From assembly GCA_902563505.1 (NCBI GenBank), contig CACEXK010000001.1, positions 62,001-126,000 on the forward strand: a stretch of 64,000 nucleotides of DNA, written 5' to 3'. The notes under the pieces were generated by a model that was given only the letters and a program-made list of their open reading frames with translations, made no database searches and was not told the DNA's origin. Shown one piece after another: positions 1 through 64,000 of this stretch. Position 1 is the first letter of the stretch. Each line of letters opens with the position of its first letter. Source of the stretch: an uncultured Alphaproteobacteria bacterium. GTDB taxonomy: Bacteria; Pseudomonadota; Alphaproteobacteria; Methylaequorales; Methylaequoraceae. A program made the position numbers and the translations under genes.

Positions 1-2868
1 AAAAGCTTTTCCTATTTTCTCTCGATAGTTTTTTTGGTATTTTTTACAATTCTTTTAATTTTTTTTTTCTTGTTATCTATTAAACCAATAAAGATTAATT
101 TTGTTGATTATTTTGATAGGGAAAGCCAGATTCTCAAAGAAACCAATTTAAAGGAAGTTGGGGATATTTATCTTAGTTTTAATAGAAAATCAAAAAACTT
201 TGAATTATTGATTGAAGATTTAGTACTTGGTGATTCTTATTTTAAGAGTACACAAATGAATTTAGATTTTAAATTATCCAGAGATTTTTTTGATACATCC
301 TTAAAAATTTATGATGCTGATTTTACAATTAGAGGAAAGAATAATGAAAATGATACTCTCGACTATTCCAATGCTTTAATTAAATTAAAAGAAAAATTTG
401 ACTTTATTAATAAATTCAATGTTATTGAAATTATTAATAGTAAGTTATTAATAGATTTGAGTGAAGATCTAAATCTAAACTATTTGATAGATTTAAAAAT
501 AAAAAATGAAAGAATTTTTGGCATTATCTCTGAATTAGATAATGTTAACAATTATTTGTCTTTTGATTTAAAAAAAACCGAAGATATTAACTCTAATTTT
601 GAAATTAAAAATTTTAATATCGATTTTGTTGAACTTATGTTTGGTGAAGATTTATTGGATTTAAAGGATCTTAGAATCTCTGGAAGTTCTAAATCAGCTA
701 TGTTGAATGAAACAAGTTTAGGTGAACTTAAGTTTGATTTTTTTTTGGATGGTGAATTAAACTATGAGACTAATAATATTAAGAAGAAAATAATTTTTGA
801 AAGAAATAATTTTGATGGATCTTTAAAAAATAATAAACTTGAAATTCTTTTAGGCTTTAATGATAAAGAATCACAGTTTGCGATAGGACTAAATACGATT
901 CTAAATGAAGACCCTAAACCAAACTTTTATCTTAAAATTGACTCAATTTATGTGAAAAACCTTTTAAATGTTTGGCCAAAAGGCCTTGCTAATTCGGTAT
1001 ACTTCTGGATGAAGAAAAACTCTAATGGATTGATAGATAATGTAAGGATAGATATAGAATCTAAATTTGACGGAAAAAATATAATTTTAGGAAAAGTTGA
1101 TGGTACCTTTGAGTGTAATAATATTGAAATCCAATATATGGACTCGATGCCATCAATAAAAAATATTTATGGGAATGCAAAAATGGAAAATTCAAGAGTT
1201 TTTTTTGATATAAATTCTGGAAATTCAAATAATCTTCAAATAAATCGTGGAACAGTTGATTTATATGACTTAGATAGTGAAACAGAAAAAGCTGATATAA
1301 ATCTAAATATTTCATCAGTTAATGCTGATGTAGTTAAGTACTTAGATCTAACTGAGATAAATAAAAGTAATTTTGCCAAATTAAAAAAAATTGATGGAAA
1401 TACCGTAATCGATTTAAATTTAAAATTTCCTTTGTTTCTTGATTTAAAAGCTGAGCAGATTAATTACAATGCTGAAGCAGAAATATCTAATGGCTTTTTC
1501 AATAATGTATTTAAAGATTTTTCAATTAATGACTTAAAGCTAAACATTAAAGTTAAAGAAGATTTGGTAAAATATGATGGTGAGGGTTTTATTGAAAATT
1601 CGTTCATGAATTTTGACGGTGAGCAAATTTCTGAGGAAAATAAAATTTTTGACAAGATAAATGGTAAAATAGATTTGGAGGGACAACTTTTAGAAAAAAT
1701 AATAAAAAATCAATTCTCAAATTATCAAGGTAGCATTAATTTAAATTTTTCATATATTGAAGATGAAAAAACCTTTAAAATTGAGGGAATAGGTGAACTT
1801 GATAACTTTTATGCTGAATCAGATTTTCTAGGAGAGAATCTTGATTTCACTGATGGAAAAATTAGATTTATAGTTAGTCCATTTAATAACAAGTATTCTG
1901 GTTTTATTGATCTGAAAACTAAAAATGTCATTCTTGAAATTGACACAATATTTGACGATTTAGAAGTTAAAAAAGCTAAAATTCCAAAGTTTGTGAGTCC
2001 TAAACAAGATTTCAATCTTATTTATGAAAAAGATAAAGATGCAAATATGAAAATTAGAGGTAGAAAATTGAAAATTTCCGAGATTAAATTTGAAGAAGAT
2101 TCCTTTTTCTCTGAACTCTCAGATCTTAAACTAGATCTTGAAATTGATGAATTATTTATTAGCGATTCAAAGTTCACTTCTCCAAGGATTAATTTCTTGA
2201 AAAATAACAATAAATTCGAAAATCTTTTTGTTGAACTTTTAGGAGATAAAGATTACCACAAGATTCAAATCAACCAAGAGCAAGATAAGAAAATTTTTTT
2301 ATTAGAATCAAACTATGCTCCTGGTTTTTTAAAATTATTTGATGTTGATTTAAAAATAAATACAGGAAGCCTGAAAATAAAGGGTGAAAAAAATATGAAT
2401 TCAATAGGTTATAAAGGTATAATTGCAGGAAAAGATTTTGTTTTATTAGATGCTCCATTTTTAGCAGATTTTATAAGTCTTTTTTCACTTAAAGGATTAG
2501 CACAGAAACTTAAGGATGGTGGTATAATATTTGAAGATTTAAATGCCAAATATGAATTTTCAGATGGTAAGTTAAGAATTATTGATAGTTTAATAAAAGG
2601 AAGTGAATTAGGAATTCAATTTGATAGTGTTGTTGGTTTCGATAATGATTATTTCTTGACAACAGGTTCAATAATACCTGCTTACACGATCAATACACTC
2701 TTAACAAAATTCCCAATTGTTGGAGAAATAATTACTGCAGGTTCACCCGAAGATGGTTTGATTGGAGCAAAGTTTAAAGTTGAGAAAATCGAAGGAGAGT
2801 ACGATATTTCTTATAATCCAATTTCTGTTTTTGTCCCAAATGTAATTAAAAACTTCTTAGGAGATTAA
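1..2868 (+). CDS. AsmA/YhdP-like (DUF3971) envelope protein, 5' partial
   Basis: The frame is open from the first base of the window, so the true start probably lies upstream; a TTG at 34 is the first start codon visible inside. About 950 residues begin with a hydrophobic segment (one membrane anchor) followed by a long stretch rich in beta structure. The last 60 residues carry the typical family ending: a GSIIPAYTINTLLTKFPIVG-type stretch, then an AGSPEDGLIGAKF-type stretch. This family (AsmA/TamB/YhdP) forms periplasm-spanning lipid-transport bridges between inner and outer membrane; that role is taken from the family. The 3' end overlaps convergent tyrS by 12 bp, so no terminator fits between them. 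Family is fairly sure; substrate unknown. Confidence 0.8.
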   Translation, partial: KSFSYFLSIVFLVFFTILLIFFFLLSIKPIKINFVDYFDRESQILKETNLKEVGDIYLSFNRKSKNFELLIEDLVLGDSYFKSTQMNLDFKLSRDFFDTSLKIYDADFTIRGKNNENDTLDYSNALIKLKEKFDFINKFNVIEIINSKLLIDLSEDLNLNYLIDLKIKNERIFGIISELDNVNNYLSFDLKKTEDINSNFEIKNFNIDFVELMFGEDLLDLKDLRISGSSKSAMLNETSLGELKFDFFLDGELNYETNNIKKKIIFERNNFDGSLKNNKLEILLGFNDKESQFAIGLNTILNEDPKPNFYLKIDSIYVKNLLNVWPKGLANSVYFWMKKNSNGLIDNVRIDIESKFDGKNIILGKVDGTFECNNIEIQYMDSMPSIKNIYGNAKMENSRVFFDINSGNSNNLQINRGTVDLYDLDSETEKADINLNISSVNADVVKYLDLTEINKSNFAKLKKIDGNTVIDLNLKFPLFLDLKAEQINYNAEAEISNGFFNNVFKDFSINDLKLNIKVKEDLVKYDGEGFIENSFMNFDGEQISEENKIFDKINGKIDLEGQLLEKIIKNQFSNYQGSINLNFSYIEDEKTFKIEGIGELDNFYAESDFLGENLDFTDGKIRFIVSPFNNKYSGFIDLKTKNVILEIDTIFDDLEVKKAKIPKFVSPKQDFNLIYEKDKDANMKIRGRKLKISEIKFEEDSFFSELSDLKLDLEIDELFISDSKFTSPRINFLKNNNKFENLFVELLGDKDYHKIQINQEQDKKIFLLESNYAPGFLKLFDVDLKINTGSLKIKGEKNMNSIGYKGIIAGKDFVLLDAPFLADFISLFSLKGLAQKLKDGGIIFEDLNAKYEFSDGKLRIIDSLIKGSELGIQFDSVVGFDNDYFLTTGSIIPAYTINTLLTKFPIVGEIITAGSPEDGLIGAKFKVEKIEGEYDISYNPISVFVPNVIKNFLGD

Positions 2869-4137
2869 CTCAACAATTCCGTATTTGTTCTTTCCTACAT
2901 GAATAACGACATAATAAGTATTTTTTTTATTTGGATGGTTAATGAAATAATTTTTTTTCATTAATACCTCTTTATCAGTTATTTTATCATTATTAATTTT
3001 TACTGCTCCTTGCGAAATCAATCTTTTTGATTCTCCATTAGACTTACAAAACTTTAGATCAATTAAAATTTCTTTTAACGACAAACCAGATTCTATGACT
3101 TTATTTTTAATAACCAACTTATTTTCACAATTATTAATTACATTTGAGTCAAGTTCATTATTTACTAGTATCTGACTAGCTTCAGATTCGGCTTTCTTAG
3201 AATTTTCTTCTCCGTGACAAAGTTTTGTGACTTCATTTGCCAATAATATTTTGAGTTGATTTAAATCTGAACCACTTAATGATCGATACCCTTCAATTTT
3301 TTTTGTATCTAATTCAGTGAATAACAATAGAAATTTGATAATATCTTGATCAGATGTATTTCTCCAATATTGCCAAAAGCTTGTTGGATCTAATTTGTCC
3401 TCAGATAACCAAATAGCGCCTGCTGCAGTTTTCCCCATTTTTGCTCCAGCAGATGTTGTTATAAGTGGTGTGGTTAACCCAAAAACATCTTGTTGCTCGA
3501 GTCTTTTAACTAAATCAATACCTGAAACAATATTTCCCCATTGATCTGATCCACCAAACTGAATTTTACATTTATATTTTTGAAAAAGCTTTATAAAGTC
3601 ATAGGCTTGAAGTATGGAATAATTAAATTCCAAAAAGCTAAGATTTTGCTCCCTTTTTAATCTTTGTTTTATAGATTCAAGAGACAACATTTTGTTGATT
3701 GAGAATTTACTGCCAATATCTCTTATAAAATTTATATATTTTAAATTATTTAGCCAATCATAATTATCAACCAATATAGCGCAACTGGCACTAGATTTTT
3801 CAAAATTAAGAAACTTTTCAAAGACTTTTCTCAATTTCTTTTTATTCAAATTTATTTCATCTTCAGAGAGAATTTTTCGTGTTTCATCTTTTCCAGAAGG
3901 ATCTCCAACAAGAGTTGTGCCACCCCCAATTAGAATTATTGGTTTGTGACCAAATTTTTGAAAATTTCTTAAAAGCATAAGTGGCAACAAAGAACCTGCA
4001 TGTAGGCTATCCGAAGTACAATCAAATCCAATATAGGCTACGGATGGTTTTTTTAAATAATTTCTCAAGCTTTGTTCATCTGTACATTGATGAATGAATC
4101 CTCTTTCATTAATATATTTAAAAAAATCTTTATTCAT
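2857..4137 (-). CDS. tyrS: Tyrosyl-tRNA synthetase
   Basis: Charges tRNA-Tyr with tyrosine in the cytoplasm. At 426 aa it has normal bacterial TyrRS length. The class I signature HIGH appears as HAGS (residues 46-49). The tyrosine/tRNA-site motif QFGGSDQWGNIVSG lies near residues 193-206 and the KMSKS loop is KMGKT (233-237). The C-terminal 80 residues form an S4 RNA-binding domain (SLKEILIDLKFCKSNGESKR). The ATG start lies 31 bp from the divergent anmK, so both promoters must overlap in a very short region. Confidence 0.97.
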   Translation of the reverse strand: MNKDFFKYINERGFIHQCTDEQSLRNYLKKPSVAYIGFDCTSDSLHAGSLLPLMLLRNFQKFGHKPIILIGGGTTLVGDPSGKDETRKILSEDEINLNKKKLRKVFEKFLNFEKSSASCAILVDNYDWLNNLKYINFIRDIGSKFSINKMLSLESIKQRLKREQNLSFLEFNYSILQAYDFIKLFQKYKCKIQFGGSDQWGNIVSGIDLVKRLEQQDVFGLTTPLITTSAGAKMGKTAAGAIWLSEDKLDPTSFWQYWRNTSDQDIIKFLLLFTELDTKKIEGYRSLSGSDLNQLKILLANEVTKLCHGEENSKKAESEASQILVNNELDSNVINNCENKLVIKNKVIESGLSLKEILIDLKFCKSNGESKRLISQGAVKINNDKITDKEVLMKKNYFINHPNKKNTYYVVIHVGKNKYGIVELIS

Positions 4138-4168
4138 AGTTTTCCTACTGTGGTTATAATATTAAAAA

Positions 4169-5284
4169 ATGAAAAATAAAGAAATTTATGCATTAGGAAT
4201 TATGAGTGGAACTTCACTTGATGGTTTAGATTTTTCACTTATCAAATCAGATGGTCTTAAAAATATTAAAGTTTTATTTAATCATTATTTTAAATTTAAT
4301 TCGAAGATGATTACTAATCTAAAAGATTTAATTTTAGAATTTAATAATAAACCATTGAAATTTAACAGAAAATCAAGTCTTTTTATTGAAACCGAAAAAG
4401 AGTTTACTGATTTATTGTTAAAAAAAATAAAAATTTTTTTTAATAAAATTAACTTCGAATTTAAAAAATTAAGTTTGATAGGTGTTCATGGGAATACTCT
4501 TTTACATAATCCAAAAAATAAGATTTCTTTGCAGCTTGGAGATTTTAAGTTGTTATCAAATATGTTAAAGATCAAGATTGTCGCTAATTTTAGAGATAAT
4601 GATATAAAACTTGGTGGGGAAGGAGCCCCATTGGTTCCTATAAGTCATCAAGCAATGTTTTCAGAAAAAGACAAAAATATAATGGTTGTCAATATTGGTG
4701 GAATATCTAACTTTTCATTTTTAATTGGAAAAAATAAATTACTTTCCTCTGACATTGGCCCAGGAAATACTTTAATTGATAAATATTGTTTTTTAAAGTT
4801 TAAGAAGTTTTTTGATAAGGACGGAAAATTAGCTAAAAAGGGTAATTTAAAATTAGAAATTGTTGAAGAATGGTTAAAAAAAAAATTTTTAAAAAAAAAT
4901 CCACCTTATTCATTTGATAATAGTTTTTTTAAAGTTGAGAGTTTTGCCAGTAATAAAATTAATGAATATGATATATTGAGGTCGCTTACTTTTTTTTCAG
5001 CAAAAATAATTTCCGATTTAAGATTTAAGATAAATTTGAAAATTGATCATTGGATTTTTACAGGGGGAGGGGTAAAAAATTATACTTTGATGAAAGATAT
5101 TAGAGATATTTTACATGATGAAAGTCTTTTTATTTCTGACGAGCTTGGTTTTGATTCATCATTTATAGAATCCGTGGCATTTGCATATATTTCTATCAGA
5201 ACTGTTAAAGGTTTACCATCAGCTTTTCCAGAGACAACTGGCTGTTGTAGAAAAAATATTTGTGGAAAAATATATTTACCTTAG
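4169..5284 (+). CDS. anmK: Anhydro-N-acetylmuramic acid kinase
   Basis: Phosphorylates 1,6-anhydro-MurNAc from peptidoglycan turnover to MurNAc-6-phosphate, feeding cell-wall recycling. The 371-aa protein carries the full signature set: GIMSGTSLDGLDF at the N-terminus (phosphate binding), NIGGISNFSF, DIGPGNTLIDKY and the glycine-rich FTGGGVKN near the C-terminus. The sugar-kinase/actin fold is known from the family. It is divergent from tyrS, a frequent alphaproteobacterial pairing, and its stop overlaps the convergent hydrolase gene by 4 bp. The ATG at 4169 fits the family N-terminus closely. Confidence 0.95.
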   Translation: MKNKEIYALGIMSGTSLDGLDFSLIKSDGLKNIKVLFNHYFKFNSKMITNLKDLILEFNNKPLKFNRKSSLFIETEKEFTDLLLKKIKIFFNKINFEFKKLSLIGVHGNTLLHNPKNKISLQLGDFKLLSNMLKIKIVANFRDNDIKLGGEGAPLVPISHQAMFSEKDKNIMVVNIGGISNFSFLIGKNKLLSSDIGPGNTLIDKYCFLKFKKFFDKDGKLAKKGNLKLEIVEEWLKKKFLKKNPPYSFDNSFFKVESFASNKINEYDILRSLTFFSAKIISDLRFKINLKIDHWIFTGGGVKNYTLMKDIRDILHDESLFISDELGFDSSFIESVAFAYISIRTVKGLPSAFPETTGCCRKNICGKIYLP

Positions 5285-5922
5285 TTTTTACTATTTTTTA
5301 AAAAATAATTTTTGACTTTTTCAACTACTTTGCTTTCAATGCTTGTAAAAAAGTGATCATTAGACTTTATTACTTCTTGATTTACATTTATTGTTTTTTG
5401 TTGATTAAGTCTCTTAACAACATCTTTAATTAAATCAACCTCTATTAGGCTATCCTTATCTGCATTTAGAATTATTCCTGATGCAGGGCAGGGTGCTAAA
5501 AAGTTGAAATCATATTTTCCAACAGGCGGGCTTATTAAAATAAATTTAGGTATTTCAGGCCTCCTCATCAATAATTGCATGCCAATCCAGGCTCCAAAAG
5601 AAATCCCACAAATCCAAAACTCTTCTGATTCTTGATTTTGATTTTGCAACCAATCCAATGCAATTGCTGAATCTGCGAGTTCACCTTCACTCCCATCATG
5701 TTCACCATCAGACTTCCCAACACCTCTAAAATTGAATCTTAAACTTGAAAACCCAAGATCAGAAAATAGTCTATGAAGTTTTAAAGATAGAGGATTGTTC
5801 ATATTACCTCCATGTCCAGGATGAGCATGAAGGATAAGTACAGAAGGAGAGGTTGGCTTGTTATTGTGGGTGTATCTCCCTTCAAGCCTACCAGCAGGAC
5901 CATTGAGTAAAATTTCGGGCAT
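5281..5922 (-). CDS. Small alpha/beta hydrolase (COG2945-like)
   Basis: A 213-aa cytoplasmic alpha/beta hydrolase of the KANL3/TEX30-like group. Visible features are HAHPGHGGNMNNP near residues 32-44, NFRGVGKSDG (64-73), the nucleophile elbow GISFG with Ser108, and a C-terminal SNDHFF supplying the catalytic His. The substrate is unknown. The family often sits beside Fe-S assembly genes in alphaproteobacteria, and here it is divergent from cysE/isc. Its ATG lies only 2 bp from the predicted IscR operator, so IscR may also affect this gene. Confidence 0.8.
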   Translation of the reverse strand: MPEILLNGPAGRLEGRYTHNNKPTSPSVLILHAHPGHGGNMNNPLSLKLHRLFSDLGFSSLRFNFRGVGKSDGEHDGSEGELADSAIALDWLQNQNQESEEFWICGISFGAWIGMQLLMRRPEIPKFILISPPVGKYDFNFLAPCPASGIILNADKDSLIEVDLIKDVVKRLNQQKTINVNQEVIKSNDHFFTSIESKVVEKVKNYFLKNSKN

Positions 5923-5924
5923 TT

Positions 5925-5949
5925 AAACTTGACTAAATTAGTAAGGTAT
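5925..5949 (+). promoter_or_regulatory. Predicted IscR type 1 operator
   Basis: This 25-bp site aligns with the E. coli IscR type 1 consensus ATASYYGACTRWWWYAGTCRRSTAT at 23 of 25 positions by hand alignment. The two half-sites are GACT and AGT around an AAATT centre, and the site ends GGTAT. It overlaps the -35 element of the promoter for cysE-iscR-isc, the same arrangement as autorepression at E. coli iscR. The consensus is from established work; binding here is inferred. Confidence 0.72.
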
Positions 5950-5957
5950 ATTATATC
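5929..5957 (+). promoter_or_regulatory. Likely sigma70 promoter of cysE-isc operon
   Basis: TTGACT (5929-5934) is followed after exactly 17 bp by TATATC (5952-5957), giving a plausible -35/-10 pair with transcription starting near 5964 and a leader of about 20 nt before the cysE ATG. A TATAAT at 5966-5971 is closer to consensus but has no -35 at a proper distance and would leave almost no leader. Confidence 0.5.
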
Positions 5958-5985
5958 TTAGCTTATATAATATATTATAAAAAAA

Positions 5986-6747
5986 ATGTCAAAAAATTTA
6001 TTTTCTTTAATATTGTCTGATCTTGTCGCAGCAAAAAATAGGGACCCTGCGGCCAGAAATTATTTAGAAGTTTTTTTTACCTATCCTGGGTTTCATTCAA
6101 TTCTAATACACAGAGTCTGCAACCTTTTTTGGAAGATAAAATTTAAATTTTTAGCCAGATTTCTGAGTTATTTATCAAGAATAATTACATCAATAGAAAT
6201 TCACCCTGCCGCCAACATTGGTAGAGGTTTTTTTATTGATCATGGAGCAGGTTTGGTCATTGGTGAAACTTCAAAAATAGGGGATAATGTAACAATTTAC
6301 CAACAAGCAACATTGGGAGGTATTTCTCCGTCAGTTGATTCAAAATCTCAAAAAAAGATAAAAAGACACCCTACAATTGATGATAATGTAATTATTGGTT
6401 CAGGGGCTCAAATTTTAGGACCAGTATTAATAGGAAAAAACTCTAGAATTGGTGCTAATGCGGTTGTTCTTAATGATGTACCTGAAAATATGACATTTGT
6501 TGGTATTCCAGCGAGAAAACTTGAATCTTTTAAAAGGTATGCCCATTTTAATCCATATGGAATTAGTAAAGGTAAAATTGATGATCCAAATAAAAAAAGC
6601 ATTCTTGCTCTTTATAAAGAATTACATTTATTGAGCGAAAGTGTTTTAGATCTCCAATCTAAACTGAACTATATTAATAAAGACAATGTTAACTTTAATA
6701 TTGATGTTAGAGATAACAAAGCAAAGAAAGAACAAAAGAGAAAGTAA
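5986..6747 (+). CDS. cysE: Serine O-acetyltransferase
   Basis: Makes O-acetylserine from serine and acetyl-CoA, the carbon precursor for cysteine. The 253-aa protein has a helical N-terminal domain, then a left-handed beta-helix of hexapeptide repeats with IDHGAGLVIGETSKIGDN (catalytic His) and QQATLGG. The C-terminal tail past about residue 215 is charged and rather long. It is the first gene after the predicted IscR site and ends 1 bp before iscR, so it is very probably co-transcribed with the Fe-S assembly genes. No Shine-Dalgarno motif is evident. Confidence 0.93.
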   Translation: MSKNLFSLILSDLVAAKNRDPAARNYLEVFFTYPGFHSILIHRVCNLFWKIKFKFLARFLSYLSRIITSIEIHPAANIGRGFFIDHGAGLVIGETSKIGDNVTIYQQATLGGISPSVDSKSQKKIKRHPTIDDNVIIGSGAQILGPVLIGKNSRIGANAVVLNDVPENMTFVGIPARKLESFKRYAHFNPYGISKGKIDDPNKKSILALYKELHLLSESVLDLQSKLNYINKDNVNFNIDVRDNKAKKEQKRK

Positions 6748-6748
6748 A

Positions 6749-7240
6749 ATGAAATTGACATCAAAAGGAAGATTTGCTGTAACATCACTAGTTGATTTAG
6801 CCTTAAACTCTAATGGAAATAACCCTGTTAGTTTGAGTGAGATTTCTGGTCGTCAACAAATCTCTGTTACCTTTTTAGAGCAAATTTTTTCCTCCCTTAA
6901 AAAAAAGGGAATAGTTAGAAGTGTAAGAGGAGCTCAAGGTGGTTATTTGTTTGCGAAAAAACCAAATTTAATAATGTTACTTGATGTTATTGAAGCTATT
7001 GATGAAGATTTGAAGATTAATAAATGTAATGGTGTTGACTTTGGCTGTAACCGTGATGGTAAAAAAACAAAATGTTTAACACACAATCTATGGAATAAAT
7101 TGACAAATCATATCCATTTTTTTCTTAATTCGGTTTCTATTGAGGATGTAAAAAAAGATCAGTACAGTTCAATTTTCGAATTCCACTATAACTCACCTAT
7201 CAACGACTTAAATTTTACAGGAAGTCCTAATTATGATTAA
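6749..7240 (+). CDS. iscR: Rrf2-family Fe-S regulator IscR
   Basis: A 163-aa winged-helix repressor/activator that senses Fe-S status. I chose the ATG at 6749 because [18 protein letters not shown] is the standard IscR N-terminus; the open frame upstream is a run-in from cysE. The recognition region has [20 protein letters not shown], then RGAQGGY in the wing. Three cysteines, in KCNGVDFGC and TKCLTH, fit the cluster-ligand positions of IscR. The last 8 bp overlap iscS. With the operator at 5925-5949 it probably represses its own operon when clusters are plentiful. Confidence 0.93.
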
Positions 7241-8444
7241 AAATATATATTTTGATTATCAAGCAACTACTCCGGTTGATCCGAGAGTTTTAAAGAAAAT
7301 GATGCCATTTTTTGGAGAGATTTATGGGAATCCCCATTCTAGAAACCATTCCTATGGATGGGAAGCAGAAGCAGGAGTTGAACTTGCAAGAGAACAAGTA
7401 GCAAGTTTAATTAACGCAAACCCTAAAGAAATTATATTTACCTCAGGAGCAACAGAATCTAACAATCTTGCTATCAAAGGTCTTGCAGATTTTTATGGTG
7501 ACAAAAAAAAACATATAATAACTTGTGTAACAGAGCATAAATGTGTTTTGGAATCATGTAGGCATTTATCAGAGAAGGGATTTAAGATAACCTACCTTCC
7601 TGTAAACTCAGATGGTTTGATCGACCTAGAGATCTTGAAAAAATCAATAACAAAAGAGACTATGCTAGTTTCAATTATGGGAGTGCACAATGAGATAGGT
7701 GTGATTCAACCATTGAAGGATATTGGAAAGTTATGTCGTGATAATGGAGTTTTTTTTCATACGGACTGTGCTCAGGCTATTGGAAAAATACCACTGGATG
7801 TAGATAAAATGAATATTGATTTGATGAGTATTTCAGGTCATAAGATTTACGCACCAAAAGGAATTGGAGCTCTTTATGTAAGAAGAAAACCCCGGGTAAG
7901 AATCAGTGCAATGATTAATGGTGGCGGTCAAGAAAGGGGTATGAGGTCAGGAACTCTATCACCAGCACTATGTGTTGGCTTGGGTGAAGCCTGTAAAATT
8001 TATTCAAAAGAAATGGACCTAGAAGATAAAAAATTGACTAAATTAAAGAACTTAATGTTAAGCGGCATTAGAAAAGAATGTGATGATATATACCTAAATG
8101 GATCAGAAACAAAAAGAGTTCCGGGAAACCTTAATCTAAGTTTTGCCTATGTTGAAGGTGAATCTCTTATGATGGGAATTAAGAATTTAGCAGTCTCATC
8201 AGGATCTGCTTGTACATCGGCTTCGCTTGAACCTTCATATGTGTTAAAAGCACTAGGAGTTGAAGAAGAGCTTGCCCATACCAGCCTAAGAATAGGTCTT
8301 GGTAGATTTACAACAGAAAATGATGTTAAAAATGCTGTTAAGCAGATAGTCAATGAAGTGCAAAGACTCAGGGCTTTAAGTCCACTTTGGGAAATGGCAC
8401 AAGAAGGCATTGACATCAGTAAAATTAAATGGGCGGCACATTAA
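7233..8444 (+). CDS. iscS: Cysteine desulfurase IscS
   Basis: PLP enzyme that takes sulfur from cysteine as a persulfide for IscU and, here, plausibly for MnmA. At 403 aa it has normal length. The PLP lysine is Lys204 in [10 protein letters not shown], and the sulfur-carrying Cys327 lies in the flexible loop [10 protein letters not shown]. The C-terminus ([18 protein letters not shown]) is the IscS-type tail that docks IscU. It overlaps iscR by 8 bp and precedes iscU by 21 bp. Confidence 0.97.
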
Positions 8445-8465
8445 CTTTAAAAAAAGGAAACAAAT

Positions 8466-8852
8466 ATGGCATATAGTAAAAAATTAATAGATCACTATGA
8501 AAATCCCAAAAATGTCGGTTCATTAAACAAAGAATCCAAGGATGTTGGGACTGGATTGGTCGGCGCCCCAGCTTGTGGAGATGTGATGAAACTTCAGATA
8601 AAAGTGAATGAACAATCAGGTGTGATTGAAGATGCTAAATTCAAAACATTTGGTTGTGGATCAGCGATTGCCTCAAGCTCATTAATTACTGAATGGGTCA
8701 AAGGAAAAAAAATTGAAGAAGCAAATTCAATAAAAAATACTGAAATTGCAAATCATCTTGCTCTTCCCCCTGTTAAAATACATTGTTCAATTTTAGCAGA
8801 GGACGCTATAAAAGCAGCAATCGATGATTATAAGAACAAGAATAAGAAATGA
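8466..8852 (+). CDS. iscU: Fe-S cluster scaffold IscU
   Basis: Scaffold on which [2Fe-2S] clusters are built. The 128-aa protein shows all three cluster cysteines (GAPACGDVM, TFGCGSAIAS, KIHCSILAEDA), the conserved Asp two residues after the first Cys, and the LPPVK motif recognised by the HscA chaperone. It overlaps iscA by 4 bp (ATGA), implying translational coupling. Confidence 0.97.
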   Translation: MAYSKKLIDHYENPKNVGSLNKESKDVGTGLVGAPACGDVMKLQIKVNEQSGVIEDAKFKTFGCGSAIASSSLITEWVKGKKIEEANSIKNTEIANHLALPPVKIHCSILAEDAIKAAIDDYKNKNKK

Positions 8853-9172
8853 TCACAGTTACCCAAAGTGCTCTTAATCAAATTAGAAAGTTAATTTCTG
8901 ACCGGAAAACTAAGCCTTTGGGTATAAGGTTGGGTATTAATACTAAAGGTTGCTCAGGGCTCTCGTATAATCTTCAATATGTAGATGAAAAAATTGAGGG
9001 TGATGAAACATTAAAAATTGAAGATATAAATGTCTATGTTGATCCAAAAGCCACGCTTTTTTTGATTGGTACACAAATGGATTATGAAGAAGGAGAGCTT
9101 GAATCAGGTTTTAAATTTCTCAATCCTAATGAAAAGGGTAGATGTGGTTGTGGCGAATCTTTTCATGTTTAA
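8849..9172 (+). CDS. iscA: A-type Fe-S carrier IscA
   Basis: The 107-aa A-type carrier passes clusters or iron to targets. Its three family cysteines are in TKGCSGLSY and the C-terminal CGCGESFHV. It has the normal length and lies between iscU and hscB as in classical isc operons. A second A-type protein (ErpA-like) is encoded at 62228-62548, so the genome has at least two members. Confidence 0.95.
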   Translation: MITVTQSALNQIRKLISDRKTKPLGIRLGINTKGCSGLSYNLQYVDEKIEGDETLKIEDINVYVDPKATLFLIGTQMDYEEGELESGFKFLNPNEKGRCGCGESFHV

Positions 9173-9188
9173 TTGCTAAATCTAAGCA

Positions 9189-9764
9189 ATGAATTCGAAA
9201 GAAAATTGTTGGAATTGTAAATCAATTGTCAAATCAAAAGGTTTCTTTTGTGATCACTGCGGTGTAATACAAAAACCTAGTTATTTAGACGAATTTGAAA
9301 TTTTTGGTTTAAAAAAGGAATTTTTAATTGATCTGAATGTCCTTGAGGATAAATACCTAGAACTGCAATCAAAATTACACCCTGATAAATTTGTTAACTC
9401 TTCACAAAATGAAAAAGATTTTTCCAATGAACATTCTTCTAGAATAAATGAGTCTTACAAATTATTAAAAAATAATGTTTCAAGAGCAAATATAATATTA
9501 AAATCCAACGGATATGATTTAGAAAAAGAATCCAAAACATTTGGAGATGAAAAAATGTTAGAGGATATAATGGATTTACAAAGTAAGTGTATGCTAGCTG
9601 AAAATGAAATTTCCAAAAAAAAAATAGGAAATGAAATTAAAGAAGTAATTGATGAAACAATCAATGAACTAAATCTTTTGTTTAAAAAAAAGTCTTGGAA
9701 GGAAGCCTACAACCTGAATGTAAAATTATCCTATCTCGAAAAAATGAAAAATAATATAAGCTAG
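9189..9764 (+). CDS. hscB: Co-chaperone HscB with N-terminal tetracysteine domain
   Basis: J-domain co-chaperone that delivers IscU to HscA and stimulates its ATPase. The 191-aa protein has an HPD motif (residues 64-66) and a C-terminal helical IscU-binding region. Ahead of the J domain is a tetracysteine (CxxC...CxxC; Cys7, 10, 21, 24) metal-binding module starting CWNC, absent from E. coli HscB but present in human mitochondrial HSCB. The gene lies between iscA (16 bp gap) and hscA (4 bp gap). Confidence 0.93.
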   Translation: MNSKENCWNCKSIVKSKGFFCDHCGVIQKPSYLDEFEIFGLKKEFLIDLNVLEDKYLELQSKLHPDKFVNSSQNEKDFSNEHSSRINESYKLLKNNVSRANIILKSNGYDLEKESKTFGDEKMLEDIMDLQSKCMLAENEISKKKIGNEIKEVIDETINELNLLFKKKSWKEAYNLNVKLSYLEKMKNNIS

Positions 9765-9768
9765 AAAA

Positions 9769-11568
9769 ATGAATTTAATAAATATTGAAGAAGCAAATAA
9801 TAAAAACGAAACTGATGAGGATATTTGTATTGGTTTGGATTTTGGAACAACAAATTCTGTATGTGCCGTAAAAATAGGAAAGAAAACAATATATTTAGAG
9901 GATAAAAATGGGAAAAAGCTTATTCCTTCAATTGTTTTATATGATGGAGAAAAAAAAATTATTGGAAATGATGCAGTAAAAGAAAAGAAATTTCTTAAAT
10001 CTATTTTTTCCATAAAAAGATATTTTAACAAAAACCCTGAGAAAAAAGTTTTTCTTGATGGCCAAAATATTAATATTTCAGCAATAGATATTGCAAAAGA
10101 AATTTTTACATATCTGAAATATTCATCAGAGAATTTTCTAAAGAAGGAACTAAATAATTGTGTCTTAACTGTTCCTGCATATTTTGACGAAAGAGCTAGA
10201 ACTGGGATTATGAAGGCCGCTTTTATGTCAGGTTTAAATGTAAAAAGATTGATCAATGAACCTACATCGGCTGCATTTGCATATGGTCTTGAAAAAAATA
10301 AACGAGGTAATTATTTTGTATATGATTTAGGTGGTGGTACTTTTGATGTATCATTACTAAAGTTATCTGATGGGATTTTTAAAGTGATTGGTACTAGTGG
10401 AGATCCTAACCTAGGAGGAGATGACTTTGATGATTTGTTTGCAAACAAACTCCTAAATAATTTTTTTAATTTAAGTATGAGCAAATTAGCGGAAGAGGAG
10501 AAGCTAAGCCTAATAAAAAAATGTAAATTTTTGAAAGAAAGACTTTCTAAGGAAGATGAATTCTTTGAAGAAATTAAGGTAAAAGGTTTAGTAAAAAAAA
10601 TTAAAATTAATCGGACTTTTTTCAATGAAGCAATAGAAAACTTATTGGATAGAACAATTGAGATTTCTGATAATCTATTGAAAGAATCTGAGCTGCCTGT
10701 CGAAAATATTGATGGTTTTATTCTTGTTGGAGGTTCAACTAGAATTAAGTTAGTTGAAGAAAAAATTCTAAAAAGGTTTGATGTCAAAATTTTCAATGAT
10801 ATTGATCCTGATCTTGTTGTTTCCCATGGTGCAGCCTTGCATGGTTATGAGTTGATGAATGGTGCTAAAAATCTACTTCTAGATGTGACTCCTTTATCTC
10901 TGGGAATTGAAACAATGGGAGGGTTAATGGAAAAAATCATTTCAAGAAACACGACCATTCCAATTGTAAAAGAACAAACCTTTACAACACATGAAAATGG
11001 ACAAACAGCAATTAAAATTACTATTCTTCAAGGTGAAAGGGAAACATCAAAAAATAACAGAACTCTTGGAAAATTTATTTTATCAGGTATCGAACCTAAA
11101 TCTGCAGGAATACCAAGAATAAAGGTTGTTTTTGCATTAGATGTAGACGGTATTCTTTTTGTTTCGGCTGTTGATGAATCTACTGGTGAAGAGAAACATG
11201 TGGTTGTAAAAACTGATGATGGTTTAAATATAAAAGATATGAGAGATATTGTAGAATCTAGTATTAAAAATGCCAAAGATGATATGCAAAAAAGGATGCT
11301 TATTGAGTCTAAAATTAAAGCCAAAGGATTTTTAAATGAGATTGATGCAGTAAAAAAAGATATTGATACTTTGTGTTCAAAAAAAGATATAGAAAAGATT
11401 AATAAATTTATTAAAATGCTTAAAGATGAATTAGAGAAATTCGATGCAGATAAAATTAACGATTTGATAGAGAAGTTGAATGAATCCACAAAATCATTTG
11501 CACAAATGAGAATTGATGAAAAATTCTCGAGCATAGTTGGAGAAAAAACTGATTTATTAGAAAAATAG
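9769..11568 (+). CDS. hscA: Hsp70-class chaperone HscA
   Basis: Specialised Hsp70 that releases Fe-S clusters from IscU. At 599 aa it is shorter than DnaK, as is usual for HscA. The ATPase domain shows [13 protein letters not shown], the [10 protein letters not shown] region, [26 protein letters not shown] and VGGSTRI. The substrate-binding domain begins near [14 protein letters not shown] and a helical lid ends the protein. It sits directly after its J-protein hscB and 1 bp before fdx. Confidence 0.96.
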
Positions 11569-11569
11569 T

Positions 11570-11902
11570 ATGACAAAAATTATATTTATAGATGGTAATG
11601 GTGAAGAAAAGGAAGTTGAAGCTCAAAATGGTCTTTCTTTACTTGAAGTTGCACATAATAATGAAATAGATTTAGAGGGTGCGTGTGAGGGATCACTGGC
11701 CTGTTCTACATGCCATGTTATTGTTGAAAAAAAATTTTTTGAAAATTTACCGGAACCTTCAGAGGAGGAAGAAGATATGTTAGATTTAGCTTGGGGATTA
11801 ACCCATACTTCAAGACTTGGTTGTCAAATAATAATTGATGACAAACTTGATGGAATGACAGTAAAAATTCCGAGTGGTACGAGAAATATGAGTGTAGAGT
11901 AA
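11570..11902 (+). CDS. fdx: ISC-type [2Fe-2S] ferredoxin
   Basis: A 110-aa adrenodoxin-like ferredoxin that supplies electrons for cluster assembly. The ligand pattern is C-x5-C-x2-C in [16 protein letters not shown] and a fourth cysteine in RLGCQI. The family motif [20 protein letters not shown] is present. Its stop overlaps the iscX start by 1 bp. Confidence 0.96.
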
Positions 11903-12105
11903 TGAAAAAGCTTAAATGGATAGATCATAGAGAAATTGCGATTTTATTGGAAGAAAATTATCCAGATAAAGATAATGTCAACCTTAGGTTTACTGACCTT
12001 CACAAATGGGTGGTGACTCTGAGTGAATTTCAAGATGATCCAAATTCCTCAAATGAAAAAATTTTGGAAGCCATACAGATGTCTTGGATTGAAGAAAGAG
12101 ACTAA
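11902..12105 (+). CDS. iscX: IscX/YfhJ Fe-S assembly protein
   Basis: A 67-aa acidic protein with the family hallmarks: WIDHREIAILLEENYPD near the start, RFTDLHKWVVTL in the middle and ILEAIQMSWIEERD at the C-terminus. It is thought to bind IscS and tune sulfur or iron delivery. It is encoded directly after fdx as in E. coli and overlaps mnmA by 1 bp. Confidence 0.95.
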   Translation: MKKLKWIDHREIAILLEENYPDKDNVNLRFTDLHKWVVTLSEFQDDPNSSNEKILEAIQMSWIEERD

Positions 12106-13256
12106 TGCAAATTAACTATGAAGAGTTAATTAAAAAAAACAATCTTCCTTCAGTTGGGTCAAGAATTGTGGTTGCCATGTCTGGTGGGGTTGATTCTTCA
12201 GTTACTGCAGCTCTCCTTCATAATGCTGGGTATGAAGTAATTGGGGTAACAATGAAACTTTATGAATCTAAAGCTAAAAAGAATCCAAAATCATGTTGTG
12301 CTGGTATCGACATTTCTGATGCTAGAAATGTTTGTAAAAACCTTGGAATAAAACATCATATAATAGATTATGAGAGCCGTTTCAAAGAATCAGTGATTGA
12401 TGATTTTGTTGATAGTTATATGAATGGTATGACCCCTATACCTTGTATTAAGTGTAATCAAACTGTTAAATTCCTTGACTTGATCGAATTTACAAAATTA
12501 ATTGGTTGTGAAGTTTTAGCTACTGGTCACTATGTTAAAAGAGTTGAGAATGGTGAAGATATTAATCTTTATCAAGCAGATGATGACTTAAAAGACCAAA
12601 GTTATTTTTTATTTGCAACTACTCAAGAACAACTAAAATTTCTGAGATTTCCTTTGGGATATTTCTCTAAAAACTACATCAGAAAGTTAGCTGAAAATTT
12701 TGGCTTGGTCAATGCTGATAAACCAGATAGTCAAGACATATGTTTTGTACCAGATGGTAATTACAGAGATTTTATAAAAAATAGGCTTTCTGAGTCTTTC
12801 AAGAAAGGTGACATTGAAAGTTTCGATGGACATATCATTGGTCAGCATAGTGGAATTGTAGATTATACCATCGGTCAAAGACGAGGAATTGGAGTAGGTG
12901 GGATAAAAGGAAAGAAAGATAATGGACCAATGTATGTGGTTGATATTGATAAGAAAAAAAATAAGATAATAGTGGGGCCTAAAAGCAAACTTATGAAATA
13001 TTTAATATATTTGAAAGATTTAAATTTTTTTTCAAATAATTCCTTGCAAAATGAATTTGAAGCCCTGATAAAAATCCGATCTGGAAAAAGACTAATATCT
13101 GCAAAAATTGAGGTTGACAATAAAGATAAGAAAACAGGAGTAGTCCAACTGTCTGAACCGGAATTCGGTGTTGCTCCAGGCCAGGCGTGTGTCTTTTATG
13201 ATAATTTTAAAAAAATGATAGGTGGTGGCTGGATTACATCAAGTAAACTTGAGTAA
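12105..13256 (+). CDS. mnmA: tRNA-specific 2-thiouridylase MnmA
   Basis: Installs the 2-thio group at U34 of tRNA-Lys/Glu/Gln using persulfide sulfur from IscS. The 383-aa protein has the PP-loop AMSGGVDSS near residue 25, a catalytic-region cysteine in IPCIKCNQTVKF, the second catalytic Cys in DSQDICFVPDGNYRDF and the C-terminal ACVFYD motif. Its start overlaps the iscX stop, so the sulfur acceptor is made from the same transcript as the sulfur donor IscS. Confidence 0.95.
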   Translation: MQINYEELIKKNNLPSVGSRIVVAMSGGVDSSVTAALLHNAGYEVIGVTMKLYESKAKKNPKSCCAGIDISDARNVCKNLGIKHHIIDYESRFKESVIDDFVDSYMNGMTPIPCIKCNQTVKFLDLIEFTKLIGCEVLATGHYVKRVENGEDINLYQADDDLKDQSYFLFATTQEQLKFLRFPLGYFSKNYIRKLAENFGLVNADKPDSQDICFVPDGNYRDFIKNRLSESFKKGDIESFDGHIIGQHSGIVDYTIGQRRGIGVGGIKGKKDNGPMYVVDIDKKKNKIIVGPKSKLMKYLIYLKDLNFFSNNSLQNEFEALIKIRSGKRLISAKIEVDNKDKKTGVVQLSEPEFGVAPGQACVFYDNFKKMIGGGWITSSKLE

Positions 13257-13327
13257 TCTATCTATGATAGAGAAAGTTATTTACAAAATATTCACATTTT
13301 GTCAACAAGATATTAACATTTATTTGG

Positions 13328-13356
13328 TTGCAACCCCTTTATAACATTCCTATATT
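13328..13356 (+). promoter_or_regulatory. Likely promoter of cytochrome c / PQQ dehydrogenase operon
   Basis: TTGCAA (13328-13333), a 17-bp spacer and TATATT (13351-13356) form a sigma70-like pair. Transcription would start near 13363 and give a leader of about 80 nt carrying the hairpin at 13392-13427. The 188-bp gap after mnmA is one of the longest gene-free stretches in the window. Confidence 0.5.
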
Positions 13357-13391
13357 ATATCTATATTTGCATTTTTGCATTTATACAATAC

Positions 13392-13427
13392 AGACTTGAT
13401 CGAAATCTTTTTTTGATTTCGATGTCT
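13392..13427 (+). promoter_or_regulatory. Leader hairpin upstream of cytochrome c gene
   Basis: ATCGAAATC pairs with GATTTCGAT across a 7-T loop, and AGAC/GTCT extends the stem beyond a 3-nt bulge (13 pairs). It lies in the predicted leader just before a strong GGAGG ribosome binding site. It could stabilise the mRNA or attenuate transcription. It is not a typical terminator, since only a short T run (TTTT) follows. Confidence 0.5.
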
Positions 13428-13444
13428 TTTGTGGAGGAAGATTA

Positions 13445-13756
13445 ATGAAAGGTCTATTGTTTGGGATACTGGTATTCTTTATACTCGCATCAAGTTATGC
13501 TTGGAGTGGTGATATAGAAGCTGGAAAGGCCCGTTACGCTCAAAACTGTGGTAACTGCCATGGTCCAGGTGGAATGGGGTTGGCAAGTTATCCCAAGTTA
13601 AAGGGTAAAGAGATCTCCTATCTTGTTGACAAGCTCAAAACTTACAGAGCTGGTACAAGAATAGGACCTAACTCGGATCTGATGATTATGATGGCTCAAC
13701 CATTGTCTGATGTAGAAATCGCAAATTTAGCTGCGTACTTAAACGCGGAAAAATAG
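13445..13756 (+). CDS. Periplasmic class I cytochrome c
   Basis: A 103-aa secreted monohaem cytochrome. A signal peptide covers roughly residues 1-21, the haem site is CGNCH (35-39), and a Met-rich stretch near residues 80-84 supplies the likely distal ligand. It resembles c5/c553-type electron carriers. A strong GGAGG ribosome binding site precedes the ATG. It is 35 bp upstream of a PQQ-type dehydrogenase, so it is the probable electron acceptor of that enzyme. Its base composition is less AT-rich than its neighbours, fitting high expression. Confidence 0.9.
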   Translation: MKGLLFGILVFFILASSYAWSGDIEAGKARYAQNCGNCHGPGGMGLASYPKLKGKEISYLVDKLKTYRAGTRIGPNSDLMIMMAQPLSDVEIANLAAYLNAEK

Positions 13757-13791
13757 CAATTAATAATAATAACTTAAGGGAGATTATTTAA

Positions 13792-15096
13792 ATGATTAAA
13801 AAATCAAAAATTTTATCAGCTGCTGTGGTTGCTACTGCAGCTCTAATGGCTTCTCCAAGTCAAGCTGATACAATGAATACCCCAAATATAAGTGCAATGT
13901 CTATAATGAATGGTTTAGAAAATCCATGGGATATGGCATTTACTAGTGGTGGTGATATGTTTTATACAGAAAAATGTAAAGGTTTGTCTGTTAAAACAAG
14001 TTCTGGAGCTGTAAACGCACTAGCTGGTATGAAAGGATCAAAAGGTTACGCAAGTACAAATAACGATCTTTTTTGTTCTGGCCAAGCTGGTATGATGGGT
14101 GTTGCTTTAGATCCAAATTTCAAAAAAAATAGAAGGATCTATGTAGCGTCAACTTCAGATAAATACCATGGAAGCGGTTGTAAAACTAACTACGAGAAAT
14201 GTGATGGGAACATCATTATGAGAATGGAAGTTAGTAAAGATATGAAAAGTGTATCTAACCGTGTTGATATTGTAAAAGATATTCAATACAAACCGTTTGA
14301 ATCGAACCATCCATTTGGTGGGCCAGGAGCTCATAATGGTAATAGATTGCGTTTTGGTCCTGACGGATATTTATGGGCAACAACTGGTGATCGTCACAGA
14401 GGTGTTGTTCCTCAATCTCCAACTTTACTTGGTGGTAATGTCTTAAGAATTGACACTGATGGTAAAGCACATCCAGGAAATAAACCTCCAAAAGGCTTTG
14501 ATAAGCGTATGTATACTTATGGTCATAGAAATGTTCAAGGTATTGACTTCCGTCCAAGTGATGGCAGAGCATTTACTGCTGAACATGGTCCGTGGCAAAA
14601 TGACGAAATTACTGCTCTAGTTAACGGTGGTAATGCTGGATGGGATCCACGTCCAAATGTTGGTGGCCGAGGCGATTGCCCAGATAAGTACTGTGGTTAC
14701 ATGCCTAATCAAAAAGAAGGTATGCTTCCAGCTAAGCGTGCTCAATTCATGCCGATGAGTGATACTCGTTTTAAAGATTTGATGCCACCAGCTTGGAACA
14801 ATAATGGTCTTTCACAAGGTACAGGTTCAGCTGCTTTCTTAAAAGGAAGTAACTGGGGATATTGGGAAGGTCGTATGGCTGTCGGAATCATGGGTATTGG
14901 TTTTGGTGGAACACCTTCTGGTATGAGAATTGATGTTGTTGATATTGCCAAAGATGGTAAGTCAATCAAAAGTGTAATTCACATGCCTACAGGTCTTACC
15001 AAGAGATTCAGAGGTCTAAGATTAGGTCCTGATGGAGCTCTTTATGCAGCAGTAGATGAGGGAGAAATCTACAAAATTACTGCAACTGCAAAGTAA
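13792..15096 (+). CDS. PQQ-dependent sugar dehydrogenase family protein, periplasmic
   Basis: A 434-aa secreted beta-propeller of the soluble glucose/aldose (Gdh/YliI, GSDH) dehydrogenase family. The signal peptide is cleaved about after residue 25 (ASPSQA-D). Family landmarks are GLENPWDMAF, GMMGVALDP, PGAHNGNRLRFGPDGYLWATTGD, YGHRNVQGIDF, AEHGPWQNDEI and a C-terminal RGLRLGPDGALYA. It probably oxidises an aldose or other alcohol with PQQ and passes electrons to the upstream cytochrome c. Substrate is unknown. GC-richer codons, a GGGAG ribosome binding site and its own terminator suggest strong expression. No PQQ synthesis genes are in the window. Confidence 0.85.
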   Translation: MIKKSKILSAAVVATAALMASPSQADTMNTPNISAMSIMNGLENPWDMAFTSGGDMFYTEKCKGLSVKTSSGAVNALAGMKGSKGYASTNNDLFCSGQAGMMGVALDPNFKKNRRIYVASTSDKYHGSGCKTNYEKCDGNIIMRMEVSKDMKSVSNRVDIVKDIQYKPFESNHPFGGPGAHNGNRLRFGPDGYLWATTGDRHRGVVPQSPTLLGGNVLRIDTDGKAHPGNKPPKGFDKRMYTYGHRNVQGIDFRPSDGRAFTAEHGPWQNDEITALVNGGNAGWDPRPNVGGRGDCPDKYCGYMPNQKEGMLPAKRAQFMPMSDTRFKDLMPPAWNNNGLSQGTGSAAFLKGSNWGYWEGRMAVGIMGIGFGGTPSGMRIDVVDIAKDGKSIKSVIHMPTGLTKRFRGLRLGPDGALYAAVDEGEIYKITATAK

Positions 15097-15105
15097 TAAA
15101 ATGAT

Positions 15106-15138
15106 AAACTCGCGCCTGAATTCCGGGCGCGAGTTTTT
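15106..15138 (+). terminator. Rho-independent terminator
   Basis: An 11-bp perfect stem AAACTCGCGCC/GGCGCGAGTTT with a 9-nt loop, running into TTTTT. It is the only strong intrinsic terminator seen and is very GC-rich for this genome. It ends the cytochrome c/PQQ dehydrogenase operon. Confidence 0.92.
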
Positions 15139-15286
15139 CTAACTAATCTTTTATCCAAAAATTTAACATTTCCTTGAAAGTCAAACTTTTTTAAGTAACA
15201 TTCATAATGAATCTATAAGTTATGTAATTTTATTTATAGAATGCATGGTAAAACTTCATTTTTTGCGTTCTGTATATAAATGAATT

Positions 15287-15363
15287 GGCGGAGTAGCTCA
15301 GGTGGTTAGAGCAGCGGAATCATAATCCGCGTGTCGGGGGTTCAAGTCCCTCCTCCGCTACCA
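15287..15363 (+). tRNA. tRNA-Met (CAT), elongator type
   Basis: A 77-nt cloverleaf with encoded CCA. The acceptor stem GGCGGAG/CTCCGCT has a G1:U72 pair. The D loop is AGCTCAGGTGGTTAGAGC, the anticodon arm GCGGAATCATAATCCGC has anticodon CAT, and the T arm is GGGGGTTCAAGTCCC. The paired first base and overall sequence match the alphaproteobacterial elongator tRNA-Met rather than initiator or Ile2. Confidence 0.93.
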
Positions 15364-15427
15364 TAAAAACTTTAGAGAGTAGGGTACCTTACTTTTTAAA
15401 ATATATTTTTATTAATAATTATCGTTT

Positions 15428-16201
15428 TCAATTTAGTTCTTTTTCATAATTCTCTATTTTAGACTTCAATTTTTCTAACTGTTTTTTCTCCTCTAAAATT
15501 TCAAGTTCTTTCTCAAGTATTTTTTTCTTAAGGATTATTTTCTTTTCTTCTTCTTCAAGTAATTTTTGTCTTTTGTGAATCTCATCTTCATCTAATTCTT
15601 TTTTTCTGTCTTCTAAAACTTTATTATAAGATTCGATTTTAATTTCAGGTTTGGGAACTGGTCCGTGAGCACCTTGATTTTTTTGATTGTTTTGATGGCT
15701 TTTTCCTTTTTCCTGAAGAATTTCTTCAATATCCAATTCTTTTACGGAATTATCTTCATAATTTACTTTAATTTTTGTTTCTCTAATGTAATTCATAAAT
15801 TTATCAACTTCTTTTTGAAGTGGTTGTTTGATAAATTCTGTATCCTTTTCATCGATAAAATAACCCTCAGCACAAACTTCGGCTATATCCATAAGCCAGC
15901 CTCTATATTTATGAAAAAAATGCATTTCATCAACTGCAAAATCTTGAGCGCAAAAATGAGGGTCGTGATAACAAAGTTTAGATCGCTGAAAAAGAATAAA
16001 AGCTTGCCTATAACATTTCCTTTTTCTCCATTCAAAATAACTAATCCCAGATTTTTCATAATTATTTATTTCGAATTGTTTTTGTTCTTTATTTTTAAAC
16101 TTTTCACCAGGAATTAAAAGTTTATGAATTTCAACTGATTTAACCTGGTTAATAAAACCAAAAATAAAAACAAAAATTATAATCTTTAGTTTTTTTTTCA
16201 T
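15428..16201 (-). CDS. Secreted protein with C-terminal coiled coil, unknown function
   Basis: The 257-aa product is not a family I recognise. A signal peptide covers about residues 1-22 (ending NQVKS). The middle, to about residue 130, has five cysteines (KRKCYRQ, KLCYHDPHFC, AEVCAEGYF among them) that could form disulfides in the periplasm. From about residue 175 to the end it is a Lys/Glu-rich heptad-like coiled coil. It is transcribed towards tRNA-Met and is 57 bp from the membrane protein gene at 16259-16630, possibly in one unit. Confidence 0.65.
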   Translation of the reverse strand: MKKKLKIIIFVFIFGFINQVKSVEIHKLLIPGEKFKNKEQKQFEINNYEKSGISYFEWRKRKCYRQAFILFQRSKLCYHDPHFCAQDFAVDEMHFFHKYRGWLMDIAEVCAEGYFIDEKDTEFIKQPLQKEVDKFMNYIRETKIKVNYEDNSVKELDIEEILQEKGKSHQNNQKNQGAHGPVPKPEIKIESYNKVLEDRKKELDEDEIHKRQKLLEEEEKKIILKKKILEKELEILEEKKQLEKLKSKIENYEKELN

Positions 16202-16258
16202 ATATTTTTGAGATTATTGAAAAAAATGAACAAATCTACAATTTTTTAATGTTAATAA

Positions 16259-16630
16259 TTAATGCGAGTCCAGATCTTTTTTAACATCTTCGTGATCGCC
16301 AGTTATAATGTGGTGTTTGCTCTTGTTAACTATAATTTTTTCTAATAATGGTATGAAGGCTAATGGAACTATCCCTCCTAAAACTATACCAACAACCATA
16401 CTTCTTACATGTGGATCAAGATAGCTAGCTATCAAATCAGCTAAAATATGTGAAATAACAGCACCAATTATCCCTGCAATATATCCTTTTGATACAAATT
16501 TAAGAAATCTATTAATGCTCCAACCAGAATAATAACCTAATAGCATAATTCCAACATGAACAAAACCAAACACAAATCCTCTCAGATTTGATGACATTCC
16601 GTGAAGATAACTATCTAGTAAATGTTCCAT
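16259..16630 (-). CDS. Small membrane protein, unknown function
   Basis: A 123-aa protein with about three hydrophobic segments (roughly residues 18-36, 46-68 and 78-100) and a His-rich, charged cytoplasmic-type tail (KSKHHIITGDHEDVKKDLDSH). Several His and Asp residues lie in or next to the membrane segments. I do not recognise the family. It diverges from the gene at 16768 across 137 bp, so the two may share control. The His-rich tail and the neighbours allow a link to metal, without proof. Confidence 0.7.
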   Translation of the reverse strand: MEHLLDSYLHGMSSNLRGFVFGFVHVGIMLLGYYSGWSINRFLKFVSKGYIAGIIGAVISHILADLIASYLDPHVRSMVVGIVLGGIVPLAFIPLLEKIIVNKSKHHIITGDHEDVKKDLDSH

Positions 16631-16767
16631 TCCGAATTTCTGTTGGGAAATACTTATTGAATATTGAAGAATTTATTATTTTAGCTATAGTTTATTTATA
16701 TAAAATACTTGTAAAATACACAAATAATAAGTTAGTTTTTATTTGAACATTTTTTTGGGATTAGAAA

Positions 16768-17109
16768 ATGAGAGATTTCACAAGAAACTGCTTTGCAAAA
16801 ATTTCACCAGTTTTAATGGTTGTAGCGGTTTATTTTCTTAGCCTGAATTTTTCAGATTTGAATTTTCAGTCAATTTTTTTTGATCAAAATATTTGCAAGT
16901 CACATGATGATATACCAGGAAATCTTCCTGCAAATGAATTAGACTGCAGAAATCATTGTTATTTAGTTCAAATTGATGAATATGAATTTAAATATTTTTC
17001 ATTAGAAACTTTAAATAATAAGTTTGTTTTTAAAAAAGAAAATGTTTCATATCATTTTAAAATTCCCTCAATAGAACCAAATTTTAATTCACCACCTTAT
17101 TTGACTTAA
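16768..17109 (+). CDS. Small Cys/His protein with N-terminal hydrophobic segment
   Basis: A 113-aa product with one hydrophobic segment (residues 14-30) followed by Cys43, His46, Cys60, His63 and Cys64 in CKSHDD and DCRNHCYL. The layout recalls DUF2946-like small proteins found next to copper-related outer-membrane genes, but the match is loose and made by eye. It is 43 bp upstream of the His/Met-rich barrel gene, in the same direction. A metal-binding role is inference. Confidence 0.55.
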   Translation: MRDFTRNCFAKISPVLMVVAVYFLSLNFSDLNFQSIFFDQNICKSHDDIPGNLPANELDCRNHCYLVQIDEYEFKYFSLETLNNKFVFKKENVSYHFKIPSIEPNFNSPPYLT

Positions 17110-17152
17110 ATTTCAATAATTAGTTTATTTAAATTTAATTTCAAAGGAGAAA

Positions 17153-18184
17153 ATGATGAATTACTTACTAATAAGTATATTAATTTTTATTAAAATAAAT
17201 GCTTTCGCAGATGAAAAGCATTTTGCTGATGGTCATGGCCCAATATCAGTGATGGGGGATCATATGCATAAAAAGAATGAAATTATGTTTTCTTATCGTT
17301 TAGGAAAAATGAAAATGGGGGATACATTCAATGGAACAGACAGAATTTCTCGAACATCGGTAATGTCCGCACCAAATGGTGCTTCAAATGGAGCAGGAAC
17401 ATATATGAATGCTCCAATCTCAATGAATATGAATATGCACATGTTTGGGGCAATGTATGCACCAAATGACTTCCTTACATTAATGATTATGGGATCATAT
17501 CTTGAAAAGGAAATGACATCCCAAAGGATGGCTATGGCTGGTAGTGCTCAATGGGATGTTAATTCAGCAGGAATTGGTGACACCCGAATTTCTGGACTTT
17601 TCAATTTAATACATAACGAGAGAATCAAAACTCATCTCGGATTTGGAATGAGTTTGCCATCTGGAAGTATTGATGAGAGAGACAGCACACCAGCATCATC
17701 AAGTGCACGACTTGGATATGCAATGCAAAATGGATCTGGGACTTATGATCCTTTTGTTTTTTTTAATAATGTCAATGTTTTTGGAAAAATAAAGTTTGGA
17801 GAACAGTTTTACTTTAAGAAGGTAGCCTCGGGTAAAAATTCTAAAGGATATAATTATGGTTCAACTTTTCATTCAAAACTATGGAGCTCTTTGGGATTGC
17901 TTGATAATTTTAGTACATCGATACAATTAATTTATGAATATCAAGGGAGTCTTCATGGAGAAGACGATGAAATGAACCCTAGAATGAGTCCAGCAATGGA
18001 TTCAAAAAACCAAGGGCATCAGAAGCTAAACTTTGGTTTAGGTTTTAACTATGTTAATCATCATAGTTTTTTAAAGAATAATAGACTTGGTTTTGAGTTG
18101 ATATTACCTGTTTTTAAGAGATTCCATGGAATACAAATGGGAGAAAAGTATAAAATTATGTTAGGTTGGCAATACGGTTTCTAG
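17153..18184 (+). CDS. Outer-membrane beta-barrel protein, His/Met-rich (phenol-degradation meta-pathway-like)
   Basis: The 343-aa protein has a signal peptide (about residues 1-19), then a His/Met-rich N-terminus with the family-typical DGHGPISVMGDHMHKKNEIM and YRLGKMKMGD. The rest is alternating beta strands ending in an aromatic residue (WQYGF), as expected of an outer-membrane barrel. The group is often annotated as transporter or MetA-pathway of phenol degradation, but its members sit near copper and other metal genes. A good AAAGGAG ribosome binding site precedes the ATG. Metal or small-molecule passage is possible; substrate unknown. Confidence 0.75.
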   Translation: MMNYLLISILIFIKINAFADEKHFADGHGPISVMGDHMHKKNEIMFSYRLGKMKMGDTFNGTDRISRTSVMSAPNGASNGAGTYMNAPISMNMNMHMFGAMYAPNDFLTLMIMGSYLEKEMTSQRMAMAGSAQWDVNSAGIGDTRISGLFNLIHNERIKTHLGFGMSLPSGSIDERDSTPASSSARLGYAMQNGSGTYDPFVFFNNVNVFGKIKFGEQFYFKKVASGKNSKGYNYGSTFHSKLWSSLGLLDNFSTSIQLIYEYQGSLHGEDDEMNPRMSPAMDSKNQGHQKLNFGLGFNYVNHHSFLKNNRLGFELILPVFKRFHGIQMGEKYKIMLGWQYGF

Positions 18185-18238
18185 AAAAAAATGAGATTTT
18201 CTTTAAAGTAAACTCAAATTTTCTAAAAAGAACCCTTA

Positions 18239-18267
18239 TTGTTAATTGTTTACTTTTTTGGTATAAT
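18239..18267 (+). promoter_or_regulatory. Likely promoter for small secreted-protein genes
   Basis: TTGTTA (18239-18244), a 17-bp spacer and a perfect TATAAT (18262-18267) lie in the 146-bp gap before the gene at 18331. Transcription would start near 18274. Confidence 0.55.
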
Positions 18268-18330
18268 ATAATGGAATATTTTACAATTTTTTTAATTGGA
18301 TGACTAACTAAGTAAACTTAATTTATAAAA

Positions 18331-18615
18331 ATGAGAAAATTTAATTTAATACTAGCTATTTTACTTTTGTTACCTTTTGATTCAAAATCCCTAAATATGT
18401 TTGAATATTCACTGATAGGTACGGGTGTAGCATTGGTATATTCTCAATATTTTGATAATTCTTTGAATTACGAGAGTGAAGTATCTAAAAAAATGGAATT
18501 AATTAACGAATATTATGATAGCAAAAAAACTACTATTGCTAATAATAAATTCTATAGTCTTCCTATTCAAGAACAGCTTCACATAATCGAGGATCTTTAT
18601 TTATTAAATAACTAA
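18331..18615 (+). CDS. Small secreted protein, unknown function
   Basis: A 94-aa product with a cleavable-looking signal peptide (residues 1-20, ending DSKS), then a short hydrophobic stretch (YSLIGTGVALVYSQYF) and a charged tail. No family recognised. It follows a good promoter and is first of three co-directional small envelope-protein genes. The second protein has a similar plan (signal peptide, then a Gly/Ser hydrophobic stretch), so the two may be related or act together. Confidence 0.6.
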   Translation: MRKFNLILAILLLLPFDSKSLNMFEYSLIGTGVALVYSQYFDNSLNYESEVSKKMELINEYYDSKKTTIANNKFYSLPIQEQLHIIEDLYLLNN

Positions 18616-18671
18616 TTTTTATTAAATAATAGTCAATTATTGTCGTTAAGTACTAGATAGTGCAGTTTTTT

Positions 18672-19145
18672 ATGAGATTATTTTTAACAGTTATATTGCT
18701 TACTTTTTCCACCTCCTCACTAAAAGCCAATGCTTTTAGCGAAATATTCGGAAGTGAAGGAGCTGCTGGTTTAAACAATTCAAAAATTAGAAGTTTGAGT
18801 TATACCTTTCAGTATTTAACTTTGAGTGGTTCTATTGGTTATGTAGGAAAACAACTTTTTGATTCAGGATTTATGGAACCATTGGGCCTAGTGCCAGATA
18901 CAATAAATAATCTTTCACCATTGGCATATAAGAATCCATACTCAATTAATAGTCATAATGCTCAAATTTTAGCAGTGAAAGATCAATCAAATAAATTAAA
19001 TCTTCTCAACAAACTAAATAATCAACTTGCTGAAAAAAAGTTCTCTGTTAAGGCAATTGAACTTAGAAACAATTCTAACTTTTATAAATCTTTAGTTAAT
19101 CTAAATGATAGGAATTTTCTAATAGAAAAGTATTTATATGAATAA
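18672..19145 (+). CDS. Secreted protein, unknown function
   Basis: I prefer the ATG at 18672 over the GTG at 18660 because it begins directly with a signal peptide (MRLFLTVILLTFSTSSLKANA). The mature part of about 135 aa has a SEGAAGLNNS stretch, a hydrophobic/Gly segment (TLSGSIGYVGKQLF) and a helical C-terminus. Not recognised. It overlaps the next gene by 8 bp, so the two are probably translated together. Confidence 0.6.
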   Translation: MRLFLTVILLTFSTSSLKANAFSEIFGSEGAAGLNNSKIRSLSYTFQYLTLSGSIGYVGKQLFDSGFMEPLGLVPDTINNLSPLAYKNPYSINSHNAQILAVKDQSNKLNLLNKLNNQLAEKKFSVKAIELRNNSNFYKSLVNLNDRNFLIEKYLYE

Positions 19146-19605
19146 AAATTTTATTAAAATTGCTTTGCTCTCTTTTTTTATAAGTTCATGTTCTTTATCA
19201 GATATGAATAGAGATAATATTGTTCAAACTACATCTTCAGCAGCAGGGGGTTATCTGGGTTATCATTTATCTGATGGAGATATTTTTTCAACTACTGTTG
19301 GATCATCTGTTGGTTTGATCATAGGAAAATATTTATCAGACTTCATTGGACAAGATGATTATTATTTTTATAAAACCGAAGCCCTTAAAACGCTGGAAAA
19401 AAACGATAACGAAAAATCTATAACGACTGGTTATTGGAAAAACCCAAAAAGTGGCAACAGAGGCGTAATAAAAATTAAGGGTCATTTTGGAACACCGGAA
19501 TGTAGATTAATTGAGCATATATTTATCAATAAGAGAAAAACACCATCCAATGCCTTTGATACTGCTTGTAGACAAGAAAGCGGTCAGTGGGCAATGATAA
19601 AATAA
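19138..19605 (+). CDS. Glycine-zipper lipoprotein, 17-kDa surface antigen type
   Basis: A 155-aa lipoprotein with lipobox ISSC (Cys18), then a glycine-rich zipper (SSAAGGYLGYHLSDGD to VGSSVGLIIGKYLSDFIG, residues 32-71). The C-terminal domain has two cysteines and ends CRQESGQWAMIK. Organisation matches the rickettsial 17-kDa antigen/RT0821 family of outer-membrane lipoproteins. A second member, ending CRDEEGNWKII, is encoded at 41085-41549. The function of the family is unclear beyond envelope association. Confidence 0.75.
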   Translation: MNKNFIKIALLSFFISSCSLSDMNRDNIVQTTSSAAGGYLGYHLSDGDIFSTTVGSSVGLIIGKYLSDFIGQDDYYFYKTEALKTLEKNDNEKSITTGYWKNPKSGNRGVIKIKGHFGTPECRLIEHIFINKRKTPSNAFDTACRQESGQWAMIK

Positions 19606-19647
19606 TTAAAGTTTAATTTTTTTTTATTTTTATTATATCATTATATA

Positions 19648-20406
19648 ATGATTGTAATATCACCAGCTAAAAACCTAAATTTACTTAATGAAGATTATAT
19701 AACTAATCTCTCAGAACCATTTTTTTACGATAAAACAACCAAGTTACTTAATATAATTAAAAAACTTGATAAAAATGAAATTAGTTCATTGATGAAAATA
19801 AGTAATCAACTTGCGGATTTAAATTACGAAAGATTCTTAAAATTTAATCATAAAGATAATATAAAAAAACCTGCAGTCTATATGTTTTCTGGTGATACAT
19901 TCAATGGCTTGTCAATAAGATCTTTTAGTAAAACCTCGATTAACTTTGCTCAAAAGAGATTGAGAATACTATCAGGTTTATATGGTTTGTTGAAGCCAAT
20001 GGATAATATCAATCCCTATCGTTTGGAAATGGGAACACATATTAAATTATTACTCGGTGAAAGTTTGGTTGAATTTTGGAAAAATGCAGTTACAGATGAA
20101 TTGAATCTCGATCTTAAAAAACAAAGATCGAAATATTTGTTTAATCTTGCATCAAAAGAATATTTTGGGTCTATTGATTGTGAAAAGATAAACGCTCAGA
20201 TTGTTAATTTTGATTTTAAAAAATCTAAAAATAACAAATTGATTAATCCCGGAATGGCAATAAAAAAGTACAGAGGAAAAATGGCTAAATTAATTATCGA
20301 AAACGATATAAAAGATCTAGATGAATTATTAGATTTAAATCATGAAGAAATAAAGTTTGAATCATTTGATTCCAAAAATAGTTCCTTATTATTTATAATT
20401 AAATGA
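19648..20406 (+). CDS. yaaA: YaaA family peroxide-stress / DNA-binding protein
   Basis: A 252-aa member of the UPF0246/DUF328 family. It begins with the invariant MIVISPAKNLN and contains the core GLYGLLKPMDNINPYRLEMGT (residues 111-131). E. coli YaaA lowers free iron during peroxide stress, and the fold includes a helix-hairpin-helix-like DNA-binding element; both are known from the family. It overlaps the downstream glycosyltransferase by 4 bp. Confidence 0.93.
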   Translation: MIVISPAKNLNLLNEDYITNLSEPFFYDKTTKLLNIIKKLDKNEISSLMKISNQLADLNYERFLKFNHKDNIKKPAVYMFSGDTFNGLSIRSFSKTSINFAQKRLRILSGLYGLLKPMDNINPYRLEMGTHIKLLLGESLVEFWKNAVTDELNLDLKKQRSKYLFNLASKEYFGSIDCEKINAQIVNFDFKKSKNNKLINPGMAIKKYRGKMAKLIIENDIKDLDELLDLNHEEIKFESFDSKNSSLLFIIK

Positions 20407-21320
20407 AGAAAAAAGTAGTCATTCAAATACCCTGCTTGAATGAAGAGGCTACTATTCAAAGTGTAATAAATCAATTCAAGAAACATATTCCAAAAGGGAG
20501 AATTATAGTCTATGACAATAATTCCAAAGATAAAACAGCTGATTATTCAAAAAATAGTGGTGTTGAAGTCAGAAATGAAAAGAGAAGAGGAAAGGGAAAT
20601 GTTGTTAAAAGGATGTTTTCTGATCAGATCGATGCAGACTATTACATAATGATTGATGGTGACAATACTTATAATATAAAAGATATAAATAATACTCTAA
20701 AGTTAATGGAAACTGAAAATTACGACATGCTTGTTGGACGAAGAGTTCACAAGAATGCTGCTGCATACAGAAAGGGACATGTATTTGGTAATTTTCTTTT
20801 TTCAAAAATTGTTAATTTAATATTTGGTGATGGAATTAAAGATATATTTTCAGGCTTTCGGATTTTTTCAAAAAGATTTGTGAAAACATTCCCACAAAAT
20901 TCTAGAGAATTTGAGATTGAAGCTGAGATAACTATCCATGCCCTAGAACAAAGACATAAAGTTGGCGAGTTTGAATGTGAATATAGTCCAAGACCCTATG
21001 GTTCAATTAGTAAACTTAATACTTTTATGGATGGAATTAAAATACTGAAATTAATTCTTAATCTAGTTAAAGATGAAAAACCACTAATGTTTTTTTCTTT
21101 CCTTAGTTCTATTTTTGTATTTTTATCTTTATATATTGGTTTACCAATTGTTCACAATTTCTATTTAACGGGTTTTGTAGAAAAAGTTCCATCTTCATTA
21201 CTCGCTGGACTTCTAATGGTAATTGCATTTTTATGTTTCTTCTGTGGATTAATTTTAGATGTAATTAAAAAACTAAGATACGAAAACAAACGTATGAATT
21301 ATCTTTTATTCAAGGATTAA
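20403..21320 (+). CDS. Family 2 glycosyltransferase with C-terminal membrane segments
   Basis: The 305-aa protein has a GT-A domain: VVIQIPCLNEEATIQSVI at the start, a YDNNSKDKT nucleotide-sugar region, the DxD-like MIDGDNTY, and DIFSGFRIFSKRF in the acceptor part. Two membrane segments follow (about residues 232-250 and 262-285). It resembles dolichyl-phosphate-glucose/mannose synthases that load sugars on a polyprenyl carrier. Donor and acceptor are unknown. It is translationally coupled to yaaA by a 4-bp overlap. Confidence 0.85.
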   Translation: MKKKVVIQIPCLNEEATIQSVINQFKKHIPKGRIIVYDNNSKDKTADYSKNSGVEVRNEKRRGKGNVVKRMFSDQIDADYYIMIDGDNTYNIKDINNTLKLMETENYDMLVGRRVHKNAAAYRKGHVFGNFLFSKIVNLIFGDGIKDIFSGFRIFSKRFVKTFPQNSREFEIEAEITIHALEQRHKVGEFECEYSPRPYGSISKLNTFMDGIKILKLILNLVKDEKPLMFFSFLSSIFVFLSLYIGLPIVHNFYLTGFVEKVPSSLLAGLLMVIAFLCFFCGLILDVIKKLRYENKRMNYLLFKD

Positions 21321-21326
21321 TTAATT

Positions 21327-21596
21327 TTATTTGATTGGTATTGATATTTTTTTTGCATCCTTCTTGATCTGTTCACTCTCATTTATTACTCTTTTTTTAT
21401 TCTCATTAAGAAGCCAAATCATTTGCATAGCTAGTGAATGAATGCGTTTGGCATTGGTTTCGCCAGATAAAAATCTTGAAAATTGTCTTTTGCTAATACC
21501 AAGGTTTTTTGCAGCTTCATTTGCCGAAAGATTAATATTTTTCATCCAGTTTTTAATTTCATTGGGTGATGGATTATCAATATCAAAAAACAACAA
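21327..21596 (-). CDS. Small helix-turn-helix protein (XRE-like)
   Basis: An 89-aa protein with a lambda-repressor-type HTH at about residues 20-50 (LSANEAAKNLGISKRQFSRF then LSGETNAKRIHSL). It starts at TTG 21594-21596, directly after the TAA of the symporter gene, with a second TTG in the next codon; no ATG is available upstream in frame. It is therefore translated by coupling to the symporter gene and may regulate it. Basic C-terminal tail. Plausible regulator; target inferred. Confidence 0.65.
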   Translation of the reverse strand: MLFFDIDNPSPNEIKNWMKNINLSANEAAKNLGISKRQFSRFLSGETNAKRIHSLAMQMIWLLNENKKRVINESEQIKKDAKKISIPIK

Positions 21597-23207
21597 TTAT
21601 TTTCTTCCTAAATATGATTGTTTTAAAAGTTTATCAAATTTATCAAGATTAGTCTTCGACAATCCACTTTTATCAAAATATGAAATTAATATTATAGAGA
21701 AAAATGCAATTGTAACTGAAAATAAGCCTGGGTATTTGTATGGAAAAATGGGTTTTTCATATCCAAAAACATCAACCCATATTGTAGGTCCAAGTATCAC
21801 TAATGCTATTGCGCAAATTAATCCGATAAATCCTCCATAAAAAGCACCATTGGTAGTTAAACGCTTCCAGGTAATTGTTAAATAAAGAATAGGAAAGTTT
21901 GTGCTAGCAGCAATTGCAAATGCCAAACCAACCATAAATGCAACATTTTGGCCTTGAAAAATAATTCCGAGAATTATTGCTAAAACTCCAATAATTACTG
22001 ATGATACCTTTGATACTATTAATTCTTTCCTCTCATCTGCTTTGCCATTATTCAGAACATATACATAAATATCTCTTCCTATTGCAGATGCACCAGCTAA
22101 TGTTAATCCTGAAACTACTGCAAGTATTGTTGCAAAAGCAACAGCAGAAATAAAACCTAGAAAAATATCTCCTCCAATGGCATGTGATAAATGAATAGCT
22201 GCCATATTGTTAGACCCTATTAATTTGTTTGCTGAATCTAAATATTCTAAATTATTACTGAGATAAACTATTGCTCCAAAACCTATTATGAAGGTTAAAA
22301 TATAAAAATATCCAATAAAAGTTGTTGCATATAAAGCTGAGATGCGTGCGCTTTTTCCATCTGGCACAGTAAAAAATCTCATTAAAATATGAGGTAATCC
22401 AGCAGTACCAAATATTAGAGCAATACCCAGCGAGATTGCAGAAATTGGATCATTGATTAATTTACCTGGAAATAAAATCATTTCCTTGCTTTTGTGGACA
22501 TTAGTGGCTTCAACCAAGAGCTTATTGAGACTGAATGAGTGATCCTTTAAAACAAAAAAAGCTAGTAGAGTTGCTCCAAATATTAGTAATAAAGCTTTAA
22601 TAATTTGCACCCATGTAGTAGCAATCATGCCTCCAAAACTTACATAAATAATCATTAATATACCAACAAACCAAATTGCATAATCATAGGGAAGATCAAA
22701 TAGTATTTGAATTAATGAACCAGCACCAACCATCTGCGCTATTAAATAAAATAACACAGTGATTAATGTTCCAAACGCTGACAGGATTCTAATTTTTGAC
22801 TGTTTTAATCTAATTGATGTAACATCAGCGAATGTGAATCTACCTAAATTTTTTAATTTTTCTGCAATTAAAAATAATATTATTGGCCATCCCACCAAGA
22901 AACCAATCGAGTAAATTAAACCGTCAAATCCTGAAAAAAACACAAGACCAGATATTCCAAGAAAAGATGCTGCAGACATATAATCTCCTGCGATTGCAAG
23001 TCCATTTTGAAATCCTGATATTTTTTCTCCAGCAGCATAATAATTTTTTTTGTCATAAGTTTTTTTAGAAGCATAGTAAGTAATCAATAATGTTGTGATA
23101 ACAAAAACTGAGAATATAACTGCAGCATAACTCTTGCTATCTATATCTGCTGCGTAAGAAAAATCTGGAAAAAAAAATAATAGATTTAAAAATATGAGAT
23201 AAATCAT
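21597..23207 (-). CDS. Sodium:solute symporter, ActP (acetate permease) type
   Basis: A 536-aa transporter of the SSS family with about 13 membrane helices and a possible N-terminal signal ([10 protein letters not shown]), as in ActP. Family motifs include [56 protein letters not shown] and [17 protein letters not shown]. It overlaps the DUF485 gene by 4 bp, the arrangement of E. coli yjcH-actP. Substrate is probably acetate or another short carboxylate taken up with Na+ or H+. A HTH protein gene follows with no gap. Confidence 0.9.
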
Positions 23208-23485
23208 TTTTCAATTTTAGCTTTAAATTCATCAAGAATTAAATTAGACAGCACTACATAGAGAAAAGTTAAGAAAATTGATAAAATTATTATCCCCAGG
23301 CCAAGGGCAATTCCGATTGTTATAGTTGTATCGGGTAAAAATATTCTGAATAATTCAGGAGCAAAGCCTAAAATACTTATAAATAAGAAATATACAATTA
23401 GAACAATTAAAGAAAGTGTATAACTGATAGTATTGCTTAGTTTTATCAGCTTATTAAGGTCTTTGCTGATTAGAGATGGTTTCAT
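23204..23485 (-). CDS. DUF485 small membrane protein (YjcH-like)
   Basis: A 93-aa inner-membrane protein with two hydrophobic helices (about residues 20-44 and 55-82) and a charged C-terminus ([12 protein letters not shown]). DUF485 proteins are regular partners of ActP-type symporters, and this one overlaps the symporter gene by 4 bp. It has probably an accessory role in transport. Confidence 0.85.
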
Positions 23486-23535
23486 AATGAGAATATAAGC
23501 CAGAAAAAGTTCCTGGCTTATATGATATTTATATC

Positions 23536-25053
23536 TTAGAGATTTACAGTTACAGCTTTAAGTTCAGTATAATTTTTTAGAACTTCATGTCCCATTTCTC
23601 TGCCCCAACCTGACTCTTTGTATCCACCGAAAGGTAAAGAGGCGTCAAAAATATTATGACAATTTATCCACACTGTACCAGCTCTAATCTTTGCTGCAAG
23701 TTTATGTGCAGTGCTTATATTTTGACTCCAAACACTAGCAGCAAGACCAAATGTGGTATTATTAGCTGCCTCAGCAATTTTATCTAAATCTTGATCAGAA
23801 AAAGGTTGTGCACACAATACAGGGCCAAAAATTTCTTCTTTTACGATTGACATATCATTATTGGTTTTGGCGAAAACTGTGGGGTGAACAAAATGACCAC
23901 CAGAGGAATTATCGTATTTACCTCCTGCAACTATCTCACCTCCATCAGATTTTCCTGCTTCGATATAACCTGAAACTTTTTTAAACTGTTCATCTGACAC
24001 CAAAGGTCCCATCTCGGAAGCTGAATCCATGCCAGGACCAACTTTTATGTTAGAAGCTATTTTTGAAATTCCTTCAGTTACCTTATCAAATACTTTTTCG
24101 TGCGCCATTAACCTTGATCCAGCACAACAACATTGACCATGATTAAAGAATATTGCACTAGCTGCTCCGGCAATTGCTGCGTCAATATCAGCATCTGGAA
24201 AAATTATTGTTGGAGACTTACCACCAAGTTCTAGTGAAACTTTTTTAAGATTTCCTGCAGATGCCTTTGTAATCAATTTTCCAACTTCAGTTGATCCTGT
24301 AAATGCTACTTTGTCTACATGAGGGTGAGCAGCGAGTGGTGCACCAGCCTCCTCACCAAATCCAGTAACTACATTTAAAACACCTTCAGGAAGGATACCT
24401 GCATCATTAATTATCTCAGTTAACCTTAAAGCAGACAACGGTGTTTGTTCTGCTGGTTTTAAAACAATTGTACAACCAGCTGCTAAAGCAACAGATAATT
24501 TCCAAGCAGCCATTAATAGTGGGAAATTCCATGGAATAATTTGAGCAACCACACCTACTGGCTCACGAAGCGTATAACTATGATATTGAGCACCAGGAGT
24601 GTAGGGTACAGATATTGGGATAGTTTCACCCTCTATTTTTGTTGCCCAGCCCGCCATATATCTAAAAATATCAGATGATAAAGCAACATCAGCACCCGCA
24701 GCTATTGCAACAGGCTTACCATTATCAAGGGATTCCAGTTGAGCAAGTTCTTCTGTATGCTCATCAATCAATTCGGCAATTTTCCAAATAATTTTACCTT
24801 TTTCATTTGGTGGAACTTTACCCCATTTTCCTGAGTCAAAGCATTTTCTTGCTGCTGATACTGCAAGATTTATATCTTCTTCACCACCGGCAGAGCATGT
24901 TGCTATTTTTTTTCCTGTAGCTGGATCTTCAACATCAAAAGTTTTTCCTGATTTTGAGTCTACCCATTGACCATTAATATAAAGTTTTTTTGTTTTATTT
25001 AAAAATTCACCAACATTATCGTTGACCTTGTAATTCAAAACTGAAGCGTCCAT
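23536..25053 (-). CDS. NAD(P)-dependent aldehyde dehydrogenase
   Basis: A 505-aa enzyme of the ALDH1/2-like group. Seen: IPWNFPLLMAAWKLSVALAAG (cofactor region), FTGSTEVGK, the catalytic Glu in SLELGGKSP, the catalytic Cys in NHGQCCCAGSR, and EEIFGPVLCAQPF. It oxidises aldehydes to acids; the exact substrate cannot be read from sequence. Next to an acetate-type symporter, an alcohol/aldehyde-to-acetate link is plausible. A strong AAGGAGG ribosome binding site and a 16-bp palindrome lie upstream. Confidence 0.93.
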   Translation of the reverse strand: MDASVLNYKVNDNVGEFLNKTKKLYINGQWVDSKSGKTFDVEDPATGKKIATCSAGGEEDINLAVSAARKCFDSGKWGKVPPNEKGKIIWKIAELIDEHTEELAQLESLDNGKPVAIAAGADVALSSDIFRYMAGWATKIEGETIPISVPYTPGAQYHSYTLREPVGVVAQIIPWNFPLLMAAWKLSVALAAGCTIVLKPAEQTPLSALRLTEIINDAGILPEGVLNVVTGFGEEAGAPLAAHPHVDKVAFTGSTEVGKLITKASAGNLKKVSLELGGKSPTIIFPDADIDAAIAGAASAIFFNHGQCCCAGSRLMAHEKVFDKVTEGISKIASNIKVGPGMDSASEMGPLVSDEQFKKVSGYIEAGKSDGGEIVAGGKYDNSSGGHFVHPTVFAKTNNDMSIVKEEIFGPVLCAQPFSDQDLDKIAEAANNTTFGLAASVWSQNISTAHKLAAKIRAGTVWINCHNIFDASLPFGGYKESGWGREMGHEVLKNYTELKAVTVNL

Positions 25054-25069
25054 TAAAATTCCTCCTTAA

Positions 25070-25085
25070 TAATGTATATACATTA
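25070..25085. promoter_or_regulatory. 16-bp perfect palindrome upstream of aldehyde dehydrogenase
   Basis: TAATGTATATACATTA is a perfect inverted repeat 17 bp upstream of the aldehyde dehydrogenase ATG (minus strand), in the 69-bp gap after hisI. It is well placed for a repressor operator. AT-rich sequence makes short palindromes common, so confidence is limited. Confidence 0.4.
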
Positions 25086-25122
25086 ATATTACCAACTAAA
25101 TTAATAATTTCAAAATAATTTG

Positions 25123-25596
25123 TTATAATTTGGTAGGATTAGGAGTATTAGCGTATACTTTCTTAGGGTCAAAAACTTTTTTTTTCTCTGTAAAAACAAG
25201 TTCAATTTTGTTTTTATTTTTTATGGATAGCTCTCTGTAAAAGCAGGACTTATAACCTACATGGCAACTTGCCTGCATGCCACCAAGTTTGACGAAAAAA
25301 ATCACACAATCTTGATCATCATCTATTCTAATTCTTTTAATATTTTGAGATAAACCGCTGGTCTCACCTTTTTTCCAGATAGATTTTCTACTTCTTGACC
25401 AATAATGTGCTTCTTTTGTTTCAATTGAGAGTCTAAATGCCTCTTCATTCATAAAGCTGTGCATTAATATATTATTATCAGAATCATTGACTGTGATAAC
25501 AGGAATCAATCCGTTATTGTCAAATTTTGGTTGAAGTTTAATTCCTTCTTCAACCTCGTAAACAGATTTTCTTTTTTCAAAGATAATATTCATCAA
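25123..25596 (-). CDS. hisI: Phosphoribosyl-AMP cyclohydrolase
   Basis: Third step of histidine synthesis: opens the adenine ring of phosphoribosyl-AMP. The 157-aa single-domain enzyme has HSFMNEEAFRLSIET, HYWSRSRKSIWKKGETSG, the Mg-binding RIDDDQDCVIFFV and zinc cysteines in ASCHVGYKSCFYRE. It lacks a fused HisE domain, as is usual in alphaproteobacteria. It overlaps folE by 4 bp; the folE-hisI pair is common in this class. Confidence 0.95.
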   Translation of the reverse strand: MMNIIFEKRKSVYEVEEGIKLQPKFDNNGLIPVITVNDSDNNILMHSFMNEEAFRLSIETKEAHYWSRSRKSIWKKGETSGLSQNIKRIRIDDDQDCVIFFVKLGGMQASCHVGYKSCFYRELSIKNKNKIELVFTEKKKVFDPKKVYANTPNPTKL

Positions 25597-26204
25597 TTTC
25601 TTATATAATCTGTAAATCTTCCTTTAAGCTCTTTGTCATCTTTAAAAACACCTAAAAAACAACTAGTTATAGTTGATACATTTGGTTTTCCAACGCCTCG
25701 TGTTGTCATACATTGATGATAAGCTTCAATATATACTGCGACTCCAGCTGGATTGATTGAGGTTTCTATAGATTTAGCTATTTGTTGGGTCATTGTCTCT
25801 TGAGTTTGAAGCCTTCTAGAAAAAATATCGACTGCTCTAGCTAATTTTGATATGCCAACTACTTTATCTACTGGGATATATGCTAGATGAACTTTACCAA
25901 TTATTGGAACCATATGGTGTTCACAATGAGAGTTAAAACTTATGTCTTTCAACATAACAATATCTTTATAACCTTGGACATCTTCAAATGTCTTTGAAAG
26001 AACATCTTTAGCAGATTCTTTGTAGCCTGAGAAGAATTCTTCATAAGCATTTACCACTCTTCTAGGGGTATCTTTAAGACCTTCTCGATTCGGGTCATCT
26101 CCGGCCCATAAAATTAGGGTTTTTACCGCCTTTTCAGCTTCTTCTCTAGAAACTTTTTGAGATGCCATCTCTTTTAATGTTTTTTTATTTACTATTGAAT
26201 CCAT
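25593..26204 (-). CDS. folE: GTP cyclohydrolase I
   Basis: Converts GTP to 7,8-dihydroneopterin triphosphate, the first step to folates and other pterins. The 203-aa type I enzyme has FNSHCEHHMVPIIGKVHLAY (zinc Cys and His), GISKLARAVDIFSRRLQTQE and the second zinc Cys in HQCMTTRGVGK. It overlaps hisI downstream and is divergent from the fhcA-like gene over 105 bp, where a 7-bp inverted repeat (ATTACTT/AAGTAAT, 26241-26265) is visible. Confidence 0.96.
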   Translation of the reverse strand: MDSIVNKKTLKEMASQKVSREEAEKAVKTLILWAGDDPNREGLKDTPRRVVNAYEEFFSGYKESAKDVLSKTFEDVQGYKDIVMLKDISFNSHCEHHMVPIIGKVHLAYIPVDKVVGISKLARAVDIFSRRLQTQETMTQQIAKSIETSINPAGVAVYIEAYHQCMTTRGVGKPNVSTITSCFLGVFKDDKELKGRFTDYIRN

Positions 26205-26309
26205 TTAATTATTAATAAATTACCAATTATATAAATTTGTATTACTTAATCAAATTTAAAGTAATATATTTAAATATTTAATACTACTTAAACTTTTTAA
26301 AAGTGCTAA

Positions 26310-27965
26310 ATGAAATTTAAGATTATAAATGGGGTGGTTTATGACCCGACTCAAAAAATAAACAAAGAGAAAAAAGATATCTATGTAGATTGTGGTAAAA
26401 TAATTGAACCAAGTGCTTCAGAACAATATAAATACAAAACATCCTATGATGTTGACGGTATGATAGTAATGGCTGGAGCAATAGATATACATTCACATAT
26501 AGCTGGAGGAAATGTAAACAATGCGAGACTATTATCTCCAGAAATTCATTCAAAATTTCTTGAAAAAAATCTTAGGAGAAAAAAAAATCTTCCTAGTTTT
26601 AATTCAAGATGGACATCTGAAGGCACAGGATATAGATACGCTGAAATGGGTTTTACGACAGTTGTTGAACCAGCTATATTACCAGTAAATTCATTTTTAA
26701 CTCAACTTGAACTGGAACAAATTCCAATGATTGATAAAGCTGGTTTAGGGATTGTAGGTAATGATAATTTTCTATTAGAAGCGTTAAGTAAAAAAAAAGG
26801 GCAGTCATACATTAATGATTATGTTGCTTGGACTATCAATTCTTCAAAATGTTTAGGTTTAAAAGTAATAAATGCTGGTGGATCAGAATTCTTCAAGAAT
26901 GGGGGAGAGGCAGAATCATTTAGTCTTGATGACATAGTTCCTGCATACGGGGTAAGTTCTAGACAAATATTAAAGTCCCTTAATCTGGCTAATGAGGAAT
27001 TAAAAATACCTCACCCAGTTCATGTTCATTGTAATAATTTGGGTATGGCAGGAAATATTAAATCTATACTTGAGACCATTAAGGGAGCGCAAGGAAGAAG
27101 AATGCATTTAGCTCATATTCAATTTTATGGTTATGATGATAAGGGAAAAAGAGGTTTTTCATCAGGTGCTGAAAAACTAGCAGATGCTGTAAATAAAAGT
27201 AAGAATATCTCAGTTGATATTGGTCAAGTAATGTTTGAAAAAACCTTGACTATTTCATCTGATATTTGGAAACAAAACCATTCTAAATCATATGCAAATC
27301 CTGATAAGTGGATTATTTCTGAAGTTGAAGACGGGGGAGGGGGTATAGTGCCTTATGAGTATAAAGAAAATAATTTTGTTAATGCTTTGCAATGGGCAAT
27401 TGGTCTTGAGCTATTCCTATTAATAAAAGATCCATGGAGAGTTTTTTTAACAACTGATCATCCTAATGGCGCCCCTTTCACATCATACCCTGAATTAATG
27501 AGACTTTTGATGGATAGAGATTTTAGAAATTCAAAAATCGATGGGATAAATAAAGAAGTTAAGGAAATTTCTAATCTTAGTTTTTTAAAACGAGAATATA
27601 GCTTATATGATATTGCTACAATGACTAGAGCAGCACCTGCTAAAATTTTAGGTTTAGATGATAGAGGTTCACTTCGCAATGGTTCTGTCGCAGATATATC
27701 AATTTATGATCCTAAAAAACCAATTGATAAAATGTTTAGTTCAGCAGAATATGTTTTTAAAGATGGCGACGAAATCGTAAGGAATGGGAAGTCACTAAAA
27801 TATAAAAAAACCTCAACACAAGCATTAAGAATAAATTACGACAAAAATATTCACAAAAAAATAGAAAAATGGTTTGAAAATTTTTATTCACTGAACCTGG
27901 AAGATTTTGAGGTTGACGAAAATTTTTTTGAAAATAATAATTTTAAGTATTTAAAAACTCGCTAA
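26310..27965 (+). CDS. fhcA: Formylmethanofuran dehydrogenase subunit A homologue
   Basis: A full-length (551 aa) FwdA/FhcA-type metallo-amidohydrolase. Candidate binuclear metal ligands are all present: His61 and His63 (DIHSHIAGG), Lys185 (LKVINAGG), His238/240 (HVHCNNLG), His266/269 (HLAHIQF) and Asp383 (TTDHPNGAPFTSYP). In methylotrophic bacteria FhcA acts in the FhcABCD complex, moving a formyl group from tetrahydromethanopterin and hydrolysing it to formate. Here it stands alone: fhcB, fhcC and fhcD are not adjacent. The stop overlaps the convergent RND gene by 4 bp. Family is sure; function outside a complex is open. Confidence 0.9.
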   Translation: MKFKIINGVVYDPTQKINKEKKDIYVDCGKIIEPSASEQYKYKTSYDVDGMIVMAGAIDIHSHIAGGNVNNARLLSPEIHSKFLEKNLRRKKNLPSFNSRWTSEGTGYRYAEMGFTTVVEPAILPVNSFLTQLELEQIPMIDKAGLGIVGNDNFLLEALSKKKGQSYINDYVAWTINSSKCLGLKVINAGGSEFFKNGGEAESFSLDDIVPAYGVSSRQILKSLNLANEELKIPHPVHVHCNNLGMAGNIKSILETIKGAQGRRMHLAHIQFYGYDDKGKRGFSSGAEKLADAVNKSKNISVDIGQVMFEKTLTISSDIWKQNHSKSYANPDKWIISEVEDGGGGIVPYEYKENNFVNALQWAIGLELFLLIKDPWRVFLTTDHPNGAPFTSYPELMRLLMDRDFRNSKIDGINKEVKEISNLSFLKREYSLYDIATMTRAAPAKILGLDDRGSLRNGSVADISIYDPKKPIDKMFSSAEYVFKDGDEIVRNGKSLKYKKTSTQALRINYDKNIHKKIEKWFENFYSLNLEDFEVDENFFENNNFKYLKTR

Positions 27966-30900
27966 TCTCTATCAACGATTTTATAGAAAAATGGTGTTAT
28001 GAATAATGTCAATATGATTGAGAACACTATACCAGAAATCAATACTATTCCGATTGTTAATCTTGATTCATATCCAGCACCTGAGCCTATAACTAATGGA
28101 ATTATTCCTACAACAGTTGATAGCCCAGTCATTATAATAGGTCTAAACCTTTTTTTACAAGAAGCTAAGAGTGCATTATAAGAGTTTTCTCCTTTTTTCT
28201 TTAATTGTTTAGCAAATTCAATAATAAGAATTCCATTTTTTGCTGCGATTCCCATCAATATTATTATTCCGATCTGACTAAAGATATTTAATGAATTTTT
28301 AAATATTAGGATTGCTAACAAAGGAAAAGCTAATGTGAGTGGTACAGAGAGCATTACAATTAAAGGAAATCTAAAGCTTTCAAACTGAGCAGATAAAACT
28401 AAATATGCAAAAACAAGTGAAACAGAAAAAAGAAAGTAAAATTGTTTTGTCGATTTTTTATATTCCTTGCTTTGTCCTTTAAAGTCAATTTTAAAATTCC
28501 CAACCAATTTTTCACTTGAAATTCCCTCGAGATATTCAATTGCTTCTCCAAGAGAAAAACCTTTTTTTAGCCCTGCACTTAGTGTAATTGATCTCATTTT
28601 ATTATATCTGTTTAATTCCTTTGCTTCAGCAACTTCAAAAAAATTCAATAAGTTATCTAATCTTACAAAATTTCCTTGGTTGGTTTTTACTTCAAAATTT
28701 CCAATATTCTTTACATTTTCCCTATTTTCTTTTTTAGCCTGAACTATTACATAGTATTCTTCACCTTTTTCAATAAATGTATTAATCTTCCTTCCTGCAA
28801 GAAGAATTTCTAAGGTTCTTCCAATTTCAGCATTAGAAATTTCAAGATCGGATGTTTTGTTTTTATCAATACTAATTTTTAACTGAGGTCTATTTCTTTT
28901 ATAGTCAATTCTTGAAAACAAAAAATTTTCATTTTTTTCAATTTCATCTAATACTATTTGCATATTTTTAAAAATATTTGAATAAGTATCCCCAGAAATA
29001 ACATATTGAAGTTCTTGTCCAGATCTTCTTTGTCCCAGTCCTCGTGGGGGAAAGATTATTATTTTTGAGTCTGTAATTTCGGATGATATTTCTTTAAAAT
29101 CGCTAATTATTTCCCATATGTTTCTTCTTTCGTCCCAATGATTCAAAACAATTATACCAAGTCCATCACTGAAATTTTCGGTTCCAGAAAAACTTCGCGG
29201 AACTCTTAAAAGTATCCTTTTAGCTTCATTATTTTTATTAAATTCGAGTAATTCTTTCTCAAGCTTCAACATTTGTTCTACAGTATTTTCATATGTGCTT
29301 CCCTCTGGAGATTCCATGACCATAATGAAAACACCTCTATCTTCTCGGGGTGCAAGTTCTTTAGAAATCTTTTCATAAAGAATAATAATAAAAAAAATAA
29401 TTATGAAAATTATAAAAAAATTTAGTTTTTGTTTTTTTAATGATGTTTCTAATATTTTAATATATAAGTTTTCAAACTTGTTTATTTTTTTATTTTTTTT
29501 TTTTAAGTCTAGAATTCTTGAACAAAGCATTGGGGTTAATGTCAGTGAAATCAGAGTAGAAAAAATAACTGCACCAATTATAGTTGCTGCCAATTCCTCA
29601 AAAAGTTTAGCAGTATCTCCTTCTAAAAAAATAATTGGTGTAAAAATGCTAATTAATACAATTGATGTTGAAATAATTGCAAAAAATACTTCCTTAGAAC
29701 CTGCCAGAGCTGCTTCAAACCTTGACATACCTGATTCAATCTTTTTGTGTATATTTTCTAACATAACTATCGAATCATCAATTACTAATCCAGTACATAG
29801 AACAAGAGCAAGCAATGTAATTAAATTCAAAGAAAAACCTAAAAAATTTAAAAATATGAAGGTTGAAAGTATTGATATTGGTACTGTGATAAGAGGTATA
29901 AGAGTGCTTTTAAAATTTCTTAGAAAAAATAAAATTATAAAAGTAACTAATAACACTGCAAAACATAGTGTAAATATTACTTCATTTAATGCTTCAGATA
30001 CAAAAAGAGATGTATCATAACTTTGATATATCTTTATGTTTTCTGGCAGTTCTTTTTTAATTTTTTTAAATTCTTCTTTTACATTATTTGTTACCTCTAT
30101 CAGATTTGCGGAAGTTTGTTTTAGTATGCCCAAACCAATCATTTCTTCGGCATTACCTCTAAACAATTGTCTTGTTTCTTCTGGACCAATTTGAACTTTT
30201 GCTACATCACCTAATTTTACAAATGAAAAATCATCGCTTCGTTTTATCACTAAATTTTTAAAATCGTCTACAGTGGAATATCCACTTTCTAGTTTTATTG
30301 TAAAATCTCTGTATTTAGATTCCAGTCGTCCAGCAGGAATTTCAACATTCTCATTTAAAAGTTTTTTTTCGATATCTAAAACTGAGACTTCGTATTGAGA
30401 TAGTAATAAAGGATCAACCCAAATTCTTAATGATTTTTTTTTACCTCCAGAGACCCTAACTTTTGCAACACCTGGGATTACCGATAATCGATCAACTAGG
30501 TATCTCTCGGCATAATCTGTAAGTTCTAGTTGATTTATGTCATCAGATGTTAAATTAAGCCACATAATTGCACTGGTATCTGAATCGATTTTTGAAATTT
30601 CTGGAGGGTTTGAATCTTTTGGTAAGTTTTCTAATATTCTTGAAACTGCGTCCCTAACATCATTAGCTGCTTCATTGATATTTTTTTTTGCTATAAATTC
30701 TATTGTAACTTTTGATCTTCCATCCCTGCTGACTGATGAGATTGATTCTATTCCATCAATACCACTGATTTGACCTTCTATAATTTCAGTAATTTTTGTT
30801 TCTACAATTGTGGATGCTGCGCCTGGATAAATTGTATCGATACTTATTTCTGACCTTTCTACATCAGGAAATTGTCTCAATGGAAGTTTGCTAAGAGATA

Positions 30901-30979
30901 ACAACCCTAAAATTATTAAGAATCCAGATAATACTGAACAAAAAACTGGCTTTTTGATAAAAAAATTGGAAAAATTCAT
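27962..30979 (-). CDS. RND efflux pump inner-membrane subunit (AcrB/HAE1-like)
   Basis: A 1005-aa proton-driven exporter with 12 expected membrane helices and two large periplasmic loops. The N-terminus (FFIKKPVFCSVLSGFLIILG) is typical. TM4 carries the paired aspartates (LCTGLVIDDSIVMLEN) and TM10 the lysine (MGIAAKNGILIIEFAK) of the proton relay. It overlaps its adaptor gene by 4 bp. The outer-membrane channel could be the TolC-like protein encoded at 54988-56349. Substrate unknown. It closes a long minus-strand operon that starts with C1/sugar genes. Confidence 0.94.
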   Translation of the reverse strand: MNFSNFFIKKPVFCSVLSGFLIILGLLSLSKLPLRQFPDVERSEISIDTIYPGAASTIVETKITEIIEGQISGIDGIESISSVSRDGRSKVTIEFIAKKNINEAANDVRDAVSRILENLPKDSNPPEISKIDSDTSAIMWLNLTSDDINQLELTDYAERYLVDRLSVIPGVAKVRVSGGKKKSLRIWVDPLLLSQYEVSVLDIEKKLLNENVEIPAGRLESKYRDFTIKLESGYSTVDDFKNLVIKRSDDFSFVKLGDVAKVQIGPEETRQLFRGNAEEMIGLGILKQTSANLIEVTNNVKEEFKKIKKELPENIKIYQSYDTSLFVSEALNEVIFTLCFAVLLVTFIILFFLRNFKSTLIPLITVPISILSTFIFLNFLGFSLNLITLLALVLCTGLVIDDSIVMLENIHKKIESGMSRFEAALAGSKEVFFAIISTSIVLISIFTPIIFLEGDTAKLFEELAATIIGAVIFSTLISLTLTPMLCSRILDLKKKNKKINKFENLYIKILETSLKKQKLNFFIIFIIIFFIIILYEKISKELAPREDRGVFIMVMESPEGSTYENTVEQMLKLEKELLEFNKNNEAKRILLRVPRSFSGTENFSDGLGIIVLNHWDERRNIWEIISDFKEISSEITDSKIIIFPPRGLGQRRSGQELQYVISGDTYSNIFKNMQIVLDEIEKNENFLFSRIDYKRNRPQLKISIDKNKTSDLEISNAEIGRTLEILLAGRKINTFIEKGEEYYVIVQAKKENRENVKNIGNFEVKTNQGNFVRLDNLLNFFEVAEAKELNRYNKMRSITLSAGLKKGFSLGEAIEYLEGISSEKLVGNFKIDFKGQSKEYKKSTKQFYFLFSVSLVFAYLVLSAQFESFRFPLIVMLSVPLTLAFPLLAILIFKNSLNIFSQIGIIILMGIAAKNGILIIEFAKQLKKKGENSYNALLASCKKRFRPIIMTGLSTVVGIIPLVIGSGAGYESRLTIGIVLISGIVFSIILTLFITPFFYKIVDRD

Positions 30980-31974
30980 TTTATCTTTACTTTTGATCCC
31001 TTTTTAATTTTATTGATACCCTCAAAAACAATTGAATCATTTATATCTATTCCTTTTATGATTTCAACAAGGCCTTTTTCTCTTGAACCAATCTGGATTC
31101 TTTTTTTATCGATCTTATTTTCAGAAACTGTATAAACATATGAAATGTCATCCTCGTTAAAAACTGCTCCTTCTTTAACAAATATTGCATTTCTTTTAGC
31201 TAATGGAATGGTTAGATTGACCATCATACCAGGTTTTATTTGATTTTTGTGATTTTTAATTTTTCCTATTATTTTAAAAGTTCTTGTTCTTTTATCTATT
31301 AAAGGATCTATAACTGAAATTTTGCCACTAAGATTAAATTTTTTATCAAGATTTATTTCGACATTAAATTTTGATTCACTATTAATTTTAGAAATGTAGT
31401 TTTCTGAAACAAATGCTTGTATTCGTAACATTGAAATATCGTAAAGATTAGTTATAACATCTCCAGGTTGGAGTAATGCTCCTTCACTAAAATTTCTTAT
31501 ACTAGTATAACCGTCAAAAGGAGCTTTGATTTTCAAATCATCAATTTGTGCCTTAATCTCGTTGACTTTCGAGGTTAGTTTTTTTTTAATCATCAATCTA
31601 TTATCCAAGATAGATTGTGATATATTCCCCTTAATTGAGAGTTTTAGTGCCCTTTCATAATTTAAATTTGCTTCTTCAAGTTCAGCAATTGTTTGATTAA
31701 GGGTAGCCCCTTCTTCATCATCAACTAATTCAACTAGCAATTGTCCTTTTTTAACAAAGTTTCCCTCTTTGAATAGAATTTTTTTTATTTTTTCTGATAC
31801 GACACTTGTAATTTCAACACTTTCGTTAGCCATAACAGTTGCTGGGATTTTTATAGAACTTGATAATAATTCTTTTTTTGGTTTTTCAACACTTACATAA
31901 ATGATTGGTTCAGAGTATATGTAACTTGTATTTAGAAAAAAAAAAAAAAATAAACTAATAATTCGAAGACTCAT
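30976..31974 (-). CDS. RND efflux periplasmic adaptor (membrane fusion protein)
   Basis: A 332-aa adaptor joining the RND pump to an outer-membrane channel. It has an N-terminal signal peptide, a lipoyl-like half (KILFKEGNFVKKGQLLVEL), a helical hairpin (about residues 78-145), the second lipoyl half (KAPFDGYTSIRNFSEGALLQPGD) and a beta-barrel. The signal-peptide codons include an unbroken run of 15 T (A15 on the plus strand, 31936-31950). The start overlaps the end of rpe by 20 bp. Confidence 0.92.
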   Translation of the reverse strand: MSLRIISLFFFFFLNTSYIYSEPIIYVSVEKPKKELLSSSIKIPATVMANESVEITSVVSEKIKKILFKEGNFVKKGQLLVELVDDEEGATLNQTIAELEEANLNYERALKLSIKGNISQSILDNRLMIKKKLTSKVNEIKAQIDDLKIKAPFDGYTSIRNFSEGALLQPGDVITNLYDISMLRIQAFVSENYISKINSESKFNVEINLDKKFNLSGKISVIDPLIDKRTRTFKIIGKIKNHKNQIKPGMMVNLTIPLAKRNAIFVKEGAVFNEDDISYVYTVSENKIDKKRIQIGSREKGLVEIIKGIDINDSIVFEGINKIKKGSKVKIK

Positions 31975-32620
31975 TTGTTCTTAATACCTCTATTACCTTT
32001 TTATAGTCTTTATGTTTGAAAATTGTAGATCCTGAGACTAAAACATTAGCTCCAGCATCAATAACCATTTTTGCGGTTTTTTCATTAATTCCTCCATCAA
32101 CTTCGATATCAATTTTTCTGGATCCTACCATCTCTTTTATCTCTTTTATTTTATTTATTTGATCTAACATAAATTTTTGTCCACCAAAACCAGGTTCAAC
32201 GGTCATTACTAATATCAAATCAACTAAATCTAAGTATTTCTTAACCTCTTTAGAAGATGTGGCTGGTTTAATTGAAATGCCAGCTTTAATATTATGTTTT
32301 TTAATTAAATCTATACATTCAAATACATTTTCAGATATTTCATGATGAATAGTGATAATATCTGAACCAGCTTTGGCAAATTGAGGTATAAATTTTTTTA
32401 CTGGGTCAATCATTAGGTGAACATCAAATATTTTTTTTGTAAATCCTCTGATTGAATTTACTACATTAGGTCCAATTGTGATATTGGGTACAAAATGACC
32501 ATCCATTACATCAATATGAACATAGTCACATCCACAAGAATCTAGCTTTTCAATTTCCTCTCCTAAATTTGAAAAATTTGCAGATAAAATTGATGGGGCA
32601 ATCTTGACTACTTTATTCAT
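31955..32620 (-). CDS. rpe: Ribulose-phosphate 3-epimerase
   Basis: Interconverts ribulose-5-phosphate and xylulose-5-phosphate in the pentose phosphate and Calvin pathways. The 221-aa TIM barrel shows KIAPSILSANFSNLGEE, the metal-site HIDVMDGHFVPN, HLMIDP, MTVEPGFGGQKF and EVDGGINEKTA. It overlaps the class I aldolase gene upstream by 4 bp and the RND adaptor gene downstream by 20 bp. Confidence 0.96.
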   Translation of the reverse strand: MNKVVKIAPSILSANFSNLGEEIEKLDSCGCDYVHIDVMDGHFVPNITIGPNVVNSIRGFTKKIFDVHLMIDPVKKFIPQFAKAGSDIITIHHEISENVFECIDLIKKHNIKAGISIKPATSSKEVKKYLDLVDLILVMTVEPGFGGQKFMLDQINKIKEIKEMVGSRKIDIEVDGGINEKTAKMVIDAGANVLVSGSTIFKHKDYKKVIEVLRTNESSNY

Positions 32621-33660
32621 GGAGACAAATTTTCATCTTCAGACGAATATTTACCAATTGTAGCATTTGAATTATGTTTACTTCTAACAAAAAGAGCATT
32701 CTGGGAATCAATTATATTTTTTTCTTGACCCATCCAAGAACTTAATGCGGGTTTTTGAAGAGCTCTTCCATAAGAAAAGCTCAGATTCCAGGGTAATTCA
32801 TTATAATTTTTATTCATTTCATTCAGATGCTGCGTAGCTAATTCATTACTTTGACCACCAGAGAGAAACACAATTCCAGGTACTTCATTTGGAACATTTT
32901 CTTTCAGGCAATCAACAGTCATTTTTGCAACATCTTTTATTGATGCTTGTGTATCTGAATCTTTTCCGGATATAACCATGTTAGGTTTCAATAATATCCC
33001 TCCCAAGAATACTTTATGAAAGTCTAATTGGTTAAAAACCTTTTTTAAAGTTTTTGCTGTTACCTCATAGCAATCTTCAATTGAGTGTTTTCCATCCATA
33101 ATAACTTCTGGCTCAACAATGGGTACCATATCATTTTCCTGAACAATTCTTGCATATCTCCCTAATACAAAGGCATTAGACTCAATGCAATGTTCGGATG
33201 GAAGATTGTTTTTAGTGTGAATGTCAATTATAGCTCTCCACTTAGTAAAAACCGCACCTAATGCTTTATATTCTTGAAGCCGTTTGGAGAGACCGTCTAA
33301 TCCCTCTGTAATTTTTTCACTAGATTCATTTGTAATAGGAATTGCTCCTGCGTCAACTTTAATACCAGGAGCTATTTTTTTTTTTTCTAGATAAACAGGA
33401 AATGGAATACCTTCAGATGTTGATTGTTTGATCGTTTCATCATACAAAATTATCCCACTAATAAAACCATTTAAATTTTTTGTTTTAAATAGTAATTCTC
33501 TATATTTCCTTCTATTTTCAAAATTTGATTCAACATTAATTAAGTCAAATCTCTTTTTTATAGTATTCGTACTCTCATCAGCTGCAAGTATACCTTTTGG
33601 TGGAGATGATAATTCAATTGAAATTTGATTTAGTTTTTTTTCATTCATAAAATTCTTCAC
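32617..33660 (-). CDS. Class I fructose-bisphosphate aldolase
   Basis: A 347-aa aldolase of the eukaryote-like class I type, forming a Schiff base rather than using zinc. Features: KGILAADESTNTIKKRF, GAVFTKWRAII, VEPEVIMDGKHSIEDC, the Schiff-base lysine in GGILLKPNMV, and GIVFLSGGQS. It cleaves or makes fructose-1,6-bisphosphate in glycolysis, gluconeogenesis or Calvin-type cycles. It is coupled by 4-bp overlaps to pgk and rpe. Confidence 0.95.
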   Translation of the reverse strand: MKNFMNEKKLNQISIELSSPPKGILAADESTNTIKKRFDLINVESNFENRRKYRELLFKTKNLNGFISGIILYDETIKQSTSEGIPFPVYLEKKKIAPGIKVDAGAIPITNESSEKITEGLDGLSKRLQEYKALGAVFTKWRAIIDIHTKNNLPSEHCIESNAFVLGRYARIVQENDMVPIVEPEVIMDGKHSIEDCYEVTAKTLKKVFNQLDFHKVFLGGILLKPNMVISGKDSDTQASIKDVAKMTVDCLKENVPNEVPGIVFLSGGQSNELATQHLNEMNKNYNELPWNLSFSYGRALQKPALSSWMGQEKNIIDSQNALFVRSKHNSNATIGKYSSEDENLSP

Positions 33661-34850
33661 TCATTTAGGCTATCTAAACCGGGGAGACCACCTCCTTCAA
33701 TAAATTCAAGGAATGCTCCACCACCAGTGGATATAAAAGAAAAAAAGTTAAAAGCATCACATTGTTTTAACACTGATATAGTATCACCTCCACCTGCGAC
33801 AGAAAAGAAATTTTTATTATTATTATCTTTAACTGCCTTTGCAACGAAGGAAGTGCCTTCATCAAAAGGTTTCTCCTCATATAAACCTAATGGACCGTTC
33901 CACAACAATTTGTCAGCTTCAACAATGATGTTGTAAAAAGACATTCGAGTTTGAGGTCCAATATCAAGTATTTTTTCATTCTTAGAAATCTCATCTATTT
34001 TTTTAACTTCAGGCTTTAGTTTTTTTTTATCAATAACAATTGCATCCAATGGTAAATGAAGTTTTTTTTGTGAGAACTGATCTAAAATTTCCTTTGCTTT
34101 TTTAAGCATTGATTTTTCATATAATGATCGGCCAATTTCTATTCCCGAAACCTTAAGAAATGTATTTGCCATTGCTCCTCCAATAATCACTTTACCAAAT
34201 TTTTGTAAATAGAATTCTATTATCTTCAGTTTTGTTGATATTTTTGCTCCTCCAAACAATGCAACGCTAGAGGATAGGTTGTTTGATGTAATTAAGTTTT
34301 TAAGATTAAAAATTTCATTTTCTAGAAGCATGCCTGGGAATGAGGGAAGATGTTTAGGTATTCCAACGATTGATGAATGAGATCTGTGTGAAACAGAAAA
34401 ACATTCATTCACATAAATATCCCCTAGTGATGCAAGTTTTTTTGAAAACGAATCATCATTTTTTTCTTCCTCTGGATAAAAACGTAGGTTTTCTAATAAT
34501 ATGATATCATTTTTTTCAAATATTTTATCTATTTTATCTATTTTGATATTCTTTATGGCTTCATCATAAAAAAATATTTCTTTCTCTAAAACCTTATTTA
34601 TCTCACTGGAAACATTTTTTAATGAAAGTTCATTTTTTATTTCACCTTTTGGTCTTCCGAAATGTGATATAAGTAAAATCTTAGCTTTGTTCTTTAGCAG
34701 AAATTCAATTGTTGGTTTGATTTTTTCTAATCTTGTCAGGTCAGTAAATTCTTGGTTATGAATTGGAAGATTTAAATCAACTCTTACAATAACTCTTTTC
34801 TTAAAAATAAAATTGTTGAGGTCAGAAAATTTTTTTTTCAATGTAATCAT
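33657..34850 (-). CDS. pgk: Phosphoglycerate kinase
   Basis: Interconverts 1,3-bisphosphoglycerate and 3-phosphoglycerate. The 397-aa enzyme has the N-lobe RVIVRVDLNLPI, SHFGRPKG, LLENLRFYPEEEKND and FSVSHRSHSS, and the nucleotide lobe GGAKISTKLKII, WNGPLGLYEEKPFDEGT and GGGDTISVL, ending GGGAFLEFIEGGGLPGL. It lies between tkt and the aldolase with 4-bp overlaps on both sides. The gapdh gene that often sits between tkt and pgk is absent here. Confidence 0.97.
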   Translation of the reverse strand: MITLKKKFSDLNNFIFKKRVIVRVDLNLPIHNQEFTDLTRLEKIKPTIEFLLKNKAKILLISHFGRPKGEIKNELSLKNVSSEINKVLEKEIFFYDEAIKNIKIDKIDKIFEKNDIILLENLRFYPEEEKNDDSFSKKLASLGDIYVNECFSVSHRSHSSIVGIPKHLPSFPGMLLENEIFNLKNLITSNNLSSSVALFGGAKISTKLKIIEFYLQKFGKVIIGGAMANTFLKVSGIEIGRSLYEKSMLKKAKEILDQFSQKKLHLPLDAIVIDKKKLKPEVKKIDEISKNEKILDIGPQTRMSFYNIIVEADKLLWNGPLGLYEEKPFDEGTSFVAKAVKDNNNKNFFSVAGGGDTISVLKQCDAFNFFSFISTGGGAFLEFIEGGGLPGLDSLNE

Positions 34851-36814
34851 TTAAAGTATTTCCTTTTAATTTTTTGACTTATTTGATTTGGATCAAACCC
34901 AAAAAATTTGAATAAATCATTACCTTTCCCTGATTCCCCAAAACTATTAATTGAGAAAATTATATCATTTTTTCTTAAAAATTTATACCAACTTAAACTT
35001 GATGCTGCTTCAATTATAATTCTTGGTTTTTCTCCAAGAGTTTTATTAATATAATTTTTGTTTTGCTGATTAAATAATTCTATTGATGGCATTGAAACCA
35101 AATTTGAATGAATTTTATCTTTTGAGAGAATCTTTTGAACTTTTGAAGCAACAGAAACTTCAGATCCACTAGCTATGAATGTAATTTTTGAATTTTTATG
35201 ATTATTAATAAAATACCCACCTTTAGATGAAAGGTTATTTGTTACTTTTTTTCTTAATAATGGAAGATTCTGTCTAGATAGAATAATGGCTGATGGTGTT
35301 TTTTTACTATTGATTGCTATTTCCCAAGCTTCAAAAGTTTCTACTGCATCACATGGTCTTAGTACAAAAAGATTTGGAATTGCTCTTAAACCTGCTAAGT
35401 GCTCTATTGGTTGATGGGTTGGTCCATCTTCACCTAAGCCAATTGAATCGTGAGTTAATACATAAATCACCCTTTTTTTCATCATTGCAGAAAGCCTTAT
35501 TGAATTTTTGCAATAATCTGAAAATACTAGAAATGTTCCACCATATGGGATGAAACCACCATGAACTGCTATTCCATTCATGGCTGCAGCCATAAGATGT
35601 TCCCTCACGCCGTAGTGGATATAATTAAAGATTTTTGAATTTGATTTTGAAAATTTAGTTTTAGTTAGATTGGAACCTGTTAGATCTGCCGATCCCCCCA
35701 AAAAGTTTTTTATAGAATTGGATAAATATTCAATTGTTTTTTGTGAAGATTTTCTTGTTGCTTCCATATTATTTGTTCTAACAATTTTATCAAGATAATC
35801 AGATGTTGATTTTGTTCTTTTAAAACTTTTTTCTTTGAATTGATTTACTAGATTTTTGTAATTAGTGGTTTTTGAATACTTTTTTTGCCAATTTTCTCTG
35901 ACTATTTTCCCTTTAACTCCAATTTTCTCCCATTTTTTTTTTATTAAAGTTGGTATTTCAAATTTCTTAAATTTCCAATTTAATTTTTCTTTTGTTAATT
36001 TAGATTCTTCTTCACCTAAAGGTGATCCATGTGAGGATTCTTTACCAGATTTATTTGGTGATCCAAAACCTATTTTTGTTTTGCAAATAATTAATGTTGG
36101 TTTATTTGATTTCAGAGATTGTAAAATACCTTTTTCTATACTTTGATAATTATGTCCATCAACATTAATTGTATTCCAATTACTTGCTTCAAATCTTTGT
36201 TTCTGATCATCTGAACAGGTTAAATTTGTTGGGCCATCAATTGAAATTTCATTGTCATCATAAAGCGCCACCAGTTTATTTAACTTTAAATGACCAGCAA
36301 TTGAAATTGCTTCCTGAGAAATTCCTTCCATTAAACATCCATCTCCTACTACAACCCATGTCTTGTGATTAATGATGTTTCCGTATTTTGCATTAAGAAT
36401 TTTTTCGGCAATTGCCATCCCAACAGCATTTGCAAGGCCTTGTCCTAATGGACCTGTTGTCGTTTCAATGCTTTTAAGTAATCCATATTCTGGATGACCA
36501 GCAGTTTTACTTCCAAGTTGTCTAAATTTTTTTATTTGATTTATAGTGCAGTCTTTGTATCCCACTAAATAAGAAATAGCATAAAGTAACATGGAGCCAT
36601 GACCTGCAGACAAAACAAATCTATCTCTATCAATCCAATTAGGGTTACCTGGATCAAATTTAATGAACTTTGAAAAAAGAACACTGGCTACATCTGCCAT
36701 TCCCAAAGGCATTCCAGGATGACCTGATTCTGCTTTCTCAACTGCATCAATAGTTAATGCTCTAATAGCATTAGCCATTTGCTCAAAATCATTAACTTCA
36801 ATCTTTTTCAGCAT
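34847..36814 (-). CDS. tkt: Transketolase
   Basis: Thiamine diphosphate enzyme that moves two-carbon units between sugar phosphates. The 655-aa protein has SGHPGMPLGMADVA, LSAGHGSMLLYA, TTTGPLGQGLANAVGMAIAE, the ThDP/Mg motif GDGCLMEGISQEA...YDDNEIS, the transketolase motif GEDGPTHQPIEHLAGLR, and a C-terminal SGSEVSVA region. It begins 1 bp after the YVTN propeller gene ends and overlaps pgk by 4 bp, so the sugar-phosphate genes share one transcript. Confidence 0.97.
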   Translation of the reverse strand: MLKKIEVNDFEQMANAIRALTIDAVEKAESGHPGMPLGMADVASVLFSKFIKFDPGNPNWIDRDRFVLSAGHGSMLLYAISYLVGYKDCTINQIKKFRQLGSKTAGHPEYGLLKSIETTTGPLGQGLANAVGMAIAEKILNAKYGNIINHKTWVVVGDGCLMEGISQEAISIAGHLKLNKLVALYDDNEISIDGPTNLTCSDDQKQRFEASNWNTINVDGHNYQSIEKGILQSLKSNKPTLIICKTKIGFGSPNKSGKESSHGSPLGEEESKLTKEKLNWKFKKFEIPTLIKKKWEKIGVKGKIVRENWQKKYSKTTNYKNLVNQFKEKSFKRTKSTSDYLDKIVRTNNMEATRKSSQKTIEYLSNSIKNFLGGSADLTGSNLTKTKFSKSNSKIFNYIHYGVREHLMAAAMNGIAVHGGFIPYGGTFLVFSDYCKNSIRLSAMMKKRVIYVLTHDSIGLGEDGPTHQPIEHLAGLRAIPNLFVLRPCDAVETFEAWEIAINSKKTPSAIILSRQNLPLLRKKVTNNLSSKGGYFINNHKNSKITFIASGSEVSVASKVQKILSKDKIHSNLVSMPSIELFNQQNKNYINKTLGEKPRIIIEAASSLSWYKFLRKNDIIFSINSFGESGKGNDLFKFFGFDPNQISQKIKRKYFK

Positions 36815-36815
36815 A

Positions 36816-37781
36816 TCATTCTAAAATAAATTTACCAAAAGATCTTGGCCCACCGGAAACTCCAATTTCTTGAATAAATTTATTACTATTTAAATCTAAT
36901 AAAATAATATTATCATCAAACCAACAAGCAACAATTATTAAATTTTCATCATAGCTTATATCGATACCTTCTGGGTACTCACAAATGTTGTCTAAGGTTC
37001 TAATTTTTTTTCTTTTTTTGAGATCTATAACAGAAATACTGTTATCTCTTTGATTTGACACATATAAAATTTTTTTTTTTCTTTCATAGGCAACTTGATA
37101 GGGCCATTTTCCAACCAAAATATGATCTAAGACTTCTCGTGATTTTTTACTTAAAAGTGATATTGAACTTGATTGAACATTGGTTACAAATATTTCATCA
37201 ATAGATTCGTCTGAAAATATACCATAAGGAGCTTTTTGAACCTTTACTGTTTTAATCACATTAAATTCAATTAAGTCTATTATAGAAACACTATTATCGT
37301 CTCTATTTGCAACGAATGCTATTTTTTGTTTTTCATCTACATAGATTCCAGCGGGTGATTTGCCAACAGGTATTGTTTTTATGACTTTTTTTAGATTAGT
37401 ATCAATTATTGATATTTCATTGTCATACCAATTAGTTACAAGAAGTGAATCATTGCTTTTTGAAAAATATAAGCTCATCGGACTTTTTCCTCCAGGAATA
37501 AATTCATGAAATTGGTCATTAATATTTATTTTCGAAATATTATTACTACCAGGGTTAGATACAAAAATAACCATTTTTTGCTTATCTATAAAGATTCCAG
37601 CAGGATTTTTCCCAAGATCGATTTCACCAACCTTTTTTTTTATATTTAAATCAATTATATCTAGTTTGTTAGATTCTTGATTGGTTATATATGCTTTGGC
37701 ATTTTCTTTTTTTTTTAAAAAAAAAAAAAATAAAAACAATACAGCTAGAAAAATAATAAGGAAGTTAGTCTTTCTCAGCAA
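36816..37781 (-). CDS. YVTN-type beta-propeller protein, membrane-anchored
   Basis: A 321-aa protein with one N-terminal hydrophobic segment (residues 8-23), then about seven repeats of 40-43 residues of the type IxVGKSPxGIYVDExxxxxFVxNxxDNSVSIID. This is a seven-bladed propeller facing the periplasm. Such YVTN proteins are common beside PQQ-dependent alcohol oxidation genes in methylotrophs, but no enzyme role is known to me. Poly-T runs of 10 and 14 interrupted by K codons lie in the anchor region (plus strand 37707-37730). It overlaps the SRPBCC gene by 17 bp. Confidence 0.82.
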   Translation of the reverse strand: MLRKTNFLIIFLAVLFLFFFFLKKKENAKAYITNQESNKLDIIDLNIKKKVGEIDLGKNPAGIFIDKQKMVIFVSNPGSNNISKININDQFHEFIPGGKSPMSLYFSKSNDSLLVTNWYDNEISIIDTNLKKVIKTIPVGKSPAGIYVDEKQKIAFVANRDDNSVSIIDLIEFNVIKTVKVQKAPYGIFSDESIDEIFVTNVQSSSISLLSKKSREVLDHILVGKWPYQVAYERKKKILYVSNQRDNSISVIDLKKRKKIRTLDNICEYPEGIDISYDENLIIVACWFDDNIILLDLNSNKFIQEIGVSGGPRSFGKFILE

Positions 37782-38295
37782 TTTCTTTTAAACCTTTGAG
37801 AGAATCTATGATAAATTGCTGTACTTTTTTCTTGGAATTTTCATCATTTAGTTCTGACGGTGGATCATTTCCCATAAAACCTCTATAAAATCCAGCTTTA
37901 TAATTAACATTTGAGGATCCATCTTCTTTTTTTTTTACAAAGATTTTTGCTGCATAACTATTAACAGGAAGGATTTTATTGTCTGTTTCAATAATTCTCC
38001 AACCAACAAACATTTTATTTTCATCAATTTTTTCAAGTTTTTGTTTAATTTTTTCTCCACTCTTAAATTTGATTAATCTTTCACTGCCAATATTATTGTT
38101 TGAAGCTAAAGTATCCTTTATATTGGAATTCCAATTAAATTTCTTGAAATTACTCACAATTTTCCATACTACTTCTGGATCAGCATTTATAGAAATGCTC
38201 TCTGATACTTTTTGTCTTGAGGGGCCATGAGCTGAAACCTGACTAAAAATGAAAATAGAAATTACTAGAAATAAAATTTTTTTTAAATAACGCAT
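37765..38295 (-). CDS. Periplasmic SRPBCC-family protein, MxaD-like
   Basis: A 176-aa START/SRPBCC-fold protein with a signal peptide cleaved near residue 22 (QVSA-HGPSRQ). The mature start HGPSRQKVSESISINADPEV and VWKIVSNFKKFNWNSNIK resemble MxaD, a periplasmic protein that aids electron transfer from methanol dehydrogenase to cytochrome c. No mxaF or xoxF gene lies in the window, so the MxaD label is by resemblance. It is followed, with 17 bp overlap, by the YVTN propeller gene. Confidence 0.75.
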   Translation of the reverse strand: MRYLKKILFLVISIFIFSQVSAHGPSRQKVSESISINADPEVVWKIVSNFKKFNWNSNIKDTLASNNNIGSERLIKFKSGEKIKQKLEKIDENKMFVGWRIIETDNKILPVNSYAAKIFVKKKEDGSSNVNYKAGFYRGFMGNDPPSELNDENSKKKVQQFIIDSLKGLKEIAEKD

Positions 38296-38311
38296 TTGAA
38301 CCTCGATCTTG

Positions 38312-38509
38312 TTATTTTGGTAATATAAATTTATTTTTATCTTCTAATACTGATAATGCAACTAAGATTTCTGAATTTTCATCTGCAATGTCTGATATTA
38401 CCGCATGAACATTTCCAGAAATCATCTTTAGTCTTTTAACAATGAATTTTTTATTTTCGTATTGTCCATCAGAAATTTTCTCAATAATTTTACCAATATA
38501 TAAATTCAT
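38312..38509 (-). CDS. Small protein, unknown function
   Basis: A 65-aa product without signal peptide or membrane segment, predicted as mostly beta strands (MNLYIGKIIEKISDGQYENK at the start, then FIVKRLKMISGNVHAVISDI). It is 16 bp upstream of the MxaD-like gene in the same direction and would be the first gene of the long C1/sugar-phosphate operon. No family recognised. The frame fills the available space exactly, which supports it being real. Confidence 0.5.
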   Translation of the reverse strand: MNLYIGKIIEKISDGQYENKKFIVKRLKMISGNVHAVISDIADENSEILVALSVLEDKNKFILPK

Positions 38510-38590
38510 TTTATAAAATAATCATAAATTAAATAATTGTAAAAATAATTTTTTCAAACAAAAACAGAAAAATTTGATATTTATTTAAAT

Positions 38591-41092
38591 ATGGAAAGAA
38601 TATTAAAAAAAATTATTAACTCCCCAAAATCAGTGATTCTTTTTTTTCTAGCTGTAAGTGTTTTTTGTATCTTTTATAGTTCAAAATTTCTTACAATTAA
38701 TACATCTACTGATACTTTAATCAATAAAAATCTAAACTTTAAGCAGAATCAAGAGAAATTAAAACAAGAATTTCCTGTTTTAGCAAATAATATATTAATA
38801 AGGATTTCAGGAGATAATAATACTGAAGTTAATAATACTTCTAATATAATAATTAAAGAGTTAGAAAAACGACAAGAACTTAGTTTTTTATTTTCTCCAA
38901 GTAATGATCAGGTTTTTAAGGATAATTATTTTATCTTTTTAAATAATGCTCAAAAAAAACAAATAGTAGACAAATTATACGATTATCAGCCCTTTTTATC
39001 TGAAATTAATAATAATCCTCGATTAGAAGGATTTAATAATCTACTAACTCTATACCTCAAGAATGAGGAAAAAAACCATTCACTGGATCAATTAGAAAAA
39101 ATATTTGAGAGTTTTTTAATATCTATAGAAAATAAAAAAAAAGTGAATTGGACTAATCTTTTAAATGATTCCAAAAATTCTTCTTTTATAATAATTGGTT
39201 TAAAACAACAGTTCTTAAATAATTCAAGTTTCAGTGATTTTTACGATTTTCTTAATAATTTAATAAAGAACTCAAAGAATAAAACTAAAATTGAATTTAC
39301 TGGTGGATTAGTAATTGATTACGAAGAAATGAAATCAGTCTCAAAAGGTGCTTCAAAAGCAGGTATAATGAGTTTGATTTTTGTTGGCTTTATTTTATGG
39401 TTTGCTATCAAAAATATCAAAGTTATAACATTTCTTCTTCTGAGCATTATCTTAGGTTTAATAATAACCTTGGGTTTAACAACATTTTTTATTGGAAGTT
39501 TAAACCTAATATCAGTTGCATTTGCTGTTTTGTTTATAGGTTTGTCAGTTGATTATGGAATTCAGGTTTTTCTGAGATTCAATGAGAAAATTAAGAATAA
39601 TCAAACAAGTATGATTGTTGAAAAAACTAAAGATATTTCCTTGACACTCCTTATAGCTTCAATACCTTCAATGATTGGATTTTTATCTTTTGTTCCAACA
39701 GATTATAATGGTTTGTCAGAATTAGGATTAATTTCCTTTTTTGGTTTATTAGTTGGTTTAATAGTGAATTTAACTTTTTTACCATCACTAATAATTTTAT
39801 TTCCTGGAGGGATTCATAAAAATTATAATTATTCTTCAAATATTTATGAAATGATATTTTTAAAATTAAAACAAATAAAAAAAATCTTACTATTCTTTTT
39901 TATATCAATTTTAATTTTTGTATTTTTTTTTTCTAAGAAGATTAGTTTTGATTCGGATGCATTGAATTTAAAAGATCCTAAATTGAATTCTGTAATATTG
40001 GCTAAGGATTTAATAGAAGATAACCCTACCTCCGATTATATAATTTCAATTATGATTAACAAAGATAATTATAATCAAAAAAAAATAAATAATCTTTTAT
40101 CCGAGGAAAGTATTAGATCTTTCTTCTCTTATTCAAGTTTTACAAAAAAATTTGAATCAGAAGAACTTGATTACCTGAAGTTTTTAATTTCATCACAAAA
40201 AAATATTAATTTTTTTTCAAAAAAAGATGAACTTGATAGGTTCCTGAGATTAATTGAAGAGGTTTCCTTAATTCAAGATGATGAACAATCACTTATCTCA
40301 AAAAAACTTATCGAGATGATTGAGGAGCATTTTTCTAACAAAGGTTCATTGAAGGAATTAGAAGAGTTGTTATTTAATGATTTTGATCAATTAATGATAG
40401 AAATTCAAAGGTATGGAGATGTTAATGAAGATTTTTTAAAAAAAATCCCTACTTATTACACTAATAGATATTTGTCAGATAAAGGAATTCAACGAATAGA
40501 GATTTTCCCTGCTAAAGATGTTACAAAAAAAGAAAATCTTAAGGAATTCGTATTAGATGTTCAAAAGTATTTTCCTGATGCAACAGGTATGCCTGTTGTG
40601 CAATTTGAAGCTGGTGAAATTGTTATACAATCATTTTTAAAAGCAATGATTTTATCATTTTCTTTTCTCATAATTTTTATTTTTTTAATTTTTAGAGAGT
40701 TTTTTTTAGTTTTTTTAACTTTTTTACCAATTTTTATTTCATCTATTTTAACAATTCTATTTATGATTTTATTAAAATTAGATTTGAATTTCGCAAATAT
40801 GATAGCATTACCTTTGCTCTATAGTTTAGGTGTAACCTACTCAATATATTTTCTTCGAAGATTAGTAGAGTTCGGGAAATTGACTCTTGTCATTTCTAGT
40901 AACACACCTAAAGCAATAATTTTCAGTGCTTTAACAACAATTGCATCATTTAGTACACTTGCCATATCACCACATAATGGAACATCTTCGATGGGAATAT
41001 TATTGTTTATTAGTTTGTTATCAACTTTAATTGCTTCAGTTTTTTTCTTACCGTTAATCTTAAATAGTTTTGAAAATAGATTTTCTAAATAA
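38591..41092 (+). CDS. MMPL/RND-family exporter, HpnN-like
   Basis: An 833-aa membrane transporter with about 12 helices in two RND-like halves. The N-terminus (INTSTDTLINKNLNFKQNQE then KLKQEFPVLANNILIRISG) matches the substrate-loop start of HpnN, which moves hopanoids to the outer membrane. TM4 has FAVLFIGLSVDYGIQVFLRF with the proton-relay Asp, and the second half has a related YSLGVTYSIYFLRR. The hopanoid role is from the family and no hopanoid synthesis genes are in view; another lipid is possible. Its end overlaps the convergent lipoprotein gene by 8 bp. Confidence 0.82.
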   Translation: MERILKKIINSPKSVILFFLAVSVFCIFYSSKFLTINTSTDTLINKNLNFKQNQEKLKQEFPVLANNILIRISGDNNTEVNNTSNIIIKELEKRQELSFLFSPSNDQVFKDNYFIFLNNAQKKQIVDKLYDYQPFLSEINNNPRLEGFNNLLTLYLKNEEKNHSLDQLEKIFESFLISIENKKKVNWTNLLNDSKNSSFIIIGLKQQFLNNSSFSDFYDFLNNLIKNSKNKTKIEFTGGLVIDYEEMKSVSKGASKAGIMSLIFVGFILWFAIKNIKVITFLLLSIILGLIITLGLTTFFIGSLNLISVAFAVLFIGLSVDYGIQVFLRFNEKIKNNQTSMIVEKTKDISLTLLIASIPSMIGFLSFVPTDYNGLSELGLISFFGLLVGLIVNLTFLPSLIILFPGGIHKNYNYSSNIYEMIFLKLKQIKKILLFFFISILIFVFFFSKKISFDSDALNLKDPKLNSVILAKDLIEDNPTSDYIISIMINKDNYNQKKINNLLSEESIRSFFSYSSFTKKFESEELDYLKFLISSQKNINFFSKKDELDRFLRLIEEVSLIQDDEQSLISKKLIEMIEEHFSNKGSLKELEELLFNDFDQLMIEIQRYGDVNEDFLKKIPTYYTNRYLSDKGIQRIEIFPAKDVTKKENLKEFVLDVQKYFPDATGMPVVQFEAGEIVIQSFLKAMILSFSFLIIFIFLIFREFFLVFLTFLPIFISSILTILFMILLKLDLNFANMIALPLLYSLGVTYSIYFLRRLVEFGKLTLVISSNTPKAIIFSALTTIASFSTLAISPHNGTSSMGILLFISLLSTLIASVFFLPLILNSFENRFSK

Positions 41093-41549
41093 TTTTCCAA
41101 TTACCTTCTTCATCCCTACATGCCGTTGATTCTTCTTCTATTTGTTTACCATCTTTTGAAATTATTTGTTTAAAGTCTCTGCAGGTTTGGTTATCTATTT
41201 TGTAACTACTTGTAGGTAGGATTTCTGCATTTATATTTTCATTTTTCTTGCTTGTCCATTCACTAGGCACATTGTCAGGATTATTTTCAAGTGATTCTTG
41301 AATTTTTTGGCTAAAATCTTTTTCTTCGTCTTTATCAAGAACTTCAGCGATCTTGCCTCCAATCACTAACCCAACAGCTGTTCCTAAAACCATGGAAATA
41401 TCTTTTCCTACACCAGACCCTACCTTTGAACCTAAATATGCTCCAGTTACAGAGCCAATGATTTGTCCTAGAAGTTTGTTGTCTTCTTTATTTTCACAAG
41501 ATGCTGTTAATATAAAAAATATTATAAAAAAAGAAATTTTTTTTTTCAT
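41085..41549 (-). CDS. Glycine-zipper lipoprotein, 17-kDa surface antigen type
   Basis: A 154-aa lipoprotein: lipobox LTASC (Cys18), glycine zipper (IGSVTGAYLGSKVGSGVGKD, AVGLVIGGKIAEVLD), then an EWTSKK...TCRDF domain ending CRDEEGNWKII. The C-terminal pattern is that of the rickettsial 17-kDa antigen/OmpA-like zipper family. It is a paralogue of the protein at 19138-19605 and closer to the family norm. Probably anchored in the outer membrane. Confidence 0.82.
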   Translation of the reverse strand: MKKKISFFIIFFILTASCENKEDNKLLGQIIGSVTGAYLGSKVGSGVGKDISMVLGTAVGLVIGGKIAEVLDKDEEKDFSQKIQESLENNPDNVPSEWTSKKNENINAEILPTSSYKIDNQTCRDFKQIISKDGKQIEEESTACRDEEGNWKII

Positions 41550-41578
41550 ATTAAAATTTTATACAAAAAGAAAAATAA

Positions 41579-42898
41579 CTACAACTTTTCATTTCTCTCA
41601 AAACCTCTGAAACTTTTAAAACGCGGAAATCTTAAACTCCAATGATCACCCTCTTTGCTTTTACTAATAGAGTCAGCTCTGACCTCAACAATCTTTCCTA
41701 TTAGCTGTTCTTTATTTCTCCAAAATTCATCTCTTTGTTCATCTGTAAAACCAGATCCAATATTTAATCTGAAAAACTTTTTTTCATCTTCACCTTCTGC
41801 AATTAGAGCTCCTAATTTTCCTTTATTTCTTCCTGTTCCTTCTTCATAATCTTTAACTTGCAATGATACTTCAATAAATGGCTTCGACTTTAGCCAAGTT
41901 GTAGACCTCTTGCACTCATAGAAAGAATCTGGATCTTTAATCATTATACCTTCATAACCTTTCAATAGGGAGTCCCGATTGAAATTCTGGAATTCCTCCA
42001 TTCCCTGATTTGTATCTAGATTTATTAATTTTGGTTCAAGTAGTTTAATATTAATTGAGTATTGAAAATATTTTACATAGAGTTTCTTTAGTTTAATTAT
42101 TCTTTCTGAATATTTACATTCATAAATACCCTTTTTAAAGTTTTCTAAAGGTAAACAGTCAAATAAGAAAAGTTTTGCATCATCATTTTGCACAGAATTC
42201 TTCCTGTGTATTTGTTTCATTAATTCCTGAAAATTTTTACTTATTATTTCACCATCAAGTACAAAAGGTCTATCTATTTCATCAAAATTCATTAATTCTT
42301 TAATTTCATTTTTTATATGTTCAAAATTATTTAATTCTTTTCCATTTCTACTAAAAATATCTATATTTCTAGATGGATAAATTATTAAAATTGCTCTGAC
42401 TCCATCTAATTTTATTTCGATCATTTTTTTTCCAATAATTTTTTTTTTATGTGATTCAGAGTCCTGAGCAAGTTGACATGAAAAAACTGGAATCAAATAT
42501 TGTTGGAAGTTATTTTTTTTTGCAACATTATTTATTGTTCTTTCTGATAGCCCACACCTCATATCTTTTTGTAAGATTCTTTTAAAAAAAAAATTCCATT
42601 CATCTTTAAAGGATTTTTCCATAACTACCCTAATTTCATCTCTTGCTGCATGTCCGGTAAGGTTTCTTTTTACCAAGTTATCTGCCAAATTTTTAAATTC
42701 TTCCCATCTTATACCTTCACCATCAAATTCTGATTCGGGTACTTTCTTTACCCCAAATGTTAATAATTTATTATAAGCTAATGACATACCAGAAAAAAAA
42801 ATATCATTATTATTTTTCATTTCTTTAAGCAATACATCTTCTTTAAACAACCTTGAGCTAGAGGAACTTAGAAGTTTTATTAGATCAGAATTATTCAT
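41579..42898 (-). CDS. ATP-dependent DNA ligase, T4-phage-like
   Basis: The 439-aa ligase has adenylation motif I KLDGVR (Lys163), motif III RPFVLDGEIIS, IIIa LFLFDCLPL, IV EGIMIKDPD and V TWLKSKPF, then an OB-fold with GALIAEGEDEKKFFRLNIGSG and SLRFPRFKSFRG. The region before motif I (QKDMRCGLSERTINNV...IPVFSCQLAQD) resembles phage T4-type ligases more than LigD or LHR-linked bacterial ones. Bacteria use NAD-dependent LigA for replication, so this is likely for repair. It overlaps a Cas4-like nuclease gene by 8 bp; the pair probably acts together. Confidence 0.88.
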   Translation of the reverse strand: MNNSDLIKLLSSSSSRLFKEDVLLKEMKNNNDIFFSGMSLAYNKLLTFGVKKVPESEFDGEGIRWEEFKNLADNLVKRNLTGHAARDEIRVVMEKSFKDEWNFFFKRILQKDMRCGLSERTINNVAKKNNFQQYLIPVFSCQLAQDSESHKKKIIGKKMIEIKLDGVRAILIIYPSRNIDIFSRNGKELNNFEHIKNEIKELMNFDEIDRPFVLDGEIISKNFQELMKQIHRKNSVQNDDAKLFLFDCLPLENFKKGIYECKYSERIIKLKKLYVKYFQYSINIKLLEPKLINLDTNQGMEEFQNFNRDSLLKGYEGIMIKDPDSFYECKRSTTWLKSKPFIEVSLQVKDYEEGTGRNKGKLGALIAEGEDEKKFFRLNIGSGFTDEQRDEFWRNKEQLIGKIVEVRADSISKSKEGDHWSLRFPRFKSFRGFERNEKL

Positions 42899-43625
42899 TA
42901 ATTTTATTCCTTAAATTAAAATAATAATTACAAAATTTACATCTTTTTGAATATTCAGGAACTTTGTCTTCATTTAAAACTTGATAGATATTCATGATAG
43001 TTGGTTCAATCCAACTAAAATCAAGTATTTTCTCAAAAATTGATAAATCAAAGGTAACATTTTGATTCATATCTCCATTATTTGTAAGTGCATTTATAAA
43101 AATTAGCGCACCGGTTTTAGACATATCTAATGAATTTTTATTTAATAAAAATGTATAAAATGACAATTGCTTCCAATATCCTGGCCATATTTCGTCATAA
43201 TTAATTTTATTTTTTTTTGAAGTGCTTTTTATGATAATACTATTATATTTTTGTGTTTCATTGTCTAACCAAATATCATCAATTATCCCATATAGTAGGA
43301 TGTTACTTTCTTTATGTAAATAAGTTACGCCTTTGAAGGGATTTTGCCATTCGTTTAATTTAGGGTGGTCGTAAGGGGTAAGGTTCCTATTAAGACTAAT
43401 TATCTGTGGATGCGCTTGTTGATTGATTCTACATTGATTTAACTCAAATTTTAATTGACCAACAAAACGATTATTCATTACCAGCGGAGTTCCATGTGGC
43501 CTTCGGATTCCAAATCTTTGATCTACATAAAAACACCTTTTACATTCAAAATACAGGTCAATTTTAGTCCTACTCATTTTAAAGGGTTGAGAATTATTCT
43601 TTATGTAAATATTTTTTTTAAACAT
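42891..43625 (-). CDS. PD-(D/E)XK nuclease-like protein with Cas4-type cysteines
   Basis: A 244-aa protein with the layout of RecB/Cas4-like nucleases: Cys28 and Cys31 (ECKRCFYVD), Cys229 and Cys232 (RCKFCNYY) for a likely Fe-S cluster, the first acidic site in GIIDDIWL (Asp116/117), and a QLSFYTFLL motif IV-like helix. The expected D/E-x-K is SIIIKSTSK (Lys133), where relatives usually have a D two residues before Lys; here it is Ile131. Catalysis may be lost or shifted. Met17 is an alternative start that fits relatives better. Coupled to the DNA ligase gene. Confidence 0.72.
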   Translation of the reverse strand: MFKKNIYIKNNSQPFKMSRTKIDLYFECKRCFYVDQRFGIRRPHGTPLVMNNRFVGQLKFELNQCRINQQAHPQIISLNRNLTPYDHPKLNEWQNPFKGVTYLHKESNILLYGIIDDIWLDNETQKYNSIIIKSTSKKNKINYDEIWPGYWKQLSFYTFLLNKNSLDMSKTGALIFINALTNNGDMNQNVTFDLSIFEKILDFSWIEPTIMNIYQVLNEDKVPEYSKRCKFCNYYFNLRNKINE

Positions 43626-43733
43626 TTATTGATTATTATAAAATATATTAATTTTACTTTCAGTTTTTTAATTATATTTACAAGAAATAAAATTAAAATT
43701 GACATTTTTTATTTTTTTGAAATTATCAAATTT

Positions 43734-44120
43734 ATGCATCGTATATTTTTTATTTTGTTATTTCTTTTGTTGCCAAATTTAGTTTTTTCTTCAAAATTAA
43801 ATCTTATTTGTACAAATAATTATATAGACGCTAAAAGTCTTGATGTGAAAGATTTATTTTTAGTTATAGATACACAAAAAAAAAAAATAGAACTTGGGGG
43901 ATTGATTTTTTTTCCAGAGGAAATTAAAGAAACTGAATCTAATATTTCTTGGAAAGCCTCAGATGTAAAAATTTACGAAGACTCTAATGGAGATATTTCT
44001 GGAATCATCGGGAGATATTCTGGCCAATTAGTTTTGAATTTTGAGAGATATGTTGATGCTAAAATTATATCACTTGTGTTTAATTGCCAAAAGTTTCAAC
44101 TTAATGAGAAAAAGTTTTAA
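43734..44120 (+). CDS. Secreted protein, unknown function
   Basis: A 128-aa product. I chose ATG 43734 because it begins with a clear signal peptide (MHRIFFILLFLLLPNLVFSS); the open frame further upstream overlaps the nuclease gene in antisense and looks like run-in. The mature part of about 108 aa has two cysteines (LICTNN, FNCQKF) that may bridge, and beta-strand character. No family recognised. It contains a 12-A run (43876-43887) encoding Lys. Its stop overlaps the convergent SPL-like gene by 4 bp. Confidence 0.6.
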   Translation: MHRIFFILLFLLLPNLVFSSKLNLICTNNYIDAKSLDVKDLFLVIDTQKKKIELGGLIFFPEEIKETESNISWKASDVKIYEDSNGDISGIIGRYSGQLVLNFERYVDAKIISLVFNCQKFQLNEKKF

Positions 44121-45070
44121 TTCCTGAATATTTTTTTTTTATCAATAAATTTTCTTAATTGATTTTCATAAATTCCAATATTTTTAAATTTTTCATTTTC
44201 TTTATTTATGAAAAAATATTCATTAGGTCTTAAAGAAGAAAATTTCTCAAAAAACTGTTTAGGCATTCTAAACTTACCAAGTGTAACAGAGTGAATTCTT
44301 CTTGTTTCAATTTTATCAAAAATAAATTTGAAAAAGTCATAGATTATAAAATTATTCGAATTATCAATTATTAATGGATCAAATCTTAAACCAATGTTCC
44401 ATCCCAATTTTTGTAATTCAACTATAGCTTTTATTCTTTGAGTTAAACTTGGTGTTTTATCCTCAAATTTCTTAACTATATGCTTTGGGTTTAAACTAAA
44501 TGCAATTACAATATTATTCATAGGTTTTATTTGTTTAAATATATCTATTTTCGTACTTTTAGTTCTAACCTCTAAAATACCATTTTTAATTTTTTGAAAT
44601 TTAATTAAAAAGAAAGATAAAAAATTTGTTATTTTTTCTAATGCTAGGCTGTCACAGTCGTATCCTGAGAAAAAACAGATAGTTTTTTTTGATCTTGAAA
44701 CCTGACTTTTAATTGCGTTAAAAAAATCCAAGTAATTTACAAAGATTACATAATGTGCAGAGTTAAACATTCCTTGGAGAAAACAATATTTACAGTCATA
44801 AACACAATTTAACATATGGGAAAAATAGAAATTCTTACTGTAACCTATGGTAAATTTTTCTGGGGCATTTAATAAAAAATTTTGTTCCTTTTTTGCTAAA
44901 ATAATTGAAGGTTCAGCTTTTTGAATTCTAAAGTTTTGGTTTTTCGGATTAAAAACTTGGTTATAGTTTTCACAATAAATAATTTTTTTATAATTAATTC
45001 TTGCTAGAATTTCTTTTGTATTTGGATAATCTTTTATTTTTTCTTCAATGTATATTACATTAAATTTCAT
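44117..45070 (-). CDS. Spore photoproduct lyase-like radical SAM enzyme
   Basis: A 317-aa radical SAM protein. The cluster motif CxxxCxxC is Cys89, Cys93, Cys96 in LNCVYDCKYCFLQG, followed by the SPL-like YVIFVNYLDFF and FSGYDCDSLALEKIT. Known SPL repairs the spore photoproduct thymine dimer with a 5'-deoxyadenosyl radical. This organism is unlikely to make spores, so the homologue may repair another thymine lesion. It overlaps the nucleosidase-like gene by 4 bp, at the end of an eight-gene run rich in sulfur and SAM functions. Confidence 0.82.
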   Translation of the reverse strand: MKFNVIYIEEKIKDYPNTKEILARINYKKIIYCENYNQVFNPKNQNFRIQKAEPSIILAKKEQNFLLNAPEKFTIGYSKNFYFSHMLNCVYDCKYCFLQGMFNSAHYVIFVNYLDFFNAIKSQVSRSKKTICFFSGYDCDSLALEKITNFLSFFLIKFQKIKNGILEVRTKSTKIDIFKQIKPMNNIVIAFSLNPKHIVKKFEDKTPSLTQRIKAIVELQKLGWNIGLRFDPLIIDNSNNFIIYDFFKFIFDKIETRRIHSVTLGKFRMPKQFFEKFSSLRPNEYFFINKENEKFKNIGIYENQLRKFIDKKKIFRN

Positions 45071-45858
45071 AAGCTAATTTTTTCTAGTATTAATTTAATG
45101 TTGTATTTAGCATCTTTAGAATAATCAAGAATATTATGATCAAACTTTTGATATTTACTATAATATAGTTTTATTAATTTTGATAATTCGTGTTTTTGAT
45201 AAAAAGTTGGTTTTAATTTTTCAGTCAAAGACTTAATTATTTTTTCAAGCTTTTGGTTTTCTTCATAATATTCTTCCCAAATTTTTACTACTTCATTTTT
45301 AAATTGATCAATATTTTTTAATTCTTTTTCTATTAATTTATAAATTTGTTCATCATTATTGAAATCAATTTTATTTGATTCGTTGTCTGAAATAATTTTA
45401 AGTGAATGTATTAGCTCTTTTGAAGAAAATTTACTTGAGCTTTCAAAAAAACCACTGGATTCCATATCCGATAGAAGATTATTTAATTCTTCATTTGGTT
45501 TGCTATAAGTTACACAAGATTTATGGTCTAATTTAAAATTACTTATTATATGAGGAAAAAACAATTTACTAGAATCAAAGTCAATTATTTTATTAACTAG
45601 AAATAATTTGCCAATATCCATGTTTTTAATACCGGCAAGCCCAAAATTTATCCATATTTGGTTTTTTTTTTTTCCTAATTCAAAAAAAGTATGACTTACA
45701 CTCAAAGCAGATGAGACTTTACCTATTTTACTTACAGTAAGCGAAATATTATTATTTTGAAAGATTTGAAATTCACATGAATTATTATTCTTTTTCAGTT
45801 TGTAGAAGTCTATCAAGGGCCTTGCTTCTTTGATTGTTGCAACAATAAAATGAATCAC
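45067..45858 (-). CDS. MTA/SAH nucleosidase-like protein with helical C-terminal extension
   Basis: The first ~165 of 263 residues look like a purine nucleosidase/phosphorylase: IVATIKEARPL with Glu11, NFGLAGIKNMDIG (71-83), DMESSGFF with Glu133 and the catalytic-type Asp158 in IISDNES. Such enzymes remove adenine from methylthioadenosine, S-adenosylhomocysteine or 5'-deoxyadenosine. About 90 further charged, helix-prone residues form an extension not typical of E. coli MtnN. It overlaps the radical SAM gene by 4 bp, so clearing 5'-deoxyadenosine is an attractive role. Confidence 0.72.
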   Translation of the reverse strand: MIHFIVATIKEARPLIDFYKLKKNNNSCEFQIFQNNNISLTVSKIGKVSSALSVSHTFFELGKKKNQIWINFGLAGIKNMDIGKLFLVNKIIDFDSSKLFFPHIISNFKLDHKSCVTYSKPNEELNNLLSDMESSGFFESSSKFSSKELIHSLKIISDNESNKIDFNNDEQIYKLIEKELKNIDQFKNEVVKIWEEYYEENQKLEKIIKSLTEKLKPTFYQKHELSKLIKLYYSKYQKFDHNILDYSKDAKYNIKLILEKISL

Positions 45859-45866
45859 GATAAATT

Positions 45867-46667
45867 TTATTTGATAAATTTAAGCGTCATTCTATCACTT
45901 TCACCAATTTTAGAATATTTTGATTTATCTTTTTCACCAAGTCTATATGTAGGAGGAAGTGTCCATACACCTTTTTCATAATTTTTTGTATCTTTGAGAT
46001 TAGAATTAATTTCTGATTTGTTAATAAGCTTGAAACCTTGGTTCTCGATAAAATTTATTAAAAAAGACTCTTTAACATATCCGCCTTTATAGTTAAAAGG
46101 GGATGATTCATCGGCTCTATGTTGAACTACTCCAAGAATGCCACCTTTTTTCATTGATCTATATATCGAGCTATAAATTTTCTCAGCTTTGCCTCTATCT
46201 AACCAATTGTGAGAGTTTCTAAATGTAAGAACAATATCGAATTCATTTTTTTTGCTAACAATTTTATAGTCTTGGTTTATAGAAATATATTTAATTTTTC
46301 CAAATTTATTTTCATTTTTTAAGAAATATTTCTCAAATTCATTTTGGATTTTAGTGATTATATCAACGGCAAATTGAGGTGGGTCATACTTGGCGACATA
46401 ATAATTATTCGTGTTTCTCATGTAATTTGCAAGTATTTCTGTATACCAACCCCTTCCTGGTGTTATCTCTAGGATTTTCTTTTCTCTTGACAAACCAAAA
46501 AAGCTCAAGGTTTCAATTGGGTGTCTATATTTATCTCTAGATTTATTATTTGTTTTTCTGTATTTGTTTTCGACTGCGAGGGAAATTAATTCGTCATTAT
46601 TTACATCACCAGAGAACGAATAATTAAAAAAAAATAATATAAGTATTACTGAAAGGCTAATTTTCAT
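45867..46667 (-). CDS. Predicted secreted class I SAM-dependent methyltransferase (COG4798-like)
   Basis: A 266-aa protein with an apparent signal peptide (residues 1-19, ending NYSFS) followed by a Rossmann methyltransferase core: KILEITPGRGWYTEILANYM as motif I, FDIVLTFRNSHNW as the post-II region and MKKGGILGVVQHRA as the strand-5 region. The group is known as predicted methyltransferases with leader peptides, and the source of SAM outside the cytoplasm is unexplained. It lies 8 bp before the nucleosidase-like gene. Acceptor unknown. Confidence 0.78.
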   Translation of the reverse strand: MKISLSVILILFFFNYSFSGDVNNDELISLAVENKYRKTNNKSRDKYRHPIETLSFFGLSREKKILEITPGRGWYTEILANYMRNTNNYYVAKYDPPQFAVDIITKIQNEFEKYFLKNENKFGKIKYISINQDYKIVSKKNEFDIVLTFRNSHNWLDRGKAEKIYSSIYRSMKKGGILGVVQHRADESSPFNYKGGYVKESFLINFIENQGFKLINKSEINSNLKDTKNYEKGVWTLPPTYRLGEKDKSKYSKIGESDRMTLKFIK

Positions 46668-46671
46668 TATA

Positions 46672-47172
46672 TTAAATTACACTATCAATCATATCGTCAA
46701 TTGAAAATTCTTTTTTTATAGCTTCTTCTAGAAGTCCTAGCTCAGTCTCGTTATGAAGATCCCATCCAGGAGGTGCTTTTTTAGTTAATCCTGATCTACA
46801 TGAATAAGAGAAAACTCTGAAATCTTGTGTAGCCAATTCAGGATTATATTTTTTTTCGTCATCACCTTCATAGGGATCTTTTTTAAAAAGACCTTTTTGG
46901 TTAGGTTTTATATCTTTGATAATAGTGTATGTAAAGTGATTTAGAAGAAGAAATGGATCTTTTGCTTTAACCTCTCCCAAAAATTGAATAAATGCAGTTG
47001 CACCATTTTCAATATCATCAACAGTTAAATCTTCGTAATATTTTTTAAAAAAAGATTCAAATTTTTTAGTTGAAACAAAAATTGCTATGTCTCTTACAAT
47101 GTAATCATATACTGTAAGTGAAATAAGAATTTTATAAAGCCATTCAGGACAAAATTTCAATTTATCGGCCAT
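46672..47172 (-). CDS. Unknown cytoplasmic protein
   Basis: A 166-aa product without signal peptide or clear membrane helix. Visible features are an aromatic N-terminal half (EWLYKILISLTVYDYIVRDI), a helical middle and the stretch SYSCRSGLTKKAPPGWDLHN near residues 128-147. I do not recognise the family. It lies 4 bp from the NDUFS4-like gene on one side and 4 bp from the methyltransferase gene on the other, so it is surely co-transcribed with them. Confidence 0.6.
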   Translation of the reverse strand: MADKLKFCPEWLYKILISLTVYDYIVRDIAIFVSTKKFESFFKKYYEDLTVDDIENGATAFIQFLGEVKAKDPFLLLNHFTYTIIKDIKPNQKGLFKKDPYEGDDEKKYNPELATQDFRVFSYSCRSGLTKKAPPGWDLHNETELGLLEEAIKKEFSIDDMIDSVI

Positions 47173-47176
47173 TTAA

Positions 47177-47476
47177 CTAATTTTTCCTAACAAAATTTTC
47201 AGAATACGATTTTTTTAAGACTTTTCTTTTTTTTGGTTGAATAATCTCGTATTTATATTTATTTTTTGTAGCAAAATTCTCTGCATCTTCTAATGAATCA
47301 AAAAATAATTTTATTTGCTTTTCAGGGTTAGTACTTCCTATCCAACAAAACTTACTACTCACATAATTCTCATCGATTTCTGAATTGGACAGGCACCATT
47401 TTTTTGTATTTGACAAACCCGACTGCATTGCAGATTTTGTTGGTTTAAAGATCAAGAATTTATTTTTGTTTTGCAT
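47177..47476 (-). CDS. NDUFS4-like complex I accessory subunit (ETC complex I family)
   Basis: A 99-aa protein of the NDUFS4/18-kDa NADH dehydrogenase family, an accessory subunit shared by mitochondria and alphaproteobacteria. Hallmarks are IFKPTKSAMQSGLSNTKKWC, CWIGSTNPEKQIKLFFDSLE, DAENFATKNKYKYEI and KSYSENF at the C-terminus. It assists assembly or stability of NADH:quinone oxidoreductase. It overlaps the metC-like gene by 17 bp, away from any nuo operon. Confidence 0.88.
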   Translation of the reverse strand: MQNKNKFLIFKPTKSAMQSGLSNTKKWCLSNSEIDENYVSSKFCWIGSTNPEKQIKLFFDSLEDAENFATKNKYKYEIIQPKKRKVLKKSYSENFVRKN

Positions 47477-48635
47477 ATTTACTCATTGCGTTATTAATAT
47501 CTCTTATCAGATCCTCATAGTTTTCTAACCCTATGTGAATTCTAAACCAATAATCTTTATTTTTCGACATTTTTCTTGAAGGTTTTAAACTTTCTAATGG
47601 TAAAATTAAACTTTCATATCCACCCCAACTGAAGCCAATTTTAAATAATTTTAAGGAATCTACAAAAACATTTACATTTCCATTATTCCTTATTGAGAAA
47701 GTTATTAAGCCATTATTTATTTTATGGAATTTTTTCCAAAGTTTATTAGACTTATTGGATATATCAGGAAGATAGAGGATATCAGTTACTATTTTGTTTG
47801 ATTTTAGGTAATTAAAAATCTTTTTTGCGTTGTATTGATGCTTCTCCATTCTAATTTTTAGTGTTTTCAACCCCTTGGAAGCTTCAAAACAACTTTCTGC
47901 TGAAACAAAATCGCCAATTCTTACTGCAGATTGCTTTATTAATCTCCTGTATTTATCTGAATTAAGTGCGATTATTCCAAGAAAATTATCCGAGTGACCA
48001 GAGAGATATTTTGTTGCGGATTCAATAACAATATCAATACCGTATTTAAGTGGGTTGCAACCAAGAAAAGTAGACCAAGTATTATCCATTACAGTTAGAA
48101 TTTTTCTTGGTTTTGCGATTGATACGATTTTTTTTAAATCCTCTACCTCAAAATTTAGAGAACCTGGTGATTCTATATATATTACTTTTGTTTTTGTTGT
48201 GAGTAGTTTTTGAAGTGTTTCATTTTGACTGGATCCAAAGTATTTTGAATTAATACCAAATCTTTTAAGTTCATTTTCTGCAAAATTGTAAACTGGTTCA
48301 TAACAATTTTCAGTCAATATAATTTCATCATTTTTTTTTAGCAAGCTGAGGAGTGTTAAAGTAATTGCAGATAAACCTGAGCTAGTAACTACACCTACTT
48401 TACAGTCATATATTTTTGATATTAATTCTTCAAATCTCCTTGTAGTATATGTGCTAATCCTCCCGTAATAGGGAACATCGAATTTTTTTTTTTTAGATCG
48501 AAGAAAACTCTTATAGTTATCAAAAATTAATGTTGAATTCTTATAAATAGGATCATTTATTGAGCCGAAATGTTTTTTTGGATCCGATCCATCATGAATA
48601 ATTTTTGTATCTACTGTTTTCCCCATTCTGCCCAA
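47460..48635 (-). CDS. metC: PLP-dependent cystathionine beta-lyase-like enzyme
   Basis: A 391-aa enzyme of the Cys/Met metabolism PLP family. The lysine binding PLP is in ESATKYLSGHSDNFLG; other landmarks are YGRISTYTTRRFEELI, VGVVTSSGLSAITLTL, MDNTWSTFLGCNPLKYGIDI and the C-terminal SWGGYESLILP. The SWGGYESL form favours cystathionine beta-lyase (cystathionine to homocysteine), but a gamma-lyase is not excluded. It overlaps sseA upstream by 25 bp and the NDUFS4-like gene downstream by 17 bp. Confidence 0.88.
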   Translation of the reverse strand: MGRMGKTVDTKIIHDGSDPKKHFGSINDPIYKNSTLIFDNYKSFLRSKKKKFDVPYYGRISTYTTRRFEELISKIYDCKVGVVTSSGLSAITLTLLSLLKKNDEIILTENCYEPVYNFAENELKRFGINSKYFGSSQNETLQKLLTTKTKVIYIESPGSLNFEVEDLKKIVSIAKPRKILTVMDNTWSTFLGCNPLKYGIDIVIESATKYLSGHSDNFLGIIALNSDKYRRLIKQSAVRIGDFVSAESCFEASKGLKTLKIRMEKHQYNAKKIFNYLKSNKIVTDILYLPDISNKSNKLWKKFHKINNGLITFSIRNNGNVNVFVDSLKLFKIGFSWGGYESLILPLESLKPSRKMSKNKDYWFRIHIGLENYEDLIRDINNAMSKYAKQK

Positions 48636-49450
48636 GATCCATCATAAAGATTAATATTTTTATAATCTAAGATATCTAATGAGAAAATAATATTACAAGC
48701 TGTTATACCGGAACCACACATACATATTACTTTATCATTTTTTTTTATATTAGCTTGAAGTTCGAATAGTTTTTTAAGTTTGTTAAAGTTTAATAGATTT
48801 CCGTTTTTATCTGAAATTTTATTGAAGGGAATATTAATACTACCTGGAATATTTCCAGATTTTATATTTTTTCTGGGTTCAGGTTCATAACCTAAAAACC
48901 TATTTTTTGATCTAGCATCTATTAATTTAATTTTTTCTTTTTTTTTAGAAAACATTTCTTCTAATTCTTTTTTTTTTACAATCTTATTTTGAATAATTTT
49001 AAATTTACTATCTAAAACTATAGTTTTAGGAATAATTCTGGTTGTTGGTAATTTTTTTTCCTGCCAAGATCTAAATCCTCCGTTTAGTATCCTTAATTTC
49101 TTAAAACCATATAGTTTTAATGTATACCATACCCTAGCTGAACAAAAAAACCCAATCTGATCATAAATAACAATATGATCTTTTTTTGAAATTCCAAGTT
49201 TATTTATAGAATCTGAAAATTCTTTTTTACTTGGTAACATGTGTGGGAGATTATTTTGTGTTTCAGTATTTCTTTCTAAATCGTAATAAACAGCATTAGG
49301 AATATGTGACTTTTTATATTCATATGCTCCTTTCTCAGGTTGATTTAAAAACCATCTGCAATCAATGATTTTAATCTCAGTAGAATCTATTATTTTTTTT
49401 AATTCTTGAGCATTTATAACAAATGAGCGTATTCGATTATTCATAACCAA
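48611..49450 (-). CDS. sseA: 3-mercaptopyruvate/thiosulfate sulfurtransferase
   Basis: A 279-aa protein of two rhodanese domains. The C-terminal active loop is CGSGITA in VICMCGSGITACN, the form typical of 3-mercaptopyruvate sulfurtransferases rather than CRKGVT of thiosulfate enzymes. The N-terminal domain lacks a catalytic Cys in the equivalent loop, as usual. It moves sulfane sulfur to cyanide or thiol acceptors. It overlaps cysK by 10 bp and the metC-like gene by 25 bp. Confidence 0.9.
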   Translation of the reverse strand: MVMNNRIRSFVINAQELKKIIDSTEIKIIDCRWFLNQPEKGAYEYKKSHIPNAVYYDLERNTETQNNLPHMLPSKKEFSDSINKLGISKKDHIVIYDQIGFFCSARVWYTLKLYGFKKLRILNGGFRSWQEKKLPTTRIIPKTIVLDSKFKIIQNKIVKKKELEEMFSKKKEKIKLIDARSKNRFLGYEPEPRKNIKSGNIPGSINIPFNKISDKNGNLLNFNKLKKLFELQANIKKNDKVICMCGSGITACNIIFSLDILDYKNINLYDGSWAEWGKQ

Positions 49451-50442
49451 GATGGAATTGGTAGATTTTTATCTGATAAAAACTTTTTATTGAAAATTTT
49501 ACTTTCATATTTTGTTCCATAATCACATAAAATTGTTACTATATTTTTATTTTTTCCTATTCTTTTACCAAGTTTTATTGCTCCAATAATATTTATTCCA
49601 GATGATCCTCCCAAAATTAACCCCTCTTTTTCTATCATTTCAAATACAATTTCTAAAGCTTCTTTGTCTGAAATTTGAAAACATTCATCAATTAAAATTT
49701 TTTCTAAATTCTTCGTTATTCTTCCTTGACCAATTCCTTCTGTTATTGAGGATCCACTTGATTTAAGTTTTCCATTTTTAAAAAAATTATACATTGCAGA
49801 TCCAAATGGGTCTGCGAGGCCTATCTTTATATTTTTATTTTTCTCTTTTAAATAACTACTGACTCCAGATAATGTTCCTCCTGTACCAATCGAACAAATA
49901 AAAGCATCAATTCTACCTGATAATTGCTGCCATATTTCTGGACCAGTGGAGAGATAATGAGATTTCTTATTAGAGAGATTATCAAATTGGTTTGCCCATA
50001 ACACACCATTATTATTCTTTATTTTCTTGGATAATGTCTCAGAATATCTAATATAATTATTAGGATCTTTATAAGGAACAGCTTCTACAAGATGTAATTT
50101 TGCACCACATAATTTTAGCATCTTTTTTTTTTCGTTACTTTGTGTTTTGGGCATGACAATAATTGATTTCATCCCTAAAGAATTTCCAACCAAACTAAGA
50201 CCTATTCCTGTATTTCCAGCGGTTCCTTCAACAATAGTGCCGCCGTGAGAAATTTTTTTTTCCTCAATTGCATCCAGAATGATTTGTTTGGCAGGTCTAT
50301 CTTTTACAGAACCGCCTGGATTTAAAAATTCACATTTCCCAAAAATATTACATCCCGAGATTTCAGATGCTATTTTTAATTTTATTAATGGTGTATTGCC
50401 AATGCTATCTGAAAAGCTGTTTTTTATATTTTGTTCAAGCAT
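49441..50442 (-). CDS. cysK: Cysteine synthase family protein (O-acetylserine sulfhydrylase-like)
   Basis: A 333-aa beta-family PLP enzyme. The PLP lysine is in NPGGSVKDRPAKQII, the substrate loop is EGTAGNTGIGL, the phosphate loop CSIGTGGTLSGVSSYLKE, and SSGINIIGAIKLGKR lies near the end. It probably makes cysteine from O-acetylserine (product of CysE at 5986-6747) and sulfide; a cystathionine beta-synthase role cannot be excluded. It is the first gene of an eight-gene minus-strand run with a promoter at 50476-50504. Confidence 0.9.
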   Translation of the reverse strand: MLEQNIKNSFSDSIGNTPLIKLKIASEISGCNIFGKCEFLNPGGSVKDRPAKQIILDAIEEKKISHGGTIVEGTAGNTGIGLSLVGNSLGMKSIIVMPKTQSNEKKKMLKLCGAKLHLVEAVPYKDPNNYIRYSETLSKKIKNNNGVLWANQFDNLSNKKSHYLSTGPEIWQQLSGRIDAFICSIGTGGTLSGVSSYLKEKNKNIKIGLADPFGSAMYNFFKNGKLKSSGSSITEGIGQGRITKNLEKILIDECFQISDKEALEIVFEMIEKEGLILGGSSGINIIGAIKLGKRIGKNKNIVTILCDYGTKYESKIFNKKFLSDKNLPIPSWL

Positions 50443-50475
50443 CTATCAGTAAAATGTAATTTTTAATTAAATTTG

Positions 50476-50504
50476 AATTTATTTTTTTTTTTTTTACTTG
50501 TAAA
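50476..50504 (-). promoter_or_regulatory. Likely cysK-operon promoter with A14 spacer
   Basis: On the minus strand TTTACA (50499-50504) and TAAATT (50476-50481) are separated by exactly 17 bp, of which 14 form an uninterrupted A tract (50482-50495). Transcription would start near 50469, about 27 nt before the cysK ATG. Length change of the A tract would alter promoter spacing. Confidence 0.5.
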
Positions 50505-50610
50505 CTTTTCTTTTGATAATGTGATTAATAAAAAATTTTCTTAATTAATAGACAATTAGGTTTAATTTTATTTTGCTTGAAAAAAATATTACTAATTTTA
50601 AATACAGATA

Positions 50611-51330
50611 GTGAATTATTTTTCAATAAAAGTTTCAAATCTTGTCAAGCAATTTGACAAAAAGAAAATAATAAAAAATATTTCATTCCAATTACCGAGT
50701 GAAGGGATATTCGGTATTCTCGGAAAAAATGGTGCTGGAAAGACAACTTTATTGGGATTATTGCTTGGATTAATAACTCCCACAAGTGGTGATATTTTTA
50801 TTCTTGGAAAAAATATTAGAAATAATAAGGATGCAGTTTTAAATCAAATAAACTTTCAAAGCCCTTATGTGGAATTACCAAAAAAAATGACGGTTATACA
50901 AAACCTGTTTTTTTACGCTCGGTTGTATGGTGTCTTAAATTTTCGTGAAGTAATTTACAAACTATCAGAAGAATTGAAAATTAATGATTTATTATCTTTT
51001 AACTACGGATCTTTATCCGCAGGTCAAAAGACAAAGGTAAATTTATGTAAATCATTAGTTAATACCCCTAAGCTATTACTCTTAGATGAACCAACAGCTT
51101 CTTTAGACCCAGAAACATCAATTTTCATAAGAGATTATTTGATTAATTATCAAAAGCAAAATAAATCTACTATTTTACTTACATCTCATAATTTAGATGA
51201 GATTCAAAATATGTGTTCATATGTTTTGTTGATTAAATCTGGTAAAGTTGTCTCTAGAGGTAATATTGCTGATTTATTGAAGAAAAATAACTTTTTATCA
51301 TTTAAGGATTTTTTTCTTGGTCATTCATAA
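50611..51330 (+). CDS. ABC transporter ATP-binding protein
   Basis: A 239-aa ATPase of the ABC-2 exporter type. Walker A is GKNGAGKTT, the Q loop NFQSPYVELP, the signature LSAGQ in YGSLSAGQKTKVNLCKSL, Walker B LLLLDEPTASLD and the H-loop LTSHN. The start is GTG at 50611; no better ATG lies upstream. It abuts the permease gene (1 bp overlap). Divergent from cysK across 168 bp. Substrate unknown. Confidence 0.93.
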   Translation: MNYFSIKVSNLVKQFDKKKIIKNISFQLPSEGIFGILGKNGAGKTTLLGLLLGLITPTSGDIFILGKNIRNNKDAVLNQINFQSPYVELPKKMTVIQNLFFYARLYGVLNFREVIYKLSEELKINDLLSFNYGSLSAGQKTKVNLCKSLVNTPKLLLLDEPTASLDPETSIFIRDYLINYQKQNKSTILLTSHNLDEIQNMCSYVLLIKSGKVVSRGNIADLLKKNNFLSFKDFFLGHS

Positions 51331-52121
51331 TGTTTAATAGAATTTCAGCATTACTAATTAGATATAAGACAATTTCATTTGGATCATTTCCAAGACTTAT
51401 AAGTATTTTTTATTGGCCCTCAGTTCAAATCTTATTCTGGGGTTTTTTTACAAATTTTCTTGTTTCAGATAGTAGTTTGAGCTCTTTGGGTGTTCTAAAT
51501 ATAATTTTATCGGCAGTGGTATTATGGGATGTTTTATTTAGAGGTCAACTTGGTTTAACAATGTCTTTTCTTGAAGAACTTTGGTCTAGAAATTTGACTA
51601 ATCTATTTATTACTCCGCTAAAAGATATCGAATTAATTATTGCACTAATTTTAATTAGTTTTTTTAGGACTGTGATTGGACTAACTCCAGCAGTTTTTAT
51701 GGCAAATTATTTTTTTGATTTTCATCTTTTCGAACTAGGGATATTTTTAATTTTCTTTTTTTTTAATTTAATTACTGTCGGTTGGGCAATAGGTTTTCTT
51801 GTATCTGGTTTAGTTCTGAGGTATGGACATTCATTCGAAGAATTAGCTTGGGCAATAATATTTATTTTATTGCCATTTTCTTGTGTTTATTACCCACTTG
51901 AATCATTGCCTTGGTTAATGCAGAAAATTTCAATACTTTTACCCCCAGTTCATATTTTTGAGTCTATGAGGGCAATACTAATTGAAAACAAAGTTTATTA
52001 TGAATCTATATTCAAGATCTTAGGTTTGAATTTATTTTACCTTTCATTTTCTATTATTTTTTTTATATCAATGATACAAAAGTGTCGAAAAAAAGGATTG
52101 CTTATAAATCAAGGGGAATGA
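51330..52121 (+). CDS. ABC-2 type transporter permease
   Basis: A 263-aa membrane protein with six predicted helices and the ABC-2 pattern, including SFLEELWSRNLTNLFITPLKDIE (coupling region) and the conserved LPFSCVYYPLESLPWLMQKIS, PPVHIFESMRAIL near the C-terminus. It forms an exporter with the ATPase encoded just upstream, possibly for lipids, polysaccharide or a drug. Its stop overlaps a convergent glycosyltransferase gene by 13 bp. Confidence 0.9.
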   Translation: MFNRISALLIRYKTISFGSFPRLISIFYWPSVQILFWGFFTNFLVSDSSLSSLGVLNIILSAVVLWDVLFRGQLGLTMSFLEELWSRNLTNLFITPLKDIELIIALILISFFRTVIGLTPAVFMANYFFDFHLFELGIFLIFFFFNLITVGWAIGFLVSGLVLRYGHSFEELAWAIIFILLPFSCVYYPLESLPWLMQKISILLPPVHIFESMRAILIENKVYYESIFKILGLNLFYLSFSIIFFISMIQKCRKKGLLINQGE

Positions 52122-53044
52122 TTAATAGGATATCTGATCTTTTCATCATTAAAATTATTATAAAAATATAAACATGTACTTTTAATTATATTATTAAAGT
52201 CTCTTCCTCCAAACCAGAATTTTAACCTCAGAAGGTTCATTTGATTGAAATATGTTCTATTCTTCAATCGTCTAGCCCATTTTTCTGATCGACCAATTGC
52301 TTTTTTGCAGGCTATTTTTTTAAAATTATTTGGAATATCATTATTTTTCTTTATAAAATAATATAAAGCAGCGTTAAAATCATGAATTAGTTGAGTTTGT
52401 TTTCCTATCATAATTCTGGAGGGATCATTTTTGGGTCCAAATGAGGTAACATTATCAACAAAACAAAAACTCCCATATCTGGCAATACCCAGAACAAGTG
52501 AGAAATCTTCAATAAATATTTTTGTATTACATCCGCCAGACTTCTTTATTGTCTTATTACAATATAAATTCGGTGATGTCCCAGAATAACTCGATCTTAT
52601 TGAATCATACAAAGGGTTCAGATTTACTCTAAGATTTTTTACACTGTTTATCCTGAAATCTATATTTTTAAAACTGTCTAATAATTTGTATCTACTAAAA
52701 ACTCCAACAGACTTATGTTTTTTTATTATTTCAAGAAGAAATTTTGTGCAATCTGGAGCCATAATATCATCCCCACCAACGAGTTTTATATAGTCTCCAG
52801 AAGACTGATTAATTCCATTCTGAGTTGCGATAGCTGGACCTTTGTTTTCTTGTTCAATGATTTTAACATTTTTCCAATTTTTTGTTGTATTCTTTAAATA
52901 TTCATTTGATCCATCATTAGATCCATCATTAATGAATATAAACTCTCTTTTAAAGTCACCAACTTGACCTTTAATAGATGACAAAACCATTGGTAAGTAT
53001 TTTCTTTTATTAAATATTGGACAAACAAAACTAATTTTTAACAT
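52109..53044 (-). CDS. Family 2 glycosyltransferase
   Basis: A 311-aa GT-A glycosyltransferase: KISFVCPIFNKRKYLPMVLS at the start, FINDGSNDGSNEYL for nucleotide sugar binding, and a DxD-like VGGDDIMAPD near residue 95. No membrane segment is obvious. It begins 1 bp after the epimerase gene ends, so it is probably part of a small surface-polysaccharide operon with it. Donor and acceptor are unknown. Confidence 0.88.
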   Translation of the reverse strand: MLKISFVCPIFNKRKYLPMVLSSIKGQVGDFKREFIFINDGSNDGSNEYLKNTTKNWKNVKIIEQENKGPAIATQNGINQSSGDYIKLVGGDDIMAPDCTKFLLEIIKKHKSVGVFSRYKLLDSFKNIDFRINSVKNLRVNLNPLYDSIRSSYSGTSPNLYCNKTIKKSGGCNTKIFIEDFSLVLGIARYGSFCFVDNVTSFGPKNDPSRIMIGKQTQLIHDFNAALYYFIKKNNDIPNNFKKIACKKAIGRSEKWARRLKNRTYFNQMNLLRLKFWFGGRDFNNIIKSTCLYFYNNFNDEKIRYPINHSP

Positions 53045-53045
53045 C

Positions 53046-54047
53046 TTAAAATAGTTTGTTTTTCCAGGTTTTTGGGGTGTGAGAATTTATAATTTCTAAA
53101 TCAAGATGATATCTAAACTTTTTAACTCCCTTTTTACTGATAAATGAAATCATATTTTTCAAGCCAGTTTCTAAATTTGTTTTAGTTTTATAGTTTAGAA
53201 GCCTTCTTGCTTTGTCAGCACTACAAGTTGCTTTTAAAACCTCTTGAGGCCTGCTTTTAACATATACAGGATTAAGATTGAATTTAAGTTGATTAGAAAT
53301 TTTCTCAGCTAAATCATTAATTGTTATAAATTCCTCATCTGGGCCTATATTAATAGTTTCTCCTACAACATTTGAGTTAGTTGCCATTTCTTTCAAACAA
53401 TAAATATTATCCTCAACATATGAAAAACATCTTTTCTGATTACCATCACCATAAATTATTGGTTGCCTATTCTGTAACATTAAATTGATCATTATTGAAA
53501 CAACATTTCTATATGGGTCATCATATTTTTGGCGAGGACCTATGATATTATGAGGAACAGCAATTACATATTCCGTGTTGTGAACCTCACATAAATTTTT
53601 CAAAATGTCTTCACTAGCAACTTTTGCAATTCCATAAGGATCTTGAGGAGCTGGTTTATAATTTTCTAAGAATGGCACTTTATTGGTTCCATACCTTGCC
53701 ATCGATGAACAGAATATAATTCTCTTTACTTTATTTTGTATAGCTGCACTAAATAGTGACACTGACCCAGTAACAATATTTTGCGAAATAAGATGTGGAG
53801 AGAAAACAGACAAACCTTCGTATGCTGTAGCAGCAGTATGATATACTAAATCACAACCTTTGGTTATCTTCAGCATTGAATTTCTAAAACAACAATCATA
53901 TTGGTAAAATTCTGCTTCAGGTGGGACATTGTCTAGTTCACCACCAATTAAATTATCACAACCAACTACATGATGACCATCATTTATAAATTTATCAGCT
54001 AAATGACTACCAAGAAAACCAGCTATTCCACTTATAAAAATCTTCAT
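53046..54047 (-). CDS. NAD-dependent sugar epimerase/dehydratase
   Basis: A 333-aa extended short-chain dehydrogenase. The NAD site is GIAGFLGSHLADKF, the catalytic Ser lies in IIFCSSMARYG and the YxxxK pair in DPYGIAKVASED. The KRCFSYVEDNIYC and INIGPDEEFIT stretches match UDP-glucose/GDP-sugar epimerases. It probably prepares a nucleotide sugar used by the neighbouring glycosyltransferase. The start is 5 bp from the 3' end of tRNA-Asn. Confidence 0.88.
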   Translation of the reverse strand: MKIFISGIAGFLGSHLADKFINDGHHVVGCDNLIGGELDNVPPEAEFYQYDCCFRNSMLKITKGCDLVYHTAATAYEGLSVFSPHLISQNIVTGSVSLFSAAIQNKVKRIIFCSSMARYGTNKVPFLENYKPAPQDPYGIAKVASEDILKNLCEVHNTEYVIAVPHNIIGPRQKYDDPYRNVVSIMINLMLQNRQPIIYGDGNQKRCFSYVEDNIYCLKEMATNSNVVGETINIGPDEEFITINDLAEKISNQLKFNLNPVYVKSRPQEVLKATCSADKARRLLNYKTKTNLETGLKNMISFISKKGVKKFRYHLDLEIINSHTPKTWKNKLF

Positions 54048-54051
54048 ATTC

Positions 54052-54127
54052 TGGCTCCGGCGACAGGACTCGAACCTGTGACCCAGCGATTAACAGTCGC
54101 TTGCTCTACCAGCTGAGCTACGCCGGA
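54052..54127 (-). tRNA. tRNA-Asn (GTT)
   Basis: A 76-nt cloverleaf on the minus strand with encoded CCA. The acceptor stem is TCCGGCG/CGCCGGA, the anticodon arm GCGACTGTTAATCGC gives anticodon GTT, and the T arm is ACAGGTTCGAGTCCTGT. Confidence 0.95.
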
Positions 54128-54180
54128 AAAAGTATGATTATAATAGTAGAATTTTCTCAATTGTAAAAACATTTCTTTTT

Positions 54181-54254
54181 TGGAGGTGCGGACCGGATTC
54201 GAACCGGTGTACTCGGCTTTGCAGGCCGGTGCGTAGCCTCTCCGCCACCGCACC
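54181..54254 (-). tRNA. tRNA-Cys (GCA)
   Basis: A 74-nt cloverleaf on the minus strand with encoded CCA. The acceptor stem is GGTGCGG/CCGCACC, the anticodon arm CGGCCTGCAAAGCCG gives anticodon GCA, and the T arm is CCGGTTCGAATCCGG. It lies 53 bp upstream of tRNA-Asn and is probably co-transcribed with it. Confidence 0.95.
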
Positions 54255-54329
54255 ATAAATTTGTTATGCTATTGTAATAAATATTAATACTAAATATATT
54301 AAAGCAATACTTATCATTAAAGAAAAAAA

Positions 54330-54977
54330 ATGCACGAAAAATTTTTTCAACAAGCAAGGATGAATATGGTTAAAAGCCAAATTCTTCCAAATAATGTAAA
54401 AAATAGGAGCTTAATTGATGCTATTACGAATACAAAAAAAGAATTATTTATTCCGAAAGAATACTACGATATTGCATATAGTGACTCAGACATCTGCATT
54501 TCAAACCAAAGAAATTTAATTAGAACATTTATAATGGCTAAAATGTTCGAATATTGTAACTTTCAGAAAGATGAAAGTGTTCTTGTTATTGGCTGTTTAA
54601 CTGGTTATTCTGTCGCTATACTTTCAAACTTGGCTGGCTATATTTTTGGAATTGAGAATGATAAAGAAATTGTAGATTTAGCAACCAAAAATTTGAACAA
54701 TTTAAATATTTTAAATTGCTCAGTGATATACAAAAAAGAACTTTCATCCGGTTTAACAAAGAATGCGCCTTATGATAAAATTTTTATTGAAGGTGCTGTA
54801 AAAAACATACCTAATTCTCTCATAAAACAGTTAAAAGATAGTGGAGAAATCTTTACAGTTGTTAGGAATGAGGAGTATGTTGGAGATTTTGTTAGGGCCG
54901 TTAAGATTGATACAAAAATTTCCATAGAAAAAATATTTAATACAAATGTTGATCATATAAAAAATTTTATGATTTAA
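54330..54977 (+). CDS. pcm: Protein-L-isoaspartate O-methyltransferase family protein
   Basis: A 215-aa class I methyltransferase. The N-terminus ARMNMVKSQILPNNVKNRSL and LIDAITNTKKELFIP are those of the alphaproteobacterial Pcm-like group found upstream of tolC. The SAM site is VLVIGCLTGYSVAILSNLAG, slightly divergent from the usual DVGxGSGY. Family members repair isoaspartate or have drifted in function. It lies 10 bp before tolC, in the common order pcm-tolC-valS. Confidence 0.82.
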   Translation: MHEKFFQQARMNMVKSQILPNNVKNRSLIDAITNTKKELFIPKEYYDIAYSDSDICISNQRNLIRTFIMAKMFEYCNFQKDESVLVIGCLTGYSVAILSNLAGYIFGIENDKEIVDLATKNLNNLNILNCSVIYKKELSSGLTKNAPYDKIFIEGAVKNIPNSLIKQLKDSGEIFTVVRNEEYVGDFVRAVKIDTKISIEKIFNTNVDHIKNFMI

Positions 54978-54987
54978 ATATCTGATT

Positions 54988-56349
54988 ATGAGGAAATTAA
55001 TTAAATTATTAAGTTTTTTTTTTCTGAGTTCACCTGGAGTGATATTCGCAGACGCTTTTGTCGGTGATGATTTATTGTTTTCTCTTGAAAAGCTGTATGG
55101 TTACAACCCAAAATTAAAATATGAAAGAGAATCACTGAAATCTAAAGATGAGCTTTATCCTCAGGCTTTGTCTGAATTTAGACCAGAAATTTCAGGATAT
55201 TATGAAAAAGGTAAAGTAGACACAAATTCAGAGGGATTTAATATTACCTCAGATGGAGTAAGAACTGAGTCAAACAAGGGGCTTACTATTACACAAAAAT
55301 TATATAATGGTGGAAGTAGCTTAAGTAACTTACAAGTAGCCAAAAATGAGATATATGCTCAAAGATTTCATCTGAAAAATAAAGAACAGGAAGTTTTTTT
55401 AGATTCAATTCGTCTTTACGCAGATTTAGCAACAGAGAAAACCAATCTTAATTTAAAAAAAAAAAATGTAGAGTTTCTTCTCAGTCAACATGAATTAACA
55501 AAAGAACAATTTGAAATAGGCGAAGTAACTCTAACGGATGTTTCAATTGCAGAGGCACGTTTATCACTAGCAAAATCTGAACTTTTAGAATCAACTAATA
55601 AAATAATTTCACTCTCTGCAAAATATTTATCTATTTTTGGGACTGAACCATCTAATCCAGAAGTAGAATTGTCATTAAATAATTTTGATTATGATGTTGA
55701 AAGTCTTAAAAATGATAGTAAAGAAAATAACCCAAAAATTTTAAATTTAATATATTTAATAAAATCAACTGAAAAAGAAATACAGAGTCTAAAGAGAAAA
55801 AGACTTCCATCACTAAAACTAGAGGCTGAAGCAAAAATTAATAAAGGTTATTTCAGAACCGACAGTGAGAGAGAGGTGTTGTCTGCATTCGCAAAAGTTG
55901 ACATACCTTTATATCAAGCAGGTTCTGCAGCATCAAAGATAAGAGAAGTTAAAAAGAGATTGTTTGCACAAAAAGAATTGTTGAAAATGGAGGTTCAAGA
56001 AATAGAGTATAATATTGTCAAGTCAAAATCATCATTTGATTATTCTTTATCAAGAATTAAAGCCTATAAAAAACAAATCGAATCAAATAAAATTTATCTA
56101 GATGGAGTTAAACAAGAACTTCAATTAGGAGAAAGAACAACACTCGATCTATTAGATGGAGAGCAAGAATTATTGCAATCAGAATTGGATCTAGTAAAAG
56201 CTTATAGGGATTACTTTATTTCTTACTATGAGATTTTATTCCATCTTGGAAAACTTAATGCAAAAGATTTGAGTTTGAATGTAAAATTATTTGATGATCA
56301 ACAGAATTTTAGAGAAATAAAAGGTAAATGGTTGGATATAGTTGAATAA
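54988..56349 (+). CDS. tolC: TolC-family outer-membrane efflux channel
   Basis: A 453-aa protein with a signal peptide (about residues 1-22, ending VIFA) and the two repeated OEP halves of long helices. Typical stretches are LTITQKLYNGGSSLSNLQVAK in the first half, YDLATE-like LYADLATEKTNLNLKKKNVE, and FAKVDIPLYQAGSAASKIRE and LGERTTLDLLDGEQEL in the second. It is the trimeric exit duct for RND or type I systems and could serve the RND pair at 27962-31974. It overlaps valS by 1 bp. Confidence 0.92.
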   Translation: MRKLIKLLSFFFLSSPGVIFADAFVGDDLLFSLEKLYGYNPKLKYERESLKSKDELYPQALSEFRPEISGYYEKGKVDTNSEGFNITSDGVRTESNKGLTITQKLYNGGSSLSNLQVAKNEIYAQRFHLKNKEQEVFLDSIRLYADLATEKTNLNLKKKNVEFLLSQHELTKEQFEIGEVTLTDVSIAEARLSLAKSELLESTNKIISLSAKYLSIFGTEPSNPEVELSLNNFDYDVESLKNDSKENNPKILNLIYLIKSTEKEIQSLKRKRLPSLKLEAEAKINKGYFRTDSEREVLSAFAKVDIPLYQAGSAASKIREVKKRLFAQKELLKMEVQEIEYNIVKSKSSFDYSLSRIKAYKKQIESNKIYLDGVKQELQLGERTTLDLLDGEQELLQSELDLVKAYRDYFISYYEILFHLGKLNAKDLSLNVKLFDDQQNFREIKGKWLDIVE

Positions 56350-58949
56350 TGGAGTCACTAAATAAAAGATTTGATTTTAAAAAAGTAGAGGAAGAATTTG
56401 TTTTTGAATGGCAAAAGGAAAATATATTCAAGTTTAAAGACGATAAAAATAAAAAAACATTCTGCATTATGATGCCTCCACCTAATGTTACAGGAAGTTT
56501 GCATATTGGACATGCGCTAACTTTCACCTTACAAGATATTCTAGTAAGATTTAATAAAAAACTTGGATTTAATGTTTTGTGGCAACCTGGAACCGATCAT
56601 GCAGGCATTGCAACTGAGATTGTTGTTGAAAAAAAAATATTTAAAGATCAAAGACTGAAAAAAAAAGAAATTGGTAGAGAAAAATTTTTAAAAAAAATAT
56701 GGGAATGGAAAGAGCTTTCAGGGAATAAAATTATTGACCAATTAAGAAAACTGGGAACATGTGTCGACTGGTCAATTAGTAGGTTTACTCTTGATAAAGG
56801 GTTATCAAATTCTGTAAATGAAGTTTTTATTGAATTGTTTAATAAAGGCTTAATTTACCGAGATAAAAGACTAATTAATTGGGATCCAATTCTAGAGACT
56901 GCAGTTTCAGATTTGGAGGTAAATCAAAAAAATGAAAAGGGAAAATTATGGTATATTAAATATAAAATTTTAAAAACGAAAGATTTTATAAGTGTTGCAA
57001 CTACAAGACCAGAGACCATGTTTGGGGATTCGGCCATAGCTGTCCACCCTAAAAACAAAAATCTAAAAAAATATATTGGTCAAAAGGTAATTATTCCCTT
57101 TTCAGAAAAAATAATTCCAGTAATTGCTGATGAGTATGCCGATCCAAAAAAAGGTTCTGGAGCAGTAAAAATTACCCCTGCTCACGATTTCAATGATTTC
57201 ATAGTCGGTAAGAAACATAATCTTGAATTTGTAAATATTTTTAATAAGAATGCTGAACTTAACCAATTTGTCCCAAGGAAATTTTTTGGTTTAGATAGAT
57301 ATAAAGCTAGAACAAAAATAATTGAATTACTTAAAGAGGACAGTTTGTTGGAAAAAATAGAGGAGAACGATATGGTTGTTCCAATAGGTGATAGAAGTGG
57401 GGCTGTAATAGAACCATTTTTAACTGAACAATGGTTTGTAGACTCCAAGAAACTATGTGAATCGGTAAAAAAGTCAATTGAATCAAAGAAAATAATTTTT
57501 TTCCCAGGTTCTTGGATGAATACTTTTAAATATTGGATTAATAATATCGAGCCTTGGTGTATTTCCAGGCAGATTTGGTGGGGTCACAGAATACCGGTTT
57601 GGTACACAGAGGATAATCAGACTATTCCAGGAAGAAATATAGAAGAAGCAAAACAAATTGCTAAAAAAAGAAAAATTAAATCTAAAATCACACACCAGGA
57701 CCCTGATGTTCTTGACACTTGGTTTTCATCTGCCCTGTGGCCTTTTTCAACACTTGGGTGGCCGGAAAATAATGAAATTCTTAAAAGATATTACCCTACA
57801 AATATATTAGTAACTGGATTTGATATTATTTTCTTTTGGGTTGCAAGGATGATCATGATGGGATTATATTTCATGAAATCTTTACCTTTTAAAAATATTT
57901 ATATTCATCCATTGGTCAGAGATGAAAAAGGTGAGAAAATGTCAAAATCGAAAGGAAATGTTATAGATCCTCTTGAACTAATAAATCTTTACGGTGCAGA
58001 TGCATTAAGATTTACATTAGCAAATTTATCAACTCAGGGCAGAGATATAAAACTTTCAGATAAATTGGTTCAGAACAGTAGAAATTTCATAACAAAACTT
58101 TGGAATGTAGCAAGGTTTTCTCAAGTTCAAAAATTCTCTTTATCAAAAGACTTCTCAATAAAAAAAAATAAATTGATTATTAATTCCTGGATTTTGTCGA
58201 GATTCTTTGAGACTCAAGAAAAAGTATTAAAAAACCTAAGAAACTACAAATTTAATTTAGTAGTTATGGATTTGTATCATTTTGTTTGGAATGATTTTTG
58301 TGATTTATATCTTGAGTTTTGTAAATTTTATTTAAAAGATAATCAAAATTTTAATGAAATTTCTAATAATTTTACTTTTATCTTTAAAAATACTCTTAAC
58401 CTGATGAATCCTATAATTCCCTTTGTTACAGAAAAAATTTCAGTTGATTTGGATTACACTAAAAGAACCCTTTATGAAGAGTTAATTGATAACAAGAAAT
58501 TTAAAAAAATGAAAACCGCAAATAATAATTTTAGTGGCTTTAATTCAGTAATAGAACTGATAAAAAAATGTAGAATTGAAATAAATGATAAAAAACAAAA
58601 AAATCCAATTCTAAATATTTTTTCAAAAAAAAAAATTAAATGGTTAGAGGAGAATAAGTTTTTAATAAATTCTTTTTTTAACTTTAAAGATATTAAATAT
58701 ATAAAAAAAGAAATTGGAGAAAATCCCTTTATAGTTTCTAATGTAAAGTTTGAGGTTCTTTCTAGTTCATTGTCAGTTAAAAATATAAATGATCTAGAAC
58801 AAAAGATTGAATATTATAAAAAAGAGATTCAATTTTTTGAGAAAAAATTAAGTAATCCTGGTTTTATAAAAAAAGCTCCAAAAAAGGTTGTGAATGAACA
58901 AAAACATAAACTTGAAAATGCCAGAAAAAATTTAAAGTTATTAAGTTAA
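56349..58949 (+). CDS. valS: Valyl-tRNA synthetase
   Basis: An 866-aa class I synthetase. HIGH is in PPPNVTGSLHIGHALTF, the editing domain carries VATTRPETMFGDSAIAVHP and GAVKITPAHDFNDF, the KMSKS loop is KMSKSKGNVIDP, and the C-terminal 50 residues form the ValRS coiled-coil arm (KIEYYKKEIQFFEKKLSNPG). It starts on the last base of the tolC stop codon. A small gene (DUF2497/PopZ) often found between tolC and valS in this class is missing. Confidence 0.97.
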   Translation: MESLNKRFDFKKVEEEFVFEWQKENIFKFKDDKNKKTFCIMMPPPNVTGSLHIGHALTFTLQDILVRFNKKLGFNVLWQPGTDHAGIATEIVVEKKIFKDQRLKKKEIGREKFLKKIWEWKELSGNKIIDQLRKLGTCVDWSISRFTLDKGLSNSVNEVFIELFNKGLIYRDKRLINWDPILETAVSDLEVNQKNEKGKLWYIKYKILKTKDFISVATTRPETMFGDSAIAVHPKNKNLKKYIGQKVIIPFSEKIIPVIADEYADPKKGSGAVKITPAHDFNDFIVGKKHNLEFVNIFNKNAELNQFVPRKFFGLDRYKARTKIIELLKEDSLLEKIEENDMVVPIGDRSGAVIEPFLTEQWFVDSKKLCESVKKSIESKKIIFFPGSWMNTFKYWINNIEPWCISRQIWWGHRIPVWYTEDNQTIPGRNIEEAKQIAKKRKIKSKITHQDPDVLDTWFSSALWPFSTLGWPENNEILKRYYPTNILVTGFDIIFFWVARMIMMGLYFMKSLPFKNIYIHPLVRDEKGEKMSKSKGNVIDPLELINLYGADALRFTLANLSTQGRDIKLSDKLVQNSRNFITKLWNVARFSQVQKFSLSKDFSIKKNKLIINSWILSRFFETQEKVLKNLRNYKFNLVVMDLYHFVWNDFCDLYLEFCKFYLKDNQNFNEISNNFTFIFKNTLNLMNPIIPFVTEKISVDLDYTKRTLYEELIDNKKFKKMKTANNNFSGFNSVIELIKKCRIEINDKKQKNPILNIFSKKKIKWLEENKFLINSFFNFKDIKYIKKEIGENPFIVSNVKFEVLSSSLSVKNINDLEQKIEYYKKEIQFFEKKLSNPGFIKKAPKKVVNEQKHKLENARKNLKLLS

Positions 58950-58951
58950 AA

Positions 58952-59734
58952 ATGCATTGTTTAAAGTTTGGTGATTTAAATTTACTTTCTAATAGAAAAT
59001 CAATTTTAAAGTCAAAAACCATTATTTTCTTTTATGGATTAGGTTGTTCAAGCGATGATTTTAATTTTATTTTAAAGTTAGAAAAAATCAAATACCAATT
59101 ATTAATTCCTGAATTACCCGGTCATAATAATACATTTTATAAAAAAAATATGACATTGAGCAAATTTGCTAGACAATTATCATTACTTATAAAAAAAAAG
59201 GGCTTAAAAGAAATTATATTTTTTTCGCATTCAGTTGGTGGAATTATCCCAATTTTAATAGCTAATTTAAATTTTATAAAAAAAATCTCTAAAAAAAAGT
59301 TTATAAATTATGAAGGAAATTTAACTTCTTACGATACAAGTACAATAACAAAAAAAACTTCATCTTATAAAAGAGAAATATTTCATGAAAAATTTAAAAA
59401 CTTAATAATGATCTGTGAGAATTCAGATGACGATAGTATTAAAAGATGGTCTAAGTCTTTAAAAAAAACTAATTCCATGTCTTTTTATGAAATTTCGAAT
59501 GAAGCTGTTTTTTTTAGTAAATCTGGAAAACTTCTTAAAATCTTTAGAGCGTTGTTTAAAAAAAAAATCTACTTATCAGGTTCCAAAACAAAATTTTATT
59601 TTTCTGAGCTTTTTTTTGGATCAATAAGATATAAAATAAAAAATTGTGGTCATTTTTCTTTTTTTGAAAATTCATATGAATTCTCAAAAAATTTCTCTAA
59701 ATTAATTAATGGAAGGACATTAAATTTAAGATGA
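58952..59734 (+). CDS. Alpha/beta hydrolase, unknown substrate
   Basis: A 260-aa protein with alpha/beta hydrolase features: [12 protein letters not shown] (oxyanion region), [13 protein letters not shown], the nucleophile elbow [11 protein letters not shown] (Ser in HSVGG), and [11 protein letters not shown] with the final catalytic His. It is very Lys/Phe-rich. It begins 2 bp after valS and overlaps ilvD by 4 bp, so it is co-transcribed with both, although no link with branched-chain amino acid use is known. Confidence 0.75.
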
Positions 59735-61446
59735 TTGATAAAAAAAAATTACCTAGTAGACATGTTAGTTTGGGTTCAAAAAGTTCCCCTCACAGGTCCT
59801 ACTATTATGCAATGGGTCTAACTGAAAAAGAAATTAGTCAGCCATTTGTTGGAGTTGCCACTTGTTGGAATGAGTCTGCACCATGCAATATATCTTTATC
59901 TAGACAAGCACAAGCAACTAAAAATGGAGTAAAAAAAAGAATGGGTACCCCAAGAGAATTCACAACCATTACTGTTACAGATGGTATAGCCATGGGACAT
60001 GAGGGAATGAAATCTTCGCTAGTTTCAAGAGAAATTATCGCAGATTCAGTTGAGGTATCAATTCGAGGACATTGTTATGATGGTTTGGTTGGTATTGCAG
60101 GTTGTGATAAATCACTTCCTGGTCTCATGATGGCAATGTTGCGACTTAATGTTCCATCAGTTTTTTTATATGGTGGTTCTATTTTGCCTGGCAAATATAA
60201 AAATAAGGAAGTGACTGTTCAAGATGTTTTTGAGGCTGTTGGAAAATTCGATGCAAATAAAATCTCCGAAAAAGAATTAATTGAATTAGAAAAAGTTGCA
60301 TGTCCATCAGCAGGTTCATGTGGTGGACAATTTACTGCTAATACTATGGCTTGTGTTGCAGAAGCAATTGGTTTGGCAATTCCAGGTTCTTCATCTACAC
60401 CAGCACCATTTGAATCCAGAGATAAATTTGCTTTCGATTCTGGTGTAACGGTAATGAACCTTATTAATAAACAAATAAAGCCTCGAGATATTGTAACAAA
60501 AGAATCATTAATTAATGCTGCTCGTATAGTCGCCTGCAGTGGTGGTTCAACTAATGCAGCATTACATCTGCCAGCAATTGCTAATGAAATTGGTTTTAAT
60601 TTTGATCTTTTAGATGTTGCAAAAATTTTCAAAGAAACACCCTACATTGTTGATTTAAAGCCAGGTGGAAAGTATCTTGCCAAGGATTTATATGAAATTG
60701 GAGGTGTTCCAGTCATTATGAAGGCTCTATTAGATGGAGGGTTTCTTAATGGGGATTGTATGACGGTTACTGGAAAAACTATAAGTGAAAATCTACAACA
60801 AACGCAAATTGATTATGTTTCCCAAAAAATAGTTTATCCAGTAAGATCACCAATTTCAAAAACTGGTGGAGTGGTAGGTCTAACCGGAAATTTAGCTCCT
60901 GATGGTGCAATTGTAAAAGTGGCTGGAATGAAATCACTAAAATTTACTGGAAAAGCAAGATGTTTTAATTGCGAAGAAGATGCCTTTAAAGCAGTAAGTG
61001 AAAGAAAATATTCTGAGGGTGATGTCATTGTCATAAGATATGAGGGACCAAAAGGCGGTCCTGGTATGAGGGAGATGCTTGCAACAACGGCAGCAATTTA
61101 TGGTCAGGGAATGGGTGACAAAGTAGCATTAATTACTGATGGAAGGTTTTCAGGAGCTACAAGAGGATTTTGTGTTGGGCATATAAGTCCAGAGGCTGCT
61201 GTAAAAGGCCCGATTGCCTTAATCGAAGATGATGATGAAATTTTAATTGATGCAGAAAAAGGTTTAATAAAACTTCTTGTAAGTGAAGAGGACTTAGAAA
61301 AAAGAAAGAAAAAACTAAAAAGTAAAGAAAATGATTTTGGATCTGGTGCTTTATGGAAGTTTTCTCAAATTGTTGGTTCAGCCAGATATGGAGCCGTTAC
61401 GCATCCTGGTGCAAAACAGGAAAAAAGCAATTTTTCTGATATTTAA
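59731..61446 (+). CDS. ilvD: Dihydroxy-acid dehydratase
   Basis: Dehydrates dihydroxy acids in valine, leucine and isoleucine synthesis using a [Fe-S] cluster. The 571-aa enzyme has [24 protein letters not shown] and [16 protein letters not shown], the three cysteine ligand motifs, plus [15 protein letters not shown] and [20 protein letters not shown]. Its length and motifs fit the shorter, [2Fe-2S]-type group. It follows valS, so valine synthesis and valine charging genes are linked. The stop overlaps xth (convergent) by 4 bp. Confidence 0.96.
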
Positions 61447-62219
61447 TTTTCCAACTTAATCCAAATTGGTATATGATCTGATGGTTTTTTTTGGTTTCTA
61501 AAATTACTCTCATAATTTAAGCATTTAACTTTTTGAGAAATTGAAGGGGATGCTAAAAAATGATCAATTAGCAAACCATCATTTCTCTCCCAAGACGATT
61601 TTTGGTAATCCCAAAAAGAGAAATTTGATCCTGGCGCGTGAAATAGTCTTGTTATATTAATAAAACCTACTGAGAAAAATTCTCTGAATTTTTTTCTTAT
61701 TAAAATATGTCCAAGAGCATCATTTTCCCAATCTTGAATTTTTTTAGCATCATCTTTATTTTCAAGAACATTAAAATCTCCACCAATAATTACATTTTTA
61801 TAGTTATCAATTAATTCTTTGGAAATATTAAGAAGTTGGTCAAGCCATTCAATTTTAAATCTAAACTTTTCTTCATTGTTCACTGGATTTCCATTAGGAG
61901 TGTATACATTTATTAAATGTAAATCATTGTCTAAAATTCTTATTCCGCATATCCTTGCTTGAGATGTTACAATTTTATTATTAAATTCTAGATCTTGATA
62001 TTTGATTGATTCTTTTATTAAAATTGCAACACCGTATTTACCCTTTTCTCCATTTATTACTAGTTTATAATTATGTTTTTTGTAAAAATCTGGAAATTCC
62101 TCACTAAGACATTTAATTTCTTGCAGTTTGATGATATCCGGTTGTATTTCTTTTATTAGTTTTTCCATGAGGGAAACTCTGATTCTTACAGAATTAATGT
62201 TCCAACTGCAAATAATCAT
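61443..62219 (-). CDS. xth: Exodeoxyribonuclease III / AP endonuclease
   Basis: A 258-aa base-excision-repair nuclease of the EEP fold. Motifs: [18 protein letters not shown] (metal Glu), [15 protein letters not shown] (Asp/Asn), LLIDHFLAS and SDHIPIWIK (catalytic Asp-His). It cuts DNA at abasic sites. It lies 8 bp downstream of the ErpA-like gene; an xth/erpA/dgt/argS neighbourhood is common in alphaproteobacteria. Confidence 0.95.
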
Positions 62220-62227
62220 TTGCTAAT

Positions 62228-62548
62228 TTAAATAGAAAAAGAAGTTCCGCAACCACAAGTAGAATTTGCATTTGGATTTGTGATTTTGAAATAGGAGCCA
62301 ATCATATCTTCAACAAAGTCAAGTTTTGAACCCTGAATAAAATTTAGTGAAGTCTCATCTATCAATACCTTTACATTTTTGAATTCAAAGATTTTATCGT
62401 CATTTCTTATATTTTCGTCAAAATTAAACTTATAGGAGAAACCCTGACACCCCCCTCCATCAACTGAAATCCTGAAAAACTTTTTTTTATTATCTTTGAG
62501 AGATACTTCTTCAATTCTTTTTATGGCATTATTAGATACATCAAACAT
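62228..62548 (-). CDS. erpA: A-type Fe-S insertion protein, ErpA-like
   Basis: A 106-aa A-type carrier with cysteines in VDGGGCQGFSYKF and STCGCGTSFSI. The short form and GGGCQGFSYKF sequence, with its place beside dgt and argS, fit the ErpA/HesB group of alphaproteobacteria. It supplies clusters to essential enzymes, for instance in isoprenoid synthesis in other bacteria. It is separate from the isc operon IscA (8849-9172). Divergent from dgt across 47 bp. Confidence 0.93.
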   Translation of the reverse strand: MFDVSNNAIKRIEEVSLKDNKKKFFRISVDGGGCQGFSYKFNFDENIRNDDKIFEFKNVKVLIDETSLNFIQGSKLDFVEDMIGSYFKITNPNANSTCGCGTSFSI

Positions 62549-62595
62549 TATATTAACTCAAAATATGTGCTATTAATAATATAGTATAACTGATT

Positions 62596-63735
62596 ATGGC
62601 TACTTATTCAATTTTTTCAACAGATTATAAAAAATCAAAAGGAAGAATCGTCAATGAAAGAGAGGATCAAAATAGAACATGTTTCATGAGAGATAGAGAC
62701 AGAATCATCCATTCTTCAGCTTTTAGACGACTTAAATATAAAACTCAAGTGTTTGTATTCAATGAGGAAGACTATTATAGAACAAGATTATCTCATAGTC
62801 TCGAAGTATCTCAATTAGCAAGATCAATATCAAAGATTTTTAGAGTAAATGATGATTTGGCTGAATCTATTTCATTGTCACATGATTTAGGACATACTCC
62901 CTTTGGCCACTCAGGAGAGGATGAATTAAATAAAAAAATGTTGGAATATGGGGGTTTTAATCATAATTTTCAGGCTTTAAAAATTTTGATGATATTAGAA
63001 AAAAAATATTTAAATTTTGATGGTCTCAACCTAACCTATGAAACACTTGATGGAATATTAAAGCATAATGGTCCAATTAGTTTTAAGGTTCCAAGTTACA
63101 TTAAAAATTTTGTAGATCATTTTCAAGGTGATTTGTTGACTAATGGATCATTGGAGTCGCAAATTTCTTCAATTTGTGATGATATAGCATATAATAACAA
63201 TGATATAGATGATGGACTTTACGCAAATTTTTTTAAAATTGATGATCTTGAACACCTTGATTTGGTCAAGGTGGCTCTTAAAAAAATAAAAATCTCAGGA
63301 TCTTATAATAATTCTAGAATTAAATATGAGCTAGTGAGAAATTTAATTAAACTAATGATTGATGATTTAATTGAAAATACTAAAAAGAATTTAGAAAAGT
63401 ATAAAATTAAAACAACCGAAGATATCGAAAATTGTGAAAAAAAATTGGTTTGTTTTAGTGAAAAAATTACAATTCAAGAAAAAAAATTAAAAGAATTTCT
63501 AAAAAAAAAAATGTATATGCATCCAACTATTAAAACAATGAATATTAAATCAAAAAAAATTATTTCAGATTTATTTGAATTATTCATAAAAGAACCTGAT
63601 TTATTGCCTGCAAAATTAAATTCTTGTAAAGATAAATATGAAACATATGTTAGCGTTTGTGATTATATTTCTGGTATGACAGATAAATTTGCCATCAATA
63701 CACATAAAAAATACTTTAACGTTTATAATTTTTAG
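62596..63735 (+). CDS. dgt: Deoxyguanosinetriphosphate triphosphohydrolase-like protein
   Basis: A 379-aa HD-domain dNTPase of type 2. Features: RDRDRIIHSSAFRRLKYKTQ, the first HD-site His in RTRLSHSLEVSQLAR, SHDLGHTPFGHSGEDEL with the His-Asp pair, and CDDIAYNNNDIDDGL with the last Asp. It cleaves dNTPs to nucleoside and triphosphate. argS starts at the base after its stop codon. Confidence 0.94.
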   Translation: MATYSIFSTDYKKSKGRIVNEREDQNRTCFMRDRDRIIHSSAFRRLKYKTQVFVFNEEDYYRTRLSHSLEVSQLARSISKIFRVNDDLAESISLSHDLGHTPFGHSGEDELNKKMLEYGGFNHNFQALKILMILEKKYLNFDGLNLTYETLDGILKHNGPISFKVPSYIKNFVDHFQGDLLTNGSLESQISSICDDIAYNNNDIDDGLYANFFKIDDLEHLDLVKVALKKIKISGSYNNSRIKYELVRNLIKLMIDDLIENTKKNLEKYKIKTTEDIENCEKKLVCFSEKITIQEKKLKEFLKKKMYMHPTIKTMNIKSKKIISDLFELFIKEPDLLPAKLNSCKDKYETYVSVCDYISGMTDKFAINTHKKYFNVYNF

Positions 63736-64000
63736 ATGTTTTTCCAAGAATTTCTCAAAGAAAAATTAACCGCAATATTAGAAAAATTAATTTCTAAAAA
63801 AAATATTGATCTTTTAAAGCAAAATGATTTGAAATTTAATGTTGAGATTTCTCAAAAAAAAGAGTTTGGCGATGTTTCTACAAACATAGCAATGGTATAT
63901 TCAAAAGTATTTGATCTCTCACCGATTGAATTGGCAGAACAAATTAACAATGAATTAGAAAAAACTAATGAAATTGAAAAGTCAGAAATCTTAAAACCAG
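63736..64000 (+). CDS. argS: Arginyl-tRNA synthetase, N-terminal part (cut by window end)
   Basis: The ATG directly follows the dgt stop. The 88 residues in view form the N-terminal additional domain of ArgRS, including the conserved GDVSTNIAMVYSKVF stretch (near residues 45-59). The catalytic domain lies beyond the window. The dgt-argS order is typical for alphaproteobacteria. Confidence 0.9.
   Translation, partial: MFFQEFLKEKLTAILEKLISKKNIDLLKQNDLKFNVEISQKKEFGDVSTNIAMVYSKVFDLSPIELAEQINNELEKTNEIEKSEILKP

Follow-up and report, generated by a model that had tools for sequence, protein, structure and literature searches.

A spore photoproduct lyase-like radical SAM protein and an extended nucleosidase, conserved as a pair across distant bacterial groups, suggest an undescribed chemistry of two steps rather than sunlight-damage repair

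The window, the whole stretch of 64,000 nucleotides that was analyzed, comes from a genome of 1.27 Mb in 24 contigs whose nearest named relatives are uncultured Alphaproteobacteria, including HIMB59-MED-G10. On its reverse strand lie the gene for an MTAN-like nucleosidase (45067..45858, 263 aa, GTG start) and, downstream of it, the gene for a radical SAM protein resembling spore photoproduct lyase, SPL (44117..45070, 317 aa, ATG start). As the sequence-only reading had described, the two genes overlap by four bases, ATGA (45067..45070). The nucleosidase carries the catalytic residues Glu11, Glu133 and Asp158 and ends in a C-terminal helical extension (residues 196-263; 45070..45273, reverse strand) beyond the region that aligns with solved MTANs. 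The SPL-like protein contains a CxxxCxxC motif formed by Cys89, Cys93 and Cys96 (44783..44806, reverse strand) and a GYDCDS motif (residues 136-141; 44648..44665, reverse strand) that places Tyr137 at the position of the SPL H-donor Cys140. The order nucleosidase to SPL-like gene was identical in all 22 usable loci (the window genome included, and a 23rd locus, interrupted by a contig end, left out), with the 4-bp overlap in 17 of them and a gap of -8 to +2 in the other five; the overlap is therefore not due to chance.

Eight bases upstream of the nucleosidase gene, on the same strand, an ORF (45867..46667) encodes a class I methyltransferase-like protein with a signal-peptide-like start; its position is kept in 7/7 HIMB59-type loci, and whether it belongs to the module of the pair is uncertain. 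Downstream of the pair, ORFs for a Cas4-like PD-(D/E)XK nuclease and an ATP-dependent DNA ligase (41579-43625, reverse strand) overlap by 8 bp, and the nuclease-ligase order recurs downstream of the pair in all seven HIMB59-type loci. An ORF on the opposite strand (43455-44120, forward) stands between the pair and the nuclease/ligase genes in the window; its 3' end shares 4 bp with the end of the SPL-like gene, and translation from an internal ATG gives a small protein whose start resembles a signal peptide.

We scanned GTDB contigs for relatives of the SPL-like protein and kept the best 80 of 554. The search was performed partly with a pattern containing the GYD motif, which matched 24 of 28 SPL-like genes located beside nucleosidases found by HMM. 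The nucleosidase gene was directly upstream on the same strand in 38 of these best 80 loci, at a distance of -8 to +34 bases in 37 and of 223 bases in one. Linked loci comprised seven of HIMB59 type and others from gammaproteobacteria, Uabimicrobium (a planctomycete), Omnitrophica, Thermoanaerobaculia and Opitutaceae, and the 42 unlinked loci belonged mainly to Methylococcales by title. In genomes with unlinked loci, the nucleosidase was present elsewhere, one per genome, in 33/33 examined (one match being partial), a count that took 33 of the 42 loci and left out L073, L081, L082, L085, L095, L096, L101, L123 and L124. Among the kept records, Methylobacter marinus A45 is one that has both genes, and other titles name a 'Baikal-deep' genome and symbionts of a sponge and of Gigantopelta aegis, a deep-sea vent snail. 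A record titled as a Klebsiella pneumoniae MAG (L077) also has the pair; this label is probably wrong.

Co-occurrence was further analyzed in three sets of genomes. Among 96 genomes of relatives (the window genome included), 27 had the nucleosidase and 23 the SPL-like gene, and each of these 23 had both; of the four genomes with only the nucleosidase, three have it at contig ends (G014, G020, G024) and G003 has a weak 45-residue match. In the order of genome G466, 35 of 53 genomes had both genes, three only the nucleosidase, none only the SPL-like gene and 15 neither (Fisher p 1.3e-10, over genomes that are not independent). The three nucleosidase-only genomes were G548 (77% complete), G588 (a match with one internal stop) and G577 (99% complete); the last (locus L168) keeps the nucleosidase and a GT2 gene, lacks the SPL-like gene and has a symporter next instead, which counts against the reading that we favor below. 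The pair was scarce in 397 evenly drawn proteobacterial genomes, where the SPL-like gene was present in two and the nucleosidase in three, the third match (G289) being partial at 51 bits. The presence of both genes in every unlinked genome examined and the absence of SPL-like-only genomes among the 53 rule out a chance adjacency. The earlier proposal that the nucleosidase is a dedicated partner, for which co-occurrence across genomes had been set beforehand as the refutation test, thus finds good support both in linkage (38 of the best 80 of 554) and in co-occurrence (33/33 where the genes are unlinked; 35 against 0 in the order of G466), and we conclude that the two genes very probably form a functional pair.

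The structural model of the nucleosidase (pLDDT 95.3) showed a PNP/MTAN fold: over model residues 1-195 it aligned with Arabidopsis MTAN (Z 22.0, rmsd 2.4, 186 residues aligned) and with the compact Chlamydia CT263 (4qas; Z 20.6, 174 aligned). Sequence likeness to MTA/SAH nucleosidases was weak (6aym, E 1.1e-6), and the protein scored below the family cut-offs (PF01048, 13.3 vs 25.1 bits; PRK05584, 19.7 vs 169); 24 of 34 relatives matched PF01048 at E <=0.1. In profile alignments, Glu11, Glu133 and Asp158 fell on the Glu/Glu/Asp of solved MTANs, which we take to be catalytic there. These three residues, and likewise the three cysteines of the SPL-like protein, were in place as originally named; the former were invariant in a 15-sequence alignment and in 34/34 members of a multi-phylum alignment (in which numbering is one lower, since the start codon was omitted), and the CxxxCxxC motif was present in 38/38 aligned SPL-like proteins, the members of the 34- and 38-sequence alignments being selected from the available sequences. 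Of the approximately 90 extra helical residues initially described, the helical tail was confirmed in the model and its size was revised to nearer 72: the stretch past SDN has 104 residues compared to 32 in 1zos, and GxAG and ME are separated by about 39 residues fewer than in 1zos, as counted from the alignment. A loose tail motif, [WYF][HRKQSY][FLC][TS], was found in 27/34 nucleosidases, the window protein not among them, and a search of the tail for known domains yielded, besides PF01048, no Pfam family in more than 3 of the 34 members. The tail is absent from two relatives, G053 (~188 aa) and G002 (201 aa), which also counts against our favored reading.

The SPL-like protein belongs to the SPL superfamily of radical SAM enzymes, passing PF20903 with 69 bits (cut-off 27). 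Its model (pLDDT 87.5) has the SPL fold and aligned with Geobacillus SPL over 301 residues (Z 27.7, rmsd 3.0), the next-best different protein being RlmN (Z 13.4). However, the window protein fell far short of the SPL equivalog cut-offs (TIGR04070, 80.8 vs 400 bits; TIGR03886, 36.7 vs 437.55 bits), and two relatives reached ~69-70 bits with TIGR03886. In the profile alignment with Geobacillus SPL, the H-donor Cys140 is matched by Tyr137, Ser142 by Cys139 and position 98 by Phe97; the aligned chain is a Y98F variant, and Tyr98 of the wild type was taken from the structure title. The H-donor position was occupied by tyrosine in 38/38 members, Cys139, two residues further on, was present in 35/38, and residue 97 was phenylalanine in 38/38, with Tyr97 in 3/14 sequences of the HIMB59 alignment. 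According to PMC9850924 and PMC5682303, the H-donor cysteine of SPL is proposed to give its hydrogen before the cascade that recovers AdoMet, and its Cys141Ala variant forms side products. Because this cysteine is replaced in the SPL-like branch, its members probably do not recycle SAM as SPL does, and SAM would be consumed. Tyr137 or Cys139 could take over the role of the missing H-donor.

Additional genes frequently accompany the pair. A GT2 gene was next upstream of the nucleosidase in 22/38 linked loci (0/7 of HIMB59 type and 22/31 of the others), with a DSP-type phosphatase between the two in six loci, and an SDR gene directly followed the SPL-like gene in 12/38 linked and 41/42 unlinked loci, both among the best 80 of 554. 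Of 29 nucleosidases in the order of G466, 28 had the SPL-like gene downstream and 26 a recognized GT2. The GT2 proteins constitute one family, 44-85% identical to the first, whose closest solved structure is chondroitin synthase, and their matches in 70 chosen genomes split cleanly, with 27 genomes at >=362 bits and the rest at <=181. By this measure GT2 was present in 18 of 33 unlinked-pair genomes and absent from 15, and it was found in 5/9 other pair genomes (planctomycete and Omnitrophica among them), in 3/3 nucleosidase-only genomes and in G053; it was sought and not found in 15 pair-lacking controls and nine HIMB59-family genomes. The specific SDR was present in 6/51 chosen genomes, adjoining the SPL-like gene in all six, and absent from the other 45; in the window genome neither GT2 nor the specific SDR was found. 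Thus, the nucleosidase and the SPL-like protein are the core of the module and GT2 and SDR are accessory, and since both are missing from many pair genomes, any later steps are not general.

An assignment of GT2 as an arsenosugar transferase was rejected (TIGR04283, 74.5 and 71.1 bits vs a cut-off of 182), and a sodium/proline symporter that adjoins the pair in some gammaproteobacteria and scores above the PutP cut-off was taken as a bystander. An Rrf2-type regulator adjoins the unlinked nucleosidase in two Methylococcales-type genomes (L143:2326-2811, L145:908-1477), and perhaps reflects iron-sulfur control.

From the observed folds, catalytic residues, linkage, co-occurrence and cassette partners, we infer SAM consumption, an adduct, an order of steps and the kind of substrate. 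The SPL-like enzyme would cleave SAM and act on a substrate that is probably other than a DNA photolesion, and the nucleosidase would then hydrolyze adenine off a SAM-derived nucleoside formed by its partner, most likely a 5'-deoxyadenosyl adduct of the substrate and otherwise plain 5'-deoxyadenosine. Loss of adenine from an adduct would leave a ribosylated product, which in many lineages may be reduced by the SDR and glycosylated by GT2, in the order known for HpnH, HpnG, a reductase and HpnI. As a whole, from SAM cleavage through the adenosyl adduct and adenine removal to later reduction and glycosylation in many lineages, this mechanism is tentative, with a chance that we put just short of even. 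The modest similarity of the SPL-like model to the adenosyl-adding MqnE (6xig, Z 11.5) counts against an adduct.

The closest rival is that the SPL-like enzyme modifies its substrate with conversion of SAM to 5'-deoxyadenosine, and that the nucleosidase is dedicated to hydrolyzing this inhibitory by-product; removal of 5'-deoxyadenosine had been raised from the sequence and is a possible, putative activity. The MTAN fold and catalytic residues are retained, linkage and co-occurrence fit equally well, and radical SAM enzymes are inhibited by 5'-deoxyadenosine (PMC8102628), such that clearance accounts for the core pair nearly as well as an adduct does. However, further PNP_UDP_1 proteins were found in 30/33 chosen pair genomes, among them the window genome with an MTAP-like gene, and Synechococcus MtnP cleaves 5'-deoxyadenosine, according to PMC8102628; a second general scavenger is therefore less needed. 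Clearance also gives no reason why one radical SAM enzyme should have its own co-inherited nucleosidase, and it leaves GT2 and SDR unexplained, though both could act on the other product. Because of these other PNP-superfamily proteins, and because a reductase and a glycosyltransferase fit the processing of a product, we favor the adduct and regard by-product clearance as possible, if on balance unlikely.

That the genes are co-inherited neighbors with no joint function is improbable. Their patchy distribution, with the SPL-like gene in only two of the 397 evenly drawn genomes, is consistent with such a history, as are the similar distance correlations of all cassette pairs (nucleosidase-SPL 0.83, nucleosidase-GT2 0.81, SPL-GT2 0.86), which would be expected of any co-inherited block. 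It is, however, opposed by the retention of both genes in all the unlinked genomes examined, and by the finding that the SPL-like gene never occurred without the nucleosidase, either in the 53 genomes of the order or in the 23 positive genomes of relatives.

Repair of UV-induced thymine lesions in surface water, as originally suggested, would have the SPL-like enzyme act on DNA photoproducts with the nucleosidase in support. The main point in its favor is the nuclease and ligase downstream of the pair in the window and in every HIMB59-type locus; furthermore, the SPL fold extends over the full length, PF20903 is passed, and both alphaproteobacterial SPL-like proteins examined have a basic pI (9.6-9.7). 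Nevertheless, this suggestion is not supported: the H-donor cysteine is replaced by tyrosine in 38/38 aligned members, scores lie far under both SPL equivalog cut-offs, and the record titles include deep-water and symbiont sources. Moreover, between the pair and the nuclease and ligase lies an ORF on the opposite strand, these two were labelled in 0/73 loci outside the HIMB59 type (where neighbors were scanned in part), and five other SPL-like members have a pI of only 6.0-8.2. We therefore consider UV-lesion repair very improbable. Anti-phage defense was dismissed, as PADLOC matched each window protein once and weakly (E 0.0049 and 0.0045) and neither protein of L060.

Altogether, conservation of the pair across distant bacterial groups argues for a two-step chemistry of an undescribed kind and against sunlight-damage repair. 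In its most specific form, an enzyme of the SPL fold, hitherto linked to DNA repair, would attach a 5'-deoxyadenosyl group to either a metabolite or a macromolecule, and the extended nucleosidase would strip adenine to give a ribosyl product that is reduced and glycosylated in some lineages, as part of a widely scattered and undescribed biosynthetic module; we regard this as possible but doubtful. A full-text literature search, judged by titles and the starts of abstracts, found no description of the pair and met neither the SPL-fold branch nor the extended nucleosidase, a weak absence because subscription papers lie mostly outside its coverage. The analysis joins separate 'SPL-like' and 'MTAN-like' annotations into one conserved module across several phyla and marks an SPL-fold branch without the repair cysteine. 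If the nucleosidase uses its partner's product, the module would lead to an unknown compound or modification, testable in cultured methanotrophs.

Precedents exist for combining a radical SAM enzyme and a nucleosidase. In the futalosine pathway, MqnE adds an adenosyl group and the nucleosidase MqnB then acts, the same logic as proposed here; futalosine hydrolase models were among the weak matches of two relatives, and MqnE itself is structurally distant from the SPL-like model. Compared to MTA/SAH nucleosidase (MTAN, Pfs) and CT263, the nucleosidase shares the fold and the catalytic Glu/Glu/Asp and differs from 1zos in its shorter middle and longer tail, as well as in scoring under the MTAN cut-offs. 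The SPL-like protein resembles spore photoproduct lyase (TIGR04070, PF20903; Geobacillus 4fhc-4fhg) in its whole-length fold, its CxxxCxxC motif and its PF20903 match, but has Tyr137 for Cys140, mostly Phe97 for Tyr98 and a score well below the cut-off, and it is paired with a nucleosidase, with no spores; the spore photoproduct lyase family protein (TIGR03886) belongs to the same superfamily, but by score the SPL-like protein falls outside that family. The window genome has, in addition, a separate HpnG-like nucleosidase gene (224 aa; L133, G000:C2:175000-175416), and the ORFs beside it are, by their look, presumably squalene-hopene cyclase and HpnH, which would make a second radical SAM/nucleosidase set there. 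In the assembly of hopanoid side chains, HpnH is followed by HpnG, then by a reduction and by the glycosyltransferase HpnI (PMC12583986). The SPL-like protein represents a different radical SAM branch from HpnH, and its adduct would be a presumed one; like HpnH and HpnG, however, the pair combines a radical SAM enzyme and a nucleosidase of the PNP superfamily that are inherited together, and reduction and glycosylation are proposed to follow in many lineages.
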